DNA of 64,000 bases from Gemmatimonadota bacterium (lineage in GTDB: Bacteria > Gemmatimonadota > Gemmatimonadetes > Gemmatimonadales > Gemmatimonadaceae). Below the pieces are notes generated by a model, which was not told the DNA's origin, ran no database searches, and was given only the letters and a program-made list of their open reading frames with translations. This document shows positions 1 through 64,000 of the stretch, piece by piece; position 1 is the first letter of the stretch, and each line of letters opens with the position of its first letter. The DNA is taken from positions 1-64,000 of the forward strand of contig JAIOPJ010000055.1 of assembly GCA_021413975.1 (NCBI GenBank). The letters run 5' to 3'. A program made the position numbers and the translations under genes.

Positions 1-1098
1 CTCCATGGTCCTCGGATCGATCTCGCTCAGGCTCACGCCCCCTCCCGTCACCTCGGCCTTCTTGTAGCCCTCGTCCCCGGTCCAGGGCAAGTCGCCGCGC
101 ACGAGGGTCTCGATGAGCCGCAGCCGCTCCTCGCGCCGCAACTCGGCGAGCGACCGCGTCGGCTCCACTCCGGCGAGGCCGATCAGCACCGTGGCCAGGC
201 GGTCGGGCAGTTCGGCGCGCACCGCGGCGATGACCGTGCGCGCTCCCTGCGGTCGGAGCGCGGCCTCCCATTCCTTGTCGCCGAGCGCCGACCATCTCAC
301 CGTGAGGCGCGCGCGGGGTCCGCCTTCGAGGCGAGCGCGCACCACCACGTGCGAGACGTTGAGCGCGGCCGGGCCGCTGTAGCCGTGATGCGTGAAGAGG
401 AATCCGCCGGTGTGCGTGGCACTCCGGTCGCCGGCGCGCGCGGTGAGCGTCACGGTGAGCGAGATGCCGGAGAGCGACGCGAAGGTGCCGGCGTCGTCGG
501 TGATGGGCGTGAGCGCGGCGTAGGTCGGGTGCATCTCGTGGCCCAGTCGCCGCGCCACGGTGAGGCCGAGCCCCTCGCTGCCGGTGTTGGGAACCGAGAG
601 TCCCCCCGTGGCGAGGATCACCGCGTCGGCGAAGAGCGGATCGGCGTCAGCGAGGTCGACGCGCCAGCCACCGTCGACGGGCTCCACGTCGAGCACGCGT
701 GACTCCATGCGCAGGCGCACCCCGCGGCGCACGGCGAGCGCGAGCAGGCCGTCGCGCACGTCGCGCGCCTTGTGCGAGGCGGGGAAGACCTTGAGCGCCT
801 CAGGCTCGTCCGAGAGCGGGACGCCGACCTCCTCCTCGAAGAACCGCCGTTGATCGGCGAGCGGCCAGGCGCGCACGATCCGCTTGAGCGTGTTGGGCGA
901 GGAGTCGGTGACGAAGCGTGCCTCGTCGAGCCGGAGCGGGAGCACGTTGCAACGGCCGCCGCCGCTGATGAGGATCTTGCGGCCGCCGTCCTTGGTGCGT
1001 TCGAGCAACAGGGTCTCGGCGCCGGTCGCGGCTGCGAAGATCGCGGCCATGGTGCCGGCGGCCCCGGCGCCGACCACCAGCACCCGGCGCGGAGCCAC
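1..1098 (-). CDS. BaiN/HI0933-family FAD-dependent oxidoreductase (3' end beyond the window)
   Basis: The reading frame stays open from a GTG at 1098 to position 1 (366 codons) and leaves the window. The N-terminus has a Rossmann dinucleotide-binding motif (VLVVGAGAAGTMAAI) and then the family signature KILISGGGRCNV, which binds FAD. Near the left edge the frame reads AEVTGGGVSLSEIDPRTME, closely matching the conserved motif of the HI0933/BaiN/aminoacetone oxidase family. These are cytosolic flavoproteins; the true substrate is unknown for most members, so 'aminoacetone oxidase' or 'bile-acid reductase' should not be assumed. The start lies 2 bases after the stop of the metal permease gene, so it is probably the last cistron of the metal-uptake operon. 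Family length is about 400 residues, so roughly 30-50 residues are missing. Confidence 0.88.
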   Translation of the reverse strand, partial: MAPRRVLVVGAGAAGTMAAIFAAATGAETLLLERTKDGGRKILISGGGRCNVLPLRLDEARFVTDSSPNTLKRIVRAWPLADQRRFFEEEVGVPLSDEPEALKVFPASHKARDVRDGLLALAVRRGVRLRMESRVLDVEPVDGGWRVDLADADPLFADAVILATGGLSVPNTGSEGLGLTVARRLGHEMHPTYAALTPITDDAGTFASLSGISLTVTLTARAGDRSATHTGGFLFTHHGYSGPAALNVSHVVVRARLEGGPRARLTVRWSALGDKEWEAALRPQGARTVIAAVRAELPDRLATVLIGLAGVEPTRSLAELRREERLRLIETLVRGDLPWTGDEGYKKAEVTGGGVSLSEIDPRTME

Positions 1099-1100
1099 GC

Positions 1101-1934
1101 TTACGCCGCGCGCAGGTTCGCCGCGACCGCACTCACCACGAGCGCCAACCCGCATGCCACCACGATCGCCGCGCCGGTCGGGAGGTCCATCGAGAAGCTC
1201 GACCACAGTCCCAACAGACTCGCCGCCGCCGCGATGCCCCAGCCCACGAGCAGCCGGTTCCGCCACGACTTGGCCAGCATCACCCCGCACACCGCCGGCA
1301 CGATCAGGTAGGCGAACGTCAGCAGCACGCCCGCCACGCGCACGAAGCTCACCACCACCAGCGCGAAGGCGGCATAGAACAGGAAGTCCCAGAGCCGCAC
1401 CTTCACGCCGGTGGCCTCGGCGCGGTCATGGTCGGTGGAGATCAATGCGAACTTCCTGTGGAATCCCGCATAGAAGGCCGCGAGCACGGCGAAGATCCCG
1501 GCGCGGCTCAGCACGTCCCACGCGGTCACGTTGAGGATGTCACCCGTGAGCAGGTGCTCCAACTCCTCCTTGCCTCCCGCCACGCGGCTGAGCAACAGGA
1601 TCACGCCCGCCGCCGCCACCACGAAGGTGATCCCGATGATCGCCTCCTGCGGCACCGCATGCTTCTTCACGTTGCGCGACCAGGCGAAGAGCGCGGCCCC
1701 GAAGAAGGTGACCGCCAGCGAGAACCAGAAGGCGATCCGGTCCTCGATCGTGTAGCCGAGGATCAGCGCCACGCAGGTCCCGAGCGTGGCGAGCTGCGCC
1801 AGCGCGAGGTCCACGAAGATCACCTCGCGCTGCACCACGTGCAGGCCGAGGTACACGAGCAGCGGCGGCAGCACCAGGCAGGCGGCGAGCGGCCACTTCA
1901 TCACGTCCCATGCGACGGCGAGATCGATCGGCAT
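1101..1934 (-). CDS. Metal (Zn/Mn) ABC transporter permease, ZnuB/MntB type
   Basis: A 277-residue, very hydrophobic protein with about eight membrane helices, typical of ABC-3 family permeases that carry Zn(II), Mn(II) or Fe(II) across the inner membrane. Visible features include the N-terminal helix with PPLLVYLGLHVVQREVIFVD and a long central loop (LSRVAGGKEELEHLLTGDIL) that would contact the ATPase; this loop is typical of the family. The ATG at 1934 overlaps the TGA of the binding-protein gene by one base (TGATG), so the two are translationally coupled. A longer upstream frame exists but would overlap the binding-protein gene and is rejected. Substrate specificity is inferred from the neighbouring binding protein. 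No ATP-binding subunit gene is present in the window. Confidence 0.9.
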   Translation of the reverse strand: MPIDLAVAWDVMKWPLAACLVLPPLLVYLGLHVVQREVIFVDLALAQLATLGTCVALILGYTIEDRIAFWFSLAVTFFGAALFAWSRNVKKHAVPQEAIIGITFVVAAAGVILLLSRVAGGKEELEHLLTGDILNVTAWDVLSRAGIFAVLAAFYAGFHRKFALISTDHDRAEATGVKVRLWDFLFYAAFALVVVSFVRVAGVLLTFAYLIVPAVCGVMLAKSWRNRLLVGWGIAAAASLLGLWSSFSMDLPTGAAIVVACGLALVVSAVAANLRAA

Positions 1935-2854
1935 CACTTGGTCTCCGCGAGCGCCTTCACCAACGTGCGCACGATCGAATCCATCATGGTGAAGTAGGTG
2001 TCGGTGCCCGGGAGCGCCCCCGGCTGCTGCGACACGTCGAGTACGATCCCGTTCGTCTGGCGGGCCACGGTCTCGGCCGTGCGGCGGTTCTGGAAGGTCT
2101 GCACCAGGATCACGCGCGCCCGTTGCGCCTTCATCGCCGAGATCACCTCGGCCAGGTGCGCCGGCGAGGGTGCGATCCCGGGTTTCGGCTCGAGCGTCGC
2201 GATCACGTCGAGCTTGAACCGCTCGGCGAGATAGATGAAGTCCTTGTGGTACGTCACGATCCTCGCGTTCGCATAGGGGGCGAGCGCCGCCTGCCACTCG
2301 GCCTGCTTGGCGTCGAGCGCGGTGAGGAACGCCTTGAGGTTGGCCTGATAGGCGGCGCTCCGATCGGGGTCGACGCCGCCGAGATGCTGCGCGATGTTCG
2401 TCGCGATCAGCCGCGCATTGACCGGGTCGAGGAGGTAGTGCGGGTTGCCCAGCGCGTGCACGTCCCCGCGCGAACGGTCGAACGAGGTCGGCACCTCGAG
2501 CAGCTTCACGCCCTGTGCGGCGGAGACGCGACCGGGAGCGCCGGCCGCGATCTTGGCGTTGCGCGCGCTCTCGAGCAGGGCGGGGAGCCAGCCGAGTTCG
2601 AGCTCGGCGCCGCCGTCGATGAGCACGTCGGCGCGGTTGAGCGTGAGGATGTGGCTCGGCTTGGCGTCGACGAAGTGCGGATCCTCGGTGGGCTTGGCGA
2701 GTGCCTTGACGTCGACGGCATCGCCGCCGATGGCCTTGGCGATCACCGCCAGGTCCGGTGTCGTGGCGACGACGTTGAGCGTGCGGGGCGGCGCGGTCGC
2801 GGCCGAGAGCAGCGCGACGGCGGCGAGAAGGACGGCGGGAGCGCGGAAGGTCAT
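1934..2854 (-). CDS. Metal ABC transporter substrate-binding protein, ZnuA-like
   Basis: A 306-residue periplasmic cluster A-I metal-binding protein. It begins with a Sec signal (MTFRAPAVLLAAVALLSAATA). Metal-ligand regions match the ZnuA/TroA family: EDPHFVDAKPSH, GNPHYLLDP, TYHKDFIYLAERF and, near the end, VLDVSQQPGA, giving three histidines plus a late acidic residue. No long His-rich loop typical of many high-affinity ZnuA proteins is seen, so zinc versus manganese cannot be decided from sequence. I chose the ATG at 2854 because a signal peptide starts there; a longer frame from 2944 would run into the 3' end of the upstream porin gene. It is one base overlapped with the permease gene downstream. 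Confidence 0.9.
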   Translation of the reverse strand: MTFRAPAVLLAAVALLSAATAPPRTLNVVATTPDLAVIAKAIGGDAVDVKALAKPTEDPHFVDAKPSHILTLNRADVLIDGGAELELGWLPALLESARNAKIAAGAPGRVSAAQGVKLLEVPTSFDRSRGDVHALGNPHYLLDPVNARLIATNIAQHLGGVDPDRSAAYQANLKAFLTALDAKQAEWQAALAPYANARIVTYHKDFIYLAERFKLDVIATLEPKPGIAPSPAHLAEVISAMKAQRARVILVQTFQNRRTAETVARQTNGIVLDVSQQPGALPGTDTYFTMMDSIVRTLVKALAETK

Positions 2855-2918
2855 GGTCGGGTGCACCTGGGAACTCGTGGGCGAAGCGTGTCGATGGAGG
2901 CGCCGGTCGTGCCGACGG

Positions 2919-4259
2919 TCAGAACTTGTGCGCTGCATGGGCACCGAGCAGGAACTCGAACTGGAACCAGAGCGAGCTGTCGTTCCCCATCACGGCGCGA
3001 CGGTCGAAGTTGTACTGGACCCGGACCTTCGAGAACTCGGTCGGGAACCAGGTGAGGTTGGTCGAGTAGCGATCGCGGTCCTCGCGCTCGGTCGCGGTGA
3101 ACGCAGCCGACGCGGGATCGTCGTTCCGCAGCACCTCGGCGCGCACCGCAGCGACGAGCAAGGGGCGGATGCCCCACTGCACCTGTGCATAGCCGCCGAC
3201 GTCCTTGAGCACGGCCGCCGGCAGCACCGTCACGCCGTCGAGTGCGGCGATCCGCGACTCGGCATCGTACCGGCGGCTGAGCACTTCACTCTGGAAGGTC
3301 ACGAACGGGAATCCAGCACTGGCGCGGGGCGACTTCCACTTCCAGTACAGATCGACGCCCTCGATGCTCGTGCGCGCGCCCGGACCGGAGTTGTTCGGAC
3401 CGAACGCACCCGACGCGCCCAGGACCAGCGTTTGTGACCCGGTGAGGTCGAACGAGGTGCTGAGGCGCGGCATGTAGAGCATCTCCTGCAATCCCCGCAC
3501 TTCGCGATCGATGGGGATGCCGCCGTGGATCGTGCCGGACTCCAACGAGCGGAAGCTCGCGGTCGTCTCCCCCGCGCTGTTGAGCACGGTGAACGACGCT
3601 TCGGCGAACACGGGTGTGGGCAGCAGCCATGAGACGCGCGCGCCCTGCCCGCGCAGTCCGTCTGCGCCGAAGATCCGGCCGAGCACCAAGGCGTCGTCGG
3701 CGAACGCCCATGAGTGCGGATGCTGCGCGTTCTGCCGCCCGAACTCGGCGAAGAACTGCCCGACCTTCAACTGCAGGTTCGCCGGCAGCGAGGTCGTGAG
3801 GACGTACATCTCCTCGAGTTCCACCAGCGTCTCGGACTGTTGATCGAGCTTGTGGACGAGGTTGACGAATCCCTTGAAGTACGGGTCGACGGCCCCGTCG
3901 AGCGCGAGCTCGGCGTTGGGGATGGTGAAGCCGCGGGCCCGGGGGTCATGGTCGCCCACTTCGAGGCGGTCGAGGTCGCGGGCGGTGGACGCGCCGGCCG
4001 AGGTGAGTCCGACGAAACTCACGTTCATGTAGGTGCCGGGGGCGCGCGACGGCTGCGCGGCGGCCGCGACGGGCGCCGCCGTCCGTTGTGCGTCGATCGC
4101 GCTGTCGAGCCGGGCCTGCAGCGCGCGCATTGCGAGGGAGAGCGAGTCGAGGGTGCGCTGCTGGCCGCGGGAGGTGCTGTCGGGGCCTTGCTGCGCCCCG
4201 AGGGGACCGACGCCGAGGAGCAGGGCTCCCAGACAGATGGTGGGTCCAAGCCGATTCAT
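2919..4259 (-). CDS. Outer-membrane beta-barrel porin-like protein of the metal-uptake operon
   Basis: A 446-residue protein with a signal peptide (MNRLGPTICLGALLLGVGPLGAQ), a short coiled-coil segment (TLDSLSLAMRALQARLDSAI, about residues 36-60) and then alternating beta-strand pattern to a C-terminal phenylalanine (GAHAAHKF), as expected for an outer-membrane barrel. The coiled coil followed by barrel is the layout of many porins. It lies 64 bases upstream of the ZnuA-like gene on the same strand and is probably co-transcribed, suggesting it lets metal or a metal complex cross the outer membrane. That role is inferred from context only. Start at 4259 (ATG) chosen for the signal peptide. Confidence 0.75.
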   Translation of the reverse strand: MNRLGPTICLGALLLGVGPLGAQQGPDSTSRGQQRTLDSLSLAMRALQARLDSAIDAQRTAAPVAAAAQPSRAPGTYMNVSFVGLTSAGASTARDLDRLEVGDHDPRARGFTIPNAELALDGAVDPYFKGFVNLVHKLDQQSETLVELEEMYVLTTSLPANLQLKVGQFFAEFGRQNAQHPHSWAFADDALVLGRIFGADGLRGQGARVSWLLPTPVFAEASFTVLNSAGETTASFRSLESGTIHGGIPIDREVRGLQEMLYMPRLSTSFDLTGSQTLVLGASGAFGPNNSGPGARTSIEGVDLYWKWKSPRASAGFPFVTFQSEVLSRRYDAESRIAALDGVTVLPAAVLKDVGGYAQVQWGIRPLLVAAVRAEVLRNDDPASAAFTATEREDRDRYSTNLTWFPTEFSKVRVQYNFDRRAVMGNDSSLWFQFEFLLGAHAAHKF

Positions 4260-4339
4260 GTGCGTCTGTGAACGGAGTCTGGCACCGGGTGGACGCACCG
4301 GGGCCGCAAGTGATGACCGCGGCGACGCCGCGGCCCGAC

Positions 4340-4696
4340 TCAGCTCAGGGCGGGTGGAGCCCTTGACGCGTTGATCGAGCGTGACGCATGCAGCAGGACC
4401 GCCGGGCGAGCCGTCAACGGCGCTTCATGCGGCAGCACGGCTGCCGCCAGGTCCTCAGGCGGCTTGGCGGCCTCGGCCACCTGCGTCCGCGCCGCGCAGA
4501 TCGCGCAGGTCGCGTCGTCATGCAGACGGCTGTGGTGCCTCTGCTGGTCGTGCGTGTGGACCACGCGACTGACCGGCGTCACCCGCTCGACGAGGGGCGA
4601 GAACGCCACCACCGCCTGCAACGCGAAGAGCGCGGCAGTCGTGATCCGGCGGAGCGGGAGCCAGGACCCGAGGGAGAGGCGGAGGGTGCGACGCAT
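4340..4696 (-). CDS. Small His/Cys-rich membrane-anchored protein (DUF2946-like)
   Basis: A 118-residue protein with a basic N-terminus, one hydrophobic segment (about residues 18-36) and an extracytoplasmic stretch rich in histidine that ends in a Cys pair: HTHDQQRHHSRLHDDATCAICA. The H...CxxC pattern after a single hydrophobic helix resembles DUF2946-type proteins found next to metal and TonB genes, but the match is by eye and weak. It is the first gene of the minus-strand metal operon, so metal sensing, storage or handover is plausible. An ATG start at 4696 is used; no clear ribosome binding site is visible. The 80 bases to the porin gene hold nothing recognisable. Confidence 0.6.
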   Translation of the reverse strand: MRRTLRLSLGSWLPLRRITTAALFALQAVVAFSPLVERVTPVSRVVHTHDQQRHHSRLHDDATCAICAARTQVAEAAKPPEDLAAAVLPHEAPLTARPAVLLHASRSINASRAPPALS

Positions 4697-4740
4697 CAGT
4701 GATAGGACTGTACCCCGGACCGGCCCGAATAGCCAGTCGA

Positions 4741-4770
4741 GCGCCGGTCATGCCCGGGGGCGCGCCGGTC
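4741..4770. promoter_or_regulatory. Direct repeat in the divergent 4697-4782 control region (possible operator)
   Basis: GCGCCGGTC occurs twice, at 4741-4749 and 4762-4770, 21 bp apart, i.e. two helical turns. The repeats lie between the divergently transcribed metal operon and the EAL/HDOD gene. Same-face spacing fits binding of a dimeric regulator, but GC-rich sequence makes chance repeats likely. No classic AT-rich Zur/Fur palindrome is visible here. Confidence 0.2.
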
Positions 4771-4782
4771 GATACTCCCCGC

Positions 4783-5997
4783 ATGGACGTCCTCGTCGCG
4801 CGGCAGCCGATCTTCAACATCCGTGGGATCGTCGTCGGCTACGAACTCCTCTACCGCGAGGGGAACGAGACGACGGCGACCGGCACGGACACCGAGACCA
4901 TGGCGGCGCGCACGATCGTGACGGCGCTGGTCGACATCGGCCTGGCCGAACTCGTCGGCGGGTCGCGCGCGTGGATCAACATCCCCGAGGCCGCGCTCGT
5001 CTCCGACGACTGGACGCTGCTCGACCGCTCCAGTTGCGTCATCGAAGTCCTCGAGACCGTCCCCGTCACCGCCGAGACGTCGGCGGCGGTCGACCGGCTC
5101 GCGGCCGCGGGCTACGAGATCGCGCTCGACGACTTCTGCGACGAGCCCCAGTACTCGGGGTTCCTCGCCAAGGCCCGCGTCGTCAAGCTCGACGTGCTGC
5201 ACAAGGACCCCTATACGCTCGCCGACGAGGTGAAGCGCTATCGCGCGCTCGGCCTCACGGTCCTGGCCGAGCGGATCGAGACGCCGCACATCTATGACGC
5301 CTGCCGCGCGGTCGGCTTCGAGCTCTTCCAGGGCTACTACTTCGCCCGCCCCGAGATCGTGAAGGGGCACCGCGTCTCGCCCCAGGTCGCGGTCCTCGCC
5401 GATGCCATCAACCGGTTGGGCAACGAGGAGTTCGCCGCGCGCGACCTCGAGCAGGTCTTCCACGCCGACCCGACCCTCACGTTCAAGTTGCTCCGCATCG
5501 CCAACTCGGCGGCCAACGGCAACGGCGCGGTCGATTCGGTGCGCAAGGCGATCGCGCTCGTGGGGCGGAACTCGCTCCGGCGCTGGATGGTGGTGCTCCT
5601 CGCGGCGAGTGGACCTCAGGTGACCGGCGAGGACGCCGAGCGCTTCCGCGTCGCACTCGAGCGCGCCCGATTCGCCGAGCTCATCACCGAGCGCACCGAC
5701 CACCGCCGCAGCGCATCCGCGTTCCTGGCCGGCCTGCTCTCCATGCTCGACGTGGTCCTCGGGGTCCCGCTCGACGAGATCCTCGGGATGGTGAACGTGA
5801 GCGACGAGGTGCGCTTCGCGCTCATGGACCGCATCGGCCCGCTCGCACCGCCGCTCCTGCTCGCCGAGTACGCCGAGTTGGGCCTGTGGGAAGCGGCACG
5901 GGAGCAGGCGATGCAGCTCGGCGTCTCGGACGAGGTGGTGCAGCAGACCGTGGTCGAAGCCGCCCGCTGGACGCGCGGGATCCGCGGGGTGATCTGA
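4783..5997 (+). CDS. EAL and HDOD domain signalling protein (YuxH family)
   Basis: A 404-residue cytoplasmic protein. Residues about 1-200 form an EAL-like domain starting with the family hallmark VARQPIFN and a GYELLYR segment where EALxR would be. The N of INIPEAA, the E of IEVLETV, the DD of ALDDF, the K of VVKLD and the E of AERIET are retained, but the usual DDFGTGYSS loop reads DDFCDEPQYS. Residues about 205-400 are an HDOD domain (helical, HD-related), here with FKLLRIANSAA near its start. Members usually bind or sense signals rather than hydrolyse c-di-GMP; activity here is uncertain. ATG at 4783 fits the conserved N-terminus; an upstream in-frame start at 4699 would overlap the promoter region. 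Confidence 0.88.
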   Translation: MDVLVARQPIFNIRGIVVGYELLYREGNETTATGTDTETMAARTIVTALVDIGLAELVGGSRAWINIPEAALVSDDWTLLDRSSCVIEVLETVPVTAETSAAVDRLAAAGYEIALDDFCDEPQYSGFLAKARVVKLDVLHKDPYTLADEVKRYRALGLTVLAERIETPHIYDACRAVGFELFQGYYFARPEIVKGHRVSPQVAVLADAINRLGNEEFAARDLEQVFHADPTLTFKLLRIANSAANGNGAVDSVRKAIALVGRNSLRRWMVVLLAASGPQVTGEDAERFRVALERARFAELITERTDHRRSASAFLAGLLSMLDVVLGVPLDEILGMVNVSDEVRFALMDRIGPLAPPLLLAEYAELGLWEAAREQAMQLGVSDEVVQQTVVEAARWTRGIRGVI

Positions 5998-6050
5998 GCG
6001 GGAGACGGACGATGCAGGATGACGGGAGAATGGACCCCGCCATCACTCCA

Positions 6051-6728
6051 TCAGGGCGTCGCGGTCGCCGTCAGCGTCACCGCCCCCAACGTCGAGACCT
6101 GCACTCCGGCGGTGTTCGCGCCCGCCACGGCCCCGAGCGTCCAGCGCACCGTCACTTCGCCGGTCACGTTCGTCGTCGCCGTCTGCGGGGTGAACGAACC
6201 GCCGCCGGCGGTGACCTGGAACGCCACCGGGATCCCGACCAGCGGCACATTGCCGTTGCCGAGGATGCGCACGACGATCTGCGTGGGGAGCGCCGTGCCG
6301 ACGCGGGCCGACTGGTCATTGCCCTGCGCGATCACGACCTGCGAGGGCACCAGACCGGTCGCGTTCACCGTGACCGGCCCGAGGCCGGGCGCCGAGGCGA
6401 GCAGCGACTGCGAGGTGGCGCCGGGACCGAGCGTCCAGGCGGCGGTGATCTCGCCGCCCGCGTTCGTCTCGGAGGAGGTCGGCGTGACCGTGCCGCCGCC
6501 CGTGCCGATCACGAGCGTGATCGTGCGCCCGGAGACGGCGGCCCCCGTGGAGTCGAGCGCGCGCAGCACGATCGGCGACGGGAGCGCGCGCCCGGCCTGC
6601 GCGGTCTGGGCGTCGCCCTGCACGACCACGATCCCGGCGACCGGGACGGGTGCACCGGGGTCCTTGGCGCAGGCGAGGAGTGCCGCGAGCGCGAGGGCGG
6701 CGGCTACGGAGGATCGGCGACAAGGCAT
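6051..6728 (-). CDS. Lipoprotein with two bacterial Ig-like domains
   Basis: A 225-residue surface lipoprotein. The start at 6728 gives a clear lipoprotein signal with lipobox LLAC and Cys at about residue 20. Two repeats of about 95 residues follow, each opening with VVVQGDAQTAQAG or VVIAQGNDQSARVG and containing GGGTVTP/GGGSFTP, an ExTAxWTLG or EVTVRWTLG strand and a final AxAPG/VQVST stretch. This is the Big_1/invasin-type fold pattern. Such repeats are known from adhesins and from large expanded families in Gemmatimonadota; no enzymatic role is expected. It is transcribed divergently from the sugar dehydrogenase gene. Confidence 0.75.
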   Translation of the reverse strand: MPCRRSSVAAALALAALLACAKDPGAPVPVAGIVVVQGDAQTAQAGRALPSPIVLRALDSTGAAVSGRTITLVIGTGGGTVTPTSSETNAGGEITAAWTLGPGATSQSLLASAPGLGPVTVNATGLVPSQVVIAQGNDQSARVGTALPTQIVVRILGNGNVPLVGIPVAFQVTAGGGSFTPQTATTNVTGEVTVRWTLGAVAGANTAGVQVSTLGAVTLTATATP

Positions 6729-6867
6729 GGGGATTTGGTCGAGGGCAGGGATTGTCTTGATTGGTATCGGCATGTCGGGCGCCGACTTGAGCCACGGGCG
6801 ACCGAGGCGTCACGTACATTGTGACGCACGCCGTGGCCGTCGTCACACGTTTCACGTCCCGCGGGGT

Positions 6868-8121
6868 ATGACCGCCATGCGTCCACCCAGCCTTCGCTCG
6901 ACCTCCGTCACCCCGGTCGCCCTCTGCCTCCTCGCCCTCGCGTGCGGCGGTGACGACCGCGCGCCGGTGCAGCCCGATCCGCCCGTCACCGACACGCCGT
7001 TGCTCACGCGCACGGTCGTCGACAGTGGTCTGAACAACCCCTGGGACATCGCCTTCGCCCCCGACGGCGCCATGTTCTACACCGAGCGCTGTACCGGCCT
7101 CTCGGTGCGACGCACCGACGGTTCGCGCACCAGGCTCTTCGGCACCGCCGGCAGCGCACTGGTCGCCACGGATCTCTTCTGCCTCGGCCAGAGCGGCATG
7201 AACGGGGTGGCGCTCGATCCGGACTTCGCCACGAACCGTCGGGTGTACGTGTACATGTCGTCGAACATCACGACGTCGCCGCGCACCAATCGCGTGGTGC
7301 GCCTGCAGCTCGATGCCGGCTACACCACGGCGAGCGCGCGCACCGACATCGTCACCGGCATCGCCTTCAAGGACGCCGACAACGCGGTCGGCGGAGCGGG
7401 GGCCCACAGCGGCGGCCGCATCCGCTTCGGGCCCGACGGCTTCCTGTACATCGGCACCGGCGACAACCACAACCCCGTGCTCCCGCAGCATCCCACGCTG
7501 CTCGGCGGCAAGGTCCTGCGCGTGACGACGGGTGGTGCGGCCGCGCCGGGGAACAACCCGCCCGCCGGCTTCGACGCGCGCATCTATACCTATGGCCATC
7601 GCAACGTCCAGGGACTCGCCTTCCGTCCCGGCACCGGTCAGGCGTTCAGCGCCGAGCATGGGCCGAACCACAGCGACGAGGTCACCCCGCTGGTCGCCGG
7701 CGGCAATGGCGGCTGGGATCCGCAGTCGCGGCCCGCGCTGACCTGTCCGGGCAACTACTGCGGCTACGCCGGCAGTCCGACCACGATGCCGATGACCGAC
7801 TTCGGCCGGTTCCCCGGGGCGCTCGCGCCCTCATGGAACAACAACTCGTCGTCGCAGGGGACGGGGCCGGCCACCTTCCTGGTGGGTCCGCAGTGGCGCG
7901 CGTGGAACGGCTGGCTCGCCGTGGGCATCATGGGCGGGCAGCGGCTGGTGATCATCGAACTCGACGCCGCCGGGATCTCCACGCGGGCCGTGAACGCGGC
8001 GGTCCCCGCCGCGCGGTACCGCGCACTCACGCAGGGGTCCGACGGCGCGCTCTACGTGGCCACCGACGCCGGTGAGATCTGGCGCCTCACGCCATCGGTG
8101 GCGCCGGCGGTGCGGGAGTAG
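6868..8121 (+). CDS. PQQ-dependent aldose sugar dehydrogenase-like lipoprotein
   Basis: A 417-residue protein of the glucose/sorbosone dehydrogenase beta-propeller family. The N-terminus is a lipoprotein signal (lipobox LALAC, Cys about residue 24), placing it in the periplasm or on the cell surface. Propeller hallmarks are NPWDIAFAPDG, GAHSGGRIRFGPDG with the catalytic-type His, YIGTGDN, YGHRNVQGLAF and SAEHGPN. Family members oxidise aldoses using PQQ and calcium; no PQQ synthesis genes are in the window. Two in-frame ATGs (6868 and 6877) are possible; either keeps the signal. The stop is 1 base from the convergent metallopeptidase gene. Confidence 0.85.
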   Translation: MTAMRPPSLRSTSVTPVALCLLALACGGDDRAPVQPDPPVTDTPLLTRTVVDSGLNNPWDIAFAPDGAMFYTERCTGLSVRRTDGSRTRLFGTAGSALVATDLFCLGQSGMNGVALDPDFATNRRVYVYMSSNITTSPRTNRVVRLQLDAGYTTASARTDIVTGIAFKDADNAVGGAGAHSGGRIRFGPDGFLYIGTGDNHNPVLPQHPTLLGGKVLRVTTGGAAAPGNNPPAGFDARIYTYGHRNVQGLAFRPGTGQAFSAEHGPNHSDEVTPLVAGGNGGWDPQSRPALTCPGNYCGYAGSPTTMPMTDFGRFPGALAPSWNNNSSSQGTGPATFLVGPQWRAWNGWLAVGIMGGQRLVIIELDAAGISTRAVNAAVPAARYRALTQGSDGALYVATDAGEIWRLTPSVAPAVRE

Positions 8122-8122
8122 G

Positions 8123-8971
8123 TCAGCGCCGGGCGAACGTGTCGCACGACTTGGGATCGCCGGTGTCGAACCCGGCCTTGAACCACTGCATCCGCTGCGC
8201 GCTGCTCCCGTGCGTGAAGCTCTCGGGATCCACCTCGCCGCGCGATTGCTTCTGCAGGCGGTCATCACCCACGGCCGAGGCGGCGCCGAGGCCTTCTTCG
8301 AGGTCGCCCGCCTCGAGGTCCCCGCGCTGAGCGACGCCGTGCGCCCAGACGCCGGCGTAGCAGTCGGCCTGCAGTTCCATCGCCACGCTGAGGGCGTTCG
8401 CCTGTCCGGGATCCGCGCCCTGCGCGCGCCGCAGCTCGCGCTCGGTGCCGAGCACGTTCTGCACATGGTGGCCCACCTCGTGCGCGAGCACGTAGACCTG
8501 CGCGAAGTCGCCGGGCGCACCGTACCGGCGCGAGAGCTCGTCGTAGAACCCGAGGTCGATGTACACCCGCTGGTCGCCAGGGCAATAGAACGGTCCCATC
8601 GCCGCCGAGGCGCTGCCGCAGGCCGAACTCACGCTCTCGCGGAAGAGCACGAGCTTGGCGTCGGGATACTCCTTGCCCTGCTGCGCGAGGATCCCGCGCC
8701 AGGTGTTCTGCGCGTCGTCCAGCGAGGCCGAGAGGAAGCGCACCATCGGCTCCTCGGCCGCGTCCTCGACAGGTGCCTCGGCCGAGGCACCGGCTCCGCC
8801 GCCCTGGACCGAGTTCATGATGCCGAGCACCTGGAGCGGATTGACGCCGGTGAAGTACGAGATGCCCAAGGCGAGCACCACTCCGACGATGCCCAGGCCG
8901 CCGGCCTTGCGTCCGCCGCCACCACGGCGGTCCTCGAGATTGGTGGAACGTCCGGTGTCGCGCCAGCGCAT
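8123..8971 (-). CDS. ypfJ: Neutral zinc metallopeptidase, YpfJ family
   Basis: A 282-residue protein of the putative neutral zinc metallopeptidase family (PF04228). The charged N-terminus MRWRDTGRSTNLEDRRGGG is the family hallmark, followed by one membrane helix (about residues 27-45) and an extracytoplasmic domain. The zinc-binding helix is VLAHEVGHHVQN, with HEVGHH as the HExxH motif. NALSVAMELQADCYAGVWAH carries the conserved downstream acidic ligand region and GSSAQRMQWFKAGFDTG the conserved C-terminal motif. The physiological substrate is unknown for the whole family. The length is normal. Confidence 0.92.
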   Translation of the reverse strand: MRWRDTGRSTNLEDRRGGGGRKAGGLGIVGVVLALGISYFTGVNPLQVLGIMNSVQGGGAGASAEAPVEDAAEEPMVRFLSASLDDAQNTWRGILAQQGKEYPDAKLVLFRESVSSACGSASAAMGPFYCPGDQRVYIDLGFYDELSRRYGAPGDFAQVYVLAHEVGHHVQNVLGTERELRRAQGADPGQANALSVAMELQADCYAGVWAHGVAQRGDLEAGDLEEGLGAASAVGDDRLQKQSRGEVDPESFTHGSSAQRMQWFKAGFDTGDPKSCDTFARR

Positions 8972-9002
8972 GTGAAGTCCGCTCGGTGTCGGGTGGGGTG
9001 GC

Positions 9003-9473
9003 CTACTGGAACTTGCGGCCGTCGTGCTCGAGCCAACCGGCCACGTGTCGCCCGGCCGGATCGCGGTGCGTCCAGTGGATCACACCGCCGTTCTCGTTCC
9101 ATTCGTATTCGCCGTTGAACCGCACCGTATCACCGCGCGCGATCGCGGCGAGCCGGGGCGCGAGGTCGATGTTGTGCGCGACGAGCACCGTCTGTCCGTC
9201 GGCGAGCCGGAGGATGAAGCGCTGGTGACGGCTGCCGTCGTTGTCGTCGGAGAGGAGGCGCAGGACCACTCCCGCGCCGGCGACCTGCACGTCGCTGCGG
9301 CGGGCCGCGAAGGCCGCGGCGACCACATCGTTCGACTCCGTCGGCGCCGGGCGGGAACTCGGCGTCGACTCCGTGCGTGGGCCGCGCGCGGGCGCCGCGT
9401 CGACCGACGCGCGCTGGCTCCACGCCACGAGAAGTGCGACGACGATGACGAGCAGGGGCCCGAACTTCTTCAT
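9003..9473 (-). CDS. DUF3465 domain protein, exported
   Basis: A 156-residue protein with a single N-terminal hydrophobic segment (MKKFGPLLVIVVALLVAW), a Pro/Ser/Thr-rich linker and a C-terminal domain with the DUF3465 signature: HQRFILRL, VAHNIDLAPR, GEYEWNENGGVIHWTHRDPAGRHVAGWL. The family has no established function; it looks like a small OB-like extracytoplasmic domain. The ATG at 9473 is chosen; a TTG start three codons upstream is possible. It is co-directional with the metallopeptidase gene, 31 bases away. Confidence 0.8.
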   Translation of the reverse strand: MKKFGPLLVIVVALLVAWSQRASVDAAPARGPRTESTPSSRPAPTESNDVVAAAFAARRSDVQVAGAGVVLRLLSDDNDGSRHQRFILRLADGQTVLVAHNIDLAPRLAAIARGDTVRFNGEYEWNENGGVIHWTHRDPAGRHVAGWLEHDGRKFQ

Positions 9474-9554
9474 GGAGCGCAATATGGCGGAATCGCACGG
9501 TGCCGTCGACCCTGTGGCATGGAGCGGCGCCCACCCTCGATGTCGCGGGAACCG

Positions 9555-10550
9555 TCAGTGCCAGGGTCCCTTGAGCTCGACCTCGCAGAGTTCCGAGGCG
9601 CGCAATGGATCGTCGGCGTCGATCACGACGTACACGCGATCGACGGTCCCGGGGAGCGCGACGACTCCCTCGACCTTGTCGTGCGTGCGGCGACCCTCGG
9701 CATCGGTGAGCGGTGCATGGCGCAACGCGCCGCTCACCGGGATGAGGCCGATCACCGAGCCGCTCACCGCACCGTCCGCGCTGGAGTCCGCCGACGCCTC
9801 GGCGGCGGCGGTGTACAGCAGCGTGTCGCCGACGAGGGCAGCGTCGGTGAAACCGAGCGGCAGCCCGTCGAGGCTCCCGAGATCGAATTGGGCGATCGCA
9901 CGGGGCGCGGGGACCGGCGCATGTGCCGGGTCCGCGAGGTAGGCGAGCAACTCCGGCAGCGCGAGGTCGCAGGTCGCGTTCAGTGGCGTGCGTCCCCGCT
10001 TGGCGGCCCCGTTGGCGCGCGTGAAGAGCCGCAACGCGCGCGGCAGCGCGAGCGCGCCCTCGATGTTCATGTCGCTCCCCGCGAACTCGGCAGCGCCCTC
10101 GAGCTTCTCGTAGAGCGCTTCGGCCTCGATGACCGAGACGCGTGGCAGGCGGGCGGTGATCGACTCGACCGTGACGATGCGCCTGCGGCGCTTCTTGGAG
10201 CCGGAGCCGAGCGCGAGGAGCATCGCGCCGCTCGCCCCCTCGATCGTGCAGCACGACTCGAGATCGAGCTTGAACTTCTTGTTGCCGCGCACGTCGTCGA
10301 AGTGGCGACGCCCCTCCACGCCGGCGGGGAGCGTGATCGAGCGCGCGAGCCCGGTGCGGGGATCGACCAGCGCGACGAAGTTCGCGTCGTCCTGCACGAG
10401 CCCCAGTCGCGCGCCGACCCAGGTGAGGCTCGAGCCGGCGCGCACGTGCGCGGGCCGGTCGAGCGATGGGTGGGCCGCGGTGCGGTAACGGAGCGTGCGG
10501 CGCGAGAGGATCGTCGCCGTCAGGGCAGGGTCGTGGTGAGCGCGTCGCAT
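9555..10550 (-). CDS. DUF6929-like beta-propeller protein
   Basis: A 331-residue protein without a signal peptide. It starts SRRTLRY, has a basic patch GSGSKKRRRR near residue 125 and repeated strand patterns such as LTWVGARLGLVQDDANFVAL and LPGTVDRVYVVIDADDP. Spacing suggests a beta-propeller. This matches the poorly characterised DUF6929 family in my memory, without known function. Start ATG at 10550 is the first with a plausible N-terminus; a longer frame to 10631 would overlap the end of the neighbouring membrane protein gene. Confidence 0.6.
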   Translation of the reverse strand: MRRAHHDPALTATILSRRTLRYRTAAHPSLDRPAHVRAGSSLTWVGARLGLVQDDANFVALVDPRTGLARSITLPAGVEGRRHFDDVRGNKKFKLDLESCCTIEGASGAMLLALGSGSKKRRRRIVTVESITARLPRVSVIEAEALYEKLEGAAEFAGSDMNIEGALALPRALRLFTRANGAAKRGRTPLNATCDLALPELLAYLADPAHAPVPAPRAIAQFDLGSLDGLPLGFTDAALVGDTLLYTAAAEASADSSADGAVSGSVIGLIPVSGALRHAPLTDAEGRRTHDKVEGVVALPGTVDRVYVVIDADDPLRASELCEVELKGPWH

Positions 10551-10590
10551 CGGGTCCGACAATGATACCGAAGGGGCCCGCGATCCACGC

Positions 10591-10980
10591 CTATCGGTCG
10601 CCCCGGCCGGCGCGCGGCAGCACGCCGGCATCCACGAGCACCCCTTCGATCGCGTCGGGGATCATCGTCGGCCAGAGGATGAAACCCTCGAGGAGCACCA
10701 GCGGACGCGGGGCGCGGCCGCGGCCGGCGTAGTGATGGCGCGCCCAGAGCTCGTACGCCAGCGAGACGAGCCCGCCCGCCGCCGCGAAGAGGCCCCAGGT
10801 GGTGAGCGCGACCAGCCAGGGGAGCGTGATCGCCATCCACAGGCCGACGCCGTAGGCGACGGCGATCCCCATGATGCGGATGCTGCGCAGCACCGGGTTG
10901 AAGACCAGGCAGCAGCTGGTCCAGAGTGCCACGCCCAGGAGCATCAGGCCCCAGAGGATGTCGATGTACCAGATGGTCAT
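10591..10980 (-). CDS. Small integral membrane protein coupled to the histidine kinase
   Basis: A 129-residue protein with three or four hydrophobic helices (about residues 4-24, 33-52, 55-75 and possibly 92-108) and an ELWARHHYAGRGRA cytoplasmic loop. No family is recognised. Its ATG overlaps the stop of the upstream hybrid kinase gene (ATGA), implying translational coupling and a possible role as accessory membrane subunit or just co-expression. Confidence 0.65.
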   Translation of the reverse strand: MTIWYIDILWGLMLLGVALWTSCCLVFNPVLRSIRIMGIAVAYGVGLWMAITLPWLVALTTWGLFAAAGGLVSLAYELWARHHYAGRGRAPRPLVLLEGFILWPTMIPDAIEGVLVDAGVLPRAGRGDR

Positions 10981-13406
10981 CGGTCGGCGAGAACGCTGGC
11001 GACCGCGCGCTCCAGCGTCTCCGCGCGGAACGGCTTCTGAAGGAACCCCCCGATCCCGCTCCCCTCGGGCACCGCCTCGGCGGAGAACCCGCTGGCGATG
11101 ATGACCGGCACGCGGATCCCGCGCGCCCGCATCTCCGTGAGGGTCGCCGGGCCGCTGCGCTTGGGCATCGTGAGGTCGAGCAGTACGAGGTCGATCGGCG
11201 CACCGGCGCGTACCTCCAATTGCTCGAGCGCCTCGTCGCCGTCGCAGGCCTGACGGACAGCGAGCCCCAGTCCCTCGAGCATCCGCGTCACCACCGTGCG
11301 CACTTCGGCCTCGTCGTCGACGACGAGCACCGTGCGGCCCCGAAAGGCCGCGCGGTCCACACGCGACGGTGTGACACCGTCGTCGGTAGCCGCGCTCCTG
11401 GCGAACGGCAGCGCGACCTGGAAGCGCGTGCCGCCGCCCGGCGAGGTCTCGAGCGTGAGTGCCCCTTTGTGGCCGCGGATGACGCCGAGCGTCGAGGCGA
11501 GCCCGAGCCCGCGTCCGGCGCCCTTCGACGAGAAGAACGGATCGAAGATCTGACGGGCGGTGGCCTCATCCATCCCGATCCCGTCGTCGCTGACCTCGAG
11601 CACCGCGTACTCCCCCTCGGCCAGGTCGCTGCCCAGGATCGCCCGAGAGAGGCAGCCGCGGTCGAGGAACGCGCGCCGCGTGCGGACGCGCACGGTCCCG
11701 GAGCGGCCGGTCGCCTCGACCGCATCCGAACCGTTCGTCACGAGGTTCATCACGACCTGACGCAGCTGCGTGATGTCACCCGCCACCGCGAGCGGCTCCG
11801 GGCTCAGGGCGAGCACGAGGTCCACCTGGCGCGAGACCGAGACCCGCAACATCTCCTGGATCTCGCGCGCGCACGAGGAGAGGTCGATCGTCCGCACGGC
11901 GATCGCGCCGCGCCCGGCGTACACGAGCATCTGGCGGCAGAGCGCGGCCGCCTGATCCGACGTCTTCAGGATCGCCGTGACGTCCTCGGCGATCTCGGGG
12001 TCGCGTGGCTCGGCCATCCCGATCAGTTCGGCGCGGGCGCGGATGCCCATGAGCAGGTTGTTGAAGTCGTGCGCGATCCCCCCCGCGAGCACGCCGAGGC
12101 TCTCGAGCTTCTGCGTGTGGAGGAGCTGCGCCTCGAGGCGCAGGCGTTCCGTCTCCGCCCGCACGCGTGCCGTGACGTCGTGGAACGACCAGATGCGCGC
12201 GCCCGTGACTTCCGTCCCCGAGAGCTGGTCGACCTCGACCTCCCACACATGACCGTCGGGGAAGGTCAGCGCGCCGCGCACGCCCGTGCGTTCCGGCGTC
12301 GCCGAGAGGAGCGCGCGCTCGGCGGGCGCCGGAAGCATCGCCGCGAGGGGTTCGAGGGTACGCTCGATCGGCTCGCGCAGGGACGGCGGGGTGAGGGCCG
12401 ACGGCCAGATGCGCTTCGTGGCCGGGTTCACGTGCGTCACCGTGCCGGCGGCGTCGGCGACCACGATCCCTTCGGTCGCCGCGTCGAGCACGGCGCGCAG
12501 GCGCAACTCGCCCACCTCGTGCTCGGCGCGCGCACGCCGCATCTCCTCGACGAGTGCGGCCGAGATCAGCGTGGAGAGGATCACGACGTTCGAGAAGATC
12601 CAGGTGAGGACGAGCGTGTCGTTCGGGGTGCCGATCGACATCGGGCCCCAGTGCGCCACTGCCGCGACCATCGCGATCCAGGTCGTGATCAGGCCGCCGA
12701 GCGCGGCGCCGGCCATGCCCAGCCGCAGCGCCGCCCAGAGCAGGAGCGGGAAGGGCAGGAAGAAGAGCCGAGAGACGATCTGATCCTCGTTCACGCCGAA
12801 CGGGAGCCAAGAGACGAGCGCCACCGCCGAGAGCACGCCGATGACCTCGACCGGATCACGTCGCAGCAGGGTCTCGCGGCTCCGACTCAGCGTGAGCCCG
12901 ACGGGTGTGATGACCAGGATGCCCATCGCGTGCGTGAGCCACCAGAGCACGAAGATCCGGAGGAACGCCCCGGGAGCCACGCCGCCCACCGCGTTCAGCG
13001 AGACCACGCTGAGGAAGGCGCCGGTCGCGGCCGCCGCGCCGGAGGCGAGCCCGATCAGGAGCAGGATGTCGCGCACGCGCTCGAGCGAGGCAGCGAACCG
13101 CGCGCGCTGCAGCAGCGCGACGGCCATGGCGACTTCGAGGCCGTTGGCGACACTCGTCCCGAGGACGTGCAGGGGCGCCGAGCCGGCGAGGAACGTCGTG
13201 AGGGCGCCGCCGAGCGCGGCGCCGATCCAGACAGGGAAGGGAAGCAGCAGCCCCGCCGTGACCGCGATGCCACTCGAAGCCCAGATCACCCGGCGAAGCT
13301 CGACCCCGCCGAACTCCCCGAGGGCCAGCGTGGCCTGACCCACGAGCGCATAGACGAGCGCCAGCAGGAGGTTCGACGCGAGGGGCCTGGTGCCGAAGAA
13401 GCGCAT
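10977..13406 (-). CDS. MASE1-type membrane hybrid histidine kinase with receiver domain
   Basis: An 809-residue sensor. Residues about 1-290 are a multi-helix MASE1-like membrane sensor. A PAS domain follows (about 295-405, VLDAATEGIVVADAAGTV). The H-box is LGVLAGGIAHDFNNLLMGI with phospho-acceptor His near residue 445, then an HATPase domain (N box LVTNGSDA, G box VSDDGIGMDE, and GRGLGLASTLGV). A C-terminal receiver begins VLVVDDEAEV with the phospho-Asp in DLVLLDLTMP near residue 743. No separate response regulator is nearby, so output may be by phosphorelay to a distant partner. Start 13406 selected because the MASE1 helices begin right after; an in-frame start 33 codons upstream is Pro-rich and unlikely. 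Confidence 0.92.
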   Translation of the reverse strand: MRFFGTRPLASNLLLALVYALVGQATLALGEFGGVELRRVIWASSGIAVTAGLLLPFPVWIGAALGGALTTFLAGSAPLHVLGTSVANGLEVAMAVALLQRARFAASLERVRDILLLIGLASGAAAATGAFLSVVSLNAVGGVAPGAFLRIFVLWWLTHAMGILVITPVGLTLSRSRETLLRRDPVEVIGVLSAVALVSWLPFGVNEDQIVSRLFFLPFPLLLWAALRLGMAGAALGGLITTWIAMVAAVAHWGPMSIGTPNDTLVLTWIFSNVVILSTLISAALVEEMRRARAEHEVGELRLRAVLDAATEGIVVADAAGTVTHVNPATKRIWPSALTPPSLREPIERTLEPLAAMLPAPAERALLSATPERTGVRGALTFPDGHVWEVEVDQLSGTEVTGARIWSFHDVTARVRAETERLRLEAQLLHTQKLESLGVLAGGIAHDFNNLLMGIRARAELIGMAEPRDPEIAEDVTAILKTSDQAAALCRQMLVYAGRGAIAVRTIDLSSCAREIQEMLRVSVSRQVDLVLALSPEPLAVAGDITQLRQVVMNLVTNGSDAVEATGRSGTVRVRTRRAFLDRGCLSRAILGSDLAEGEYAVLEVSDDGIGMDEATARQIFDPFFSSKGAGRGLGLASTLGVIRGHKGALTLETSPGGGTRFQVALPFARSAATDDGVTPSRVDRAAFRGRTVLVVDDEAEVRTVVTRMLEGLGLAVRQACDGDEALEQLEVRAGAPIDLVLLDLTMPKRSGPATLTEMRARGIRVPVIIASGFSAEAVPEGSGIGGFLQKPFRAETLERAVASVLADR

Positions 13407-13563
13407 GGACTCCACGTGGGCGGAGGGGGGCGACGATGGCGTGGACGCCGATGGCCGGAAGGTAGCACTTCCCGGGCCCCCGGGTCCGGGAGGCAGGTTT
13501 GACACCGCGGCAGGAGACCCTCACACTGGAAGTATCGGCACTCCACTCGTTCCCCGAGGAAGC

Positions 13564-14424
13564 ATGCGTCCCGTCCACATCGTCTTCATCCTCTCCATGG
13601 TCGTGGACAGTGCCCCGGCGGTGCTGCGCGCCCAGACCGGCAACTCCCCGCGTTTCGAGGCTTGGAACCTCGGCTACACGGTGCCGCCGGGATGGCAACT
13701 CGCCCAACAACAGGGTCGTGTGCACGGGCTCACCCCCGGGGCGCCGGGATCGATCATCTACGTCGCGCCGGGCAGGTACCAGGACTTCAATGCGGTCGCC
13801 GCGGAACTGCCCAAGGCATTCCAGGCCCTGAACCTCACGGGCGTACCTGTCGGCGCTCCCGTCACCTCGACCATCAGGGGACTGCAGGCGATGACGGCGA
13901 CCTACGCGGCGCAGGATCCCGCGGGGGTCCCCGTGCGCGTCCAGGTCACGGCGGTGCTCTCGCCCCATGGCACCGGACTCGTCGTCATGGGACTGGCGGT
14001 CGTGACGAACGCGGCGCAGATCGGCCCCGCGGTCGACCTCGTGGCACAGAGCGTCGTCGTCGGCGGTGCCCCCGTCGTCGACCAGCGGGCCGTCGCGGCG
14101 CTGCGGGGCCGCTGGATCCTGTACTCGGGCCGCGTCACCGGCGTGACGTCCTCCACCGGAGGGAGCTCACGCAGCTACGAGGAGAACGTCGAGTTCGACG
14201 GGGTGGGCCGATTCTCCTTCAGGTCGTCCGCGTCGGTGAGCGTCACGACCGCGGGGAGCGCCGGCTCGGCCTCGGGTGCGAACGGCTCGAGCGATCAAGG
14301 GACGTACACCGTCATCGGCACCACGCTCATCATTCGCGGCCAGCAGGGGCAGGCGTCGTACGAGGTGCAGATCCTCGCCGACCGTTTCATCGCCGACGGG
14401 AAGACGTATCTGAGGGATCAATAG
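13564..14424 (+). CDS. Exported protein of unknown function
   Basis: A 286-residue protein with a Sec signal (MRPVHIVFILSMVVDSAPAVLRAQ). The mature part opens FEAWNLGYTVPPGWQLAQQQG and has two parts: residues 25-175 alternating strand/helix and residues 185-286 a compact beta-rich region with WILYSGRVTGVTSS and SFRSSASVSVTT, ending GKTYLRDQ. The C-terminal region resembles small lipocalin-like or 'response to conditions' beta domains seen in other predicted exported proteins (GTYTVIGTTLIIRG), but I cannot name a family. It diverges from the upstream kinase gene. Confidence 0.7.
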   Translation: MRPVHIVFILSMVVDSAPAVLRAQTGNSPRFEAWNLGYTVPPGWQLAQQQGRVHGLTPGAPGSIIYVAPGRYQDFNAVAAELPKAFQALNLTGVPVGAPVTSTIRGLQAMTATYAAQDPAGVPVRVQVTAVLSPHGTGLVVMGLAVVTNAAQIGPAVDLVAQSVVVGGAPVVDQRAVAALRGRWILYSGRVTGVTSSTGGSSRSYEENVEFDGVGRFSFRSSASVSVTTAGSAGSASGANGSSDQGTYTVIGTTLIIRGQQGQASYEVQILADRFIADGKTYLRDQ

Positions 14425-14537
14425 GCGCTCGATCGGGAGTCGCACAATGTGATGGCCCCCTCTGGCCCGAAGCGCGTTGACATCGGAACGTGTGGCCTCA
14501 GCGCCGTCACACGCTCCCCGTCACCTCGGTCGTCGCC

Positions 14538-15059
14538 ATGACTCCGCCATCCCGCATCCGCTCCCTGACCAATGGGCTCGGGCTGGAGATCGAGAAGTTG
14601 ATCCGCCAGCTCCCCGGAGCCGATCCCATGCTGCGCGGCGATCCCGCTCCGTTGGATCCCCCGCCCCCGCGCCGCTCGGTCGCGACCTTCGCCGCCGTCT
14701 CGCCGCATCAGTCGGCCCCGCCCGCGGCGGCACGGGCACGGAGCCCCGAGTACGATCGACGGATCATGCTCCTGGGGGTCTGGCTCCGCACCAGTGCCGC
14801 CGCCGGGCTCGGCGCCGCCGTGCTCTACTGGCCCTACGCGCACGATTGCGGGCTCTACCTCCACCTCTACCTCGGCGTGATCGCCGCCGTGCTCGTCTCC
14901 GGCGGATGGGCGAGCATCATGGCCTGGCGATCGCATGTCGCGCTGGCCCATCTCTCCGCCCTCGTCGTGTTCTTCTGGGGGATCGTGCTCGCGGCGGAAC
15001 AGGTGTTGCCGAGGATCGGATACGCGGCGATCGAGGCCACGTGGATGTGCGGTCGCTGA
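14538..15059 (+). CDS. Membrane protein with Pro-rich cytoplasmic N-terminus
   Basis: A 173-residue protein. About 75 N-terminal residues are polar and Pro/Arg-rich (PLDPPPPRRSVATFAAVSPH), followed by three or four membrane helices starting LLGVWLRTSAAAGLGAAVLYWPYAHD. A conserved-looking CGLYLHLYLGVIAAV segment lies in the middle. No family recognised. It is 80 bases upstream of the second hybrid kinase on the same strand and could be a partner of it. Confidence 0.65.
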   Translation: MTPPSRIRSLTNGLGLEIEKLIRQLPGADPMLRGDPAPLDPPPPRRSVATFAAVSPHQSAPPAAARARSPEYDRRIMLLGVWLRTSAAAGLGAAVLYWPYAHDCGLYLHLYLGVIAAVLVSGGWASIMAWRSHVALAHLSALVVFFWGIVLAAEQVLPRIGYAAIEATWMCGR

Positions 15060-15139
15060 ACAGGTGAAGTGTCGTTGATGCAAAGTCGTCGCGGCGCGAA
15101 ACGTCGCCACGAGGGAATGGTCGCACTAGTATTCCGGCA

Positions 15140-17602
15140 ATGCCCTCGGCCCTTGCCCGCGGTCCACGCTCGCTCATGCTCAACGCCACGCTGGCGTATG
15201 TGGTCGTGTATGCCACGTGGCTCCTCGCGCATTTCGGACAGGATACGCGTCGTTTCGAGGATGTCGCCTTCCTTCCGCTCTATGCCGCCGCCGCGTTCGG
15301 TATCTGGTCCGGGGTGCGAGCGGAGGGCGCCGACGGACACGCCCGCGCCGCGTGGCGTCTCATCGCTGCCGGCTGGATCCTCTCGCTCGTCGCGGCACTC
15401 GGCTGGGCCGCGTTCCCCGGTCAGGCGGCCGTCGACGTCGTCGCGGATGCCCTCTACAACGCCTACTACCCGGTCCTGATCGCCGGCTTCACCCTGCTCT
15501 GCGCGCTTCCGCGCTCACCGCGCGCGCGCCTCGGGCTGGTGCTCGACACGCTCATCGTGATCGTCGCCTGCGTGACGCTGTCCTGGTACTTCGTGAACGA
15601 GGGGACGACCTACCTGAGCCGCCTCGAGCGGTTCTTCGGTCTGGGCGAACTCACCTCGGTCGGAGAGCTCGGCGTCCTCGTCGCCGCGAGCGTGGCGCTG
15701 CATGGGAGTCGGGCCGGCGGACGGCACCGGGCGGTGCAACTGCTCTCGCTGGGGGCTTTCGCGGCCGCTGTCGGGGATCTCATGCAAGGGTATCTCGACC
15801 CCGTGCGGGAGCCAGAGCACAGACAGATGGCGGCGATCATCCTCGCAGGCTCGGTCGCGCTCTTCGTCGCCGCTGGCGAGGCGAATCGCGGACCGGAGCG
15901 TCCGAATCGCCTCGATGCGGGGGTCTGGTTGCCCTACGCCGCGACCAGCGTGGTCGGCGCGCTCGTGGTGCGCGAGCTGCTCCGGCAGGTTCCCGACGTG
16001 CGGCTCTTCACCGGTCTCGTGCTCGGTGGCGTCTTCCTCACGACGATCGTGCTCGCGCGCCTGCTCCTGGCCGAACGCGAGACGCGTGAGGAACAATCAG
16101 CGCGGGTGGAGCAGGACCTGCGGTTCCGCGCCCTGATCCAGCGGGCACGCGAGTCACTCGTCGTGGTCGATGCCGGCGGAGCCGTGAGGTTCGCCAGTCC
16201 CGCGACGGAGCAGGTCCTCGGCTGGGACCCGGAGCGGTCGGTCGGGATGCCCTTCGCCGACCTGGTCGCGGAGGGCACTGCTCGCGATCTCATCGAGGCC
16301 TGCGGCGCTCCGGACGACGGGCGCGTCGTGCGCTGGAGCCGCCCGACCGCGAACGGGACACGCGAACTGGAGACGGTGATCGCCGACCTGCGAGATGACC
16401 CGGCGGTGCAGGGGGTGGTCCTCAACACGAGCAGCGTGACTGATCGCGTCGCGCTCGAGGCGCAGTTGCGCCAGTCGCAGAAACTCGACGCGCTCGGACT
16501 GCTGGCCGGCGGATTGGCGCACGATTTCAACAATATCCTCGGCGTGGTGAGTGGAACCGCCGAGATGGTCATCTCGGAGCGGATCGAGAGCCCGGTGGAG
16601 GAGATGAAGGAGATCCGGCTGGCGAGCGACCGGGGAGCAGCGCTCTGCCGGCAGCTCCTCGCGTTCGGTCGCGTGGATCAGGCGCGCCCCGAGGTGCTCG
16701 ACGTCGGGGGACTCGCGCGCGGCGTCATCCCGATGCTGCAACGCGCGGTCCCGTTCAGCGTGCGCCTCGAGGCGGTGCATTTGGGTGCGGAAGCGAGGTT
16801 CTCGGGCGATCGCGCGCAACTCGAGATCGCGTTGCTCAACCTCGTCGTGAACTCGCGCGACGCGCTGCCCTCCGGCGGCACGATCCGGATCACCACCGGG
16901 ACCGACGTCGTCGGGCGTTCGGCCGCCGGGGTGGGTGCGGACGGCATCCCGGCGGGCGTGTACGCGTCCGTCGAGGTGAGGGACGACGGCATCGGCATGG
17001 ACGAGGCGACGCGCGTCAGGGCGCTCGACCCGTTCTTCACGACCAAACCGATCGGCGCCGGGACCGGATTGGGCCTCTCCACGGTGTACGGCGTGGTCAC
17101 CGGGGCCGGTGGGCATGTGCGGATCCGTTCGGCGCCCGGACAGGGCACCGCCGTGACGCTGCTCTTTCCGGTGGTCGATCGCGTCGCGACCACGCCGGTC
17201 ACCGCTCAGCCGGCGGTCGCGAGCGCCGCGCCTGGCGCGGTCGTGCTCCTCGTGGACGACGAGATCGCCTTGCGGCGCACCCTCGCGCGCTTCCTCTCGG
17301 CGAAGGGCTACGTGGTGCTCGAGGCGGGCGACGGGGTCGAGGCGGTCGCCCGCCTCGATGCGTTGACGCGGCCCCCGGACGCGTTGATCTCCGACATCGC
17401 GATGCCGCTCATGAACGGCGTGAGCCTCGCGCGGCTCCTGCGCGAGCGACACCAGGACCTGCCGATCATCCTCATCTCGGGGCATGCCGGTGCGGCGGCG
17501 GCCGGCTATCAGATGCCGCGCGGGGTCGACGTGATGGACAAGCCCTTCGAGTTCGCCCAGCTCGAGTCCATGCTCCGTCGCCGGATGCGCCCCCTGTCCT
17601 GA
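15140..17602 (+). CDS. Membrane hybrid histidine kinase with PAS and receiver domains
   Basis: An 820-residue sensor with about eight N-terminal helices (residues 1-300) not of the MASE1 type, a PAS domain (about 330-440, LIQRARESLVVVDAGGAV), an H-box LGLLAGGLAHDFNNILGVV with His near residue 461, an HATPase domain (LNLVVNSRDALPSGG, VRDDGIGMDEATR, GTGLGLSTVYGVV) and a C-terminal receiver (LLVDDEIALRR; phospho-Asp in DALISDIAMP near residue 751, Lys in VMDKPFE). The kinase core resembles the kinase ending at 10977, so the two may be paralogues with different sensors. No dedicated response regulator adjoins. Confidence 0.92.
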   Translation: MPSALARGPRSLMLNATLAYVVVYATWLLAHFGQDTRRFEDVAFLPLYAAAAFGIWSGVRAEGADGHARAAWRLIAAGWILSLVAALGWAAFPGQAAVDVVADALYNAYYPVLIAGFTLLCALPRSPRARLGLVLDTLIVIVACVTLSWYFVNEGTTYLSRLERFFGLGELTSVGELGVLVAASVALHGSRAGGRHRAVQLLSLGAFAAAVGDLMQGYLDPVREPEHRQMAAIILAGSVALFVAAGEANRGPERPNRLDAGVWLPYAATSVVGALVVRELLRQVPDVRLFTGLVLGGVFLTTIVLARLLLAERETREEQSARVEQDLRFRALIQRARESLVVVDAGGAVRFASPATEQVLGWDPERSVGMPFADLVAEGTARDLIEACGAPDDGRVVRWSRPTANGTRELETVIADLRDDPAVQGVVLNTSSVTDRVALEAQLRQSQKLDALGLLAGGLAHDFNNILGVVSGTAEMVISERIESPVEEMKEIRLASDRGAALCRQLLAFGRVDQARPEVLDVGGLARGVIPMLQRAVPFSVRLEAVHLGAEARFSGDRAQLEIALLNLVVNSRDALPSGGTIRITTGTDVVGRSAAGVGADGIPAGVYASVEVRDDGIGMDEATRVRALDPFFTTKPIGAGTGLGLSTVYGVVTGAGGHVRIRSAPGQGTAVTLLFPVVDRVATTPVTAQPAVASAAPGAVVLLVDDEIALRRTLARFLSAKGYVVLEAGDGVEAVARLDALTRPPDALISDIAMPLMNGVSLARLLRERHQDLPIILISGHAGAAAAGYQMPRGVDVMDKPFEFAQLESMLRRRMRPLS

Positions 17603-17738
17603 CCGGAGGGCCGGCGCCGTTTCCTATCACCCGCTTCGCACGTCATACTGACGGGCCTCGCGGGACGTGCCGGGGCCCCCGAGCATCGTCGCACCGCGAC
17701 GGCGCCCGGTTCCGTCCCTGCGACCCCCGACCGCGAAA

Positions 17739-18311
17739 ATGGCCACATCCGAGATGGAACGCCCCGCCCCTCGCTCCTCGCGACGGCAGCGCTCAACGAC
17801 CGAGACCAGGCAGGACGAACTGCGCGAGGCGCTCTCGCATGTGGGCGAGCTCATGCAGCTTCCGCCCAAGCGCCCCACGGAGGCCGCGCCGGTAATCAAG
17901 GAGGCCGCGGCGTTCAGGCTCCCTTCGACCAAGGGCTCGAAGTTCTGGCTGCCGGTCATCGCGGGGGTGATGCTGGCCGGCGTCGCGCTGTTCATGCTCT
18001 GGCCCGCTGCCGCGCCGACCGTCCCGCTCACCCTGCTCGGGGAGTGGACCACGACGAACCCGAAGTACGCCGGGAATCGCATCGCCATCTCGGCCACCGA
18101 CATCCGTCTCACCATCGCGGATCGCAACCCGACGTCGCACGCGATCAGGGGGATCTCGACGAACGCCACGGGCGATTCGCTCAAGGTCGTGATCAACTAC
18201 CAGGATGAGGGCGGCCTCACCGAACTGAACGCCACGCTCGTGACGCTGCCCACGCGACGGCTCATCTTCGCGCGCCCGCAGGGGCTCGTGTGGGACGCGG
18301 TGACCAAATGA
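17739..18311 (+). CDS. Single-pass membrane protein paired with the pilin-like gene
   Basis: A 190-residue protein: about 70 cytoplasmic residues rich in Arg, Gln and Glu (ERPAPRSSRRQRSTTETRQD), one membrane helix (FWLPVIAGVMLAGVALFMLW) and about 100 extracytoplasmic residues with beta pattern (LLGEWTTTNPKYAGNRIAIS, LIFARPQGLVW). LLGEWxxxxPxYxxRxxxI resembles small lipocalin-like/META-type domains but is not assigned. It overlaps the next gene by 4 bases (ATGA), indicating coupled translation with the pilin-like protein. The in-frame GTG or ATG upstream at 17667 gives a longer basic N-terminus and is less likely. Confidence 0.65.
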   Translation: MATSEMERPAPRSSRRQRSTTETRQDELREALSHVGELMQLPPKRPTEAAPVIKEAAAFRLPSTKGSKFWLPVIAGVMLAGVALFMLWPAAAPTVPLTLLGEWTTTNPKYAGNRIAISATDIRLTIADRNPTSHAIRGISTNATGDSLKVVINYQDEGGLTELNATLVTLPTRRLIFARPQGLVWDAVTK

Positions 18312-18754
18312 ACCGCAATCGAAGCGCATTCACGCTCATCGAGCTGATGTCCGTCATGGTCATCATCGGCCTGCTGGCGGGGATCTCGATCCCCAAGCTC
18401 TCGCGGTCGATCGAGAACGCCCGGGTCACCCGCGCCATCGGTGACCTCCGCGCCATCTCGCAGGAACTCGCCCCACTCGATTCGGTGCCGGCGACCCTCG
18501 CGGCGATGGGCCGCGGGTCGCTCCTCGATCCCTGGGGGCGCCCCTACGTCTACTACAAGTTCCCGCCGGTGGTCCCTCCGGCCCTGCCGAGCGGTGCCCG
18601 CGAGGACCGGTTCTCGGTGCCCATCAACGCGCGTTACGACATCTACAGCCTCGGACCTGACGGCCAGTCCGCGGCGTCGCTCGTGGCGGCCACCAGCCGC
18701 GACGACGTCGTCTTCTCGAGCGAAGGGTTCATCGGGCTCGCGATCAAGTACTGA
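18308..18754 (+). CDS. Type IV pilin-like/GspG-like protein
   Basis: A 148-residue protein with a seven-residue basic leader and the classic prepilin segment FTLIELMSVMVIIGLLAGI. The residue before the cleavage point is Ala (SAFTLIE) where Gly is normal, which may slow processing. The rest is a compact GspG-like globular domain containing DPWGRPYVYYKFPP and YDIYSLGPDGQ, the latter resembling major pseudopilin loops. No other secretion or pilus genes surround it, so it is orphan here; a second copy lies at 34957-35496. Co-translated with the upstream membrane protein. Confidence 0.88.
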   Translation: MNRNRSAFTLIELMSVMVIIGLLAGISIPKLSRSIENARVTRAIGDLRAISQELAPLDSVPATLAAMGRGSLLDPWGRPYVYYKFPPVVPPALPSGAREDRFSVPINARYDIYSLGPDGQSAASLVAATSRDDVVFSSEGFIGLAIKY

Positions 18755-18786
18755 CCGGCGCCGGGTGTCGTCGCGGACCGGGCGGG

Positions 18787-19581
18787 CTAGAACAGGCGAG
18801 CGAACCCGAGTCCGAAGAACACACCGTCCCGCGGCGCGTCCACCCGGGCGCCCACCCGGGCGTCGAGCTGGAAGCGGTCGTTCACGAGGAACGTGAGGCC
18901 GCCGTTGACATAGTCGCGGCGCTGCCACGCGGCCGTGCGATCGCCGAACACGTAGTACTCCGCGTAGCTGCCGAACCGCTCCGAGAGTGAGAAGGCGAAG
19001 GTCCCCGAGCCCGACCATTCGTCGTACGCGGCCCCGCCCACCTCGCCCCGCGCCCAGTTCAGGTTCGACGCGAACGCCACGCGCTCGGTGAGCGACCACT
19101 GCGTGAGGAACTTCACCTCCGGCAGCGCCCGGCGATTCCGATAGCTCTCGGCGCCGGTCGGCAGCGACGTGCCGACGATCAGCGCGACCGTGGGATCGAG
19201 GCTCCCCGGTGTCCCGGGACCGGCATGCAACGCGATCTTCACGCCGAGTCCGGCATCCTCGAGCCCCTGCGCGCGCGAGGCGCCCGCCCGTTCGGTCACG
19301 TGATTCGCCGGCGTGAGCCGCAACTCCCAGCGCGGGGAGAGTCCGGTGCGGAGCAGCATCTCGCCGGTCGAGACGCTCCGCACCCCGTCCTCGTCGGTGA
19401 AGGTGCTCCCCATCTCCAACTGCGTGTGTCCGTGCGGCACGGTGACCGCGCTCTCGGTGAAGTCGGGACGGTCGGTGATGATCGGCCCGGGCGCGACCGT
19501 CGGTGCGGCGCGGACACAGGCGACGAGGGCGAGCGCGAGCAGAGGCGCGAGAGCGCCCGCGGGACGGGAATGGGTGTGCAT
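18787..19581 (-). CDS. Outer-membrane transporter-like protein (phenol MetA-type)
   Basis: A 264-residue protein with a signal peptide that ends with a possible lipobox (LALVAC). The mature part follows the MetA/'transporter' barrel pattern: GPIITDRPDFTESAVTVPHG, TQLEMGSTFTDEDG, LSPRWELRL, LIVGTSLPTGAES and a C-terminal phenylalanine (GLGFARLF). Members of this family form outer-membrane channels with no firm substrate. Whether lipid-anchored is uncertain. A stop at 18787 faces the pilin gene in convergent orientation. The start at 19581 is chosen for the signal peptide. Confidence 0.75.
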   Translation of the reverse strand: MHTHSRPAGALAPLLALALVACVRAAPTVAPGPIITDRPDFTESAVTVPHGHTQLEMGSTFTDEDGVRSVSTGEMLLRTGLSPRWELRLTPANHVTERAGASRAQGLEDAGLGVKIALHAGPGTPGSLDPTVALIVGTSLPTGAESYRNRRALPEVKFLTQWSLTERVAFASNLNWARGEVGGAAYDEWSGSGTFAFSLSERFGSYAEYYVFGDRTAAWQRRDYVNGGLTFLVNDRFQLDARVGARVDAPRDGVFFGLGFARLF

Positions 19582-19700
19582 GGCGGGGTCAGGGATCGGG
19601 GGCGTCGGCCGACATCGGAGTTCTCCGAAGGCCTTCCGCCGGAGGCGAATATCGATGGACGCGACCGCGCGGCGCAAGGCGCGCGCGTCCCTCCACGCCG

Positions 19701-19775
19701 CTACTTGCCTTCGAACTCGAAAGAGACTTTCATCTTCACGCGACCGCACTCGACGTTGCCGTCCTTGATCGTCAT
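19701..19775 (-). CDS. Possible 24-residue ORF in the 19582-19896 gap
   Basis: A small minus-strand frame starting ATG at 19775: MTIKDGNVECGRVKMKVSF then EFEGK. Codons are mostly G/C-ending and encode a regular alternating pattern, more like coding sequence than noise. It may be a mini-gene or the tail of a degraded gene; the frame continues upstream to a stop near 19857 with Pro/Arg-rich codons. No ribosome binding site is obvious. The rest of the 315-base gap shows no genes or hairpins that I can defend. Confidence 0.2.
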   Translation of the reverse strand: MTIKDGNVECGRVKMKVSFEFEGK

Positions 19776-19896
19776 GTCCAATGCCTGACCTCGGCGACCC
19801 GGAGGTGGCGCAGCGACCGCGAGGCGCGGGCGACGGCGGCGCTACGCTGCACGGTACAACCGGTTCGCGATCCCGCCACCTTCACGCTCCTCGGTC

Positions 19897-20781
19897 ATGC
19901 GACTCCGTCCGGCCACCGACACGCTGCGCGAGCCACCGCTCCCCAAGGGTCGCGACTTCGACGGCCATCCGTTCGTCGGCCTCCACTACCGCCTCTACCG
20001 GGGCGACCTGTTCGCCGGCCGCGTCTCCGGCTCCGAGATCGGCCAGGGCGACCTCGGCGACTGCTTCTTCCTCTCGTCGCTCGTCGCGGTCGCGAACACG
20101 CACCCCTCGCTGATCCGGCGCGCGATCGTCGCGCATGGGGACGACACCTACACGGTGACCTTCTGGGAGCGGAGTCGCGGCCTGGCGCGGCCGCTGCCGA
20201 TCCGCGTGGACTGCCGGTTCCCCACCGATGCGCGTGGCCACCAGAAGTTCGGCCGCGGTCTCCGGGCAGGGCCGCACGGGCACGAACTCTGGCCAGCGCT
20301 CTTCGAGAAGGCGTACGCGGTCTCCCAACGTGGGTACGTGCATACCAATCAGGGCGGCGACGCCACGACGGCGCTGACCGCGCTGACCGGCCTTCCGAGC
20401 CGGGCGTTCGTGCCCGCGAACCTGACGCGCGCCGCGCTCTGGCAGCGACTCGTGGACGGCGTGAACGGGCGGCACCCGATGGTCACCGGCACGCCGACCA
20501 CGCGCGATCTGGAGCGCCGCACCGGGCGCCGCGACCTGGCCGGGCTCCTCGACGACCACTACTACGCGGTGGTCAGTGTCACCGAGCGCCGTGGGGAGCG
20601 ACTGGTCAAGCTCTACTCGCCACTCGTGGACATCACCGCCGCGGCCGTCTCCACGCCGGAGGCACGCGACGACGCGCACCGGCATGTGGTGATGAGCCTC
20701 GACGACTACCGGCGGGACTTCGACCAACTGGCGGTGAGTGCGCTGGGGCGCGGGGATCCCGGTGCGGCGAAGGTCGGATAG
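19897..20781 (+). CDS. Calpain-like cysteine protease (C2 family) with an unusual active site
   Basis: A 294-residue cytoplasmic protein with no signal peptide. The calpain core is clear: IGQGDLGDCFFLSSLVA holds the oxyanion Gln and catalytic Cys, HELWPALFEKAYAVSQRGY is the characteristic calpain helix, and DDHYYAVV carries the catalytic-position His. About 20 residues after that His, where calpains have the catalytic Asn (N-P-W), this protein has KLYSPL, i.e. Ser-Pro. The enzyme might be weak, altered or inactive. Bacterial calpain-like proteases are scarce and their roles mostly unknown. The start ATG at 19897 lies 115 bases from the nearest possible ORF. Confidence 0.88.
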   Translation: MRLRPATDTLREPPLPKGRDFDGHPFVGLHYRLYRGDLFAGRVSGSEIGQGDLGDCFFLSSLVAVANTHPSLIRRAIVAHGDDTYTVTFWERSRGLARPLPIRVDCRFPTDARGHQKFGRGLRAGPHGHELWPALFEKAYAVSQRGYVHTNQGGDATTALTALTGLPSRAFVPANLTRAALWQRLVDGVNGRHPMVTGTPTTRDLERRTGRRDLAGLLDDHYYAVVSVTERRGERLVKLYSPLVDITAAAVSTPEARDDAHRHVVMSLDDYRRDFDQLAVSALGRGDPGAAKVG

Positions 20782-20853
20782 CACCCGACCACGCCTCGCG
20801 CGTCGACGCGCATGCTTCCCGAGTCGGCCCCGACGGTGTTGCTTCAAGCTCGG

Positions 20854-23800
20854 ATGCGAATGCACACGGCTTTCTTCCTTGCGATCCTGGCGCTGTGCGG
20901 CGCCCTTCCCGCCCGCGCGCAGGCCCCGGTCCGCGGCGCCACGTCAGGCCAAGTGATCGGCACCGTCGTCGCGGACGACGGCCGCCCCGTGGAGGGCGCG
21001 CGCGTCGCCGTGACGCGCCGCCAGGGCGCCTCGGGCACCGAGGCCCTCACCGACTCCCGCGGGGCGTTCCGTCTCCCGCCGTTGGCGCCGGGCCTCTACT
21101 CCCTCACCGTCCGCCAGCTCGGCTTCCGCCCCGCGAGCCTCGCCGTCGTGCGTGTCGTGGCCGGCGACACGGTGAGCGTGCGCGTATCGCTCACCCGCGC
21201 GCCGGCCCAGCTCTCCACGGTCGTGGTGATCCGTTCGCCCGCGTCGATCGACGCGCTCTCCCCCGAATCGCCCCGACGCATCGAGCGCGAGACCGCGCTC
21301 CTCCTGCCCACGCCGCGCGATGCGTCGAGCGTGATCGCCCTGGTGCCCGGGGCGAAGGACGGGCGACTCTGGGGTGGTGCCGGCGCGGTCACCAACGACT
21401 TCAAGCTCGACGGCGTCTCGTTGAACCATCCGGGCGTCGGCGGCGACTTCCTGCAGCTGCCGCGCGACTGGGTCGAGACGGTCGAGATCCGCGGGATCGG
21501 GGCCAACGCGGAGTTCGGCAACTTCCAGGGCGGCGTGGTCAACGCGATCACGCGTACCGGGAGCAATGTGCGTACGGCGGCGTTCCGTTCGTTCTTCGAG
21601 TCGGAACGGCTCACGGCCACCAACTTCGATCTCGACGAGCAGGGGGCCGAGCAGGCAGGGCGGACTGAGCTCAGCGGCGAGGCCGGCGGAGCGATCCTGC
21701 AGGACCGGCTCTTCTACTTCGTGGGCGCCCAAGCGGTGTCGCGGACGTTCCGCTCGCCCGACCTCGTCTCGACGCCACCTGGGGACTTCCTCGGCGCGCG
21801 CGAGACGCAACGCGATCTCCGCGGCATCGGCAAGCTCACCTGGCTGCGCGCACCGGGAGAGCGCATGGAGGCGCTCCTCGGCGTCAGTGACCGCACGATC
21901 GCCAACGCCGGGATCAACGGGATCGACGGCGTCTCGGCATTGCAGCGCGTGCGCGCGCCGACCCTCTGGTACTCCGCCACCTGGCGACGTGAGCTCACGG
22001 CGCGCACGTCGCTCGACCTGCGGCTCGCCGGATATGACGCGCGCGAGCGCCGCGACGGCAATGGTGGTGCCGGGACGCCCGCGGTACGCGAGCTGAGGCT
22101 GGGGAACCTGCCGGTGGAGCAGAACGCCGAGTTCGATGAGCGCTCCGAGCCGTCGAGTCACTCGGCCGCGCTCACGATGCGCCACTCGGGTCGTGCGTTC
22201 GGCGCCGAGCACCAGCTCGCGTGGGGGGCCGAGCTCACGCTCGGAGAGTGGAACGATGCGCTCACCCGGAACGGCGGTGTCACGTGGCGCCCGTATGTGG
22301 TGACTGGCGTGCCCTTCTCGGCGACGGACGCGTCCACATGGACCACCACCGGGAGCGATTGGGGCGGGGAAGTCCACTTGCGGAGTCGGACCCGGAGCAC
22401 GGCCTACTTCGTGCAGGACCAGATCACGATCGGCTCGCGGATCACGCTGAGCCCTGGCATCCGGTTCAGTACCTGGACGGGGTGGCTCACCCCGTGCGCC
22501 GCGGTCGAATCCGATCCGGTCTGCGCCGGACGCCTCAGGGCCGCGAGCGCCAAGGCGTTCGATCCGCGCGTCGGGGTCTCCTGGGACGTCACGGGACGGA
22601 ACACCCTCGCGATCAAGGCGCACTGGGGCCGCTATCACCAGGGGATGTACGCGCTCTTCTTCGATCGCGCGTCGGGAGCGAACATCCACTCCAATGAGCG
22701 CTTCTACTACGCCGCGCCCCCGCTGACCAGTTCGCGCACGACCTTCGACACCGCGGCGCGCGACTCCCTCCTCGGGCCGGGAGGGTTCTCGCCGTTCTGG
22801 GACGAAGAGATCCGGAACGAGTCGGGGGTGGTGAAGGGTTACCGCCAGCCGTACGTCGATCAGCTGAGCATCGGCGTGGAGAAGACACTGGGTGCGCACT
22901 GGAAGCTCGAACTCCTCGCCCTCGCTCGCACCAACGGCGACATCGTCGGCCTCGTGGATCGCAACATGGCGTCGAACTATACGGCGCTCAGCGACATCGC
23001 GGTCGGTCACCGACTGCTCTTCGGCACGATCCTCGATGCCCAGGGACGGCCGCTCGTGCTCGACCGGCTCTGGGTCTCCAATCGCGACCTGATCGACCAG
23101 GTCCTGCGGATGAACGCCAACCTGCGGCCTGGCGCGCCACCGCGCTGCTTCGGCGGGTGGTGCCCCGCCGACCTCGGCGCACTCACGTTCGACCCCCGGA
23201 TCGAGCTCGCGCCGATCGCATCGGCTCGGCGACGGTATGGACAGCTCACGACGACCCTCACCGCGGCATTCGCCGACTGGCGCGCCGAGGGTTCGGTGAC
23301 CGTGGCGCGACTCGAAGGGAACGTCGCCGGCGTGACCGGGCACGGCGTGACGGGGAGCCGATTCAGCGCCGGCCCGTTCGTCCGCCCCAACGAGGCAGAG
23401 AACTTCAACGGAGCGCTCCCGGACGCGACCGAGTTCGAGGCCAAGGTCTGGCTCACGGCTCGGCTGCCGTTCGGCCTGAAGGGCGGGTTCCTCTTCACCC
23501 ACATCCTCGGCGAGCGGACCACGCCGAGCTTCACGATCCTCGGACGCTATCGGTACACGGATCGGTTCGGAGAGACCGCGAACGAGGAGCTCACGCGGCA
23601 GGTGCTGGGGCAGCAGCTGTTCGTGGAGTCGCGCGGGTCGCGCAACTACGCGAGTCGCACCATGCTCGACCTCCACGTCGAGCGCGCGCTGCCACTGCGG
23701 GTCGCGCGGCAGGCGGCGCTCTCGGTGGATCTGTTCAACGCGCTCGGGTCGCGCGCGGTCACGCGCGCGAAGACGGAGATCGACGATCAGTCGATCACGG

Positions 23801-23880
23801 ACCCCTCGTCGACGCTCGGCGCCACGCGGCAGCGCGTGGCGCCGCGGTCGATCCGGATCGGAGTGCGGATCGGGTCGTAG
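20854..23880 (+). CDS. TonB-dependent receptor with carboxypeptidase regulatory-like domain
   Basis: A 1008-residue outer-membrane receptor. Signal peptide is about residues 1-25 (HTAFFLAILALCGALPARAQ). Then comes a CarboxypepD_reg domain (about 28-115, IGTVVADDGRPVEGARVAV and LPPLAPGLYSLTVRQLGFRP), a plug domain with FKLDGVSLNHPGVGGDF and VEIRGIGANAEFGNFQGG, and a 22-strand type barrel to the end. It resembles OmpA-linked/SusC-like receptors; ligand unknown. It is immediately upstream (149 bases) of the lanthipeptide precursor gene, so co-transcription is possible but not shown. Two in-frame ATGs (20854, 20860) can start it; a further in-frame start at 20812 lies before the signal. Confidence 0.88.
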   Translation: MRMHTAFFLAILALCGALPARAQAPVRGATSGQVIGTVVADDGRPVEGARVAVTRRQGASGTEALTDSRGAFRLPPLAPGLYSLTVRQLGFRPASLAVVRVVAGDTVSVRVSLTRAPAQLSTVVVIRSPASIDALSPESPRRIERETALLLPTPRDASSVIALVPGAKDGRLWGGAGAVTNDFKLDGVSLNHPGVGGDFLQLPRDWVETVEIRGIGANAEFGNFQGGVVNAITRTGSNVRTAAFRSFFESERLTATNFDLDEQGAEQAGRTELSGEAGGAILQDRLFYFVGAQAVSRTFRSPDLVSTPPGDFLGARETQRDLRGIGKLTWLRAPGERMEALLGVSDRTIANAGINGIDGVSALQRVRAPTLWYSATWRRELTARTSLDLRLAGYDARERRDGNGGAGTPAVRELRLGNLPVEQNAEFDERSEPSSHSAALTMRHSGRAFGAEHQLAWGAELTLGEWNDALTRNGGVTWRPYVVTGVPFSATDASTWTTTGSDWGGEVHLRSRTRSTAYFVQDQITIGSRITLSPGIRFSTWTGWLTPCAAVESDPVCAGRLRAASAKAFDPRVGVSWDVTGRNTLAIKAHWGRYHQGMYALFFDRASGANIHSNERFYYAAPPLTSSRTTFDTAARDSLLGPGGFSPFWDEEIRNESGVVKGYRQPYVDQLSIGVEKTLGAHWKLELLALARTNGDIVGLVDRNMASNYTALSDIAVGHRLLFGTILDAQGRPLVLDRLWVSNRDLIDQVLRMNANLRPGAPPRCFGGWCPADLGALTFDPRIELAPIASARRRYGQLTTTLTAAFADWRAEGSVTVARLEGNVAGVTGHGVTGSRFSAGPFVRPNEAENFNGALPDATEFEAKVWLTARLPFGLKGGFLFTHILGERTTPSFTILGRYRYTDRFGETANEELTRQVLGQQLFVESRGSRNYASRTMLDLHVERALPLRVARQAALSVDLFNALGSRAVTRAKTEIDDQSITDPSSTLGATRQRVAPRSIRIGVRIGS

Positions 23881-23950
23881 CGGCGCCGCCCGGTCCCGGC
23901 GTGCCGGAGTGTGACCCCGCGCACGGCGCCGCGCGTAGCCGAACCCCTTA

Positions 23951-23979
23951 TTGACAGGAACCGCGCGGGATGTGAAGGT
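23951..23979 (+). promoter_or_regulatory. Candidate promoter for the lanthipeptide operon
   Basis: TTGACA, a perfect -35 hexamer, stands at 23951-23956, and 17 bases later a weak -10 region reads GAAGGT (23974-23979). It sits in the 148-base gap after the TonB receptor stop, about 50 bases before the precursor start, fitting a short 5' untranslated region. The -10 is poor, so it is tentative. Confidence 0.35.
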
Positions 23980-24028
23980 TGCGCTCCGGCGGTCGTTCGA
24001 TCCACTCCACCCCCTATCAGGAGTCCGC

Positions 24029-24202
24029 ATGTCGAAGGGCGAGAAGGACAAGAAGTCGGACAAGTCGAGCAAGCTCGAGGTCAAGGGTGACGCGTTCAAG
24101 AAGCTGACCGACAAGGAGCTCGACAAGGTGACGGGTGGCCGGCCCATGCGGGGTCAGACCACGCTGAATCCGACCAGTTCGGACGGCTGCTGCGGCGGCT
24201 GA
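24029..24202 (+). CDS. Lanthipeptide precursor peptide (LanA) with double-glycine leader
   Basis: A 57-residue peptide with an AGGAG ribosome site 5 bases before ATG. Residues 1-37 are a lysine/aspartate-rich leader ending LTDKELDKVTGG, a double-glycine motif of the kind cut by C39 (bacteriocin-type) peptidases. Residues 38-57 would be the core, beginning RPMRGQ and ending with DGCCGG. It holds three Thr (44, 45, 49), two Ser (50, 51) and two Cys (54, 55), so up to two (methyl)lanthionine rings and up to three leftover dehydrated or reduced residues could form. No class I FNLD leader box is seen, although the enzymes are class I (LanB/LanC). A start upstream in frame at 23951 is rejected because it has no ribosome site. 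No homologue is known to me. Confidence 0.8.
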   Translation: MSKGEKDKKSDKSSKLEVKGDAFKKLTDKELDKVTGGRPMRGQTTLNPTSSDGCCGG

Positions 24203-24246
24203 CCGGCTGCCTCGGCTCGCGCGCGTAAGCGCTCGACGACGAACCC

Positions 24247-25122
24247 GTGCGACTCGGGGTGCTCGACACCGGTCATCCGAGATGGGCCATCGAACTGGCT
24301 CCTCATGTCGAGCACCTCGGGTACTCGCGGTACTGGCTCGCGGAGCATCACGGGCATCCCGCGCAGAGTGGCAGCCCGGAAGTCCTCACCGGCATCATCG
24401 CGGCGATCACGGACACGATCCGTGTCGGTCCCGCGGGCGTGCTCCTGCGGTATTACAGTCCCTACAAGGTCGCACAGTCCTTCAGACTGCTCGACGGCCT
24501 CTTCCGTCCGCGGATCGACCTCGGTGTCGCGCGCGGAGCAGGTGGCGATGACGCGGTCTCCGCCGCGTTGCTCGACGGGCGCACCGCCACGCTGTCGGAG
24601 TACGAAGCAAAGGTCGGATCGCTCGCCGAGCTCCTGCGAGTACCGTCCGCGAGCGGGCGACCGAACCCCCTCCCGACATTCGGTGATGATGTCCCGCTAG
24701 GCGAGTTCTGGGTGCTCGGAGCCACGCGGCGGACCGCGCTCTTGGCCGCGCGACTGGGGGCGGCGTTCGGCTTCTCGGAATACTTCGCCCGCATGGCCGA
24801 TCCCGAGGTCGATACCGCGGCGATCGTGCGTGCCTATCGCACGGCGTTCCAGCCCGGCCCCGCGCTGCGCGCCCCGAGGTGGAACGTCGCCATCACCGGC
24901 GTCGCCACGGCGCGACCTGACTCCGGGATACGCATCGCGCCGATCGCGGGACCTCCCCCGCTGATCGGCTCGGTCGGGCAGTGGCGCTCGCGCCTGCGCG
25001 ACACGGCGGAGCGGTACGAGACCGACGAGGTCATCGTGCTCGATCTCTGCGACCAGATCGCCGACCGTCGACGCTCGTACGACCTCATGGCGGAAGCGGC
25101 CGACCTCGCGGTGCGCGCGTGA
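24247..25122 (+). CDS. Luciferase-like (LLM) flavin/F420 oxidoreductase of the lanthipeptide operon
   Basis: A 291-residue TIM-barrel oxidoreductase of the bacterial luciferase/LLM class. Family marks are RLGVLDTG at the N-terminus, YSRYWLAEHHG (strand 3 region), VGPAGVLLRYYSPYKVAQSF and ARGAGGDDAV. It begins at a GTG 44 bases after the precursor gene and ends overlapping the dehydratase start (GTGA). In class V lexapeptide, a related F420H2-dependent LLM enzyme reduces dehydroalanine to D-alanine; by analogy this protein may reduce dehydrated residues in the core peptide, or oxidise it in another way. That role is inference from neighbourhood. Cofactor choice (FMN or F420) cannot be read reliably. 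Confidence 0.85.
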   Translation: MRLGVLDTGHPRWAIELAPHVEHLGYSRYWLAEHHGHPAQSGSPEVLTGIIAAITDTIRVGPAGVLLRYYSPYKVAQSFRLLDGLFRPRIDLGVARGAGGDDAVSAALLDGRTATLSEYEAKVGSLAELLRVPSASGRPNPLPTFGDDVPLGEFWVLGATRRTALLAARLGAAFGFSEYFARMADPEVDTAAIVRAYRTAFQPGPALRAPRWNVAITGVATARPDSGIRIAPIAGPPPLIGSVGQWRSRLRDTAERYETDEVIVLDLCDQIADRRRSYDLMAEAADLAVRA

Positions 25123-28100
25123 ACGCGAGGGCCCCGGACGACGCGACCTGGGTGCCCGCCGGGTTCTTCCACCTGCGGACACCGCTCCTGCCGTTCGCGT
25201 CGGCCCTGGTGACGTCATCGGGTCCCGCGAGCGGATCCGGACGCGACGACCCTGACGTCACCCCCGCGCGGGCCCCAGCGCAGGCGCTCGCCGGGTCGCG
25301 GGAGCGGCTGCGCGAATGGCTCGGCGTCCCCGCGGTCCGCGAAGCGCTCTACCTCGCGTCGGCCGACCTTGATGCGCGCATCGACGCTTGGCTCGTCGAG
25401 CCGCCGTCCGAAGGGCCGTCCGACATCGAGGTCACGCTCCACAAGTATCGCGCGAGGAGCTGCGGACGCTCGACCCCGTTCGGGCTCTTCGCGGGGACCT
25501 CCACTGGCGTGGTCGGGAGCGAACAGCGGATCGAGCTCGCCCCTGCCGCGCACTACCGTCGGCGCAGCGCGCTCGACTCCGACTTCGTCTCGGCTGTGGC
25601 ACGGTCCCTCGCCGGCGCGCTGGGAGCCCACGCGATGCTGCGCCCGAATGCCAGCCTCTATGCCGCGGCGGGCCGGCTCTGCTACACCGCGGCCACCGTC
25701 GGGACACACGGCGCCCGGTTCGGTATGGAGGCCCTCACTCCGGACGCTCCGCTGCTGGCGGCTCTCGCGTGCGCCGGCGACGGCGCGACATTCGGTGAGG
25801 TCGTCGATGCCGTGCTTGCGAGCGTCGGGGATGTCGCTCGGGAGGAGGCGGACGCATACGTGCGTGAACTCGTCGACCGGGACATCCTCGTCACTGAAGC
25901 GGAGCCTCCGATCACCGGGCGGCCGGCGCTCGACGCATTGATGGCGCACATCGATGATCGCGCCCGGGCGCTCGGCGCGTCGCGCGCTGCGTCGCACGCT
26001 GCGTCCCACGGCGCGTCAGACGGTGATGCGCTCGTCGCGGCGCTCGACGCCGGCCGCCGGCTGCGGGTGGCGTCCGCCGCGTTCGCGGAGCTCGACGCGG
26101 AGCCGATCGCCGACGGCCGTGATCGCTATGCGGCGACGGCGGCCACACTCGCAACGCTCGCGCAGACCCCGGTCTCCCACTGCTTCCAGGTGGACCTCGC
26201 CAAGCCCACCGTCGCGGCGACGCTGCACGAGTCCGTCACGCACGAGCTGCACGCCGCGACCCTGCTGTTGCAGCGGATGTTCCGTGCGCGGCGGCATGGC
26301 GGGCTCGCGGACTTCCGGGAGCGGTTCGCCGCGCGCTACGAGCAGCGTGAGGTCCCGCTGGTGGAAGCCCTCGACGAGGAATGCGGCATCGGCTTCGAAG
26401 GGGCGGAGACGCCCGACAGCGATCCGTCGCCTCTCCTCCACGGCCTCGGATTCGGCGCGTCGGCCGTCACGGCCGAGATCATGTCGCCGGTCGCCCGCTG
26501 GCTCCTCCCGCAGGTGACCGAGGTCCTGCGCCGCGGCGGGATGGAGCTTCGGATCAGCGACGCCGATGTCGCGCGATGGGAACGCGAGTCCCACTTCGAG
26601 CGACCCGCTCCGCTGCCCGACGCTTTCACCACGATCGCGACGCTCGAGGCCGGGAGTGACACGGCGGTGCGCGAAGGGCGGTTCAGGCTCCTGCACGGCG
26701 GCGCCGGTGCACAGGGCGCCTCCACGCTCGGGCGTTTCTGCCAACGCGATGACCTGCTCGCTGCCGAGGTGCGTCGGTTCCTGCACGCAGAGGAGGCGCT
26801 GCGGCCTGACGCGGCCTTCGCCGAGGTGGTGTTCCGGTCCGAGGCGTATCTCGGCAACGTCGTGCGTCGACCGGTGTTGCGCGCCTTCGAGATCCCGACC
26901 CTCGGCCGTTCCGGCGCACCGCGCGACGATCAACTCCCGCTCACCGACCTGCGCATCTCCCTGGTCGATGGTCGATTCCGTCTGCGCTCGGCGCGTCTCG
27001 ATCGCGAAGTGATCCCCAGGATGAGCACGGCGTTGGTCCTGTCGCGCGGAAGCATCCCCGGCGCGGTCCGCTTCCTCGGTGCGCTGCAGACCCAGCAGGG
27101 CATCGGCACCCGGTTCCAGTGGGGGGCACTCGAGTCGCTGCCGGTGCTGCCGCGCGTCGTCACAGGCCGCGTCGTGCTCGCGCTGGCGCGGTGGCGACTT
27201 GATGCCGGAGCACTGGCTCCGTTGCGGAGTGCACCCTGTTCCGCGCGCCTCGACGCGATGCGCTCGCTCCGCGTCGAATGGGGTCTGCCGCGCTGGGTGG
27301 GACTGAGCGCCGGTGACGATCCCGTCCTCCCACTCGACCTGGACGATGTGCTCGCCGTCGAGGTGATCGCGCGTCTGGCCGGGAGCGGTGTGACGCTCAC
27401 GGAGGTGTTCCCGGGACCCGACGGGTCGGCGGTGCGCGGACCAGAGGGCCGATACATGCACGAGCTCGTCATCCCGTTCATCCGGAGGCCGCACACCGGT
27501 GCCTCGACTGACGTCGCCGCGGACATGGCGAGGGATGCGTCGATCGTCGCGGCGAAGCCGGCGGGGGGAGCGGTGGCCGCACGCATCGGGCGCACACTGC
27601 TCCCCGGCGGCGAGTGGTGCACGGCGAAGCTGTACGGCGGACGCGCGCTCGCGGACCGCCTGCTCTCGGAGGGGATCGCGCCGCTCGTGCGAGAGTCGGA
27701 GAGCTCCGGACTCGTCGACCGCTGGTTCTTCCTCCGCTACGCCGATCCCGAGCCGCACCTCCGACTGCGCGTGCATGGCCGGCCCGAGCGCCTCATGAGC
27801 GAGTTCCTTCCGGCCCTTCACGACGCCGCGACGCGATGGAAGCATGAAGGCCTGCTCTGGAAGCTCGAGCTCTCGACCTACGAGCGCGAGATCGAGCGCT
27901 ACGGGGGGCCGGATCTGATCGCCGGCGCAGAAGCCGTGTTCGCCGCGGACAGCGCGGCTGTGCTGCAACTGCTCGACACGACCCCCGGGCCCGATGCGCG
28001 TTGGCAGCAGACGCTGCTGGGCGCGCATCACCTCCTGGTCGATTGGGGTCTCTCGCTCGATGATCGGATCGCGATGCTCAGCGACGCCGAGCGCCGGTTC

Positions 28101-28451
28101 GGGCAGGAGTTCGCGGCCGACGCGCCGTTCTTCTCGCGACTGAACGCACGGATCCGCCGCGAGCGCGACCTGCTCGGGGCATTGGTGCAGGGGCCCGTTC
28201 CCGACTGGATCGTCGAGCGATCGGCCCGGGTGCGGCCGATCCTGGGTACACTGCGCGCTGCGCTGGCGTCGCGTGCGGGCGGCGCGGCGGGCCTGCCGCT
28301 GTCGATCGTGCGCGACTTCCTGCATCTGCATGTGAACCGGGCGCTGCGCTCGTCGCACCGCGCACAGGAGTTCGTCATCGTGGCGATGCTGCTGCGACTC
28401 GCGCGCGCGATGCGAGCCACCGGCGGCGCCGAGGCAGGGGCGCGCCCGTGA
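25119..28451 (+). CDS. lanB: Full-length class I lanthipeptide dehydratase (LanB)
   Basis: An 1110-residue protein combining both LanB parts. The N-terminal Lant_dehydr domain (to about residue 800) carries the hallmark KYRARSCGRSTPFGLFAG (about 104-125) used to bind glutamyl-tRNA and glutamylate Ser/Thr. The C-terminal SpaB_C elimination domain (about 825-1100) has EWCTAKLYGG, WFFLRYADPEPHLRLRVHG and YEREIERYGG. LanB uses glutamyl-tRNA(Glu) to activate Ser/Thr of the precursor, then eliminates glutamate to give dehydroamino acids. Start is GTG at 25119, overlapping the LLM gene stop (GTGA); the longer in-frame start at 24981 overlaps the LLM gene and is rejected. Confidence 0.93.
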   Translation: MNARAPDDATWVPAGFFHLRTPLLPFASALVTSSGPASGSGRDDPDVTPARAPAQALAGSRERLREWLGVPAVREALYLASADLDARIDAWLVEPPSEGPSDIEVTLHKYRARSCGRSTPFGLFAGTSTGVVGSEQRIELAPAAHYRRRSALDSDFVSAVARSLAGALGAHAMLRPNASLYAAAGRLCYTAATVGTHGARFGMEALTPDAPLLAALACAGDGATFGEVVDAVLASVGDVAREEADAYVRELVDRDILVTEAEPPITGRPALDALMAHIDDRARALGASRAASHAASHGASDGDALVAALDAGRRLRVASAAFAELDAEPIADGRDRYAATAATLATLAQTPVSHCFQVDLAKPTVAATLHESVTHELHAATLLLQRMFRARRHGGLADFRERFAARYEQREVPLVEALDEECGIGFEGAETPDSDPSPLLHGLGFGASAVTAEIMSPVARWLLPQVTEVLRRGGMELRISDADVARWERESHFERPAPLPDAFTTIATLEAGSDTAVREGRFRLLHGGAGAQGASTLGRFCQRDDLLAAEVRRFLHAEEALRPDAAFAEVVFRSEAYLGNVVRRPVLRAFEIPTLGRSGAPRDDQLPLTDLRISLVDGRFRLRSARLDREVIPRMSTALVLSRGSIPGAVRFLGALQTQQGIGTRFQWGALESLPVLPRVVTGRVVLALARWRLDAGALAPLRSAPCSARLDAMRSLRVEWGLPRWVGLSAGDDPVLPLDLDDVLAVEVIARLAGSGVTLTEVFPGPDGSAVRGPEGRYMHELVIPFIRRPHTGASTDVAADMARDASIVAAKPAGGAVAARIGRTLLPGGEWCTAKLYGGRALADRLLSEGIAPLVRESESSGLVDRWFFLRYADPEPHLRLRVHGRPERLMSEFLPALHDAATRWKHEGLLWKLELSTYEREIERYGGPDLIAGAEAVFAADSAAVLQLLDTTPGPDARWQQTLLGAHHLLVDWGLSLDDRIAMLSDAERRFGQEFAADAPFFSRLNARIRRERDLLGALVQGPVPDWIVERSARVRPILGTLRAALASRAGGAAGLPLSIVRDFLHLHVNRALRSSHRAQEFVIVAMLLRLARAMRATGGAEAGARP

Positions 28452-29728
28452 GGGTCGTGCACGGCTGGGAGCCCGTGCTGACCGGCGACGACGCCGACCG
28501 CGCGCGCACGGCGCTCGACGCGATCGCACGCGCACTCGGGCCGGCCGCCGAGGGAAGCGATCCCGCGCCGGCCGTCGTCGGCGAAGCGCCACCACCGGCG
28601 GACGCCACGCTCGCGGACGGACTCGGCGGGTGCGCGCTCTTCTTCGCCGCGCTGCATGAGGCGCACCCGGGTCTGGGCCACGATCGCACCGCGCGCCGGC
28701 TGCTCGACGGGGCCATCGGCGCCAGCGGTGGCATCGCCGACTCGCCCTCGCTGTTCTCCGGCATCACCGGGGTGGCGTGGACGATGCAGCGACTCGCGTC
28801 CCTGTGCGATCCCGACGCGCTCGCCGCCCTCGACGAGATCGACGACGCGATGCGAGCGGCGCTCCGAGGGACGCCGTCACCCGCCGGCTTCGATCTGATC
28901 GACGGACTCGTCGGCATCGGTGTTCTCGCGCTGGAGCGTATGCCTCGCCCCGCCGCGCGCGAGACGCTCGAACGACTCGTGGTCTGGCTCGAGGCGCTCG
29001 CCGAGCGGACACCCGATGGCCTCACGTGGCGGGCGCGACCGGAGGCGTTGCACGCGGACGCGCGCGCGTCGTTCCCCGCCGGGTGTCACTACCCCGGGGT
29101 CGCGCACGGCACGGCGGGCGTCGTCGGGCTGCTCGCGGGGCTGTTGCGCGCCGGCATCGCGCCGGCCGGCACGCGGGACCTGCTCGACGGAGCCGTGCGA
29201 TGGCTGTTCGCGCAGGAGCTCCCCGGGGGTCGCGCGCTCTTCGCGCATCAGAGCGACGGCACCACCGCGCGCCCACCTGCGCGGAATGCGTGGTGCACCG
29301 GCGGTCCCGGCATCGCGCTCATGCTGTCGCGCGCCGGTTCCGCGGCAGGCCGGCCTGAATGGCAGGCGAGGGCGGTCGCCCTCGCGGTGTCGGCGATGCG
29401 TCGGCCGCTCGCCGAGTCGGGCATGCGCGACGCCTGTCTCTGCCACGGGAGCGCAGGCCTCGGCCTCTTGTCGTCTCGCTGGTACCACGCCACCGGCGAC
29501 CGGCGATTCCGAGACGACGCGGTGCGATGGTTCCGGCAGACCCTCGATCAGCGTCGGCCGGGAGAAGGCGTCGCGGGATTCAGTGCGATGAACGCACCGC
29601 GCCAACGACTCGAGCCGGCGGCGGGCCTGCTCTTCGGCGCGGCGGGGATCGGGCTCGCCCTGCTCGCGGCCACCACCGGTCGGGACCCGGCCTGGGATCG
29701 CGTGCTGCTCATGTCGGATCCGCCGTAG
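28448..29728 (+). CDS. lanC: Lanthionine synthetase C-like cyclase (LanC)
   Basis: A 426-residue alpha/alpha-barrel cyclase. Zinc ligands are visible: Cys283 in NAWCTGGPG, Cys332 and His333 in CLCHGSAGLG; the catalytic-type His220 lies in VAHGTAG. An SGITGVAWTMQ glycine-rich motif and GFDLIDGLVG are also typical. LanC adds Cys thiols to dehydrated Ser/Thr to form lanthionine or methyllanthionine. The GTG start overlaps the LanB stop (GTGA), so LLM, LanB and LanC form a translationally linked unit. No LanT transporter, LanP protease, immunity or regulator gene follows; the next gene is on the other strand. Confidence 0.93.
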   Translation: MRVVHGWEPVLTGDDADRARTALDAIARALGPAAEGSDPAPAVVGEAPPPADATLADGLGGCALFFAALHEAHPGLGHDRTARRLLDGAIGASGGIADSPSLFSGITGVAWTMQRLASLCDPDALAALDEIDDAMRAALRGTPSPAGFDLIDGLVGIGVLALERMPRPAARETLERLVVWLEALAERTPDGLTWRARPEALHADARASFPAGCHYPGVAHGTAGVVGLLAGLLRAGIAPAGTRDLLDGAVRWLFAQELPGGRALFAHQSDGTTARPPARNAWCTGGPGIALMLSRAGSAAGRPEWQARAVALAVSAMRRPLAESGMRDACLCHGSAGLGLLSSRWYHATGDRRFRDDAVRWFRQTLDQRRPGEGVAGFSAMNAPRQRLEPAAGLLFGAAGIGLALLAATTGRDPAWDRVLLMSDPP

Positions 29729-29812
29729 GTACGAGCCTCGCCGCCTCGACGCGCCTGCGGACCGCTGGACCAAGGTGGCACTCGGTCCTCAGCTCACCCG
29801 CGCGAAGCGGCC

Positions 29813-31744
29813 TCAGCTCGCCGAGGCGATGGATTCCGCGTCTTGCGGCTTCCCGAGCAGGTACCCCTGCACGCGATCGCACCCGAGTTCGGTGAGCATC
29901 GCGAGCTGCTCCACGGTCTCCACGCCTTCGGCGACGACCTCCATGCCGACACTGTGCCCGAGGGCGAGCACCGCGCGCAGGATCGCCACGTCCTCCTTGT
30001 CGTCGGGGAGTCCGCTGACGAAGGAGCGGTCGACCTTGAGCGTACCCGCAGACAGGCGCTTGAGGTACGCGAGCGAGGAGTACCCGGTGCCGAAGTCGTC
30101 GATCGCGACACGGACGCCGATGGCGCGCAGCTCGCGCAGGATGCCCTGCACACGGTCGGGATTGGCCATCATCTGGCTCTCGGTGATCTCGACCTCGAGT
30201 GAGTCCCCGTCGAGCGTCGCGGCCTCGAGGGCATCCCGCACGTCCTGGACGAGCGTCTCGCTCGCGAACTGTTTGAGGGAGAGGTTCACGCTGCAGTACG
30301 GCATCTCGACGCCTGCGTCTCGCCACGCGCGCACCTGGGCGCAGGCGGTGCGGATGACCCATTGGCCGATCGGCACCACGAGTCCCGTCTCCTCGGCCAC
30401 CGAGAGGAAGGCGCCGGGAGCGAGGAGGCCGCGCGATGGGTGCTGCCAGCGGATGAGTGCCTCGACACTCGTTCGCGCGACCGTGCCGCACTGGAAGAGC
30501 GGCTGGTACAGGAGTCGGAACTCCCCGTTCGCGACGGCCGCGCGCAGCTCTTCCTCCAGCGTGTAGCTCACCCGCTGCTTCTCCGCGAGTTCGGCGGCGA
30601 AGAACCGCCAGGTGTTCTTCCCGACGCCCTTGGAGTGGTACATCGCCGTGTCGGCGTGCTTGAGCAGTGTGTCGGCGTCGGCGCCGTCACCGGGAAAGAC
30701 CGCGATGCCGATGCTCCCGGAGACGTGCACCGGACGTTCGCCGAGGGGCACGGGACGCTTGATCTGGTCGAGCAGACGCTGCGCGATCTCCTGCAGCACG
30801 CGCGGCTCGCCGTACGCATCGATCAGCACGACGAACTCGTCGCCGCCCAGCCGGGCGACGATGTCCCGGTCGCGCAACGCGTGCTGCAGACGCCCGGCCA
30901 CGATCTTGAGGAGCTGGTCGCCCGCGGCGTGGCCGAGCGTATCGTTGACGAACTTGAATCGATCGAGGTCGATGAACATCACGGCGAGTTCGCGCGTCGC
31001 GGCGCCATCGCGGGCGAGGCGCCCCTCGAGGTGCGCCAGGAACTGGCTGCGATTGGGCAGGCCGGTGAGACTGTCGAAACGCGCGAGCTGATTCACCGCC
31101 TGGGCGTCGAGACTCGCCGTCGTCACATCCGAGGCCACGCCGCGGTACCCGCCGAAGATCCCTTCCACGTAGAAGGGCTCACCGCTCGCGCGGAGGAAGA
31201 TCGGATCGCGACCGGGGCCTGCGAGTCCGAAGACGAAATTGCGGAACGGCTGCTTGCCCGCGATTCGCGCGCGGTGCTCGGCGAGGTCGCTGCCGGCGAC
31301 GGGTGGCAGTGCATCGACGCGTATCCGTTTGCCGAGGAACAGGCTGAAGTCGAACTCGCGACTGTCCGAGGGGGCGGTGATGTGGATCAGCCGCCCTTCG
31401 GCGTCGAGCTCCCATACCCAGTCGGACGAGAGCGAGACGAGACTGGCGTGTCGCGCTTCGCTCGCGCGCAACTTGGCGTGCAGGCCGAGCATCTCCCGCG
31501 TGGAGATCTCCTGGGAGCGCTCCAGGAGATAGAGCTCGCGATCGAAGTCGCTGTACGCCTTGCTCACGCGCCAGAGCAACTGCCGCATCGACTCGGGCGT
31601 CGCCCCTGCGCACCCTACGCGCGCGTCCTTGCAGATGCGCTGGACCTGCCGCGCCAGCAGCGGATGGAGGGCCGGTTCGGCGGCTGGGCCACCGGGGGCG
31701 GCGGGGCCGTCGTGAACGCCGGCGAGGAGGTCGGGCGCGGCCAT
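29813..31744 (-). CDS. PAS-GGDEF-EAL cyclic-di-GMP enzyme
   Basis: A 643-residue protein with a PAS-like domain (about 105-215, SLSSDWVWELDAEG), a GGDEF domain with intact RLGGDEF (about 297-303) and an allosteric I-site RDRD exactly five residues upstream, and an EAL domain from about 400 with SVEALIRWQHP, EITES, IDDFGTGYSSL, KVDRSF and EGVETVEQ. The full signature in both domains means it could make or degrade c-di-GMP. It is the last gene of a minus-strand unit, 7 bases after the FIST gene stop. No membrane helix, so cytoplasmic; PAS signal unknown. Confidence 0.93.
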   Translation of the reverse strand: MAAPDLLAGVHDGPAAPGGPAAEPALHPLLARQVQRICKDARVGCAGATPESMRQLLWRVSKAYSDFDRELYLLERSQEISTREMLGLHAKLRASEARHASLVSLSSDWVWELDAEGRLIHITAPSDSREFDFSLFLGKRIRVDALPPVAGSDLAEHRARIAGKQPFRNFVFGLAGPGRDPIFLRASGEPFYVEGIFGGYRGVASDVTTASLDAQAVNQLARFDSLTGLPNRSQFLAHLEGRLARDGAATRELAVMFIDLDRFKFVNDTLGHAAGDQLLKIVAGRLQHALRDRDIVARLGGDEFVVLIDAYGEPRVLQEIAQRLLDQIKRPVPLGERPVHVSGSIGIAVFPGDGADADTLLKHADTAMYHSKGVGKNTWRFFAAELAEKQRVSYTLEEELRAAVANGEFRLLYQPLFQCGTVARTSVEALIRWQHPSRGLLAPGAFLSVAEETGLVVPIGQWVIRTACAQVRAWRDAGVEMPYCSVNLSLKQFASETLVQDVRDALEAATLDGDSLEVEITESQMMANPDRVQGILRELRAIGVRVAIDDFGTGYSSLAYLKRLSAGTLKVDRSFVSGLPDDKEDVAILRAVLALGHSVGMEVVAEGVETVEQLAMLTELGCDRVQGYLLGKPQDAESIASAS

Positions 31745-31751
31745 CGTCGGT

Positions 31752-32894
31752 TCAGCGTTCGCCGAAGGTCGTGACCGTGATCGTCTGGTTGTGCAGCTCG
31801 GCCGGCGATCCATCGACGCCGGAGGCGATCTCGCCGTTGGAGTAGAAGCCCACATGGGCCGACCCCGCCGGACTCCCTTCGTAGATCGTCTCCACCTCTT
31901 CGTCGGTCCGCTCGCCCAGCAGGAGGCGGCGTCCCACGCAGCTCACCGAGACCACGAGCGCCGGATGATCCGCAGGCAGGCGCCGGGTGGCGCGTCCGAT
32001 GGCCACGACGGCGCTGTTGACGAGCTGCTCGTTGGTCGTCCGCATCAGGCGCGCGGTGGCACCCTCGGGCATGTCGCCACCGAAGGTCATGGCCCGGCGT
32101 GCCTCGTCGATGCCGAGCAGCGTCCGGACGAGCGCGGGGGCCTTGTCACCGGGGCGACGGATGGAGAGCGGGAACAGGAGACCCGAGCCCGGAAGATCCT
32201 TCGCGAACTCCCCTAGGTACTGTCGGTACAGGTCGAGCGCCGGCTTGCCGTCGAGTTCGAGCAGGACGTGCCCCTCCGACTTCGTGATCAGGCGGTCAGG
32301 GCCGAAGTCGTTCCAGCCGCCGTCCACGCCCACCCCGACCGTGATCGCCTCGCCGTAGAATCCCACCGCCGCGATGACCCCACTCTTTGGGACCCCATCG
32401 ACGATGACCCACGTATTCTCGAACTTCGCATCGTCGCCGGCGAGCCCGCCGGAGATCTGCACAGACGCCGCCAGGTTTCCGGCGAGAGAGTGCACCAGTT
32501 CCGTCCCGTTCACGTTCACCCCGTGCGAGAGGATGAAGACCGCGCGCAGGTCGTCGCCCTGGAGCATTCCGGCGAGGCGCTCGCCGGCGGCGCTGGAGTC
32601 GGCGGCGTCGGCCACCGGCGTGTGCGCCAACCGGAGCGGCGTGCGATCGAACTCGGCCACCGCGAGACTCACCGTGCCGTCGTGCACGGTCGCGCCAGCG
32701 ATCTCGCCGGCGGTCGAACAGCCGGCGATCACCGATCGCGGAAAGGCGGCGCGAAGGTCGGCGAAGGGCGTGGGGTCGGCCCGCAGCGACCAGGCACCGA
32801 AGGCGAGCACCAGCGTCTGCGGCCCGTCGAGCGACGCGGGCAGCGGAGCGGACCAGCCCTTCGGCGCGCGATACTCCGACGTCCTGACTTTCAT
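31752..32894 (-). CDS. FIST N- and C-domain signalling protein
   Basis: A 380-residue cytoplasmic protein with the FIST_N pattern (LVLAFGAWSLRADPTPFADL, VIAGCSTAGEI, VFILSHGVNVNGTELV, QISGGLAGDDAKF) and FIST_C (GRRLLLGERTDEEVETIY, GFYSNGEIA). FIST domains are proposed to bind small ligands such as amino acids and feed signals to methyl-accepting, kinase or cyclic-di-GMP proteins. Seven bases separate it from the GGDEF-EAL gene, so it probably sets that enzyme's activity. The start ATG at 32894 begins MKVRTSEYR; a longer upstream frame would overlap the HD-GYP gene. Confidence 0.88.
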   Translation of the reverse strand: MKVRTSEYRAPKGWSAPLPASLDGPQTLVLAFGAWSLRADPTPFADLRAAFPRSVIAGCSTAGEIAGATVHDGTVSLAVAEFDRTPLRLAHTPVADAADSSAAGERLAGMLQGDDLRAVFILSHGVNVNGTELVHSLAGNLAASVQISGGLAGDDAKFENTWVIVDGVPKSGVIAAVGFYGEAITVGVGVDGGWNDFGPDRLITKSEGHVLLELDGKPALDLYRQYLGEFAKDLPGSGLLFPLSIRRPGDKAPALVRTLLGIDEARRAMTFGGDMPEGATARLMRTTNEQLVNSAVVAIGRATRRLPADHPALVVSVSCVGRRLLLGERTDEEVETIYEGSPAGSAHVGFYSNGEIASGVDGSPAELHNQTITVTTFGER

Positions 32895-32998
32895 TCGGTG
32901 TCCCTGATCGCAGTGGTCGCACTGTCCCATCAGGGAGTATCGGTCGGACTGGTGGCGGACATGATCCCCGGCGTCCATCGCGGGGCGATCCCGCCCGG

Positions 32999-34956
32999 TC
33001 ACGCCGGGGAGAGCTCCCGTCGCACGGGCGGCTCGAGCGCAGAGGACTGCGTGGCCAGGTCATGCGGGACATCGAATTGCCGAAGGTCGTAGTCCATCGC
33101 CCGGAAGGCGTCGAGGACGCTCGCGTCGAGCCAGGTGCCGGTTCCCTCGACCATGATGCGGAGTGCCTGCCCATGGGTCATGCCGGCGCGGTAGGGCCGG
33201 TCCGACGTGAGAGCATCGTAGACGTCGGCCACCGCGAGCACGCGTGCGAGCCACGGGATCGCGGCACCGGCGAGGCCGTCGGGGTAGCCTGCGCCGTCGA
33301 TGCGTTCGTGGTGCGAGCGGACGATCGGGAGCACGTCGGCGAAGCCGGGGATCGGCGTGAGGATGTCGGCTCCCACTCCCGGATGCCGCTCGACCACGGC
33401 GCGTTCCTCCGGGGTCAGCTTTCCCGGCTTGTCGAGGATCGCGGCCGGCACGGCGACCTTGCCGATGTCGTGCAGCAACCCGCCTCGATAGAGTCGGCCG
33501 AGTTCCATCTCGTCGAGCCCGAGCTGGCGACCGATCGCGAGCGCGAGATGCGTGACACGCTCGGAGTGTCCTGCCGTCCACGGAGAGTTGGCGTCGATCG
33601 TGCGCGCGAAGGCACGCAACGTGCCGGCCGAGAGCGCTTCGAGGCGGGCGACGAGGTGCACGTTGCCGAGGGCGAGGGCGACGCGGTCGGCGATCCGACG
33701 GGCCGTCAGGAGCGCCGGCGCGGCGCGGTCGAGCGGCGTGTGCGGCGACCGGGACGCGAGCCGCACGTGTCCGACACGTGCGCCCGCATGCAGGAGCGGG
33801 AAGTCGAACTGCCCCTCGTGGACCTCCGTCCCGTCGAAGGCGTGCCTGACCGTGGTCGACCGGCCCGACGCTGGATCGAAACTGGCGATCGTCATCGCAT
33901 CGGCGGCGTCGGGATCGACATGCCCGACCGTGACCAGGCCCCAGTCCCCCGAGGCGGCGAAGGCCTGCGCGGCCCGCTCCACGATCGCGTCCGACCGACG
34001 CTCGGTCAGGGCGGCGGAGTCGATGGCATCCATGTTGCGCAGCAATCGCACCTGGTCGTGCAGCGCGGCGGAGAGATGGTTGAAGGCCTCACCGAGCTCG
34101 CGGAACTCGTCGCCCGATCCGATGGTCACCGGGGCATCGAGCTCCCCCTCGCGGATGCGCCGCGTCGCGTCGCGCAGGATGCGCAGCGGCTCGGTGCCCA
34201 CGCGGATCTGGCGATGGGCGAACGTGAAGGCCGTCACGAGGCCGAGCGCCAGGAGGATGACCAGCGTGCGCGTGAACGCCCCATTCGCGGCGTGGAGCAT
34301 CTCGGTCGGTTGTCCCACGATCAGGCGCCACGACTCGGCACCGAATGCGTCGCGCAGGTAGAGGTCGTTCTGGGCGCTCATGAGCGAGTCCCCGACCAGC
34401 CTCACCTCCCCGCCGCTCCCTTGGCGAGCCAGCGTGTGGAAGTCCGCGATCGTCGCCGCGGTGAGGCCGGGCGAGCACCGCACGCGGGCGCCGCTGGTGA
34501 CGATGAAGACGCAGTACGCGGCGTCCTCGCCGCCGATCAGTTCATCGATGGGGCTCCAGAAGAACCGGTTCTGGAGGACGATCACGCTGGAATCCTTCGT
34601 TCCGGAGCGCTGCACGAGCCGAATCCGGGCGTCGTTCCGCGGCACCGTGTCGACGCGGAGCTTCACCCCGATGGCGCGCGCGGCCTCTGCCACCGAGACG
34701 CCATCGCGAGTGCCGAGCGGATCGATGGACTCCGGCGTGAGTTCGGCGGCTCGGGCCGCGAGACGACCCATGAGCACGAGCGACGCGGCCTTCGAGTTGC
34801 GGGCCACACGCTCCTGCGACTCGTGCTCGACCGTCTGGCGAACGTACCAGAGCCCCGCCAACGCGGTCAGCGCAGCCGGCAGGAGGCTGGCGAGGAGGAA
34901 GCTCGCCAGCATCCGTCGCGCGACCGCGGTCTCGAGGAACCCGATCCCGCGCCCCA

Positions 34957-34957
<1 letters not shown>
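32999..34957 (-). CDS. Membrane HD-GYP phosphodiesterase with HAMP domain
   Basis: A 652-residue receptor-type enzyme. TM1 is about residues 13-38, then a periplasmic sensor of about 190 residues, TM2 (TRTLVILLALGLVTAFTF), HAMP (about 250-305), a GAF-like or linker region (about 315-430) and an HD-GYP domain at 440-630 with HSERVTHLALAIGRQLGL, LLHDIGK, SHHERIDGAGYPDGL and ADVYDALTSDRPYR. All metal and catalytic motifs are present, so it should hydrolyse c-di-GMP. It follows the second pilin gene with a one-base TGATG overlap. A 104-base gap leads to the FIST gene. Confidence 0.92.
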
Positions 34958-35496
<539 letters not shown>

Positions 35497-35599
35497 ATGC
35501 CGGGTTCTGAGGAAGAAGGACGCTGGGTGAGTATCGGCAGGGGCCGGTCGGCGCTTCAGTCCTGCCCGAAGGTATTGACGAATCGACCGGCCCTCAGGT

Positions 35600-35618
35600 G
35601 ACGGCCGGGTCGGCCGTC
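35600..35618. terminator. Weak hairpin downstream of the serine hydrolase gene
   Basis: GACGGCC-GGGTC-GGCCGTC forms a seven-bp stem, 5-base loop, about 104 bases after the stop of the serine hydrolase gene and before the pilin start (both minus). There is no U-run after it, so Rho-independent termination is doubtful. Nothing else recognisable lies in 35497-35721. Confidence 0.25.
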
Positions 35619-35721
35619 GGTTCCGGCTCACGAATCGCACCCTGTCGAATCGGAATCCACGCTCCGGCCGCTGGCGGGACAGAGCGCCTGCGGACCGTTT
35701 TGCCGAGGTGAACCCCGGCCG

Positions 35722-37710
35722 TCAGCGTGCCCGCGCGAACCGGATGTCCCGCGCCCGCCCATTGCCGGCGTAGAACGCGATCACCTGCCCATTCCGGTCC
35801 CGCTCGAACACCAGCGTCACGTCGGCCGCGCCGCCGGTCCCGGTGAATGCGTCCTTCGCGTCAGGCACGATCGGTCCCGCGTCCGTCCGGCGGTTCGCGA
35901 CCATCAGCTTCCCGTCCTTCACCGAGATCTCGTAGAAGGTCTCGAGCTCCTCGCTGAAGTACCGGCCCGCATACGCCGCCAGCTCCGCGACCGTAGGGGC
36001 CCAGGGCTTCTCGGCCTCCCCGTCGAGCCGGGTCGCCTTCTGGTCGCCGTTCTGATGCAACGTCATCCCCGTGACCTTTCCCTGCGCGTCGCGGTGGAAG
36101 GTCACGGAGGCCTGCACCACACGGATCGCGAAGGTCGAGTCCGACGTCGGGTGGATCCGGAAGGCCGACTGCCCGGTGGCCTGCGCCATGAGCGAATCCG
36201 CCGACCGCGTGAACGTGAGGACGAACTGCGGCGCCGCGTCGAGCGCGTAGCGTCCCACGAACTGGTCGAACCGCTTCACGTCGTATGAGGCCACGTCGAA
36301 CGCGGCAGCCGCCGCGGCCGTCACCGGCGGCGTGAGCTCGGGGAAGAAGGCCTTCGCGATCCGGAACGCGAGGCCCGAGTCGAATCCTCCGTCGTTGCTC
36401 TGCACCGTGACGCCGGCGTCGATCGCGGGATAGTACGCCAGCATCGAGCGGTGCGAGACATCCGCCCCGCCATGATGGACGCGCTTGAGCGGCCCCTGCG
36501 TGTCGATGAACAACCCGAACCCGTACCCCGTGGACTTGCCGTTCGTGAGCGTGAACGGTGTCATCATCTGCGCGATCGCCTGTGCGCTCCCCACGCGGGG
36601 GCGCGCGTAGTTCTCGACCCACTTCTGCAGGTCGCCGACCGTGGTGTAGATGCCACCGGCACCCATCGACGACGCGAGATCTCCGAGGTCGCGCCACTCG
36701 CCGGTGGCCGAGCGCGAGTACCCGACCGTCGCGCCGCGCACCGTGGCATGACGGTCGGCGCGCACGACCGTGCGCGTCATCCCGAGCGGACCGAAGACGC
36801 GCTGCGCCATGAACTCGGGGAAGGGTCGCCCGGCCACGCGTTCCACCAGCATCGACAACAGCGCGAACGCCGTGTTGTTGTAGTTGAACTCGGCCCCCGG
36901 GGCATTCTGCAGGGAGGGTTGGCGCTGGATGAGCCCGATCATCTCCTCGCGGCTCACGAAGTCCCCCTCATCCAATCGCCGCGCGGCGAGGATCAGCGCG
37001 TTGTAGACCTCGCGGTATCCCGAGGTGTGCGTGAGCAGGTTGCGCACGGTGACCCGCTGTCCGAGGTCAGGGAGCTCCGGGAAGTACTTCCGCACGTCGT
37101 CGTCGAGCGAGACCTTGCCGTCGTCCACGAGCAGCATCACCGCGAAGGCGGTGAACTGCTTGGAGGTCGAACCGATGTTGGTCGGCGTGGTGGCCGTGAA
37201 GGGGATGTCGTAGGCGAGGTTCGCCATCCCGACGCCCTTGGCGAGGAGCGTGCGACCGCCCCGCCAGACCGCGACCGCCGCTCCCGGGCCATCGCGCCGG
37301 TCCCACGGGGCGAGGAGTTGGTCGACGAGCTTCACGGGATCGGTCGAGAGGGCCTCGCGCGCGACGAGCGTGATAGCGTACTCGCCCGGCACGGAATCCA
37401 CCATGACCACCTGCACCTGATGCGCGCCCTTCGCCCGCGTCTCGAGCTGGAGCCGTTCCACGCCGCGGGGAGCGGCGTTCACGCCGCCGACGGGGCGCCG
37501 ATCGGGACCGAGCACGCGTACCAGCACATTGGTCGAGAGTTGGTCGACCGTGAGACGGATGATCGACCCCGAGTCGGCGTCGACCTGGTAGCGCGCGGTG
37601 TCGCCGCGGGCGAGGGTGGCGCGCACGGCGCGGCCCACGGTGAGCGGAGTCTGCGAGTGCAGCGTGGTCGCGACGGGAAGGAGCGCGAGCGCGAGGAGGG
37701 AAGTGCGCAT
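35722..37710 (-). CDS. Class C beta-lactamase-fold serine hydrolase, exported
   Basis: A 662-residue protein with signal peptide (LLALALLPVATTLHSQ), an N-terminal beta domain (about 25-115, PPC-like: RGDTARYQVDADSGS), then a serine hydrolase domain with SxxK as STSK near residue 182, Tyr-Asn-Asn (FNYNNTAFALL) and HHGG near the end of the fold. A C-terminal region (about 510-660) of DUF3471-like beta repeats follows. These are penicillin-binding-protein-like D-alanyl or ester hydrolases; no evidence that it confers beta-lactam resistance. Large N- and C-terminal additions are typical in this phylum. Confidence 0.87.
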   Translation of the reverse strand: MRTSLLALALLPVATTLHSQTPLTVGRAVRATLARGDTARYQVDADSGSIIRLTVDQLSTNVLVRVLGPDRRPVGGVNAAPRGVERLQLETRAKGAHQVQVVMVDSVPGEYAITLVAREALSTDPVKLVDQLLAPWDRRDGPGAAVAVWRGGRTLLAKGVGMANLAYDIPFTATTPTNIGSTSKQFTAFAVMLLVDDGKVSLDDDVRKYFPELPDLGQRVTVRNLLTHTSGYREVYNALILAARRLDEGDFVSREEMIGLIQRQPSLQNAPGAEFNYNNTAFALLSMLVERVAGRPFPEFMAQRVFGPLGMTRTVVRADRHATVRGATVGYSRSATGEWRDLGDLASSMGAGGIYTTVGDLQKWVENYARPRVGSAQAIAQMMTPFTLTNGKSTGYGFGLFIDTQGPLKRVHHGGADVSHRSMLAYYPAIDAGVTVQSNDGGFDSGLAFRIAKAFFPELTPPVTAAAAAAFDVASYDVKRFDQFVGRYALDAAPQFVLTFTRSADSLMAQATGQSAFRIHPTSDSTFAIRVVQASVTFHRDAQGKVTGMTLHQNGDQKATRLDGEAEKPWAPTVAELAAYAGRYFSEELETFYEISVKDGKLMVANRRTDAGPIVPDAKDAFTGTGGAADVTLVFERDRNGQVIAFYAGNGRARDIRFARAR

Positions 37711-37767
37711 GTCGGGGAGCCTGAGCGGCGTGTGAGGGGCGGCGTGGTGCGGTGACCCTCGGCGAAG

Positions 37768-38391
37768 CTACGCCGCCGGCGCGTGGCCTGCCATCCGGTC
37801 CGCCGCCTCAGGCCGCGCCGAGCGCATCGAGTGTCCCGACGCGAGCGACATCGCAAGGAGGTCCGCACGAAGGTCGAGCGCCAGGAAGGCTTCCAGCACG
37901 TCCGCGTCGAGCCAGGATCCACTCCCGGCGATCATGAGACCCCGCGCCATGTCGCGGTCCATTCCCGCCCGGTATGGCCGGTCCGACGTCAGCGCATCGT
38001 ACACGTCCGCCACCGCGAGCACGCGCGCGAGCCAGGGGATCTCGTCGCCGGCGAGGCGGTCGGGGTACCCGCGACCGTCGGGCCGCTCATGATGCGAGCG
38101 GACGATCGGGAGCACGTCGGCGAACTCCACGAGGGGAGCGAGCAGGTCGAAGCCGGCCCCGGGGTGCCGCTCCACGATACGGCGTTCGACCGCCGTCAGT
38201 CGGCCACGCTTGTCGAGGATCGCGGTCGGAACGGCCAGCTTGCCGATGTCGTGCACCATGCCGCCGCGATAGAGCCGGTCGAGTTGCGTCGAGTCCAGCT
38301 GGAGCTGCCGGCCGATCGCGATGGCCAGATGCGTGACGCGCTCGGAGTGACCGGCGGTCCAGGGCGATTTGGCGTCGATCGTGCTGAACAT
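37768..38391 (-). CDS. Stand-alone HD-GYP phosphodiesterase, paralogue of the 32999 gene
   Basis: A 207-residue protein that is only the HD-GYP domain: HSERVTHLAIAIGRQLQL, MVHDIGK, SHHERPDGRGYPDRLAG and ADVYDALTSDRPYR. A good ribosome site (AAGGAG) precedes the ATG at 38391. It is very similar to the C-terminal domain of the membrane HD-GYP protein 3 kb away, so it likely arose by partial duplication. Predicted to hydrolyse c-di-GMP in the cytoplasm without its own sensor domain. Confidence 0.9.
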   Translation of the reverse strand: MFSTIDAKSPWTAGHSERVTHLAIAIGRQLQLDSTQLDRLYRGGMVHDIGKLAVPTAILDKRGRLTAVERRIVERHPGAGFDLLAPLVEFADVLPIVRSHHERPDGRGYPDRLAGDEIPWLARVLAVADVYDALTSDRPYRAGMDRDMARGLMIAGSGSWLDADVLEAFLALDLRADLLAMSLASGHSMRSARPEAADRMAGHAPAA

Positions 38392-38736
38392 GAGCTGGCT
38401 CCTTGCGGTGGGACGGCGATTCCGGATCGGCCCTCGCTGAGGAACGCCTCGCGATGTGCCTGACTTCCACCTGCTAGAGCAAGCGCCATTCCCGCCGCGC
38501 GCCGGCGCAACATCTTCTGCAAGTGCTGGTGTCAGAACGTGTTACCTGACCGCGCGGGTCTTCGCCTGAGCGGGCTCGCCGGAACAGGGCGGTACAACGG
38601 CATATCGAATCGATGCGGGTGCGTTGGCGGTCGACCGGCCCCGCGTCGGACCGGCCATTCGAGAGGTCGTGCAATCGAACGGGCCGGCGATCCCAGTGGG
38701 ATCGCCGGCCCGTTCGCCCTGCAGGAGCGCGCGATC
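38392..38736. other. 345-base gap before the 38737 lipoprotein gene end
   Basis: No gene recognised. The HD-GYP gene promoter should lie in its right part (minus strand); no clear -35/-10 is seen. The left part holds the strong perfect hairpin described separately at 38676-38716. Confidence 0.6.
38676..38716 (-). terminator. Perfect 19-bp inverted repeat, probable terminator
   Basis: CGAACGGGCCGGCGATCCC at 38676-38694, a 3-base AGT loop, and its exact complement at 38698-38716. It lies about 20 bases after the stop of the minus-strand lipoprotein gene, so it likely ends that transcript. There is no long U-run, only a few T after the stem on the minus strand. Strength of the stem is unusual for the window. 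Confidence 0.6.
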
Positions 38737-39510
38737 TCAGCCGTCGCGCTCGTCCCCATCCCGGTCCTTGTCCTCGAACGCCTTCACCGAGTTCTTGATG
38801 TTGTTCTCCACCACGCTCTTGTTCGCGCCGCCGCTGCCGGCCGTCGTCGGATCGATCAGCGGGCCGGTCGCGCCGTTCCGGAACCAGATCGAGAGATCGA
38901 TCCGGACCGTGAGATTCGTCGCCGTGGTCGCGTCGACCACGAGGTTCGGCGTGAGCGTCTGCTCGGCATGGAAGTTCACGTCGGAGAGATAGGTGAAGGC
39001 CGTGCCATTGTAGAAGCCGGTCACGCGGATGCTCTGCCGCGCCGGCCAGGTGGGATTCGCGACGAGGAAGGCGGCGTCGCCCACGTCATCGCTGACCTTG
39101 TGCACCTTGAGCCGCATCGACGAGTACGTGCCGGCGGGGACGTCGACGGTGAGCACCTGCGTCGAGGCCTGCGCGAGCGGCAACACCACGAGCTGTGCGT
39201 TCGTGCTGAACGACTCGCAGTCATCGGTCGACGCCGAGGAGTCGCAACTGGTGATGCCCACCCGCCGCAGCTCGATCTCCCGGGCGACCACTTCGACCTT
39301 GGTGATGACGAGCGTGTTGGTGCCATCCGTGACCGAGAGCGAGTCGCCGACCGCGTTCGCCGTCTGCGCCATGAAGCCGGCGGCGACGCCGGCCGGGCGC
39401 ACGCCCGAGAACGAGAGTCCGACCCGGGTACCGCTGGGAGCGGTCGAGCTGTCGCACGCGGCGGTCGTGACGAGAAGGACGCACCCTGCGAGGAATCGCT
39501 TGGCGGACAT
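38737..39510 (-). CDS. DUF4382-like lipoprotein
   Basis: A 257-residue lipoprotein with signal ending TTAAC (lipobox; Cys about residue 19). The mature domain contains TLVITKVEVVAREIELRRVG, TVDVPAGTYSSMRLKVHKV and FNGTAFTYLSDV, fitting the DUF4382-type beta domain that often carries a Ca-binding or unknown role. It ends in an acidic/charged tail (KAFEDKDRDGDERDG). A perfect AGGAGG ribosome site lies before ATG 39510. Function unknown. Confidence 0.7.
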   Translation of the reverse strand: MSAKRFLAGCVLLVTTAACDSSTAPSGTRVGLSFSGVRPAGVAAGFMAQTANAVGDSLSVTDGTNTLVITKVEVVAREIELRRVGITSCDSSASTDDCESFSTNAQLVVLPLAQASTQVLTVDVPAGTYSSMRLKVHKVSDDVGDAAFLVANPTWPARQSIRVTGFYNGTAFTYLSDVNFHAEQTLTPNLVVDATTATNLTVRIDLSIWFRNGATGPLIDPTTAGSGGANKSVVENNIKNSVKAFEDKDRDGDERDG

Positions 39511-39864
39511 GTACTGCCTCCTATTGCTTGGGCGGCGATTCGCGATCGACCGCCACTGGTGGACTGCGTTGAGCTGAGTGACCTGCCCCCTCCTTAAGGC
39601 AAGGGGCGTACCCATCTCGTCCGCAGTCCGTGTTGCCAAGGTAAGTACATGTATTGAATGGAGTTAGGGCAGAGAAGTCCCGCGCCATCGTTCGACGATT
39701 CTGGATTGCCCTGGTACATCCATGTATCGTTTCGATGCAGCCCGGCTGATGCGATCGGCGCACTGGACTTTGCCACCGCAGGGATCCACCCGGAGGCGAC
39801 GTGACGTCGCTCGTCACGCGATGGTCGAGGACTCTCGCATTCGTCGCCTTCGCGCCGTGCTCGC
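39511..39864. other. 354-base gap upstream of the lipoprotein gene
   Basis: This region contains the promoter side of the minus-strand lipoprotein gene. I see AGGAGG just upstream of its start and AT-richer patches (around 39650 and 39720) but no promoter that I would call. Open frames here lack codon features of genes. No hairpin stands out. Confidence 0.5.
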
Positions 39865-40776
39865 TCAGGCCGGGGAGAGCGACCGCGTTCCGAACCAGCG
39901 CACCTTGTATCGACAGGCCGCTCGCGTCGCGACCGTCGTCCGATCAAGCGTCACCAGGGCGTCGAAGCCCTGCGCGCCGAACCGGCCCGCGATCGACATG
40001 ACGTAGCGGTGGCCGTCGTCGAAGCTGCGCGTGATCGGCGTGGTGGCGAAGCTGCCGTCGTCCTTCACCGTGCCGGGATAGTCCGTGCCGGCATGAACGA
40101 GGTGGATGACCCCGCTCGACCGATCGTGGGTCACGACCGTCGGCATGTCCATCACCGTGACAGGGCCGCACGCATTCTCCGTGACGCGCACGCCGGTGGC
40201 GTAGGTGCCCGCGAAACCGGTCGCTCGTGCGCCTGTCGGGAGCGCCGGTACTGGTCGAGCTTCGTTCCGGGGCGACGGCCGCTGCGTGCGCCGAGCGCGA
40301 TCGAGTGAATCGACCAGCGCATGCACCCGCGCCCTGATCGCGTCGCGGCTCGCCTCGAACTGCTGACTGGCAGGGGGCAACGAATCCCAGCGAGCCCGCG
40401 GCGCACGCGCCCCCGCGACCACCGCGCCAGCCAGGTCGAACGAGACGACGAAGCTCGCCGCCGCGAGATCCTGCGCCGCCAGGGCCCGCGGCGTGAAGCT
40501 GCCGGGCATCAAGTCGCTTGCGCTCAGTTTCGCGAGCATCCAGGGTGGCACGGCGGAATCGATCGCGGTGCCGCGCGACTCGGCCCGCATCGGAAGGCCG
40601 ATCTGCGCCGCATACTCGTCGAACAGCAGCTTGGCCAGCAGGCTCTTGACCGTGCCGTGCTCGCAGATGAACAGCACCGTGCCTTGTGGCGCGGGCGCGG
40701 CTCGCGGTTGCGCATCGAGCGACGCGGGGAAGAGCGCGATCGTCAGGGCGAGCCCGAGCTCTCGTGCGGATATCAT
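39865..40776 (-). CDS. Exported LMW phosphatase/arsenate reductase-like protein
   Basis: A 303-residue protein with signal peptide (LTIALFPASLDAQ). The N-terminal domain resembles the low-molecular-weight phosphotyrosine phosphatase/ArsC fold: VLFICEHGTVKSLLAKLLF carries a P-loop Cys (C-E-H-G-T-V-K), where the usual final Arg is Lys. A general-acid Asp is not certain. The C-terminal half (about 200-303) is a beta-rich extra domain. Being exported is odd for this fold, which is normally cytoplasmic. Function is unknown; phosphatase, arsenate reduction or only binding are all possible. ATG 40776 is selected; upstream codons are unlikely. Confidence 0.6.
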   Translation of the reverse strand: MISARELGLALTIALFPASLDAQPRAAPAPQGTVLFICEHGTVKSLLAKLLFDEYAAQIGLPMRAESRGTAIDSAVPPWMLAKLSASDLMPGSFTPRALAAQDLAAASFVVSFDLAGAVVAGARAPRARWDSLPPASQQFEASRDAIRARVHALVDSLDRARRTQRPSPRNEARPVPALPTGARATGFAGTYATGVRVTENACGPVTVMDMPTVVTHDRSSGVIHLVHAGTDYPGTVKDDGSFATTPITRSFDDGHRYVMSIAGRFGAQGFDALVTLDRTTVATRAACRYKVRWFGTRSLSPA

Positions 40777-40891
40777 GCCGATCCCTCCCGGTGTGACAAG
40801 ACCCCGGCGCACAATCTACGGTCGCGGGGGACCGGTCCGCGAGCAGGCGTGGCGCCCGAACGCTCGGGCGCCGATCCTCGTATCATTCGAC

Positions 40892-41677
40892 ATGACCACC
40901 ATCAAGCGTCTTCCGCTGGCCGCCGCCGTCGCGCTCGTATGCAGCACGGCCGGTGCCCAGGAGAACTACGAGATCCAGGTGTACCCCTCGGCCACGGCCG
41001 CGCCGCACACCACGCTCTTCGAGCTGCATTCGAACTGGACAGGCTCCGGCACGCGAACGAGCTCCGGTTCCGTGCTCCCGAGCCACCATGCCCTGCACGA
41101 GACGCTCGAGATCACTCACGGGTTCTCGGAGATCTTCGAAGTCGGCTTCTACCTGTTCGGGAGCCGCAACACCGGCGAAGGGTTCCAGTTCGTCGGCACG
41201 CATATCCGGCCCCGCGTTCGGGCGCCCGACTCCTGGGGCTTGCCGGTGGGTCTCTCGCTCTCGACCGAACTCGGCCCCACGGGCAAGCAGTTCGACGCGA
41301 ACGCGTGGGGGATCGAACTCCGTCCGATCGTGGACCAGCAGATCGGCGCGCTGTACTGGGCGTTCAATCCCAATCTCGAGTGGGCGCTCAAGGGGCCCGA
41401 CGCCGGACAGGGGATCGACGGCATGACGCTCAATCCGAGTCTCAAGTTCGCGTGGCGGGTCACGGGGAAGTACGCCGCCGGGATCGAGTACTACGGCAGC
41501 ACGGGCACGCTCACCCGCATGGCACCGGCGCAATCGCAGCTGCACATGCTCTATCCGACGCTGGACTTCTATCTCGCGCCGGAATGGGAACTCAACGTCG
41601 GCTACGGCGTGCGCATCGCCGGGCGCGGGGACGAGAACATCATGAAGGTCATCTTCGGGCGACGGTTGGATTTCTGA
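40892..41677 (+). CDS. Outer-membrane beta-barrel protein
   Basis: A 261-residue protein with signal peptide (LPLAAAVALVCSTAGAQ), then a barrel pattern of paired aromatic-ended strands with GFYLFGSRN, PVGLSLSTELGPTGKQF, NPNLEWALKGPD, AGIEYYGSTG and VIFGRRLDF at the end. Looks like an uncharacterised barrel of the MetA/porin kind. No substrate is implied. It is 21 bases before the Fpg gene, possibly co-transcribed. Confidence 0.7.
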   Translation: MTTIKRLPLAAAVALVCSTAGAQENYEIQVYPSATAAPHTTLFELHSNWTGSGTRTSSGSVLPSHHALHETLEITHGFSEIFEVGFYLFGSRNTGEGFQFVGTHIRPRVRAPDSWGLPVGLSLSTELGPTGKQFDANAWGIELRPIVDQQIGALYWAFNPNLEWALKGPDAGQGIDGMTLNPSLKFAWRVTGKYAAGIEYYGSTGTLTRMAPAQSQLHMLYPTLDFYLAPEWELNVGYGVRIAGRGDENIMKVIFGRRLDF

Positions 41678-41698
41678 GCACGGCGCGGGCTTCGGAGC

Positions 41699-42583
41699 GT
41701 GCCGGAACTCCCTGACATCGTCGTCTACGTCGAGGCGCTCGAGCGCCACGTCGTGGGCCACGCGCCGACCGCGATCCGGGTCTCGAGTCCGTTCCTCCTG
41801 CGCTCGGTCGAACCCCCGCTCTCCGCCTTCGTCGGCGCGCCGATCGAACGGATCGATCGGCTGGGGAAGCGGATCGTGCTCGGCTTCACGGGCGACCGCT
41901 CGCTCGTGCTGCACCTGATGATCGCCGGCCGGCTCCGTTGGCGCGCGCCGGGGAAGAAGGTGGCGGGCCGCGGCCCGCTGGCGACCTTCGAGTTCGCCCA
42001 CGGTGCGCTCAGCCTCACCGAGGCGGGGACCAAGCGCCGCGCCTCGCTCACGGCGGTGCAGGGACGTGCCGCGCTCGCGGCGATCGACCGCGGCGGCACC
42101 GAGCCACTGACGGCCACGGCGGCCGAGTTCGCGGCGCGGCTGCGAAGCGAGAACCACACGCTCAGGCGGACGCTCACCGATCCCCGGCTCTTCAGCGGCA
42201 TCGGCAACGCGTACTCCGACGAGATCCTGCACGCGGCGCGCCTGTCGCCGCTCAAGCTCACGTCGCGGCTCACCGACGAGGAGGCGGAGCGACTGCACCA
42301 GGCGACGGTCACGACGCTCTCCTGGTGGATAGCTCACCTGCGCCGCGAGGTGGGGAACGGCTTCCCCGAGACGGTGACCGCGTTCCGCCCCGAGATGAAG
42401 GTGCACGGACGGTTCGGCGAACCCTGTCCCGACTGCGGCGCGCCGGTGCAGCGGATCCGCTACGCGGACAACGAGACGAACTACTGCGCGCGTTGCCAGA
42501 CCGAGGGACGCCGGCTCGCGGATCGGGCGCTGTCGCGCCTGCTCAAGGAGGACTGGCCGCGGTCGATCGACGAGGTGGAGTGA
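41699..42583 (+). CDS. mutM: Formamidopyrimidine-DNA glycosylase/endonuclease VIII-like
   Basis: A 294-residue DNA repair enzyme starting at GTG as (M)PELPD, with the catalytic Pro2 and Glu3, a conserved Lys in LGKRIVL (near residue 57), an H2TH region (LTDPRLFSGIGNAYSDEIL) and a C-terminal zinc finger CPDCGAPVQ...CARCQ. It excises oxidised purines or pyrimidines and cuts at the abasic site. Very early PELPD (not PELPE) and length are acceptable. Whether Fpg or Nei subfamily is not settled here. Confidence 0.85.
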   Translation: MPELPDIVVYVEALERHVVGHAPTAIRVSSPFLLRSVEPPLSAFVGAPIERIDRLGKRIVLGFTGDRSLVLHLMIAGRLRWRAPGKKVAGRGPLATFEFAHGALSLTEAGTKRRASLTAVQGRAALAAIDRGGTEPLTATAAEFAARLRSENHTLRRTLTDPRLFSGIGNAYSDEILHAARLSPLKLTSRLTDEEAERLHQATVTTLSWWIAHLRREVGNGFPETVTAFRPEMKVHGRFGEPCPDCGAPVQRIRYADNETNYCARCQTEGRRLADRALSRLLKEDWPRSIDEVE

Positions 42584-42667
42584 GTCACTCGTCGGCGAGC
42601 GCCGGAATTGGCGTGCCGCTCCTCCGGCGTCGATATTGACCACTCTCTCTTCCGACCCGAGGACTTC

Positions 42668-44056
42668 GTGAGCGCGACGTACCCGTCCCCCTTCCGCATC
42701 GCCGTCGCCGCCGCGCTCTTCGCTGCGTCCATCGCGTCCCCAGTCGCCGCCCAGTCCCTCGACGCGATCCCGGCCAAGTACCGCGACATCGCCAACCGCA
42801 TCATCGCCGCGGCCGAGGCCGACTCCACCGGCGCGTGGGATCGCATCGCCGAACTCACCGATCGTTTCGGCCACCGTCTCTCGGGTTCGCTCGCGCTGGA
42901 ACAGGCGATCACCTGGACCGCGGCCACCATGCAGCGCGACGGCCTGGCCAACGTCCGCACCGAGCGCGTGATGGTGCCGCACTGGGTGCGTGGCGACGAA
43001 TCGCTCGAACTCGTCTCGCCGCGGCGCCAGCGACTCCCCATGCTCGGACTCGGCGGCAGCATCGCCACCCCCTCGAACGGCATCACGGCCGAGGTGATCG
43101 TGGTGGCCAGTTTCGAGGAACTCACGGCGCGCGCCGCCGAAGCGAAGGGCAGGATCGTGCTCTACGACGCCGAGTGGCGCGACTACGGCTACAATGGCGC
43201 GTTCCGGCGTCAGGGCGCGATCGCCGCGGCCAAGGTCGGTGCGGTGGCATCGCTCGCGCGCGCGGCGGGCCCCTACGGCATGCGCACGCCGCACACCGGG
43301 AGCATGAGCTACGACTCCACCGTCACCCGTATCCCCCATGCGAGCGTGGCGGCCGAGGATGCGATGATGATCCGCCGCATGATCGCGCGCGGCGAGACGG
43401 TCAGGGTCACGCTCAAGATGAACGCGCAGACCCTTCCCGACGCCGAGAGTCGCAACGTCATGGGCGAACTGCGAGGCCGTGAGCGGCCCGACGAGATCGT
43501 GGTGATGGGCGGCCACATCGATTCATGGGACGTCGGCCAGGGCGCCATGGACGACGCCGGCGGCGTGGTCGTCGCCTGGGAGGCGATTCGGCTCCTCAAG
43601 CGGCTCGGTCTCACGCCGCGCCGCACCATCCGTGCGGTGGGGTGGACCAACGAGGAGAATGGCGGGCGCGGTGGCGCGGCGTACAAGGAGATGCACCAGC
43701 ACGAGGTGCATCAGCTCGCGATCGAGTCCGACGGCGGGGTGTTCGCGCCCCTCGGCTTCGGTTTCACGGGACCGCCGGCTGCGCGCGCCGCGGTCGAGGC
43801 GATCGCGACCTTGCTCGTTCCCATCGGGGCGGGGAAGATCGAAGCGTCAGGCGGCGGTGCCGACATCGGACCGATCATGTCGACCGGTGTGCCCGGGATG
43901 GGTCTCAACGTCGATGGTTCGCGCTACTTCTGGTTCCATCACACGGACGCGGACACGCCGGACAAGCTGGATCCGAAGGAAGTGCGGCGTGTCGTGGCGG
44001 CGATGGCGGTGATGGCGTTCATCGCGGCGGACCTGGAGCGGTCACTGCGGCCGTAG
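42668..44056 (+). CDS. M28 family peptidase, exported
   Basis: A 462-residue exported metallopeptidase, signal about 1-28 (IAVAAALFAASIASPVAAQ). A PA-type insertion occupies about 120-250. The dinuclear-zinc site is visible: GGHIDSWDVGQGAMDDAGG (His near residue 283, Asp), NEENGGRGG (Glu pair), ESDGG (Asp) and FHHTDADT (His). It resembles glutamate carboxypeptidase Q/aminopeptidase. It starts with GTG at 42668; its 3' end overlaps the convergent CcdC-like gene by 15 bases. Confidence 0.85.
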   Translation: MSATYPSPFRIAVAAALFAASIASPVAAQSLDAIPAKYRDIANRIIAAAEADSTGAWDRIAELTDRFGHRLSGSLALEQAITWTAATMQRDGLANVRTERVMVPHWVRGDESLELVSPRRQRLPMLGLGGSIATPSNGITAEVIVVASFEELTARAAEAKGRIVLYDAEWRDYGYNGAFRRQGAIAAAKVGAVASLARAAGPYGMRTPHTGSMSYDSTVTRIPHASVAAEDAMMIRRMIARGETVRVTLKMNAQTLPDAESRNVMGELRGRERPDEIVVMGGHIDSWDVGQGAMDDAGGVVVAWEAIRLLKRLGLTPRRTIRAVGWTNEENGGRGGAAYKEMHQHEVHQLAIESDGGVFAPLGFGFTGPPAARAAVEAIATLLVPIGAGKIEASGGGADIGPIMSTGVPGMGLNVDGSRYFWFHHTDADTPDKLDPKEVRRVVAAMAVMAFIAADLERSLRP

Positions 44057-44548
44057 CGCGTCCAGCATCGCCCGCAGGCCCAGGTACAGGGACGTGCGCC
44101 AGCGCACGATCATGCCGAAGGCCATGAGGTAGAACAGCGCTGCCGTCTGCAGCGGTGAGATCAGGTGGCCGATGTAGTCGTGCAGCGCCAGGCGCAGCGC
44201 GAGCAGGCCGAGCAGGATCCACAGGAAGGCGCGCGAGCGCCGCATGTAGATCACGCCGTCGCGTGCCTCGAGGCGGGACGACCGCAGCAGCGGCCAGGAG
44301 AGCACGAGGAGCCCGAAGAGCAGGGCCCCCGCCGCCCAGGACCAAGGGATGCGCGTCATGGGCGCGAGGAACATGAGGAACCCGGTGCTCATCGCCACCG
44401 GGGGGATGAGCACGGCACGGACCGTGAGGGGCACGCGCGTCTCGTGCACCCGCCAGAAGAGGAGCGCGATGCCGCCGAACACCGGACCGACCCGGAGGGC
44501 GGGCCGCAGGAACCATTCGTAGCGAGCGTAGAGTTCGGGGAGGCTCAT
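44042..44548 (-). CDS. CcdC-like (DUF1453) membrane protein
   Basis: A 168-residue integral membrane protein with five or so helices. C-terminal segments RRSRAFLWILLGLLALRLAL and LAFGMIVRWRTSLYLGLRAM-like order match CcdC/DUF1453 (R-S-x-A-F, then A-F-G-M-I-x-x-W-R). In Gram-positives CcdC is linked to cytochrome c maturation; here no other such gene is nearby. ATG 44548 overlaps the stop of the phosphoesterase gene (ATGA). The start is chosen by that overlap; a longer frame is in the wrong gene. Confidence 0.7.
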   Translation of the reverse strand: MSLPELYARYEWFLRPALRVGPVFGGIALLFWRVHETRVPLTVRAVLIPPVAMSTGFLMFLAPMTRIPWSWAAGALLFGLLVLSWPLLRSSRLEARDGVIYMRRSRAFLWILLGLLALRLALHDYIGHLISPLQTAALFYLMAFGMIVRWRTSLYLGLRAMLDALRPQ

Positions 44549-45294
44549 AGCCCCTCCACGGCGCGCGTCAGTGCCTCGAGGACGGTCGACGAGTCCGGCG
44601 GACTCAGCACGCTCGACGTCGCGAACTCCTCGGCGAGCGGATACTCCGTCCTTCGGACGCGTGCGGCCGCCAACGCCCGATCGTACGGCGCGCGCCGCAG
44701 CGCCGCGCGATCGTCGATCAGCAGCCACTCCGCTCCACCGATCCCCACCGCCATGCCGACGCTGCCGGCGTTGATGATCCGCATGCGGCCGAAGTCTCGC
44801 ACGAACTGCATGTGCGTGTGGCCGCACACCACGACATCGGCCGTTCCGAGTGGGAACAGGCGCTGCGATCGCGCGTCCGAACTGGCCACGGTGAACAACT
44901 CGGTGTCGCTGTGAGGCGTCGCGTGGCAGAAGAGCACGTGACCGAGCGCCGGCAGGTGCATCGACAGCGTGGCCGGCCACTGCTCGATCCAGCGCACCTG
45001 GTCGTCGCTGATCTGCTCGGCGACCCACCGCATCATCGGGCGGAAGCGCTCGGGCACCGCGTCCGGCGCTTCTCCGGCCCGCACGGCCAGGACCTCACGG
45101 TCGCCGTTGCCGAGGAGGTATGCGGCGGGGATCGCGAGCGATCGCAGGTACGCCAGTGTTTCGCGTGGCATCGGGCCCGGCAGCACGTCGCCGCCGATCA
45201 CGATGAGTTCGGCCCCCTCGCGCACGACGGCTGCGACGGCGGTCTCGAGCGCCGGGAGATTGGCATGGATGTCGTAGAGTGCGGCGATGCGCAT
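44545..45294 (-). CDS. Calcineurin-like metallophosphoesterase
   Basis: A 249-residue cytoplasmic phosphoesterase. Metal-site motifs are ALYDIHANLPAL, VIGGDVLPGP, LGNGDRE, CHATPHSD and CGHTHMQF, the full MPP set as in YfcE-like enzymes. Expected to cleave phosphodiesters or monoesters; natural substrate unknown. ATG 45294 or TTG one codon upstream. Coupled with the CcdC-like gene. Confidence 0.85.
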   Translation of the reverse strand: MRIAALYDIHANLPALETAVAAVVREGAELIVIGGDVLPGPMPRETLAYLRSLAIPAAYLLGNGDREVLAVRAGEAPDAVPERFRPMMRWVAEQISDDQVRWIEQWPATLSMHLPALGHVLFCHATPHSDTELFTVASSDARSQRLFPLGTADVVVCGHTHMQFVRDFGRMRIINAGSVGMAVGIGGAEWLLIDDRAALRRAPYDRALAAARVRRTEYPLAEEFATSSVLSPPDSSTVLEALTRAVEGL

Positions 45295-45532
45295 CAACGG
45301 CGGGTCGGAGGGGGCGCGTGCGTTGTGGACGTGGGCCAGAGGCGGAAGGTGCGGAGAACCTCACTTGGCCGGAAGGGCCGGCGCAGTGCGTCGACCGAGC
45401 GAATGGAGATCGAGCTGCAGCGAGGGGCCCAGTCGCGGTCGTTCGTGGCGCGGGACGCCTGTGGCGGTATGTTATCGCCGGGCCGTCCACCCCCTGCGCC
45501 GGCCCCTCGCCCCAGTCCGTGAGGTAGTGAGC

Positions 45533-46093
45533 ATGGTCAGTCCTTTGGCGCTCTGGATCCCGATCGTCGTGTCGGCGGTGTTCGTCTTCATCGCGCTGAT
45601 GCTCATCCACGGACTGCTCGGCTGGCACCGCGACGACATGATCGCCGTCCCCGGCGAGGCCGAGTTCCTGGAGAGGGTGCGCGCCCTCGGCGTGTCGCCC
45701 GGGGACTATCGGTTCCCCTACGGTCGCACCACGGCCGACATGACGACGCCGGAGTTCGAGGCGAAGATGAAGCAGGGTCCGGCGGGCATCATGTCGGTCT
45801 GGCCGAGTGGCGGCCTCGACATGGGCCGGATGATGGGTCTGTGGTTCGTCTATTCACTCGTCATAGCCGTGCTCGTCGCGTTCGTCACGGGCCGCACGCA
45901 CGGGCCGGGTGCGGAGTCCCTCGAGGTCTTCCGCGTGAGTGCAACCGTCACCTTCTGCTGCTACGTGATGGCGCACTGGCAGAACTGGATCTGGTGGGGC
46001 AGGAGCACGCGGTTCACCGTGACGTACTCGCTCGACGGCGTCCTCTTCGCGCTGGTCACCGGCGCGACCTTCGCCTGGTTGTGGCCGGGTTGA
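45533..46093 (+). CDS. Membrane protein of unknown function
   Basis: A 186-residue protein with about four membrane helices: ALWIPIVVSAVFVFIALML near the N-terminus, then an extracytoplasmic loop with GEAEFLERVRALG and MTTPEFEAKM, and three more helices (LWFVYSLVIAVLVAFVTG; TVTFCCYVMAHWQNWIWWG; FALVTGATFAWLW). GAGGTAG near the ATG could be the ribosome site. No family is named with confidence. Possible accessory membrane factor. Confidence 0.6.
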   Translation: MVSPLALWIPIVVSAVFVFIALMLIHGLLGWHRDDMIAVPGEAEFLERVRALGVSPGDYRFPYGRTTADMTTPEFEAKMKQGPAGIMSVWPSGGLDMGRMMGLWFVYSLVIAVLVAFVTGRTHGPGAESLEVFRVSATVTFCCYVMAHWQNWIWWGRSTRFTVTYSLDGVLFALVTGATFAWLWPG

Positions 46094-46243
46094 ATGCCGA
46101 CCGCGCGGACCTCCAGGGTCCTTCGGCTCCGTGACCGGTCCGACGACCTCTTCACGAGGCGTTGAGGGAGGGTCTCGACCGGGGCGCGGGCAGTGCGCAT
46201 TATTCCCGCGCCCCGATCATCGCCCCCGTCCCTCCGGCCCTTC

Positions 46244-47353
46244 ATGACCCGCACATCGACGACCGTCGCATCGAACCTGTGGCGCTCCGGGCGCTCCATT
46301 GTCCTCGTCGGGCTGGCCGTCGGTCTCGCCGCCTGCGATGGCGGCGGCAACGGCAGCGGCGGTCGCCCGCTCACCTCGTTGCCCCTGGACGGCACACTGG
46401 GCGTCGGTGGAGCCGGCGCCGCCCGCAGCAGCAGTGGCCACCATTTCGTGCGAGGGGGCGACGGTGCAGGGACCACGGTCCGGCTCGTCCCCGGCGGTGC
46501 CCGCTGGGAGGTCTACGGCACCGGCTACTCGTCACCCTCGGCACCACAGTACGACGGCACCATGTACGTCGTCAGCACCGCCGGGGGTGCACTCATGGAG
46601 GTGCGTGGCGCCGACTATGCGACCGTGATCGCCCTGCCGGCCGCGGGGGCCCTGTTCCTCGCCAAGACCGAGGACGGCCGGCTGCACATGCTGAGCTCGG
46701 CGTACGTCGATGGCCTGAACTACGTCTACACGTTCTGGAGCGCGCTGCCGACGGAGACCACCTGGCGCAATGACGGCAGCGGCTCCATGCCGACCACGCA
46801 GATGTGGATGACCTCCAAGGGGCGTGTGTTCGGCTGGCGCAGGAACGTCGGCGTGGTCCTCGTCAATCCGGCGACCAGCGCACAATCGACGGTGCTCGCG
46901 TGCGGACAACCCGGGGCCACTGTCATCGACTGCCCCAACCTCTTCCTGAGCGCCGTCCCGGACCGTCGCGGCCACTTCTACTTCGCGAGTACGGTGGACG
47001 GCAACGGCTTCCAGACGGAGCTGTGGCGCGTGTCCGACGGCAGCAGCACGGCTCAGAAGGTGGCCGGTCCCGGACTGCCCCAGTTGCCGCAGAGCGATGG
47101 GGCGAGCAACTACTACCGGCCGGGGGTCGAGGTCTCGCTCTATGCCGACCCCGCCAATCGCATCTGGATGTCGTTCCGCTGGGGGAACAACAACGCGAAC
47201 GACAAGTCGTTCCTGTACCGCTTCGACGGCTCCGGTTGGACCTACGTGCGCGGTGACCTCAGCCGACTGTCGATCCTGTTCGGCGAGGGCGACAACCCCG
47301 GCATCCTTGGCATCACGCTGTTCGGTTCGATGCAGGTGTGGACGCTCGGGTAG
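46244..47353 (+). CDS. Beta-propeller-like lipoprotein
   Basis: A 369-residue lipoprotein (lipobox LAAC, Cys about residue 31, then DGGGNGSGG). The mature part has repeating beta patterns (GTMYVVSTAGGALMEV, RLHMLSSAYVDGLNYVYTFW, HFYFASTVDGNGFQTELWRV, RIWMSFRWGNNNAN), consistent with a propeller. No known enzymatic motif. Start 46244 chosen for the signal. Confidence 0.65.
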   Translation: MTRTSTTVASNLWRSGRSIVLVGLAVGLAACDGGGNGSGGRPLTSLPLDGTLGVGGAGAARSSSGHHFVRGGDGAGTTVRLVPGGARWEVYGTGYSSPSAPQYDGTMYVVSTAGGALMEVRGADYATVIALPAAGALFLAKTEDGRLHMLSSAYVDGLNYVYTFWSALPTETTWRNDGSGSMPTTQMWMTSKGRVFGWRRNVGVVLVNPATSAQSTVLACGQPGATVIDCPNLFLSAVPDRRGHFYFASTVDGNGFQTELWRVSDGSSTAQKVAGPGLPQLPQSDGASNYYRPGVEVSLYADPANRIWMSFRWGNNNANDKSFLYRFDGSGWTYVRGDLSRLSILFGEGDNPGILGITLFGSMQVWTLG

Positions 47354-47373
47354 CGGTCCACGCTGGTCGCAGG

Positions 47374-47793
47374 CTATCGCTCCACGAGTCGCGCCGGGCC
47401 CACCGGCCATCGCCGTTCTGCCGCATAGCACGCGACCAGCGCCACGGCATACGCGGCGATGTCCGCCGGATCGAATCGCCCGCGGAACAGGCCACGCGGC
47501 CAGAAGTACTGACTCACCTCGGTCAGGGCGCTGGCGCCGAACAGTACGATGGCGGCGATCTCCGGAGAACGGCCGACCGTGCGTTGGATCCGCGTCGCAC
47601 GCGGCGCGCGCGAGTGCAGTCCCCGCGACGCGATGTAGAGCCAGGCCGGCACGACCAGATCCGCCAGATGGTTCGTGAGGAACCCGCCGCGGACATGGAG
47701 GATGTTGAGTGCGCCGGTGCCGAGCGTCGCGGCGAAGGTCGCGTAGTAGGCGATCAGCCATCCGCGCTGACGGGTCACGTCGAAGGCGGCCAC
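47374..47793 (-). CDS. Small membrane protein after the TonB C-domain gene
   Basis: A 139-residue protein beginning GTG at 47793, with about four helices (WLIAYYATFAATLGTGALNI; FLTNHLADLVVPAWLYIAS; IAAIVLFGASALTEVSQYF; IAAYAVALVACYAAERRW). A DUF2809- or VanZ-like fold is possible but I cannot decide. It is 8 bases after the upstream gene stop on the same strand, with a TGAGGCG ribosome-like site. Confidence 0.55.
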   Translation of the reverse strand: MAAFDVTRQRGWLIAYYATFAATLGTGALNILHVRGGFLTNHLADLVVPAWLYIASRGLHSRAPRATRIQRTVGRSPEIAAIVLFGASALTEVSQYFWPRGLFRGRFDPADIAAYAVALVACYAAERRWPVGPARLVER

Positions 47794-47801
47794 AGGGCGC
47801 C

Positions 47802-48989
47802 TCAGCAGCGTGTCCGTCGTGACGGCGTCGAGGATCCGATGCCCATGTCGCTGACGATGCTCGTGCTGACGCCGACCGACTCCCGGTAGGTCACCACCTG
47901 TCGCACCGGCCTTCCCTTGAGCCGGGCCGGTGAGAAGCGCAGGTCCGGCGCGAGCGCGAGGAAGGCGGCGCCGAACCCGGTGTTGTTCGCCGAGACGAGC
48001 GTGATGGTGCCCGGTTCCGGCACGCCGCGAGCATCGACGACGAATCGGAGCTCGACACGGAAGCAGGAGATCGACGTGATCTCGCCCGCCTGAGGCTCCC
48101 AGTTGAGCACCCCATTGCCACGGACCTCGCGCGCGTCGGGGTCCACCTGGCACATCAGGTAGATGGGGGGGGCGCTGTCGCTCGCGGCCGGGAGCGGCGG
48201 GCAGGGTCCGCGTCGCTCGGCCGGGAGGGGAACGACGACGGTCGGCGGCAACACGCCGACATCGGCGACCACGTACGAACTCGAGCGCCGTGCCCCCCTC
48301 GTCGTGAGCTCGAAGATGTACGGCAGGACGAGCAGAGAGCAGCGGGCCTGTCCCCCGACCTGCGCCGGTTCGAAGCTCATCTGCCCGAACGCCTCGCGCA
48401 CCGCCGCCTCGAACGGCTCCGCCGAGGCGTAGAGGAACGAGGTCAGCGCAGGGTCGACGCGCCCGTCGGCGTTCACGACGACGGCGACCACGACGCCTCC
48501 CTCGCGTCCGTTGTCGCGTTCCGACGCCGGATAGCGCGGCGTGCCGCTGTTCCTCGCCACCTGCGAGAAGCGCTTGTCGCTCCGTGCGGCGTCGACCCGC
48601 TCGACGAGCGAGTCCACGGCGTTGAGCGGCACCGCGAAGGTGCGATCGACATCCGACCCGGGGTGCAGCGAGTCGAGCGGCGCGACGGCCTCGGCCATGC
48701 CGAGCGTGCTGAAGGCGACGACGTAGCGACCCGCGGCTGGGGCGGCGAACTCGAACGTGCCGTCCTCGCGGGTGAAGGTCGTGGCGACGACGCCGCCGTT
48801 GGTGCGGCGGAGCGTGGCGTCGACGCACGCGAGGGGACGCGTGGAGTTGGCGAGGAGCGCGCGGCCGCTGATGACCCCCTGTGCGGGCAGGGTGGAGGCC
48901 GTGGCGAGCAGCAGCGTGCACAGGGTCGCGCCGAGCCGGCTCGGGGTGCGAAGGCGGTGCAGGGACAGGTGTGTTCCTGCTGCAGTCAT
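47802..48989 (-). CDS. Carboxypeptidase regulatory/TonB C-terminal-like exported protein
   Basis: A 395-residue exported protein. After the signal (LGATLCTLLLATASTLPAQ) comes a carboxypeptidase regulatory-like domain (about 35-110, VISGRALLANSTRPLACVD, TREDGTFEFAAPAAGRYVV). Two TonB-C-like regions follow: VVAVVVNADGRVDPALTSFL (about 165-230) and RVELRFVVDARGVPEPGTIT (about 310-375, with ARLKGRPVRQVVTY). TonB C-domains usually transfer energy to outer-membrane receptors, but here no transmembrane anchor or proline spacer is seen, so the protein may be fully periplasmic. Function uncertain. Confidence 0.7.
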   Translation of the reverse strand: MTAAGTHLSLHRLRTPSRLGATLCTLLLATASTLPAQGVISGRALLANSTRPLACVDATLRRTNGGVVATTFTREDGTFEFAAPAAGRYVVAFSTLGMAEAVAPLDSLHPGSDVDRTFAVPLNAVDSLVERVDAARSDKRFSQVARNSGTPRYPASERDNGREGGVVVAVVVNADGRVDPALTSFLYASAEPFEAAVREAFGQMSFEPAQVGGQARCSLLVLPYIFELTTRGARRSSSYVVADVGVLPPTVVVPLPAERRGPCPPLPAASDSAPPIYLMCQVDPDAREVRGNGVLNWEPQAGEITSISCFRVELRFVVDARGVPEPGTITLVSANNTGFGAAFLALAPDLRFSPARLKGRPVRQVVTYRESVGVSTSIVSDMGIGSSTPSRRTRC

Positions 48990-49018
48990 GGAGGATCTCC
49001 GCGCGTGGAAACGTCGAG

Positions 49019-49471
49019 TCACGAAAGTGGCTCCAGCAGATAGCACACGTCGGTTCGGATGCGCTCGGGGTGCGAGTCCCACTCAGGCTCCCAGTGCCCG
49101 TACAGCTCCCAGCGCGGACCGGCGACCCGGCGTCCGTTCGCGCGGCACCAAGCGAGGATCGCCGAGTGCGCGGACCCGAGCGTCCCGTAGGGTCCGAGAT
49201 GCACCGTCCGCGCGACCTCTCCGGCCGGCGTGGTCGCCGCCACGAGCTCGCCGGCCGCGCGGACCGGTTGCAACGCCTCGACGCCGATCATGACCTGGAT
49301 CTGCGCATCGAGGTAGAGCGCGACGTGCCGTCCGCCTCGCACGCCCTGCTGCTGGAGTGCGCTCCACACGAGCCCGCAACACTCGGGAACCAGGCGCGCG
49401 AGATCAGCGGGGTCCGCGCGGCGGCGGACGACGGCGAGCGGCAGAGCAGGGTGCTGTCGCACTTCGATCAT
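49019..49471 (-). CDS. GyrI-like/effector-binding domain protein
   Basis: A 150-residue cytoplasmic protein of the GyrI-like (AraC effector-binding, BmrR-type) fold, with VALYLDAQIQVMIGVEAL, ARTVHLGPYGTLGSAHSAIL and WELYGHWEPEWDSHPERIRT, the last typical of the family (Y-x-x-x-x-D-P-x-x-x-x-T-x-I). Such domains bind small hydrophobic molecules or act as gyrase inhibitors/hydrolases. Role here unknown. ATG at 49471. Confidence 0.8.
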   Translation of the reverse strand: MIEVRQHPALPLAVVRRRADPADLARLVPECCGLVWSALQQQGVRGGRHVALYLDAQIQVMIGVEALQPVRAAGELVAATTPAGEVARTVHLGPYGTLGSAHSAILAWCRANGRRVAGPRWELYGHWEPEWDSHPERIRTDVCYLLEPLS

Positions 49472-49620
49472 GGGCAGTCGGCTCCCGCGGTCGCATGGAC
49501 GTCTGGTCGGGCCGTTCGGCGTGCGTCCACATGATGGGATGGTGCCGTCACCATCGCAAGGTTCCGATCCCGCGCGGCGTGCGGTCGCGGACATCCGTCC
49601 GTCCCATCGACGACTTCACG

Positions 49621-50382
49621 TCAGTCGTCGATCACCGCCTTGCCCGCCGCTTCGAGTCTCGCGAGGCCGTCCTTCATCGCTCTCACGGCCTCGACCGGGT
49701 GCCCGGTCCAGTGCTCGAGCTCACCGATCACGCGCAGGGCTTCGCGGGACCGGAAGGACTTCGTCGGATTCCCTCGGAACTTCTTGTCGGTCACGTTGGG
49801 ATCATCCTCGAGCGGACCCGTCGGCTCGACGATGTAGATCCTCCCGCGCCCTTCCCCTGAGGACAGTTCCGCTCCCCACTTGGCGGCATCCAGGGTGCGA
49901 GTGAGATAGACGTGGTTCGACGTTCGGGGAGTTTCGCCGAAGTTGGCTGGCCGTCCCGGCACGATGAGATCCCCGGGACGGAAGTCAGCTCGGGTGCCAT
50001 GGTAGAGCGACCACTCCGTGACCTCGCGCGCGACTCTCAGTGGCTCGCCCGAACGCCACGACATCGACGGATGGCCGGGAGCCAGCCAGTCCGCGGCGTT
50101 GACCGCGTCCTCGACCGGCCCGAGGGGCTCCACGACGTAGACGCGCGGGTGGCCCTCGCCTGATGCGAGTTCCGCTCCCCAGATCGCGCCATCCAGGTCG
50201 GGCGTGAGATACACGTGCCCCGGCGCGTCGTGCGATGTCTCTGAGTTGCGCTGTGCGCCCGGCTCGATGACATCGCCGGGCAGGAGGTCTGCACGCGTAC
50301 CGTGATACCACGGGCGACCGATCTCCCATGCGAAGACCACCTTACTCGCGAATCGGCGCGCGCGATGAGTGCGGTCGTTCAT
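49621..50382 (-). CDS. arr: Tandem double-domain rifampicin ADP-ribosyltransferase (Arr)
   Basis: A 253-residue protein carrying two Arr-type domains in a row; known Arr enzymes are single, about 140 residues. Domain 1 (about 22-125) has WYHGTRADLLPGD and HVYLTPDLDGAIWGAEL, and WRSGEPLRV. Domain 2 (about 125-240) has LYHGTRADFRPGD, HVYLTRTLDAAKWGAEL and the complete TGPLEDDPNVTDKKFRGNPT motif. Domain 1 has LGPVEDAVNAADWLAPGHPS at that place, so the DDPN motif is lost. Arr uses NAD+ to ADP-ribosylate a rifamycin hydroxyl and inactivate the drug. I expect domain 2 to be active; domain 1 may be degenerate or regulatory. Start ATG 50382; the upstream membrane gene overlaps by 41 bases. Confidence 0.85.
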   Translation of the reverse strand: MNDRTHRARRFASKVVFAWEIGRPWYHGTRADLLPGDVIEPGAQRNSETSHDAPGHVYLTPDLDGAIWGAELASGEGHPRVYVVEPLGPVEDAVNAADWLAPGHPSMSWRSGEPLRVAREVTEWSLYHGTRADFRPGDLIVPGRPANFGETPRTSNHVYLTRTLDAAKWGAELSSGEGRGRIYIVEPTGPLEDDPNVTDKKFRGNPTKSFRSREALRVIGELEHWTGHPVEAVRAMKDGLARLEAAGKAVIDD

Positions 50383-50884
50383 CCTGGCCTTCAGTGCCAC
50401 GATGCACATGAGCGTCGGGCGCGCGCGCGACGATCGGCTCCACTGGCTGCCGCCCTTCGACCAGAAGACCGGGCGCCGGTGGCTCAACGTCTGCCCGCGC
50501 CGTCACTGCGCGCGATGCGGCGTCGCCCCTCTGGAGTCCGCGCGCGAACCAGCTCACCCCTGCCGCGGCAACGCCGACCGCAGCCGCCCCCAACCAGATC
50601 GACCACCGCGCGCCGGAGTCCATGGGCTCATACAGTGGTTGCACGGCGAGCAACGCGGCGGTTGCAACGCCCCAGATGGCGACCGAAGGCGAGGCCCAGC
50701 GCGAGCGCCTCACCAGGCCGATGGCCGCCACCACCGCCGAGATGCCGATCACCACCTGCAGCGCACCGAAGAGCAGCGAGCCGGGTTCCGTGTCGTGGAA
50801 CTCGCTCAGCGCCTGGCGGAAGGCACTCTTGCTGAGCACCAGGAACGCGGCGGCGAAGAGGTAGGCCCCAACTGATCGGAACAC
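50342..50884 (-). CDS. Membrane protein overlapping the arr start
   Basis: A 180-residue protein starting GTG at 50884 with about four helices (SVGAYLFAAAFLVLSKSAF; LLFGALQVVIGISAVVAAIGL; VAIWGVATAALLAVQPLY; WSIWLGAAAVGVAAAGVSWF) and a 55-residue polar C-terminal tail that overlaps arr by 41 bases. No family is recognised. The overlap argues for co-transcription with arr, but the tail could also be a frame that ends late by chance. Confidence 0.5.
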   Translation of the reverse strand: MFRSVGAYLFAAAFLVLSKSAFRQALSEFHDTEPGSLLFGALQVVIGISAVVAAIGLVRRSRWASPSVAIWGVATAALLAVQPLYEPMDSGARWSIWLGAAAVGVAAAGVSWFARGLQRGDAASRAVTARADVEPPAPGLLVEGRQPVEPIVARAPDAHVHRGTEGQDERPHSSRAPIRE

Positions 50885-50998
50885 GGCTCGTCTCCAATGG
50901 CGACAGGGTGCTGCGTGACCAACGATCGAGGATCTTCGAACCGGACCAGGACGTCGCAAGCGCCTCGCGTGCCGTCGGCCGGCCTCGCTGAACTCACC

Positions 50999-51340
50999 CT
51001 ACCGCCCCCGTCGCCCCACCGCTCGCGCCAGCGCCGCCCCACTCGCCGCCAGCAGCCCCGGATACGCGAGCGTCAACGCCACCAGTGCCCCCGGACCCAC
51101 CCGCATCGCCTGTCCGACCGTAGCGCTCACCGACCCGGCCGGCGCACCGTTCGCAGAGACGACGAGGAGTATCGCCCAAGCCAGCATCCCCGCGACCCCG
51201 GCCAGCAACGGCGTCGCCGGATCCGTCCGCTTCACCCAGCCCCACGCGGCGCCGACGATCGGAACGATCCACCATCCCACGACCCACGTGCCGAGCGCGA
51301 TCGCCACCACCGCGCCGGCGAACCACGGCAACCGCTTCAT
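50999..51340 (-). CDS. Small membrane protein coupled to penicillin acylase gene
   Basis: A 113-residue protein with about three or four helices (MKRLPWFAGAVVAIALGTWV; LLAGVAGMLAWAILLVVSA; MRVGPGALVALTLAYPGLLA). The ATG overlaps the stop of the upstream acylase gene (ATGA). No family recognised. Confidence 0.6.
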   Translation of the reverse strand: MKRLPWFAGAVVAIALGTWVVGWWIVPIVGAAWGWVKRTDPATPLLAGVAGMLAWAILLVVSANGAPAGSVSATVGQAMRVGPGALVALTLAYPGLLAASGAALARAVGRRGR

Positions 51341-53919
51341 CGCGCACCTCCATCGATCGGCCGCAACGTGAGTGCGCTGCGCAACTGCGCCCCTGACAGG
51401 TCCGCCGCGCCCCGCGGCAACCGCAATGGCGCGAGCGCTCCGGTGCGCCACAATTCCATCCGATCCGCATACCGCGACGACACCGGGTTCCCCGACTGTC
51501 CGCCGGGATAGGTCCCCCACGCCTCCACCGAATCGCCGAGTTCCACGACGAAGCGCCACGACGCTCCGTGCGTCCCGCGACCGTCGTTCGGACTCAGCGT
51601 GCCAGGTCCCGACTGCACCTTCAGCGACTCCCGCCCGAAGCCCGGCAGTTGCAGCAAGTGCTTCACGCTCGCCATCCGCTCGTTCCCCCAGCGCCACGCC
51701 CGCGGATCGTTCCCGGACCGCGAACGCGCACCTTCCCACGCCCCATGCAGGCTCGCGAGCAGGATCTGGTCGCGACCCTCGCGCACGTTCGTGGTCGCGC
51801 GGTCATCCCACCAGACCGACGTCGGGTCGTCGAACAACCGCACCAGCATCATCGAGTTCGGCGTCGCCATCCGCTGCGTCTCGCCTGGCGGCGCCATCTC
51901 GTCCCACGTCCGCCGCGTGAGCTCCTGGAGCACCGCGTTGTAGAGCACCGCGCCCTTGCTCTCGGAGTCGAATCGTCCGTCCCACTCATCGAGGAACGCG
52001 AGCGCCTCTCGATCGGCACTGGTCGCTTCCATGCCGCGCGCCGCGACCGCGGCGCGCACGGCGCTGCGCACATGCTCCGTGAGGGCGCTGCGCGGGTCCG
52101 TATGCGCCAGACGCATCTTCTCCGGCGTCATCGCCGCGTCGGCGCGCAGGATCTCGTTGATCCGCATCGCCCGCCACGGCGTGGGCCAATCCCAGCCGAG
52201 GTAGTCGCTGCGCACCGCCGGGTCGATCGGCTGCTGGTTGTTGCTCGCGAGGTACCCTTGGGCCGGACGGAGCGCCTGCGGGTACTTCGCCACCGGCCAG
52301 TCGCCGAGCCAGTCGACCTTGCTCGTGCTCCCGTCGAGGATCCGGTCGCCGCGACCATTGCCAGGGCGGATCGGATATCGTCCGGTGCTCCGGATGCCGA
52401 TCGCGCCGGCGCGATCGGCCACGAGGAAGTTCTGCGCCGGCGCCTTGTACGGCTCCATCGCCTTGTACCACTCCTCGGCGGTCGTCGCGCGGGCGGCATT
52501 CCGGAACGCGTTCGCTTCGTCACCCGCCTCGAGCGCGGTCCAGCGCAGCGAGAGCCACCCCTCGCTCGTGCGCAGGAGCGGACCGCGGTGCGTGCGGCGC
52601 AGCGTGTCGGTCGCGAGCACCACGCCGCCCTTGCCGTGGAAGACCTCCACCCGCTGCTCGAGTGCTCTCCATTCGCCATCGAGCCGGTACTTCGTGGGCG
52701 ACGTGGAATCGTCCACCACCTCGCGGTAGAAGTCGGTCACGTCGGCGCCGGTGTTCGTCGCCGTCCAGGCCACGTCGCGATTGAACCCGATCGGGATCGT
52801 CGGCGTCATGGGCAGCGAGACGCCGTACACATCCATCTCCCCCGGCACGACGATGTGCACCTCGTACCAGATGCTCGGGAGCGAGAGGCTCAGGTGCGGA
52901 TCGCCCGAGAGCAGCGCATGACCGCTCGCCGAGCGCTCGGGAGCGACGGCCCAGTTGTTCGAGCCCACCATGGCCTCGCCGCGCGTGAAGCTCTCCACCG
53001 CGCCGGCCGCGCTGTTCAATGAAGGGCCGAGCGCCACCCGGCGCCGCGTGTCGTCGGCGCGCCGCGCTGCCGCGACCGCGCCGGCGTTCGGCGTGCGCGG
53101 GGCGGGGAACTTCATCGTCGCATAGCGCGGCGCCGTGCGCCCCGGCACCGGCTGAATGGGTTCCTGGATCGGCGCGTCGAGCGGGAAGAGCACCGCCGTG
53201 GCTTCCTCGCCGATCAGCGCCTCGATCGCGCCCCGCTCCAGCTCGTCGCTCTGCCAGGCCAGCGTCTGCGACATCTCGGCCAGCATGTAGTAGACGTCCT
53301 GCGACTGGAAGATGCGTGGTGATGCGCCGAGCAGCTTGTACTCCACCGGGAGATCCTGCGCGCCGGCGTCGCGCACCCACTGGTTGATGCCTTCGACGTA
53401 CGCGACGACCACGCCGCGGATCCTCGAGTCGGCGGGCAGGGCGTTCCACTTGGCCTCGGCGGCCTGCGCGAGTCCGCGTTCGCGTGCCTGCCGGTCGATC
53501 GGCAGCAGCTCGGGCCCCGCCACTTCGGCGAGCGTCCCCGCGACCTTCCGCACGGTGAGCTCCATCTGGAAGAGCCGGTCGCGAGCATGGATCCAGCCGA
53601 GCGCACGCATGGCGTCGAGTTCGGTCCGGGCGAAGATGTGCGGCACGCCGCGATCGTCGTAGCGCACCTCGACCGGGGCACTCAGACCTTCGAGCAGGAG
53701 CGACTGCTCGCGCGGCAGCTCGGCCACCCGTGCCGCCGCCCACACGCCATGCGCGGGATCGAGCAACTGCCCCAGCGCAGGCACCGGGCCCGTGGGCCTG
53801 AAGCCCACGTAGAGCGCGCCGGCGAGCGCCACCGCCGCGATGCTCCCCGAGATCGCGCGCGGCACCTCGCTCCTCACCACGCGCGGCAGCGCGCCCGTGC
53901 CTCCGCCCACCTCGTTCAT
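51337..53919 (-). CDS. Penicillin acylase-family (Ntn) hydrolase
   Basis: An 860-residue precursor-type amidase. A single N-terminal helix (ISGSIAAVALAGALYVGF) may be anchor or signal. Family motifs include VEVRYDDRGVPHIFA, ALGWIHARDRLFQMEL, MVGSNNWAVAPERSASG with the nucleophile Ser near residue 318 produced by autocleavage, LSGDPHLSLSLPSIWYEVH and SPNDGRGTHGASWRFV. Substrates of these enzymes include N-acyl amides such as acyl-homoserine lactones, acyl amino acids and beta-lactams; not decidable here. ATG 53919 overlaps the AIM24-like gene by one base (TGATG). Confidence 0.88.
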   Translation of the reverse strand: MNEVGGGTGALPRVVRSEVPRAISGSIAAVALAGALYVGFRPTGPVPALGQLLDPAHGVWAAARVAELPREQSLLLEGLSAPVEVRYDDRGVPHIFARTELDAMRALGWIHARDRLFQMELTVRKVAGTLAEVAGPELLPIDRQARERGLAQAAEAKWNALPADSRIRGVVVAYVEGINQWVRDAGAQDLPVEYKLLGASPRIFQSQDVYYMLAEMSQTLAWQSDELERGAIEALIGEEATAVLFPLDAPIQEPIQPVPGRTAPRYATMKFPAPRTPNAGAVAAARRADDTRRRVALGPSLNSAAGAVESFTRGEAMVGSNNWAVAPERSASGHALLSGDPHLSLSLPSIWYEVHIVVPGEMDVYGVSLPMTPTIPIGFNRDVAWTATNTGADVTDFYREVVDDSTSPTKYRLDGEWRALEQRVEVFHGKGGVVLATDTLRRTHRGPLLRTSEGWLSLRWTALEAGDEANAFRNAARATTAEEWYKAMEPYKAPAQNFLVADRAGAIGIRSTGRYPIRPGNGRGDRILDGSTSKVDWLGDWPVAKYPQALRPAQGYLASNNQQPIDPAVRSDYLGWDWPTPWRAMRINEILRADAAMTPEKMRLAHTDPRSALTEHVRSAVRAAVAARGMEATSADREALAFLDEWDGRFDSESKGAVLYNAVLQELTRRTWDEMAPPGETQRMATPNSMMLVRLFDDPTSVWWDDRATTNVREGRDQILLASLHGAWEGARSRSGNDPRAWRWGNERMASVKHLLQLPGFGRESLKVQSGPGTLSPNDGRGTHGASWRFVVELGDSVEAWGTYPGGQSGNPVSSRYADRMELWRTGALAPLRLPRGAADLSGAQLRSALTLRPIDGGAR

Positions 53920-54698
53920 CAGCCGCGGTCCCCGATGATCCCGCCGAGGATCCCCGCTGCGCCGCCCTGACGCTGCATCGCCGGCGCATGCGCGATCACG
54001 CGCGCCGCCAGGCGCGAGAAGGGCAGGGTCTGCATGATGACGCGCCCCGGCCCGGTGAGCCTCACATAGAACATCCCCTCGCCGCCGAAGACCATGTTCT
54101 TCACGCCCTTCACCATCTCGATGTCGTAGTCGACCGTCGCCTGCATGGCGACGAGACAGCCGGTGTCCACCCGCAGCACCTCGCCGCGCGCGAGATCGCG
54201 CTCGATCAGCGTCCCCGACGCCGAGAGGAAGGCGAGACCGTCGCCCTTGAGACTCTGCAGGATGAATCCCTCGCCACCGAAGAAGCCGGCGCCGAGCTTC
54301 TTGGTGAACGCGATGTCGAGATCGATGCCGCGTGCCGCCACGAGGAAGGCGTCCTTCTGCGCGATGATCTCGCCGCCCCACTGCTTGAGGTCGGCGACGA
54401 AGATCTTCCCCGGCGTCGGCGTGGCGAAGGCCACGTCACGGCGCACCCGCGCCGCGTTGCCGAACATCGTGATGAAGAACGACTCGCCGGTGAGGAGGCG
54501 CTTGCCGGCACCGAGCAGCTTGCCGAAGAGCCCGCCCGCCTGGTTGTTCGGGTCGAGCGTCGTCGCCATCTCGATCCCGTCCTCCATGTACATCATCCCG
54601 CCCGCCTCGGCGAACACGGCCTCACCCGGGTCGAGGGTGATGATGACGCCCTGCATGTCATCTCCAACGATGCGGTAATCGATGATGTCGGCGGGCAT
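53919..54698 (-). CDS. AIM24/TIGR00266-like protein
   Basis: A 259-residue cytoplasmic protein of the AIM24 (TRAP-like beta) family: EAVFAEAGGMMYMEDGIEM, GESFFITMFGNAARVRRDV, GAGFFGGEGFILQSLKGDG and VDTGCLVAMQATVDYDIEMV are the family's repeated features. Function unknown; the fold resembles TRAP proteins. Its ATG at 54698 is near a dispersed 20-base repeat (54711-54730). The acylase gene follows with one base overlap. Confidence 0.85.
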   Translation of the reverse strand: MPADIIDYRIVGDDMQGVIITLDPGEAVFAEAGGMMYMEDGIEMATTLDPNNQAGGLFGKLLGAGKRLLTGESFFITMFGNAARVRRDVAFATPTPGKIFVADLKQWGGEIIAQKDAFLVAARGIDLDIAFTKKLGAGFFGGEGFILQSLKGDGLAFLSASGTLIERDLARGEVLRVDTGCLVAMQATVDYDIEMVKGVKNMVFGGEGMFYVRLTGPGRVIMQTLPFSRLAARVIAHAPAMQRQGGAAGILGGIIGDRG

Positions 54699-54710
54699 GA
54701 GGATGGAGGT

Positions 54711-54730
54711 TGAAGGATGGAGGATGAAAG
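54711..54730. repeat. Dispersed intergenic repeat, copy 1
   Basis: TGAAGGATGGAGGATGAAAG; an identical 20-mer is at 55554-55573, and a diverged relative at 59680-59708. It lies just upstream of the AIM24-like gene's start, in inverse orientation to that gene. Function unknown; could be a mobile short repeat or a remnant. Confidence 0.6.
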
Positions 54731-54848
54731 AGAACGACTCACGAATCTAAGCGTCGAGAACGACGCGGTCCTTCCTCGGAACGGTCGACTGACACGCCTG
54801 TATCCAAAAGGGGACACTTTCTATTGTCCTCAAATCAGAAGCCATTGT

Positions 54849-54877
54849 CTGACAAGTACTTACGAAACAACTATCCG
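54849..54877 (+). promoter_or_regulatory. Candidate promoter and palindromes before the LpoB operon
   Basis: CTGACA at 54849-54854, 17 bases, then TATCCG at 54872-54877, within an AT-rich island (54790-54880) unusual for this window. The palindrome TTGTCTGACAA (54845-54855) overlaps the -35. An additional GGACA-N8-TGTCC lies at 54812-54829. Possible operator for a TGTC-binding regulator. Tentative. Confidence 0.35.
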
Positions 54878-54932
54878 ATGGAACACGTCCTGCTAGTGTA
54901 GGAGTCGAACCCACTGCTCACGGGAGCCCGAT

Positions 54933-55538
54933 ATGCTTCGCCACCGTACCGCCTTCGCCCTCTTCGCCGCCGCCCTGGCCGTCAGCGCCTGCGGCATCAA
55001 GCGCGTCAGCCGCGTCGACCCCAACAGCGTGACCGACCTCTCGGGCGGCTGGAACGACACCGACTCGCGCCTCGTCGCCAACGAGCTCATCGGGCAGTCG
55101 CTCTCGGCCAACTGGACGCGCGACTGGGCCGCCGCCAACGCGGGCCAGTCCCCGACCATCATCGTCGGCGAGTTCCGCAATCGCACCATGGAGCACATCG
55201 CGGTCGGCACCTTCGTGCGCGACCTCGAGCGCGCCTACATCACGTCGGGGGCGGTGCGCGTGGTCGCGAGCGCCGCCGAACGCGACGAGGTGCGCGGCGA
55301 GCGCGTGGACCAGCAGACGAACGCGAGCGCCGAGACGCGGGCGCGGATGGCGCGCGAACAGGGTGCGCGCTTCATGCTGCAGGGCGACGTGCAGGCGATC
55401 GAGGATTCGGAGGGCCGCGAGAAGATCGTGTTCTACCAGATCGACGCGACGATGATCGACCTCGAGACGAACGCGAAGGTCTGGGTGGGGCAGCACAAGA
55501 TCAAGAAGTACATCCAGCGGCGGCGGCTGACGCCGTGA
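54933..55538 (+). CDS. LpoB-type penicillin-binding protein activator lipoprotein
   Basis: A 201-residue lipoprotein (lipobox VSAC, Cys about 20). It matches LpoB: PTIIVGEFRNRTMEHI, FVRDLERAYITSGAVRVV, RGERVDQQTNASAETRARMA, LQGDVQAIEDSE and VFYQIDATMIDLETNAKVW. LpoB in Enterobacteria reaches through peptidoglycan to switch on PBP1b; whether it does so here is unknown, and no PBP1b gene is present. First of a three-gene lipoprotein operon; an AT-rich promoter region lies upstream. Confidence 0.85.
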   Translation: MLRHRTAFALFAAALAVSACGIKRVSRVDPNSVTDLSGGWNDTDSRLVANELIGQSLSANWTRDWAAANAGQSPTIIVGEFRNRTMEHIAVGTFVRDLERAYITSGAVRVVASAAERDEVRGERVDQQTNASAETRARMAREQGARFMLQGDVQAIEDSEGREKIVFYQIDATMIDLETNAKVWVGQHKIKKYIQRRRLTP

Positions 55539-55553
55539 TCCGGTGATGAAGGC

Positions 55554-55573
55554 TGAAGGATGGAGGATGAAAG
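55554..55573. repeat. Dispersed intergenic repeat, copy 2
   Basis: Identical to the 20-mer at 54711-54730, here between the LpoB-like gene and the next lipoprotein gene on the plus strand. GGAGG followed by ATG inside it could look like a start signal, but the frame it opens is merely an extension of the real gene. Confidence 0.6.
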
Positions 55574-55629
55574 TGAACCACTACCCAGATTCGATCCCAT
55601 TCCGATCCGCAGACCCTGAGGTCGTACCG

Positions 55630-56457
55630 ATGCTCAAGCCCACGATCTACCTCTCCCGCGTGCACACGGCGGGCCTGCTCGCCTTCGCGCTCGCCGCCTG
55701 CGCGCCGTACCCGCAGCGCGTGAACGAGAGTCCCGTCATGGTGAACGGCGACAAGGTGCCGGCGGTCGACGCCTCCGCCTCCGCGCCCATGGTCGCCGCC
55801 GACCGCGAAGCGATGAAGGCGGCGATGGATTCCGTCTACGGCGTCGCCACCGCAGGCGCCTCCACCGCCGTCCGCGAGTCGATCGCGCGCGGCGAAGTGA
55901 CGATCGGCATGAACGAGGCGCAGGTCTTCGCGGCCACGCGTACCACGCCGTCGGCCTGGGTCGTGCGCCGCAACGGCGGCGGCGCGGTCCTCGTGCCGGC
56001 GACCCTCTCGGGCGTCCCCAAGGACAAGCTCGGGGAGATGGTCATGGTCCAGATGGACGGCGGTCGCGCCGCGGTGCTCTCGCGTCGCGGACCGCAGGGC
56101 ATCATGGTCGCGAGCAAGCCGCAGGACGCGACGGCGCAGGCACAGGGGAAGGAGGCCGCGGCCCTGCTCATCCGCGAAGGCGACGATCTCGTGGCGAGCA
56201 ACGACCTCGCGGGTGCGCTCAACCGCTATGACCGCGCGAGCGTCCTCGACCCCGAGGCCGGCGAGGTGCAGTACAAGGCGGCACGCCTGCTCGACCTGCA
56301 GCTGCGGCCGCAGGAAGCGCTCATGCGCTATCAGCGGTTCCTGCTCTCCATGGACATCGAGCGCATCCGCGCCCAGGGCGAGGCGAGCGCGAAGATGGCC
56401 GAGGCGATCGCGATGGCGCAGCAGCGGATCGTCGTGCTCGAGAAGCAGATCCGGTAG
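55630..56457 (+). CDS. Lipoprotein with C-terminal TPR-like region
   Basis: A 275-residue lipoprotein (lipobox LAAC, Cys about residue 24). Middle region has a small Gly-rich stretch (MVMVQMDGGRAAVLSRRG) and the last third is TPR-like (AGALNRYDRASVLDPEAGEV and YQRFLLSMDIERIRAQGEA). It lies between the LpoB-like gene and the large lipoprotein gene, 3 bases before the next start. No catalytic motif visible. Start ATG 55630 gives the signal; upstream in-frame ATGs (55543, 55567) have none. Confidence 0.65.
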   Translation: MLKPTIYLSRVHTAGLLAFALAACAPYPQRVNESPVMVNGDKVPAVDASASAPMVAADREAMKAAMDSVYGVATAGASTAVRESIARGEVTIGMNEAQVFAATRTTPSAWVVRRNGGGAVLVPATLSGVPKDKLGEMVMVQMDGGRAAVLSRRGPQGIMVASKPQDATAQAQGKEAAALLIREGDDLVASNDLAGALNRYDRASVLDPEAGEVQYKAARLLDLQLRPQEALMRYQRFLLSMDIERIRAQGEASAKMAEAIAMAQQRIVVLEKQIR

Positions 56458-56460
56458 CAG

Positions 56461-58011
56461 GTGCGAATCCCCACCCTCCCCACACTGGCACTCGCGGTCG
56501 CGCTCGGCCTCCAGGGCTGCGCGTCCGCGGGTCAGTCGTGGCGGGCGGGGCCGGCGGGCATCGCCGCCGAGCAGCAGCTGCGCGCGCGGATGAGCTCAGG
56601 GCAGTACGGGTCGGCGCTCGCCGACCTGGACGACAAGCGGATCGCACCGGCCGACGCGCTGCTGCGACAGATGTACCGCGGACTGGTCGCGATGCACGCC
56701 GGCCAGAACGAGCTCGGCACGCGCGCGCTCGACCGCGCCTGGACGATCGCCTATCAGCGCTACACCAAGCGCCTGAGCGACGGCGCCCAGAGCATGGTGA
56801 CCGGCGACGGCGCGCTGCCCTACGATCCCGGCAACGCCGAACTGCTCCTGGTCCCGTACTACGGCGGCCTCAACTGGCTCGCACGCAACGAGAGCGGCGA
56901 GGCCGCGGTCGAGGCGCGGCGCATGTCCACCGTGCTCGCGAGCGAGAGCAACAGTCTGCCCGACGCGCGCTTCCAGGGCGTGATGCGCTACATCGCCGGC
57001 GTGATGTTCGAGGTGGCCGGCGAGCGCAATGACGCCGACGTCGCCTATCGCAACGCGAACGTGCTGCTCAACGGCGACCTGCCGGGCGACACCATCCCGC
57101 TCGACGCCGGGCATGGCGACGTGATCGTGCTCATCGAGGACGGCTTCGTCGCACGTCCGGCGCCGGCGGGGCTCAGCTTCTGGGTCAACCGCGACGAGGC
57201 CGCGCTGCTCGAGAGCGACGACGATGCGGTGCGCATGAGCACCTATCGCGAGATCGATCGTCGCCGCGGTGTCTCGCGCGACTGGGCGGCGGAGTCCTAT
57301 CGCAACGTGAGCATGCGCTGGCCGGTGATGTCGGACGTCAATCCGCAGGCGGGGCAGGGCGTGCTCGGCGCCCGCGCGACGCGGCTCGCGGCCGTGGACG
57401 TGCTCTCGGATTCGGCGATGCTCGACGCGGCCGCGACCGGCCGCGCGGTGCAACTCCCCGTGCTCGGGGAAGGCACGGGCGACCCGCCGATCGCCGCACG
57501 CGCGGTGGGGATGAGCGTGAGCGATGCGGTGCGTGCCGACTTCGATCGCGGTCAGCCCGGGCGCATCGCGCGGGCGCTCGGGCGCGTGGCGGTGCGCGAA
57601 CTCTCGCTCAAGGGCGCCGAGGGGGCGTTCAACGCAGCCGGCGACATCATCGCGAGTGATGACGAGAAGGAAGGGAAGGGAGAGAAGGGCGACAAGAAGG
57701 ACGAGGACAAGAAGGCGGGCAAGGCGGGAGCGGCGGTCGGCGCGATCCTGCTCGGCATCGGCCTGCTCGCCATCCACGCATCGTCACAGATCCTCGACCA
57801 GCCCGACCTCCGCGCCTGGCAGCTCCTCCCCGACCGCATCACCGTGGCGCGCATGCGGCTGCCGGTGGGCGAGCACATCGTGGAGGTCACGCGCGACGGT
57901 CAGGCGCGCTCGCTCGGAGCCGTCACGGTGCGGCCGGGGCAGGTGACCGTCCTCGTGCATCGCTGGTGGCCGGGGGCGGAGCCGGTGGTGGCGGCGGCCC
58001 CGGAGCGGTGA
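56461..58011 (+). CDS. Large lipoprotein of the LpoB operon (COG3014-like)
   Basis: A 516-residue lipoprotein, GTG start, lipobox LQGC with Cys at residue 20. N-terminal half (about 25-200) is helical repeat/TPR-like with GSALADLDDKRIAP and ALLRQMYRGLVAMHAGQNE; a lysine-rich region (about 400-420, KEGKGEKGDKKDEDKKAGKA) precedes a hydrophobic segment AGAAVGAILLGIGLLAI and a C-terminal beta domain (ITVARMRLPVGEHIVEV). LpoB genes in other Gram-negatives are next to similar lipoproteins (COG3014-like), so cell-wall assembly is plausible. Confidence 0.7.
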   Translation: MRIPTLPTLALAVALGLQGCASAGQSWRAGPAGIAAEQQLRARMSSGQYGSALADLDDKRIAPADALLRQMYRGLVAMHAGQNELGTRALDRAWTIAYQRYTKRLSDGAQSMVTGDGALPYDPGNAELLLVPYYGGLNWLARNESGEAAVEARRMSTVLASESNSLPDARFQGVMRYIAGVMFEVAGERNDADVAYRNANVLLNGDLPGDTIPLDAGHGDVIVLIEDGFVARPAPAGLSFWVNRDEAALLESDDDAVRMSTYREIDRRRGVSRDWAAESYRNVSMRWPVMSDVNPQAGQGVLGARATRLAAVDVLSDSAMLDAAATGRAVQLPVLGEGTGDPPIAARAVGMSVSDAVRADFDRGQPGRIARALGRVAVRELSLKGAEGAFNAAGDIIASDDEKEGKGEKGDKKDEDKKAGKAGAAVGAILLGIGLLAIHASSQILDQPDLRAWQLLPDRITVARMRLPVGEHIVEVTRDGQARSLGAVTVRPGQVTVLVHRWWPGAEPVVAAAPER

Positions 58012-58035
58012 GCTTCGGGCCGACTGCAACGGCAT

Positions 58036-58171
58036 CCACCACAGGGAAACCGAGGACACCGAGAAAGGCGACAGCGGGCAAACCTCACGGTACTCGACAA
58101 GACCACTTCTTGGGAACGGCAACACTCGTCACGCGTGCGGCTCCCGGTGCCCTCGGTGCCTCGGTGGTGAA
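58036..58171. repeat. Long inverted-repeat element A (imperfect arms)
   Basis: Left arm 58036-58063 starts CACCACAGGGAAACCGAGG; right arm 58144-58170 ends CTCGGTGCCTCGGTGGTGA. Arms pair in about 20 of 26 positions. The element fills the 172-base gap between two convergent genes, so it may act as a bidirectional terminator. Its left arm mixes unit types found in elements B and C. Confidence 0.7.
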
Positions 58172-58183
58172 CGCAGTGCGCCG

Positions 58184-59152
58184 TCAGTCGAGCGCGGCAG
58201 CGAACTCGGCCACGACCTGCCCCGCCGGCCGCACGTCATGGATCCCCGCCACCGACTTCCCGGCCTGCCAATAGTCGGTCGAGACATCGGATGAGCTCAG
58301 CGACTTCTTGAGCCGGCGCACCGAGTTGAGCGCATACCAGGTGCGCATCCAGTGCTTGGTCCGCCCCCCGCGCAGCATCCATTTGGCGAACGGGCCGGCC
58401 TTGGTGCCGAGCTTCTCGATGTAGGCATTGCGGATCACCGCCACCGGCACGCCGGTCAGACGTTCCGTGAGCACGATGTCGTCCTCGTCCGCGTCGACGA
58501 TCGCCTGCTTGTAGGCATCGCTCGCCTTGCACTCGGGCGTGGCGATGAAGCGCGTGCCGAGTTGGACGGCGGCGTAGCCCATCCGCAGGTGGCGCGTGAA
58601 CTCCTCGGGAGTGCCGACGCCGCCGGCCGAGACGATCGGCACGCCGAACGGCGCGAGTTCGTCGAAGAGCTTCTCGGGGGACTTGCCGCCCGCATGGCCG
58701 CCGGCGCGCGCATTCACCGCGATCAGGCCATCGACGCCGCCGTCGATCCCCTTCTGCGCCCACTTCCGCTCGGTGACGTCGTGGTAGACCACGCCGCCCA
58801 CCGCGTGGACCTTCGCGCAGACCCAGTTGGGATTCCCGAGCGAGGTGAGGAAGAAGCGCACGCCCTCCTCGAGCGCGATGTCGATCCAGAGCTCCATCCG
58901 CTTGCGATACAGCTTGTTGTTGCCTTCGATCAGCGCATTGAACCCGATCGGCTCGGGCGTGAGCTGCCGGATGAGCCGCAGGCCCTCGCGGAAGTCGTGC
59001 CCGTGCACGTACGTGAGCGCGATCGGCTGCACGATGCCCAGCGCACCGGCCGCGCTCACCGCCGCGACGAGCTCGGGGTTGGAGCAGGGGTACATGGGGC
59101 CGCAGATGAGCGGGACCTGCACCTTCGCGTGCCGCGTGAAGGGCGTCTCCAT
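58184..59152 (-). CDS. Nitronate monooxygenase-like flavoenzyme
   Basis: A 322-residue FMN TIM-barrel protein. Marks are VPLICGPMYPCSNPELVAAV at the N-terminus, GFNALIEGNNKLY, AVNARAGGHAGGKSPEKLFD (catalytic-type His), VSAGGVGTPEEFTRHL and GTRFIATPECKAS. It could oxidise nitronates or act on other electron-rich substrates such as enoyl groups; 2-nitropropane is not the proven substrate. It follows the DUF4442 gene (TGATG overlap), so the two may share a pathway. Confidence 0.87.
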   Translation of the reverse strand: METPFTRHAKVQVPLICGPMYPCSNPELVAAVSAAGALGIVQPIALTYVHGHDFREGLRLIRQLTPEPIGFNALIEGNNKLYRKRMELWIDIALEEGVRFFLTSLGNPNWVCAKVHAVGGVVYHDVTERKWAQKGIDGGVDGLIAVNARAGGHAGGKSPEKLFDELAPFGVPIVSAGGVGTPEEFTRHLRMGYAAVQLGTRFIATPECKASDAYKQAIVDADEDDIVLTERLTGVPVAVIRNAYIEKLGTKAGPFAKWMLRGGRTKHWMRTWYALNSVRRLKKSLSSSDVSTDYWQAGKSVAGIHDVRPAGQVVAEFAAALD

Positions 59153-59676
59153 CAGGCGCGCCCCGCAGGGGCCGGCTCGGCGGTCTTCGCGACCTTCGGG
59201 CGCACCGGGCCCAGCCGCCAGGTCACCGTCGCGCGCGCGACGCAGACGTTGTCGCGATCGAGGCACTCCGAGATCACGGCGAAGTCCTGATCGGTCGTCA
59301 CCGTGGGGACGGTGACGCGACTCATCGCGGTGATCGTCCCGCGCGCCTTCTTGAGGTACTCGATCGAGATGCCCGTCACGATCCCGCGGATGCCCTCCGG
59401 CAGGCCCGACATCATCGCGAGCCCGCTCGCCATCTCGGCGACGTTCATGAGCGCGATCGCGTGCACCGAGCCGAGGTGCTGGCGGTTGGAGCGACGGTCG
59501 GGGATCTCCACGCGGGCATGGCCGGGCTCGAGATGCCGGATGCGCGGCCCCACGGAGCCCGAGTACGGGACCATGCGCGAGAAGATCATCGCGAAGAGCC
59601 ACTGGCCGCCCGGGAGCGGGCTCAACTTGCGCCAGAGCGAGAGGAGGCGGGTGCCGGGGGCGGAGCGATCGGACAC
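59152..59676 (-). CDS. DUF4442 hotdog thioesterase-like protein
   Basis: A 174-residue protein with hotdog-fold marks: LEPGHARVEIPDRRSNRQHL, SVHAIALMNVAEMASGLAMM, TGISIEYLKKARG and a beta-hairpin ending VARATVTWRLGP. Family of acyl-CoA thioesterase-like proteins without fixed substrate. Start is GTG at 59676 (VSDRSAPGTR); in-frame ATGs further up are less likely. TGATG overlap with the monooxygenase gene. Confidence 0.75.
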   Translation of the reverse strand: MSDRSAPGTRLLSLWRKLSPLPGGQWLFAMIFSRMVPYSGSVGPRIRHLEPGHARVEIPDRRSNRQHLGSVHAIALMNVAEMASGLAMMSGLPEGIRGIVTGISIEYLKKARGTITAMSRVTVPTVTTDQDFAVISECLDRDNVCVARATVTWRLGPVRPKVAKTAEPAPAGRA

Positions 59677-59679
59677 GGG

Positions 59680-59708
59680 ATGGAGGCTTGAGGATGAAGG
59701 GCGAAAGC
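59680..59708. repeat. Diverged copy of the dispersed intergenic repeat
   Basis: TGGAGGCTTGAGGATGAAGG, then GCGAAAGC, resembles the 20-mer copies at 54711 and 55554. It again lies in an intergenic position. Confidence 0.35.
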
Positions 59709-59739
59709 TAATCGCCGAGGCGCGGGGCGCATCTTCGCC

Positions 59740-59789
59740 GTGGCTCGCGTCCCGTGGCTCGCTGCCCGTGGCTCGCTGCCCGTGGCTCA
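59740..59789. repeat. 14-bp tandem repeat, about 3.5 units
   Basis: Units GTGGCTCGCGTCCC, GTGGCTCGCTGCCC, GTGGCTCGCTGCCC and GTGGCTCA are tandem in the gap before the oligopeptidase gene. The middle units are identical, suggesting recent slippage. Confidence 0.7.
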
Positions 59790-59884
59790 CACATCGGTGC
59801 GCGTGACCTCCATCTTTCCTTCGGAGGCCCGTCCTGGTCTCGTTCGCCCATCTCTTCGCACGCCGTCCTGATCCCGCCTCGTCG

Positions 59885-61933
59885 ATGACCGCCCCGCATC
59901 CAACGCCTCCCGCCGCCCCGAAGATCCCGGTCGTCACGACGCTCCACGGTGACCGACGCGTGGACGACTACGCCTACCTCAAGGACCGCGAGCATCCCGC
60001 GACCATCCCGTACCTCGAGGCCGAGAACGCCTACACCGAGGCGATGACCGCGCACACCAAGGCGCTGCAGGAGCTGATCTACACGGAGATGCTCGGCCGC
60101 ATCAAGGAGGACGACAGCCAGGTCCCGGTGCCGCGCGACGGCTGGTTCTACTACTCCCGGACCGAGACCGGCAAGGCGTATCCGATCTTCGCCAGGAAGC
60201 GCGGCGCGCTCACCGCGCCGGAGGAGGTCTACTACGACCAGAACGCCGAGGCCGAAGGCCACGCCTTCCATGCGCTCGGTGGGCTGGAGGTGAGCCCCGA
60301 TCACGGGCGCCTCGCCGTGCTCGAGGACACCAACGGCTACGAGGACTTCACGTTGCGCGTGAAGGATCTCGAGAGCGGCGAGTGGCTCCCCGACCGGATC
60401 GAGAAGTTGAGCTGGGGCCTGGCCTGGGCGGCGGACGACCGGACGCTCTTCTATATGACACCCGACGCCGCCAAGCGCGGGGACCAGGTCTGGCGTCACC
60501 GGCTCGGCACGCCGCGCGCGCAGGACGTGAGCGTCTATCGCGACACCGACGTGCTCTTCAACGTGAACGTGCATCTCTCGCGCGACGAGCGGTGGATCCT
60601 CATCTCGAGCGGATCGTTCACCTCGAGCGAATGGCACGTGATCCCCGCCGACCGCCCCACGATGCCGCCGCGGGTGATCGCGCCGCGGCGACCGGGCGTG
60701 GAGTACGAGGTGGACGCCGGGGAGGGCGTCTTCTACATCGTCACGAACGAGGACGCACAGGACTTCAAGGTGATGGTCGCGCCGGTGGATGCGCCCGGAC
60801 CTCACGCGTGGACCGAGTGGCTCGCGCACCGCCCGGGCGTGTTCGTCGAGGGCATCCTGCCGTTCGAGAGGCACATCGTCATCTCGGAGCGGCGCGAGGG
60901 GTTGCGTCGGCTGCGGGTGACGGCGCTCGACGGCGGCACCGCGCACGACGTGAGCTTCCCCGAGGCGGCGTACGGCGTGTTCCCGGGCTCCAACCCGATG
61001 TACGCGTCGACCGTCCTGCGCTTCACGTACAGCTCGCTCGTGACGCCCAACACGGTGTACGACTACGACATGGACTCGCGCGCACGCACGCTCCTCAAGC
61101 GTGACGAGGTCCTGGGCGGGTACGACCCCGCGCAGTACGAGGTCGAGCGCATCGAGGCGACCGCGCGCGACGGCACGAAGGTCCCGGTCTCGCTCGTGCA
61201 CCGGAAGGGCCTCACGCGCGACGGCAAGGCGCCGCTGTTGCTCTACGCCTACGGATCGTACGGCTCCACGACCGAGCCCACCTTCAGTTCGACGCGCTTC
61301 TCGCTCGTGGACCGCGGCATCGCCTTCGCGATCGCGCACGTGCGCGGCGGGCAGGAGATGGGGCGCGGCTGGTACGACGACGGCAAGATGATGCGGAAGA
61401 TGAACACCTTCACCGACTTCATCGACGTGGCCGAACACCTCGTGCGGGAGGGCTACACCTCGCGTGATCGGCTCGCGGCGAACGGCGGCAGTGCCGGTGG
61501 CCTCCTCATGGGCGTCGTGGCCAACCTGCGCCCCGACCTGTTCAAGGTGATCGTCGCCGACGTGCCGTTCGTCGACGTGATCAACACCATGCTCGATGCG
61601 AGCCTCCCGCTCACCGCGCAGGAGTGGGAGCAGTGGGGGAATCCCCTCGAGCCCGATGCGTACCGGTACATGCGCACGTACTCGCCCTACGACAACGTCG
61701 AGGCCAAGGCCTATCCGCGGATGCTCGTGACGAGCGGGCTCAACGACTCACGCGTGGCGTACTTCGAACCGACCAAGTGGGTCGCGCGCCTGCGGGCGCT
61801 GCGCACCGACGCGGAGCCGCTCCTGCTCAAGATGAACATGGGGGCGGGGCATGGGGGATCGTCGGGGCGCTACGAGCGGCTGCGGGAGCAGGCGTTCCGG
61901 TATGCGTTCATCCTCGATCAGGTCGGTGCGTAG
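59885..61933 (+). CDS. ptrB: Oligopeptidase B, prolyl oligopeptidase family (S9A)
   Basis: A 682-residue cytoplasmic serine peptidase. The N-terminal seven-bladed propeller starts HGDRRVDDYAYLKDR; the catalytic domain has AYGSYGSTTEPTFSSTRFSL, VRGGQEMGRGWYDDGK, ANGGSAGG (nucleophile Ser536), LNDSRV (Asp621) and GAGHGG (His656). It cuts short peptides after basic residues. Length and domain order are normal. ATG 59885. Confidence 0.93.
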   Translation: MTAPHPTPPAAPKIPVVTTLHGDRRVDDYAYLKDREHPATIPYLEAENAYTEAMTAHTKALQELIYTEMLGRIKEDDSQVPVPRDGWFYYSRTETGKAYPIFARKRGALTAPEEVYYDQNAEAEGHAFHALGGLEVSPDHGRLAVLEDTNGYEDFTLRVKDLESGEWLPDRIEKLSWGLAWAADDRTLFYMTPDAAKRGDQVWRHRLGTPRAQDVSVYRDTDVLFNVNVHLSRDERWILISSGSFTSSEWHVIPADRPTMPPRVIAPRRPGVEYEVDAGEGVFYIVTNEDAQDFKVMVAPVDAPGPHAWTEWLAHRPGVFVEGILPFERHIVISERREGLRRLRVTALDGGTAHDVSFPEAAYGVFPGSNPMYASTVLRFTYSSLVTPNTVYDYDMDSRARTLLKRDEVLGGYDPAQYEVERIEATARDGTKVPVSLVHRKGLTRDGKAPLLLYAYGSYGSTTEPTFSSTRFSLVDRGIAFAIAHVRGGQEMGRGWYDDGKMMRKMNTFTDFIDVAEHLVREGYTSRDRLAANGGSAGGLLMGVVANLRPDLFKVIVADVPFVDVINTMLDASLPLTAQEWEQWGNPLEPDAYRYMRTYSPYDNVEAKAYPRMLVTSGLNDSRVAYFEPTKWVARLRALRTDAEPLLLKMNMGAGHGGSSGRYERLREQAFRYAFILDQVGA

Positions 61934-61954
61934 CGCGGATCTGCATCGCCGGCC

Positions 61955-62222
61955 TCACCGCCGAGGCGCCGAGGGCACCGGGAACTACAACTGCGATCAC
62001 CACAGGGGCACAGGGGGCACAGGGGACTTCGACTGCGAGGGCCTTTGTGACGGCGACTGCAACTGCCGTTGGGACGGCCGCGGCGGTTCCTGGCGGATGT
62101 CGGGTGCCAGGGGCATGGGAGGACGATGTGTACCCGTACCTCGCGCTCCCCTCACCGTTCGACAGGCCCCACGGGATTCAGGTTCTCGCAGTTCCCTGTG
62201 CCCCCTGTGCCCCTGTGGTGAA
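61955..62222. repeat. Long inverted-repeat element B with an extra half arm
   Basis: A half arm at 61955-61982 (CACCGCCGAGGCGCCGAGGG) is followed by a full element: left arm 61997-62024 (CACCACAGGGGCACAGGGGG within it) pairs exactly over 28 bases with the right arm 62194-62221. It fills the 307-base gap between two convergent genes; I see no gene in the gap. Interior 62131-62160 shares CCTCGCGCTCCCC with element C. Confidence 0.75.
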
Positions 62223-62240
62223 CGCCGTCGCCGTCGGGGT

Positions 62241-63266
62241 TCAGCGCTTCAGCAACCGCACCCCACCCGACCCCGTCGACACCTTGATCATCGGCCCGCC
62301 GGCCCCGATCCGCCCGCGCAGTTCGCGGCGCCGGTAGCCATCCATGGTGACCGCGAAATCGGTCGAGATCCCCCCGGACCCGGTCTCGATGTCGAGGTCC
62401 GCCGCCGCGTCCGCGGGCAGCGCGAACGAGACACTCCCCGAGCCGGTGTCGATGTTGGTGCGCCCCGGCACCTTGGTGAGCCCCACCCGGACGCTCCCCG
62501 AGCCGGTGTCCACGAAGAGGTCGTCCGTCGTGAGCCCGTCGACCGTCACCGAACCCGAGCCCACCTCGACGGAGAAGCGGTCCGCCTGCACGTCGCGCGC
62601 GTCGACGCTGCCCGAGCCGGCGTCGACCTTCACGCTCGTCATCCGCAGTCCGATCAACGTCGTCGACCCGCTGCCGGTGTCCACATCGAGTTCACCGCCC
62701 GCGCCCTCGACGCGCACCGATCCCGATCCCGCGTCGATCACGAGTCGCCCCTTGGTGCCGGCCGTACGCACGCCGGCCGAATGGACGTCGAGTCGCAGGT
62801 CGGATTCCACCTGATCGGCCGAGACGTTCCCGACGGCGAGGTTCACTTCGACGCGCTTGCCCGCAGGGACCTTCACGACCAGGTCCGCGTGCGCTTGGAG
62901 ACCGCTGCCGTAGGTCCGTACGGTGGTGCGGCGTCCGCCCGAGCCCCAGTCGCCTTTGAACGTGCCGTCGCTCCTGACCGTCAGCGTCGACGAACTGCGC
63001 GAATCCCCGCCTCCCCGGTAGACGATCTCGTCGCCCGGGTAGCGGATCGTGAGCGTTCCGCCGATGGCCACGACCTCGAGCCGACGTGCATCGCTGCCGC
63101 CGCGGGTGACCTCGACGACCACGTCGTTCCCCGTTCCGCGTTCGAGCCGCACCTCGCCGGCGAGGTTCCAGATGGTGATCGCGGCGCCGCTGAGCACGTG
63201 GCGTTCCTGGGCCTGCAGCGCGAGCGGGAAGAGCAGGGCCGCGAGGGTCGGACGGAGGAATCGCAT
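62241..63266 (-). CDS. DUF4097 beta-helix protein
   Basis: A 341-residue exported protein with signal (LRPTLAALLFPLALQAQ). The second half is a right-handed beta-helix-like series of about 20-residue repeats with (D/V)xGSGSV, at least six times: VIDAGSGSVRVEG, DVDTGSGSTTLIG, KVDAGSGSVDARD, SVEVGSGSVTVDG, FVDTGSGSVRVG and NIDTGSGSVSF. The family (adhesin-like DUF4097) has no known function, perhaps surface or cell-wall association. ATG 63266. Confidence 0.85.
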   Translation of the reverse strand: MRFLRPTLAALLFPLALQAQERHVLSGAAITIWNLAGEVRLERGTGNDVVVEVTRGGSDARRLEVVAIGGTLTIRYPGDEIVYRGGGDSRSSSTLTVRSDGTFKGDWGSGGRRTTVRTYGSGLQAHADLVVKVPAGKRVEVNLAVGNVSADQVESDLRLDVHSAGVRTAGTKGRLVIDAGSGSVRVEGAGGELDVDTGSGSTTLIGLRMTSVKVDAGSGSVDARDVQADRFSVEVGSGSVTVDGLTTDDLFVDTGSGSVRVGLTKVPGRTNIDTGSGSVSFALPADAAADLDIETGSGGISTDFAVTMDGYRRRELRGRIGAGGPMIKVSTGSGGVRLLKR

Positions 63267-63385
63267 CGGGGGCTCTGGTGAGGGTCTGGCCGGCACTACG
63301 GGGGGCGCGGCGATCCGGGTTCAGGTATTGGACAGGCGTGCTGCCTCAAAGGGTTTGGAGGTGGCGGACAGCTCTAGCCGATGAT

Positions 63386-63568
63386 TTCACCACCGAGGCA
63401 CCGAGGACACCGAGGAGGACCACGTGTGCTCGACGGGTGGTGCTCCGGGCGGATGATCGTATGGAAGTGGGGAGCTCTGCCCGTTCCTCGCGCTCCCCGT
63501 TCGCCGTGTCGCTGTCCTCGCGTCCTCGCCGCTCTGGTTCCCGGTGTCCTCGGTGCCTCGGTGGTGAA
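63386..63568. repeat. Long inverted-repeat element C
   Basis: Left arm 63386-63415 (TTCACCACCGAGGCACCGAG, then GACACCGAGG) pairs 28 of 30 with right arm 63539-63568. The element is about 183 bp and lies in the gap 63267-63621 between divergent genes, where I see no other genes. Interior has CGTTCCTCGCGCTCCCC, shared with element B (CGTACCTCGCGCTCCCC). Confidence 0.75.
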
Positions 63569-63621
63569 GAGCCGTTCTCCCGCGCCGCGAACCCAACCCC
63601 TGCGCACTACGTTTACCTCGC

Positions 63622-64000
63622 GTGATCGCTCTCCTCGCCTCCATTCAAGCCGTCCTCGCACTGCTGCTGGCCAGCCGCCTCATCGGCGGCCGCTCGCGCC
63701 GCGCGGCGGAGGCCCCGAAGGTCGACGGACTCGACACCCCCGGGCTCACGATCGTCGTCGCCTGCCTCAACGAGGCCGCGCGCATCGGCCCCTGCCTCGA
63801 GGGACTCATCGGGCAGGGGAAGCCCGTGACGGAGATCCTCATCATCGACTCGGGAAGCACCGACGGCACGCGCGACCTGATCGCCGCGGCGGCCGAACGA
63901 GACCCGCGCATCAGGCTCATCACCGATCCACCGCTCCCGGGCGGGTGGGTCGGCAAGGCCTGGGCACTCCAACACGGCATGTCGCTCGCGACGAACCCAT
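63622..64000 (+). CDS. Family 2 glycosyltransferase (5' part; runs off the right end)
   Basis: A GTG start at 63622 gives one hydrophobic N-terminal helix (IALLASIQAVLALLLASRLI), then LTIVVACLNEAARIGPCLEG, EILIIDSGSTDGTRDL and the segment PPLPGGWVGKAWALQHG, typical of glycosyltransferase 2 proteins of the carotenoid/hopanoid type (CrtQ/HpnB-like). About 126 codons are visible with no stop. Membrane attached. Its substrate is unknown and the assignment to CrtQ or HpnB is tentative. Confidence 0.8.
   Translation, partial: MIALLASIQAVLALLLASRLIGGRSRRAAEAPKVDGLDTPGLTIVVACLNEAARIGPCLEGLIGQGKPVTEILIIDSGSTDGTRDLIAAAAERDPRIRLITDPPLPGGWVGKAWALQHGMSLATNP

What the first reader, a model, noticed from the sequence alone, without database searches (positions are those of the whole stretch)
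24029..29728. Compact class I lanthipeptide operon with an LLM oxidoreductase
A precursor with core Thr/Ser/Cys, a luciferase-like enzyme, a full LanB and a LanC are arranged in order with GTGA overlaps between the last three genes. Class I clusters with an LLM enzyme between precursor and LanB are rare to my knowledge; in a likely Gemmatimonadota genome this would be a new lanthipeptide family.
Basis: partly seen in the sequence, partly recalled or inferred. Interest (0 to 1): 0.85.

Follow-up and report, generated by a model that had tools for sequence, protein, structure and literature searches.

The report
Lanthipeptide operon with luciferase-like enzyme
This bacterium carries a small set of genes that should build a ring-bearing peptide of a well-known kind, together with a flavin enzyme of the luciferase family whose job in such gene sets is not known and may be a new chemical step.

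Summary
At 24029-29728 lie a 57-aa precursor, a luciferase-like (LLM) oxidoreductase, a full-length LanB and a LanC on the + strand, with GTGA overlaps LLM/LanB and LanB/LanC. Domain hits, conserved positions against NisB and NisC, and a leader in register with annotated class I lanthipeptides (3 of 100,000 shuffles as good) support a class I lanthipeptide cluster. 'Rare, new family' is only partly supported: an LLM also lies close to a LanB in another genome of the phylum, and in annotated class I clusters on two Bacteroidota plasmids; in Chryseobacterium it overlaps lanB, as here. Unusual points: the LLM is of the MsnO8 family (TIGR03558), not the F420-type LanJC family; no CofD (F420) and no C39 peptidase (GG leaders) matched in the 92.7%-complete genome; 0 of 16 same-genus genomes have LanB. 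My paper searches (listings and passages) showed no account of an MsnO8-type LLM in class I clusters. Most likely job of the LLM: FMN-dependent tailoring, probably reduction of leftover dehydroamino acids, possibly oxygenation; this is inferred. Common descent of the four cluster-borne LLMs is not established. New variant of a known kind, moderate interest.

The parts
24029..24139 (+). Leader of the precursor (residues 1-37), ending KLEVKGDAFKKLTDKELDKVTGG
   Evidence: translation; leader matrix 3 of 100,000 shuffles; TIGR01847 bacteriocin signal 20.7 bits, cut-off 15.7
24140..24202 (+). Core RPMRGQTTLNPTSSDGCCGG and stop: 5 Ser/Thr, 2 Cys
   Evidence: translation; counts. Cleavage after GG is inferred
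24247..25122 (+). LLM flavin oxidoreductase, MsnO8 family, shortened near the N terminus and in the C-terminal half compared with genomic group-1 LLMs of the phylum
   Evidence: TIGR03558 188.8 bits; PF00296; alignments; in-frame TAA at 24226-24228 rules out a longer N terminus
25119..28451 (+). LanB, full-length dehydratase (glutamylation and elimination domains fused)
   Evidence: PF04738 on residues 71-749, PF14028 on residues 833-1093; aligned with PDB chains 9g04, 5ehk and NisB 4wd9
28448..29728 (+). LanC cyclase
   Evidence: PF05147; alignment with NisC 2g02
24019..24023 (+). Likely ribosome-binding site AGGAG of the precursor gene
   Evidence: read from the sequence

Best explanation
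This is a compact class I lanthipeptide biosynthetic operon. LanB glutamylates and then eliminates Ser/Thr of the core RPMRGQTTLNPTSSDGCCGG, and LanC adds the two Cys to two of the dehydro residues, giving two (methyl)lanthionine rings; up to three dehydro residues are left. The LLM, whose gene overlaps the start of lanB, acts on the peptide with FMN; my first choice is reduction of leftover Dha/Dhb to D-Ala/D-Abu, the job that LanJC enzymes do with F420. Shown: genes, order, overlaps, domains, leader type, no CofD or C39 peptidase match in the assembly. Inferred: dehydration and rings (strong, from family), FMN rather than F420 (moderate), reduction as the reaction (about even odds), leader removal by an unclustered protease.
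For: LanB domains; NisB positions K79, R83, R87, T89, R784, R786, E823, R826 are identical in the window (counted; catalytic roles recalled). LanC keeps the D, H, R, C and CH positions of NisC (roles recalled). Leader matrix. TIGR03558 is the top family of all four cluster-borne LLMs: window 188.8 and Spirosoma 167.5 bits (over the cut-off 166.95), Chryseobacterium 119.5 and L063 111.7 bits (under it). EHH is kept in all four. No CofD match (the control found the family in 10 of 14 genomes). An LLM is proposed to reduce Dha in birimositide (PMC7268733, passages), and F420H2-dependent LxmJ does so in lexapeptide, as told in PMC8068269 (passages).
Against: No chemistry is shown. The closest solved relative is called a monooxygenase, so oxygenation is a live rival. 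The GRAPGxD-like motif of genomic group-1 LLMs reads GVARGAGGD here, so flavin binding itself is unproven. NF038153 (class I leader model) does not list the precursor at E<=1, and a gapped leader profile failed. No exporter or leader protease is in the operon and no C39 peptidase matched in the 92.7%-complete assembly, so the pathway may be incomplete.
Confidence: 0.55

Rival explanations
1. Same cluster, but the LLM is a true flavin monooxygenase that hydroxylates or sulfoxidises the peptide.
For: Best PDB relative 4us5, 'LUCIFERASE-LIKE MONOOXYGENASE' (E 1.5e-29); TIGR03558 is named for MsnO8; no CofD, while the LanJC enzymes in the passages read are described as F420H2-dependent.
Against: The role given to LLMs in lanthipeptide clusters in the passages read is reduction; three surplus Ser/Thr are at hand.
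Confidence: 0.3
2. The LLM is a general flavin enzyme that happens to lie in the operon and does not act on the peptide.
For: 136 of 395 phylum genomes, own included, have some match to it; the grouping of cluster-borne LLMs fell to 41/26 in a control tree; the LLM label needs 4 changes on the LanB tree.
Against: GTGA overlap with lanB, an LLM in three other LanB clusters of two phyla, and clear divergence from 29 genomic LLMs of the phylum.
Confidence: 0.1
3. The cluster is decaying or incomplete: no export, no leader protease, single occurrence in the genus.
For: 0 of 16 same-genus genomes have LanB; no C39 peptidase in the genome, whereas three of the five related loci from which I scanned some proteins have one (L063, L064, L067).
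Against: All four frames are open and the catalytic positions checked are kept; leader proteases can be unclustered (class I paenilan, PMC8960859, passages).
Confidence: 0.15

Closest known systems
Class I lanthipeptide cluster on Chryseobacterium sp. G0186 plasmid NZ_CP033919
   Same: GG-leader precursors, LanC, LLM directly upstream of and overlapping lanB by 34 bases
   Different: 14 precursors, two LanC, a second LanB, a peptidase-domain ABC transporter (annotation); best LLM match 42% over only 85 residues
Class I lanthipeptide cluster on Spirosoma oryzicola plasmid NZ_CP089546
   Same: LLM, LanB, LanC, leaders in the same register
   Different: Six precursors, two LanC, a peptidase-domain ABC transporter, prolyl oligopeptidase (annotation); LLM 28% identical and about 5 kb from lanB; LanB in a separate clade
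LanJC dehydroamino acid reductases (LxmJ; the birimositide LLM)
   Same: LLM-superfamily enzyme in a lanthipeptide cluster (PMC7268733, PMC8068269, passages)
   Different: Reported with class II and V clusters; F420H2, MSMEG_4879 family; here TIGR03558, class I, no CofD match
MsnO8-type LLM, PDB 4us5 (that this entry is MsnO8 is recalled)
   Same: Closest solved relative by sequence
   Different: 338 aa against 291; not known to me as a peptide-tailoring enzyme (recalled)
Nisin NisB and NisC
   Same: Same domains and aligned catalytic positions
   Different: FNLD-type leader, LanP and LanT, no LLM (recalled)

Membership tests
Class I lanthipeptide cluster | LanB with glutamylation and elimination domains | tested here: met
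   PF04738 411 bits and PF14028 208 bits on one protein
Class I lanthipeptide cluster | LanB catalytic positions | tested here: met
   eight NisB positions identical (counted; roles recalled); other catalytic positions such as the C-terminal His were not checked
Class I lanthipeptide cluster | Stand-alone LanC with Zn ligands | tested here: met
   PF05147; NAWC from residue 280 and CHG from 332, aligned with NisC
Class I lanthipeptide cluster | Precursor with leader and Ser/Thr/Cys core | tested here: met
Class I lanthipeptide cluster | (Methyl)lanthionine in the product | not testable with these tools
   needs expression and mass spectrometry
Bacteroidetes-type GG-leader class I | NF038153 leader model | tested here: not met
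   not listed at E<=1; one Spirosoma and one Chryseobacterium precursor score 40.4 and 38.7 bits, two of three phylum precursors are listed below the cut-off of 22 (20.4, 13.3) and one is not listed
Bacteroidetes-type GG-leader class I | LxLxKx5L ... GG register | tested here: inconclusive
   L, V, L and GG in register, Lys one place off; leader matrix 3 of 100,000 shuffles
Bacteroidetes-type GG-leader class I | C39 protease | tested here: not met
   no PF03412 match in the genome, 92.7% complete; control found it in 8 of 14 genomes
LanJC | F420-type LLM family (MSMEG_4879, TIGR03564) | tested here: not met
   TIGR03564 is not among the 16 families listed for the LLM
LanJC | F420 available in the cell | tested here: not met
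   no CofD PF01933 match in the genome, 92.7% complete
LanJC | reduces dehydro residues | not testable with these tools
   needs an assay
MsnO8 family (TIGR03558) | score over the curated cut-off | tested here: met
   188.8 against 166.95 bits
Thiopeptide cluster | split LanB and no LanC (recalled) | tested here: not met
   LanB is fused and LanC present; the 'thiopeptide-type' TIGR03891 hit (187 bits) covers the same residues 833-1093 as the LanB C-terminal domain
Thiopeptide cluster | YcaO and pyridine synthase genes (recalled) | not tested
   no search for these families was made in the genome

The most novel reading that the evidence does not exclude
A diverged, FMN-dependent branch (or several branches) of the MsnO8-type LLMs serves as a peptide-tailoring enzyme of class I lanthipeptides in at least two phyla, doing F420-free what LanJC does with F420, or a new oxygenation, and has joined unrelated LanB clusters more than once.
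Probability: 0.3. Interest if true: 0.6.

Novelty: new variant of a known kind. Interest (0 to 1): 0.4.

Why it matters
In the passages read, D-amino acids were reported from class II and class V lanthipeptides, and Walker et al. (PMC7268733) noted that reductases in class I clusters might mean the same there or a new modification. A four-gene cluster with one small precursor is a simple system in which to test this. An F420-free LLM reductase would be easier to use in E. coli than LanJC (inference; that E. coli lacks F420 is recalled).

Tried and rejected
Common origin of the cluster-borne LLMs: a 39-row tree put the four on one side of a branch (98/95), but the program warned of long branches. 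In a thinned set with two outgroups and without the L063 and Chryseobacterium LLMs, the window-Spirosoma pair fell to 41/26. Not claimed.

Shared motif: window and L063 LLMs share QSGSP after EHH. A DNA pattern for it matched only these in the loci then held and gave 0 stretches in genome contigs. It demanded TAC for Tyr and is blind to LLMs without QSGSP, such as Spirosoma's, so it says little about rarity. The search for related loci with LanB also gave no relative.

Leader profile: a first gapped HMM did not separate the precursor from its shuffles (best shuffle 8.4 bits; precursor not in the top six), though it was best among the window's ORFs (5.0 bits, E 0.76); leaders had been cut at internal GG or GA. 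The ungapped matrix was made after seeing that. It uses all 6 Spirosoma leaders and 5 of 14 Chryseobacterium leaders (eight dropped have the same block as one used, one differs by a residue). G021's leader was left out as out of register; for G105, G318 and G221 I identified no precursor. Without the two GG columns 98 of 100,000 shuffles reach the Bacteroidota-only score; with a matrix from the three phylum leaders 15 of 100,000 do.

Calpain-like C2 peptidase at 19897-20781 as leader protease: its 71% relative is in G144, which is not among the matching genomes of the LanB search, so it is not tied to LanB. TonB receptor 20812-23880 as a cluster part: it gives 14 matches in this genome, itself included, and the 14-kb stretch around its 45% relative in G008 shows no other match to window proteins.

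Structure of the LLM: single-sequence AlphaFold2 failed (mean pLDDT 33.6), so no fold search was made. Plasmid searches with two other window proteins did not help to name the phylum.

Full report
What is there. On the + strand of the window, 24029-29728 holds four genes in order: a 57-aa precursor, a 291-aa luciferase-like (LLM) oxidoreductase, a 1110-aa LanB and a 426-aa LanC. LLM and LanB share GTGA at 25119-25122, LanB and LanC at 28448-28451. The LLM start cannot lie further upstream, since an in-frame TAA stands at 24226-24228. G+C is 0.69-0.74 in the 1-kb steps of the cluster and 0.68-0.72 beside it; consensus scans found no sigma-70-type promoter and one terminator-like site, fewer than in shuffles.

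LanB and LanC. LanB carries both Lant_dehydr_N and Lant_dehydr_C and aligns with PDB chains 9g04, 5ehk and NisB 4wd9. Eight NisB positions that I recall as catalytic (K79, R83, R87, T89, R784, R786, E823, R826) are identical in the window. LanC aligns with 8byk and NisC 2g02 with the D, H, R, C and CH positions kept. It is the only LanB-N match in the 3.08-Mb, 92.7%-complete genome. None of 16 same-genus genomes has one; in the phylum sample 19 of 395 genomes, own included, pass the Pfam cut-off, and 8 of these, own included, score over 400 bits.

Precursor. The leader ends KLEVKGDAFKKLTDKELDKVTGG. Walker et al. report that a number of Bacteroidetes class I precursors have LxLxKx5L leaders, many ending in GG, with a C39 protease often in the cluster (PMC7268733, passages). 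Leaders from Spirosoma, Chryseobacterium and three genomes of the phylum fall in the same register. A matrix from 11 Bacteroidota leaders gives the window 23.7 bits: 3 of 100,000 shuffles reach it, and no other of 555 ORFs exceeds 7.2 bits; three held-out leaders of the phylum score 19.6-26.0. Against this: the NCBI class I leader model does not list it, and an earlier gapped profile failed.

LLM. Its best family is TIGR03558, MsnO8; its best PDB relative is 4us5. Against 29 LLMs of the phylum it lacks about 11 residues after the first strand and about 35-40 in the C-terminal half, and the GRAPGxD-like motif reads GVARGAGGD. L063's LLM also has an 11-column gap near the N terminus; Spirosoma's does not, but lacks the C-terminal stretch. 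EHH is kept in all four cluster-borne LLMs. The genome shows no CofD match, so F420, the cofactor of LanJC, is unlikely. PF01933 also rings in E. coli in that control, so the family is wider than F420 synthesis; its absence still counts against F420.

How unusual is it? In L063 an LLM (12070-13041, opposite strand) stands next to the precursor, close to LanB. On the Spirosoma plasmid an LLM lies in a cluster with six annotated class I precursors; on the Chryseobacterium plasmid it overlaps lanB by 34 bases. With four LLM queries I found one in 1 of 8 fetched phylum loci (seven with a LanB over 400 bits, and G206; G221 and G318 appear to carry the same LanB) and in 2 of 16 fetched plasmid loci. 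The Chryseobacterium locus was fetched because an LLM search flagged it, so that rate leans upward; 10 further phylum genomes over the cut-off and 57 of 73 plasmid records were not looked at. On the LanB tree the window falls in a group (91/93) with five phylum LanBs, two proteobacterial ones and one of Streptomyces, apart from Bacteroidota (100/100); G289's LanB falls elsewhere with weak support; the LLM label needs four changes. One origin of the LLMs is neither shown nor excluded.

Literature. Searches (listings, abstracts' beginnings) and passages of ten papers showed no account of an MsnO8-type LLM in a class I cluster; where LanJC-type LLMs were described they were with class II or V. 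Subscription papers, supplements and the pinensin paper were not seen, so this is weak evidence of absence.

Mechanism. LanB and LanC should make up to two rings from 5 Ser/Thr and 2 Cys, leaving up to three dehydro residues. I favour FMN-dependent reduction of these by the LLM (about 0.5), then oxygenation (about 0.3). Export and leader removal are open: no C39 peptidase matched in the genome, though L063, L064 and L067 have one.

Verdict. A real class I lanthipeptide operon and an uncharacterised variant through its MsnO8-type LLM; not a categorically new system.

Noticed in passing
window 19897-20781 (+): Calpain-like C2 cysteine peptidase (PF00648), rare in the family: 4 of 99 genomes match, own included; only G144 is close (71%), and its match reads with one TAA inside.
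   Followed up: partly
window 18290-18754 (+) and 34957-35640 (-): Two pilin-like ORFs on either side of the cluster; both match one ORF in L118 (66% and 52%).
   Followed up: no
L066 16483-18366 (-): B12-binding radical SAM protein next to the precursor, LanC and LanB of G021, a possible second kind of tailoring enzyme.
   Followed up: no
L123 7616-8506 and L122 8045-8962: A cupin-like protein (annotated) precedes LanB in Rhizobium; an ORF in the same place in Cupriavidus looks similar by eye, not tested.
   Followed up: no
L063 6220-8196 (+): LanC-like protein of 658 aa; the Pfam match covers residues 52-418 only, leaving about 240 residues unassigned.
   Followed up: no
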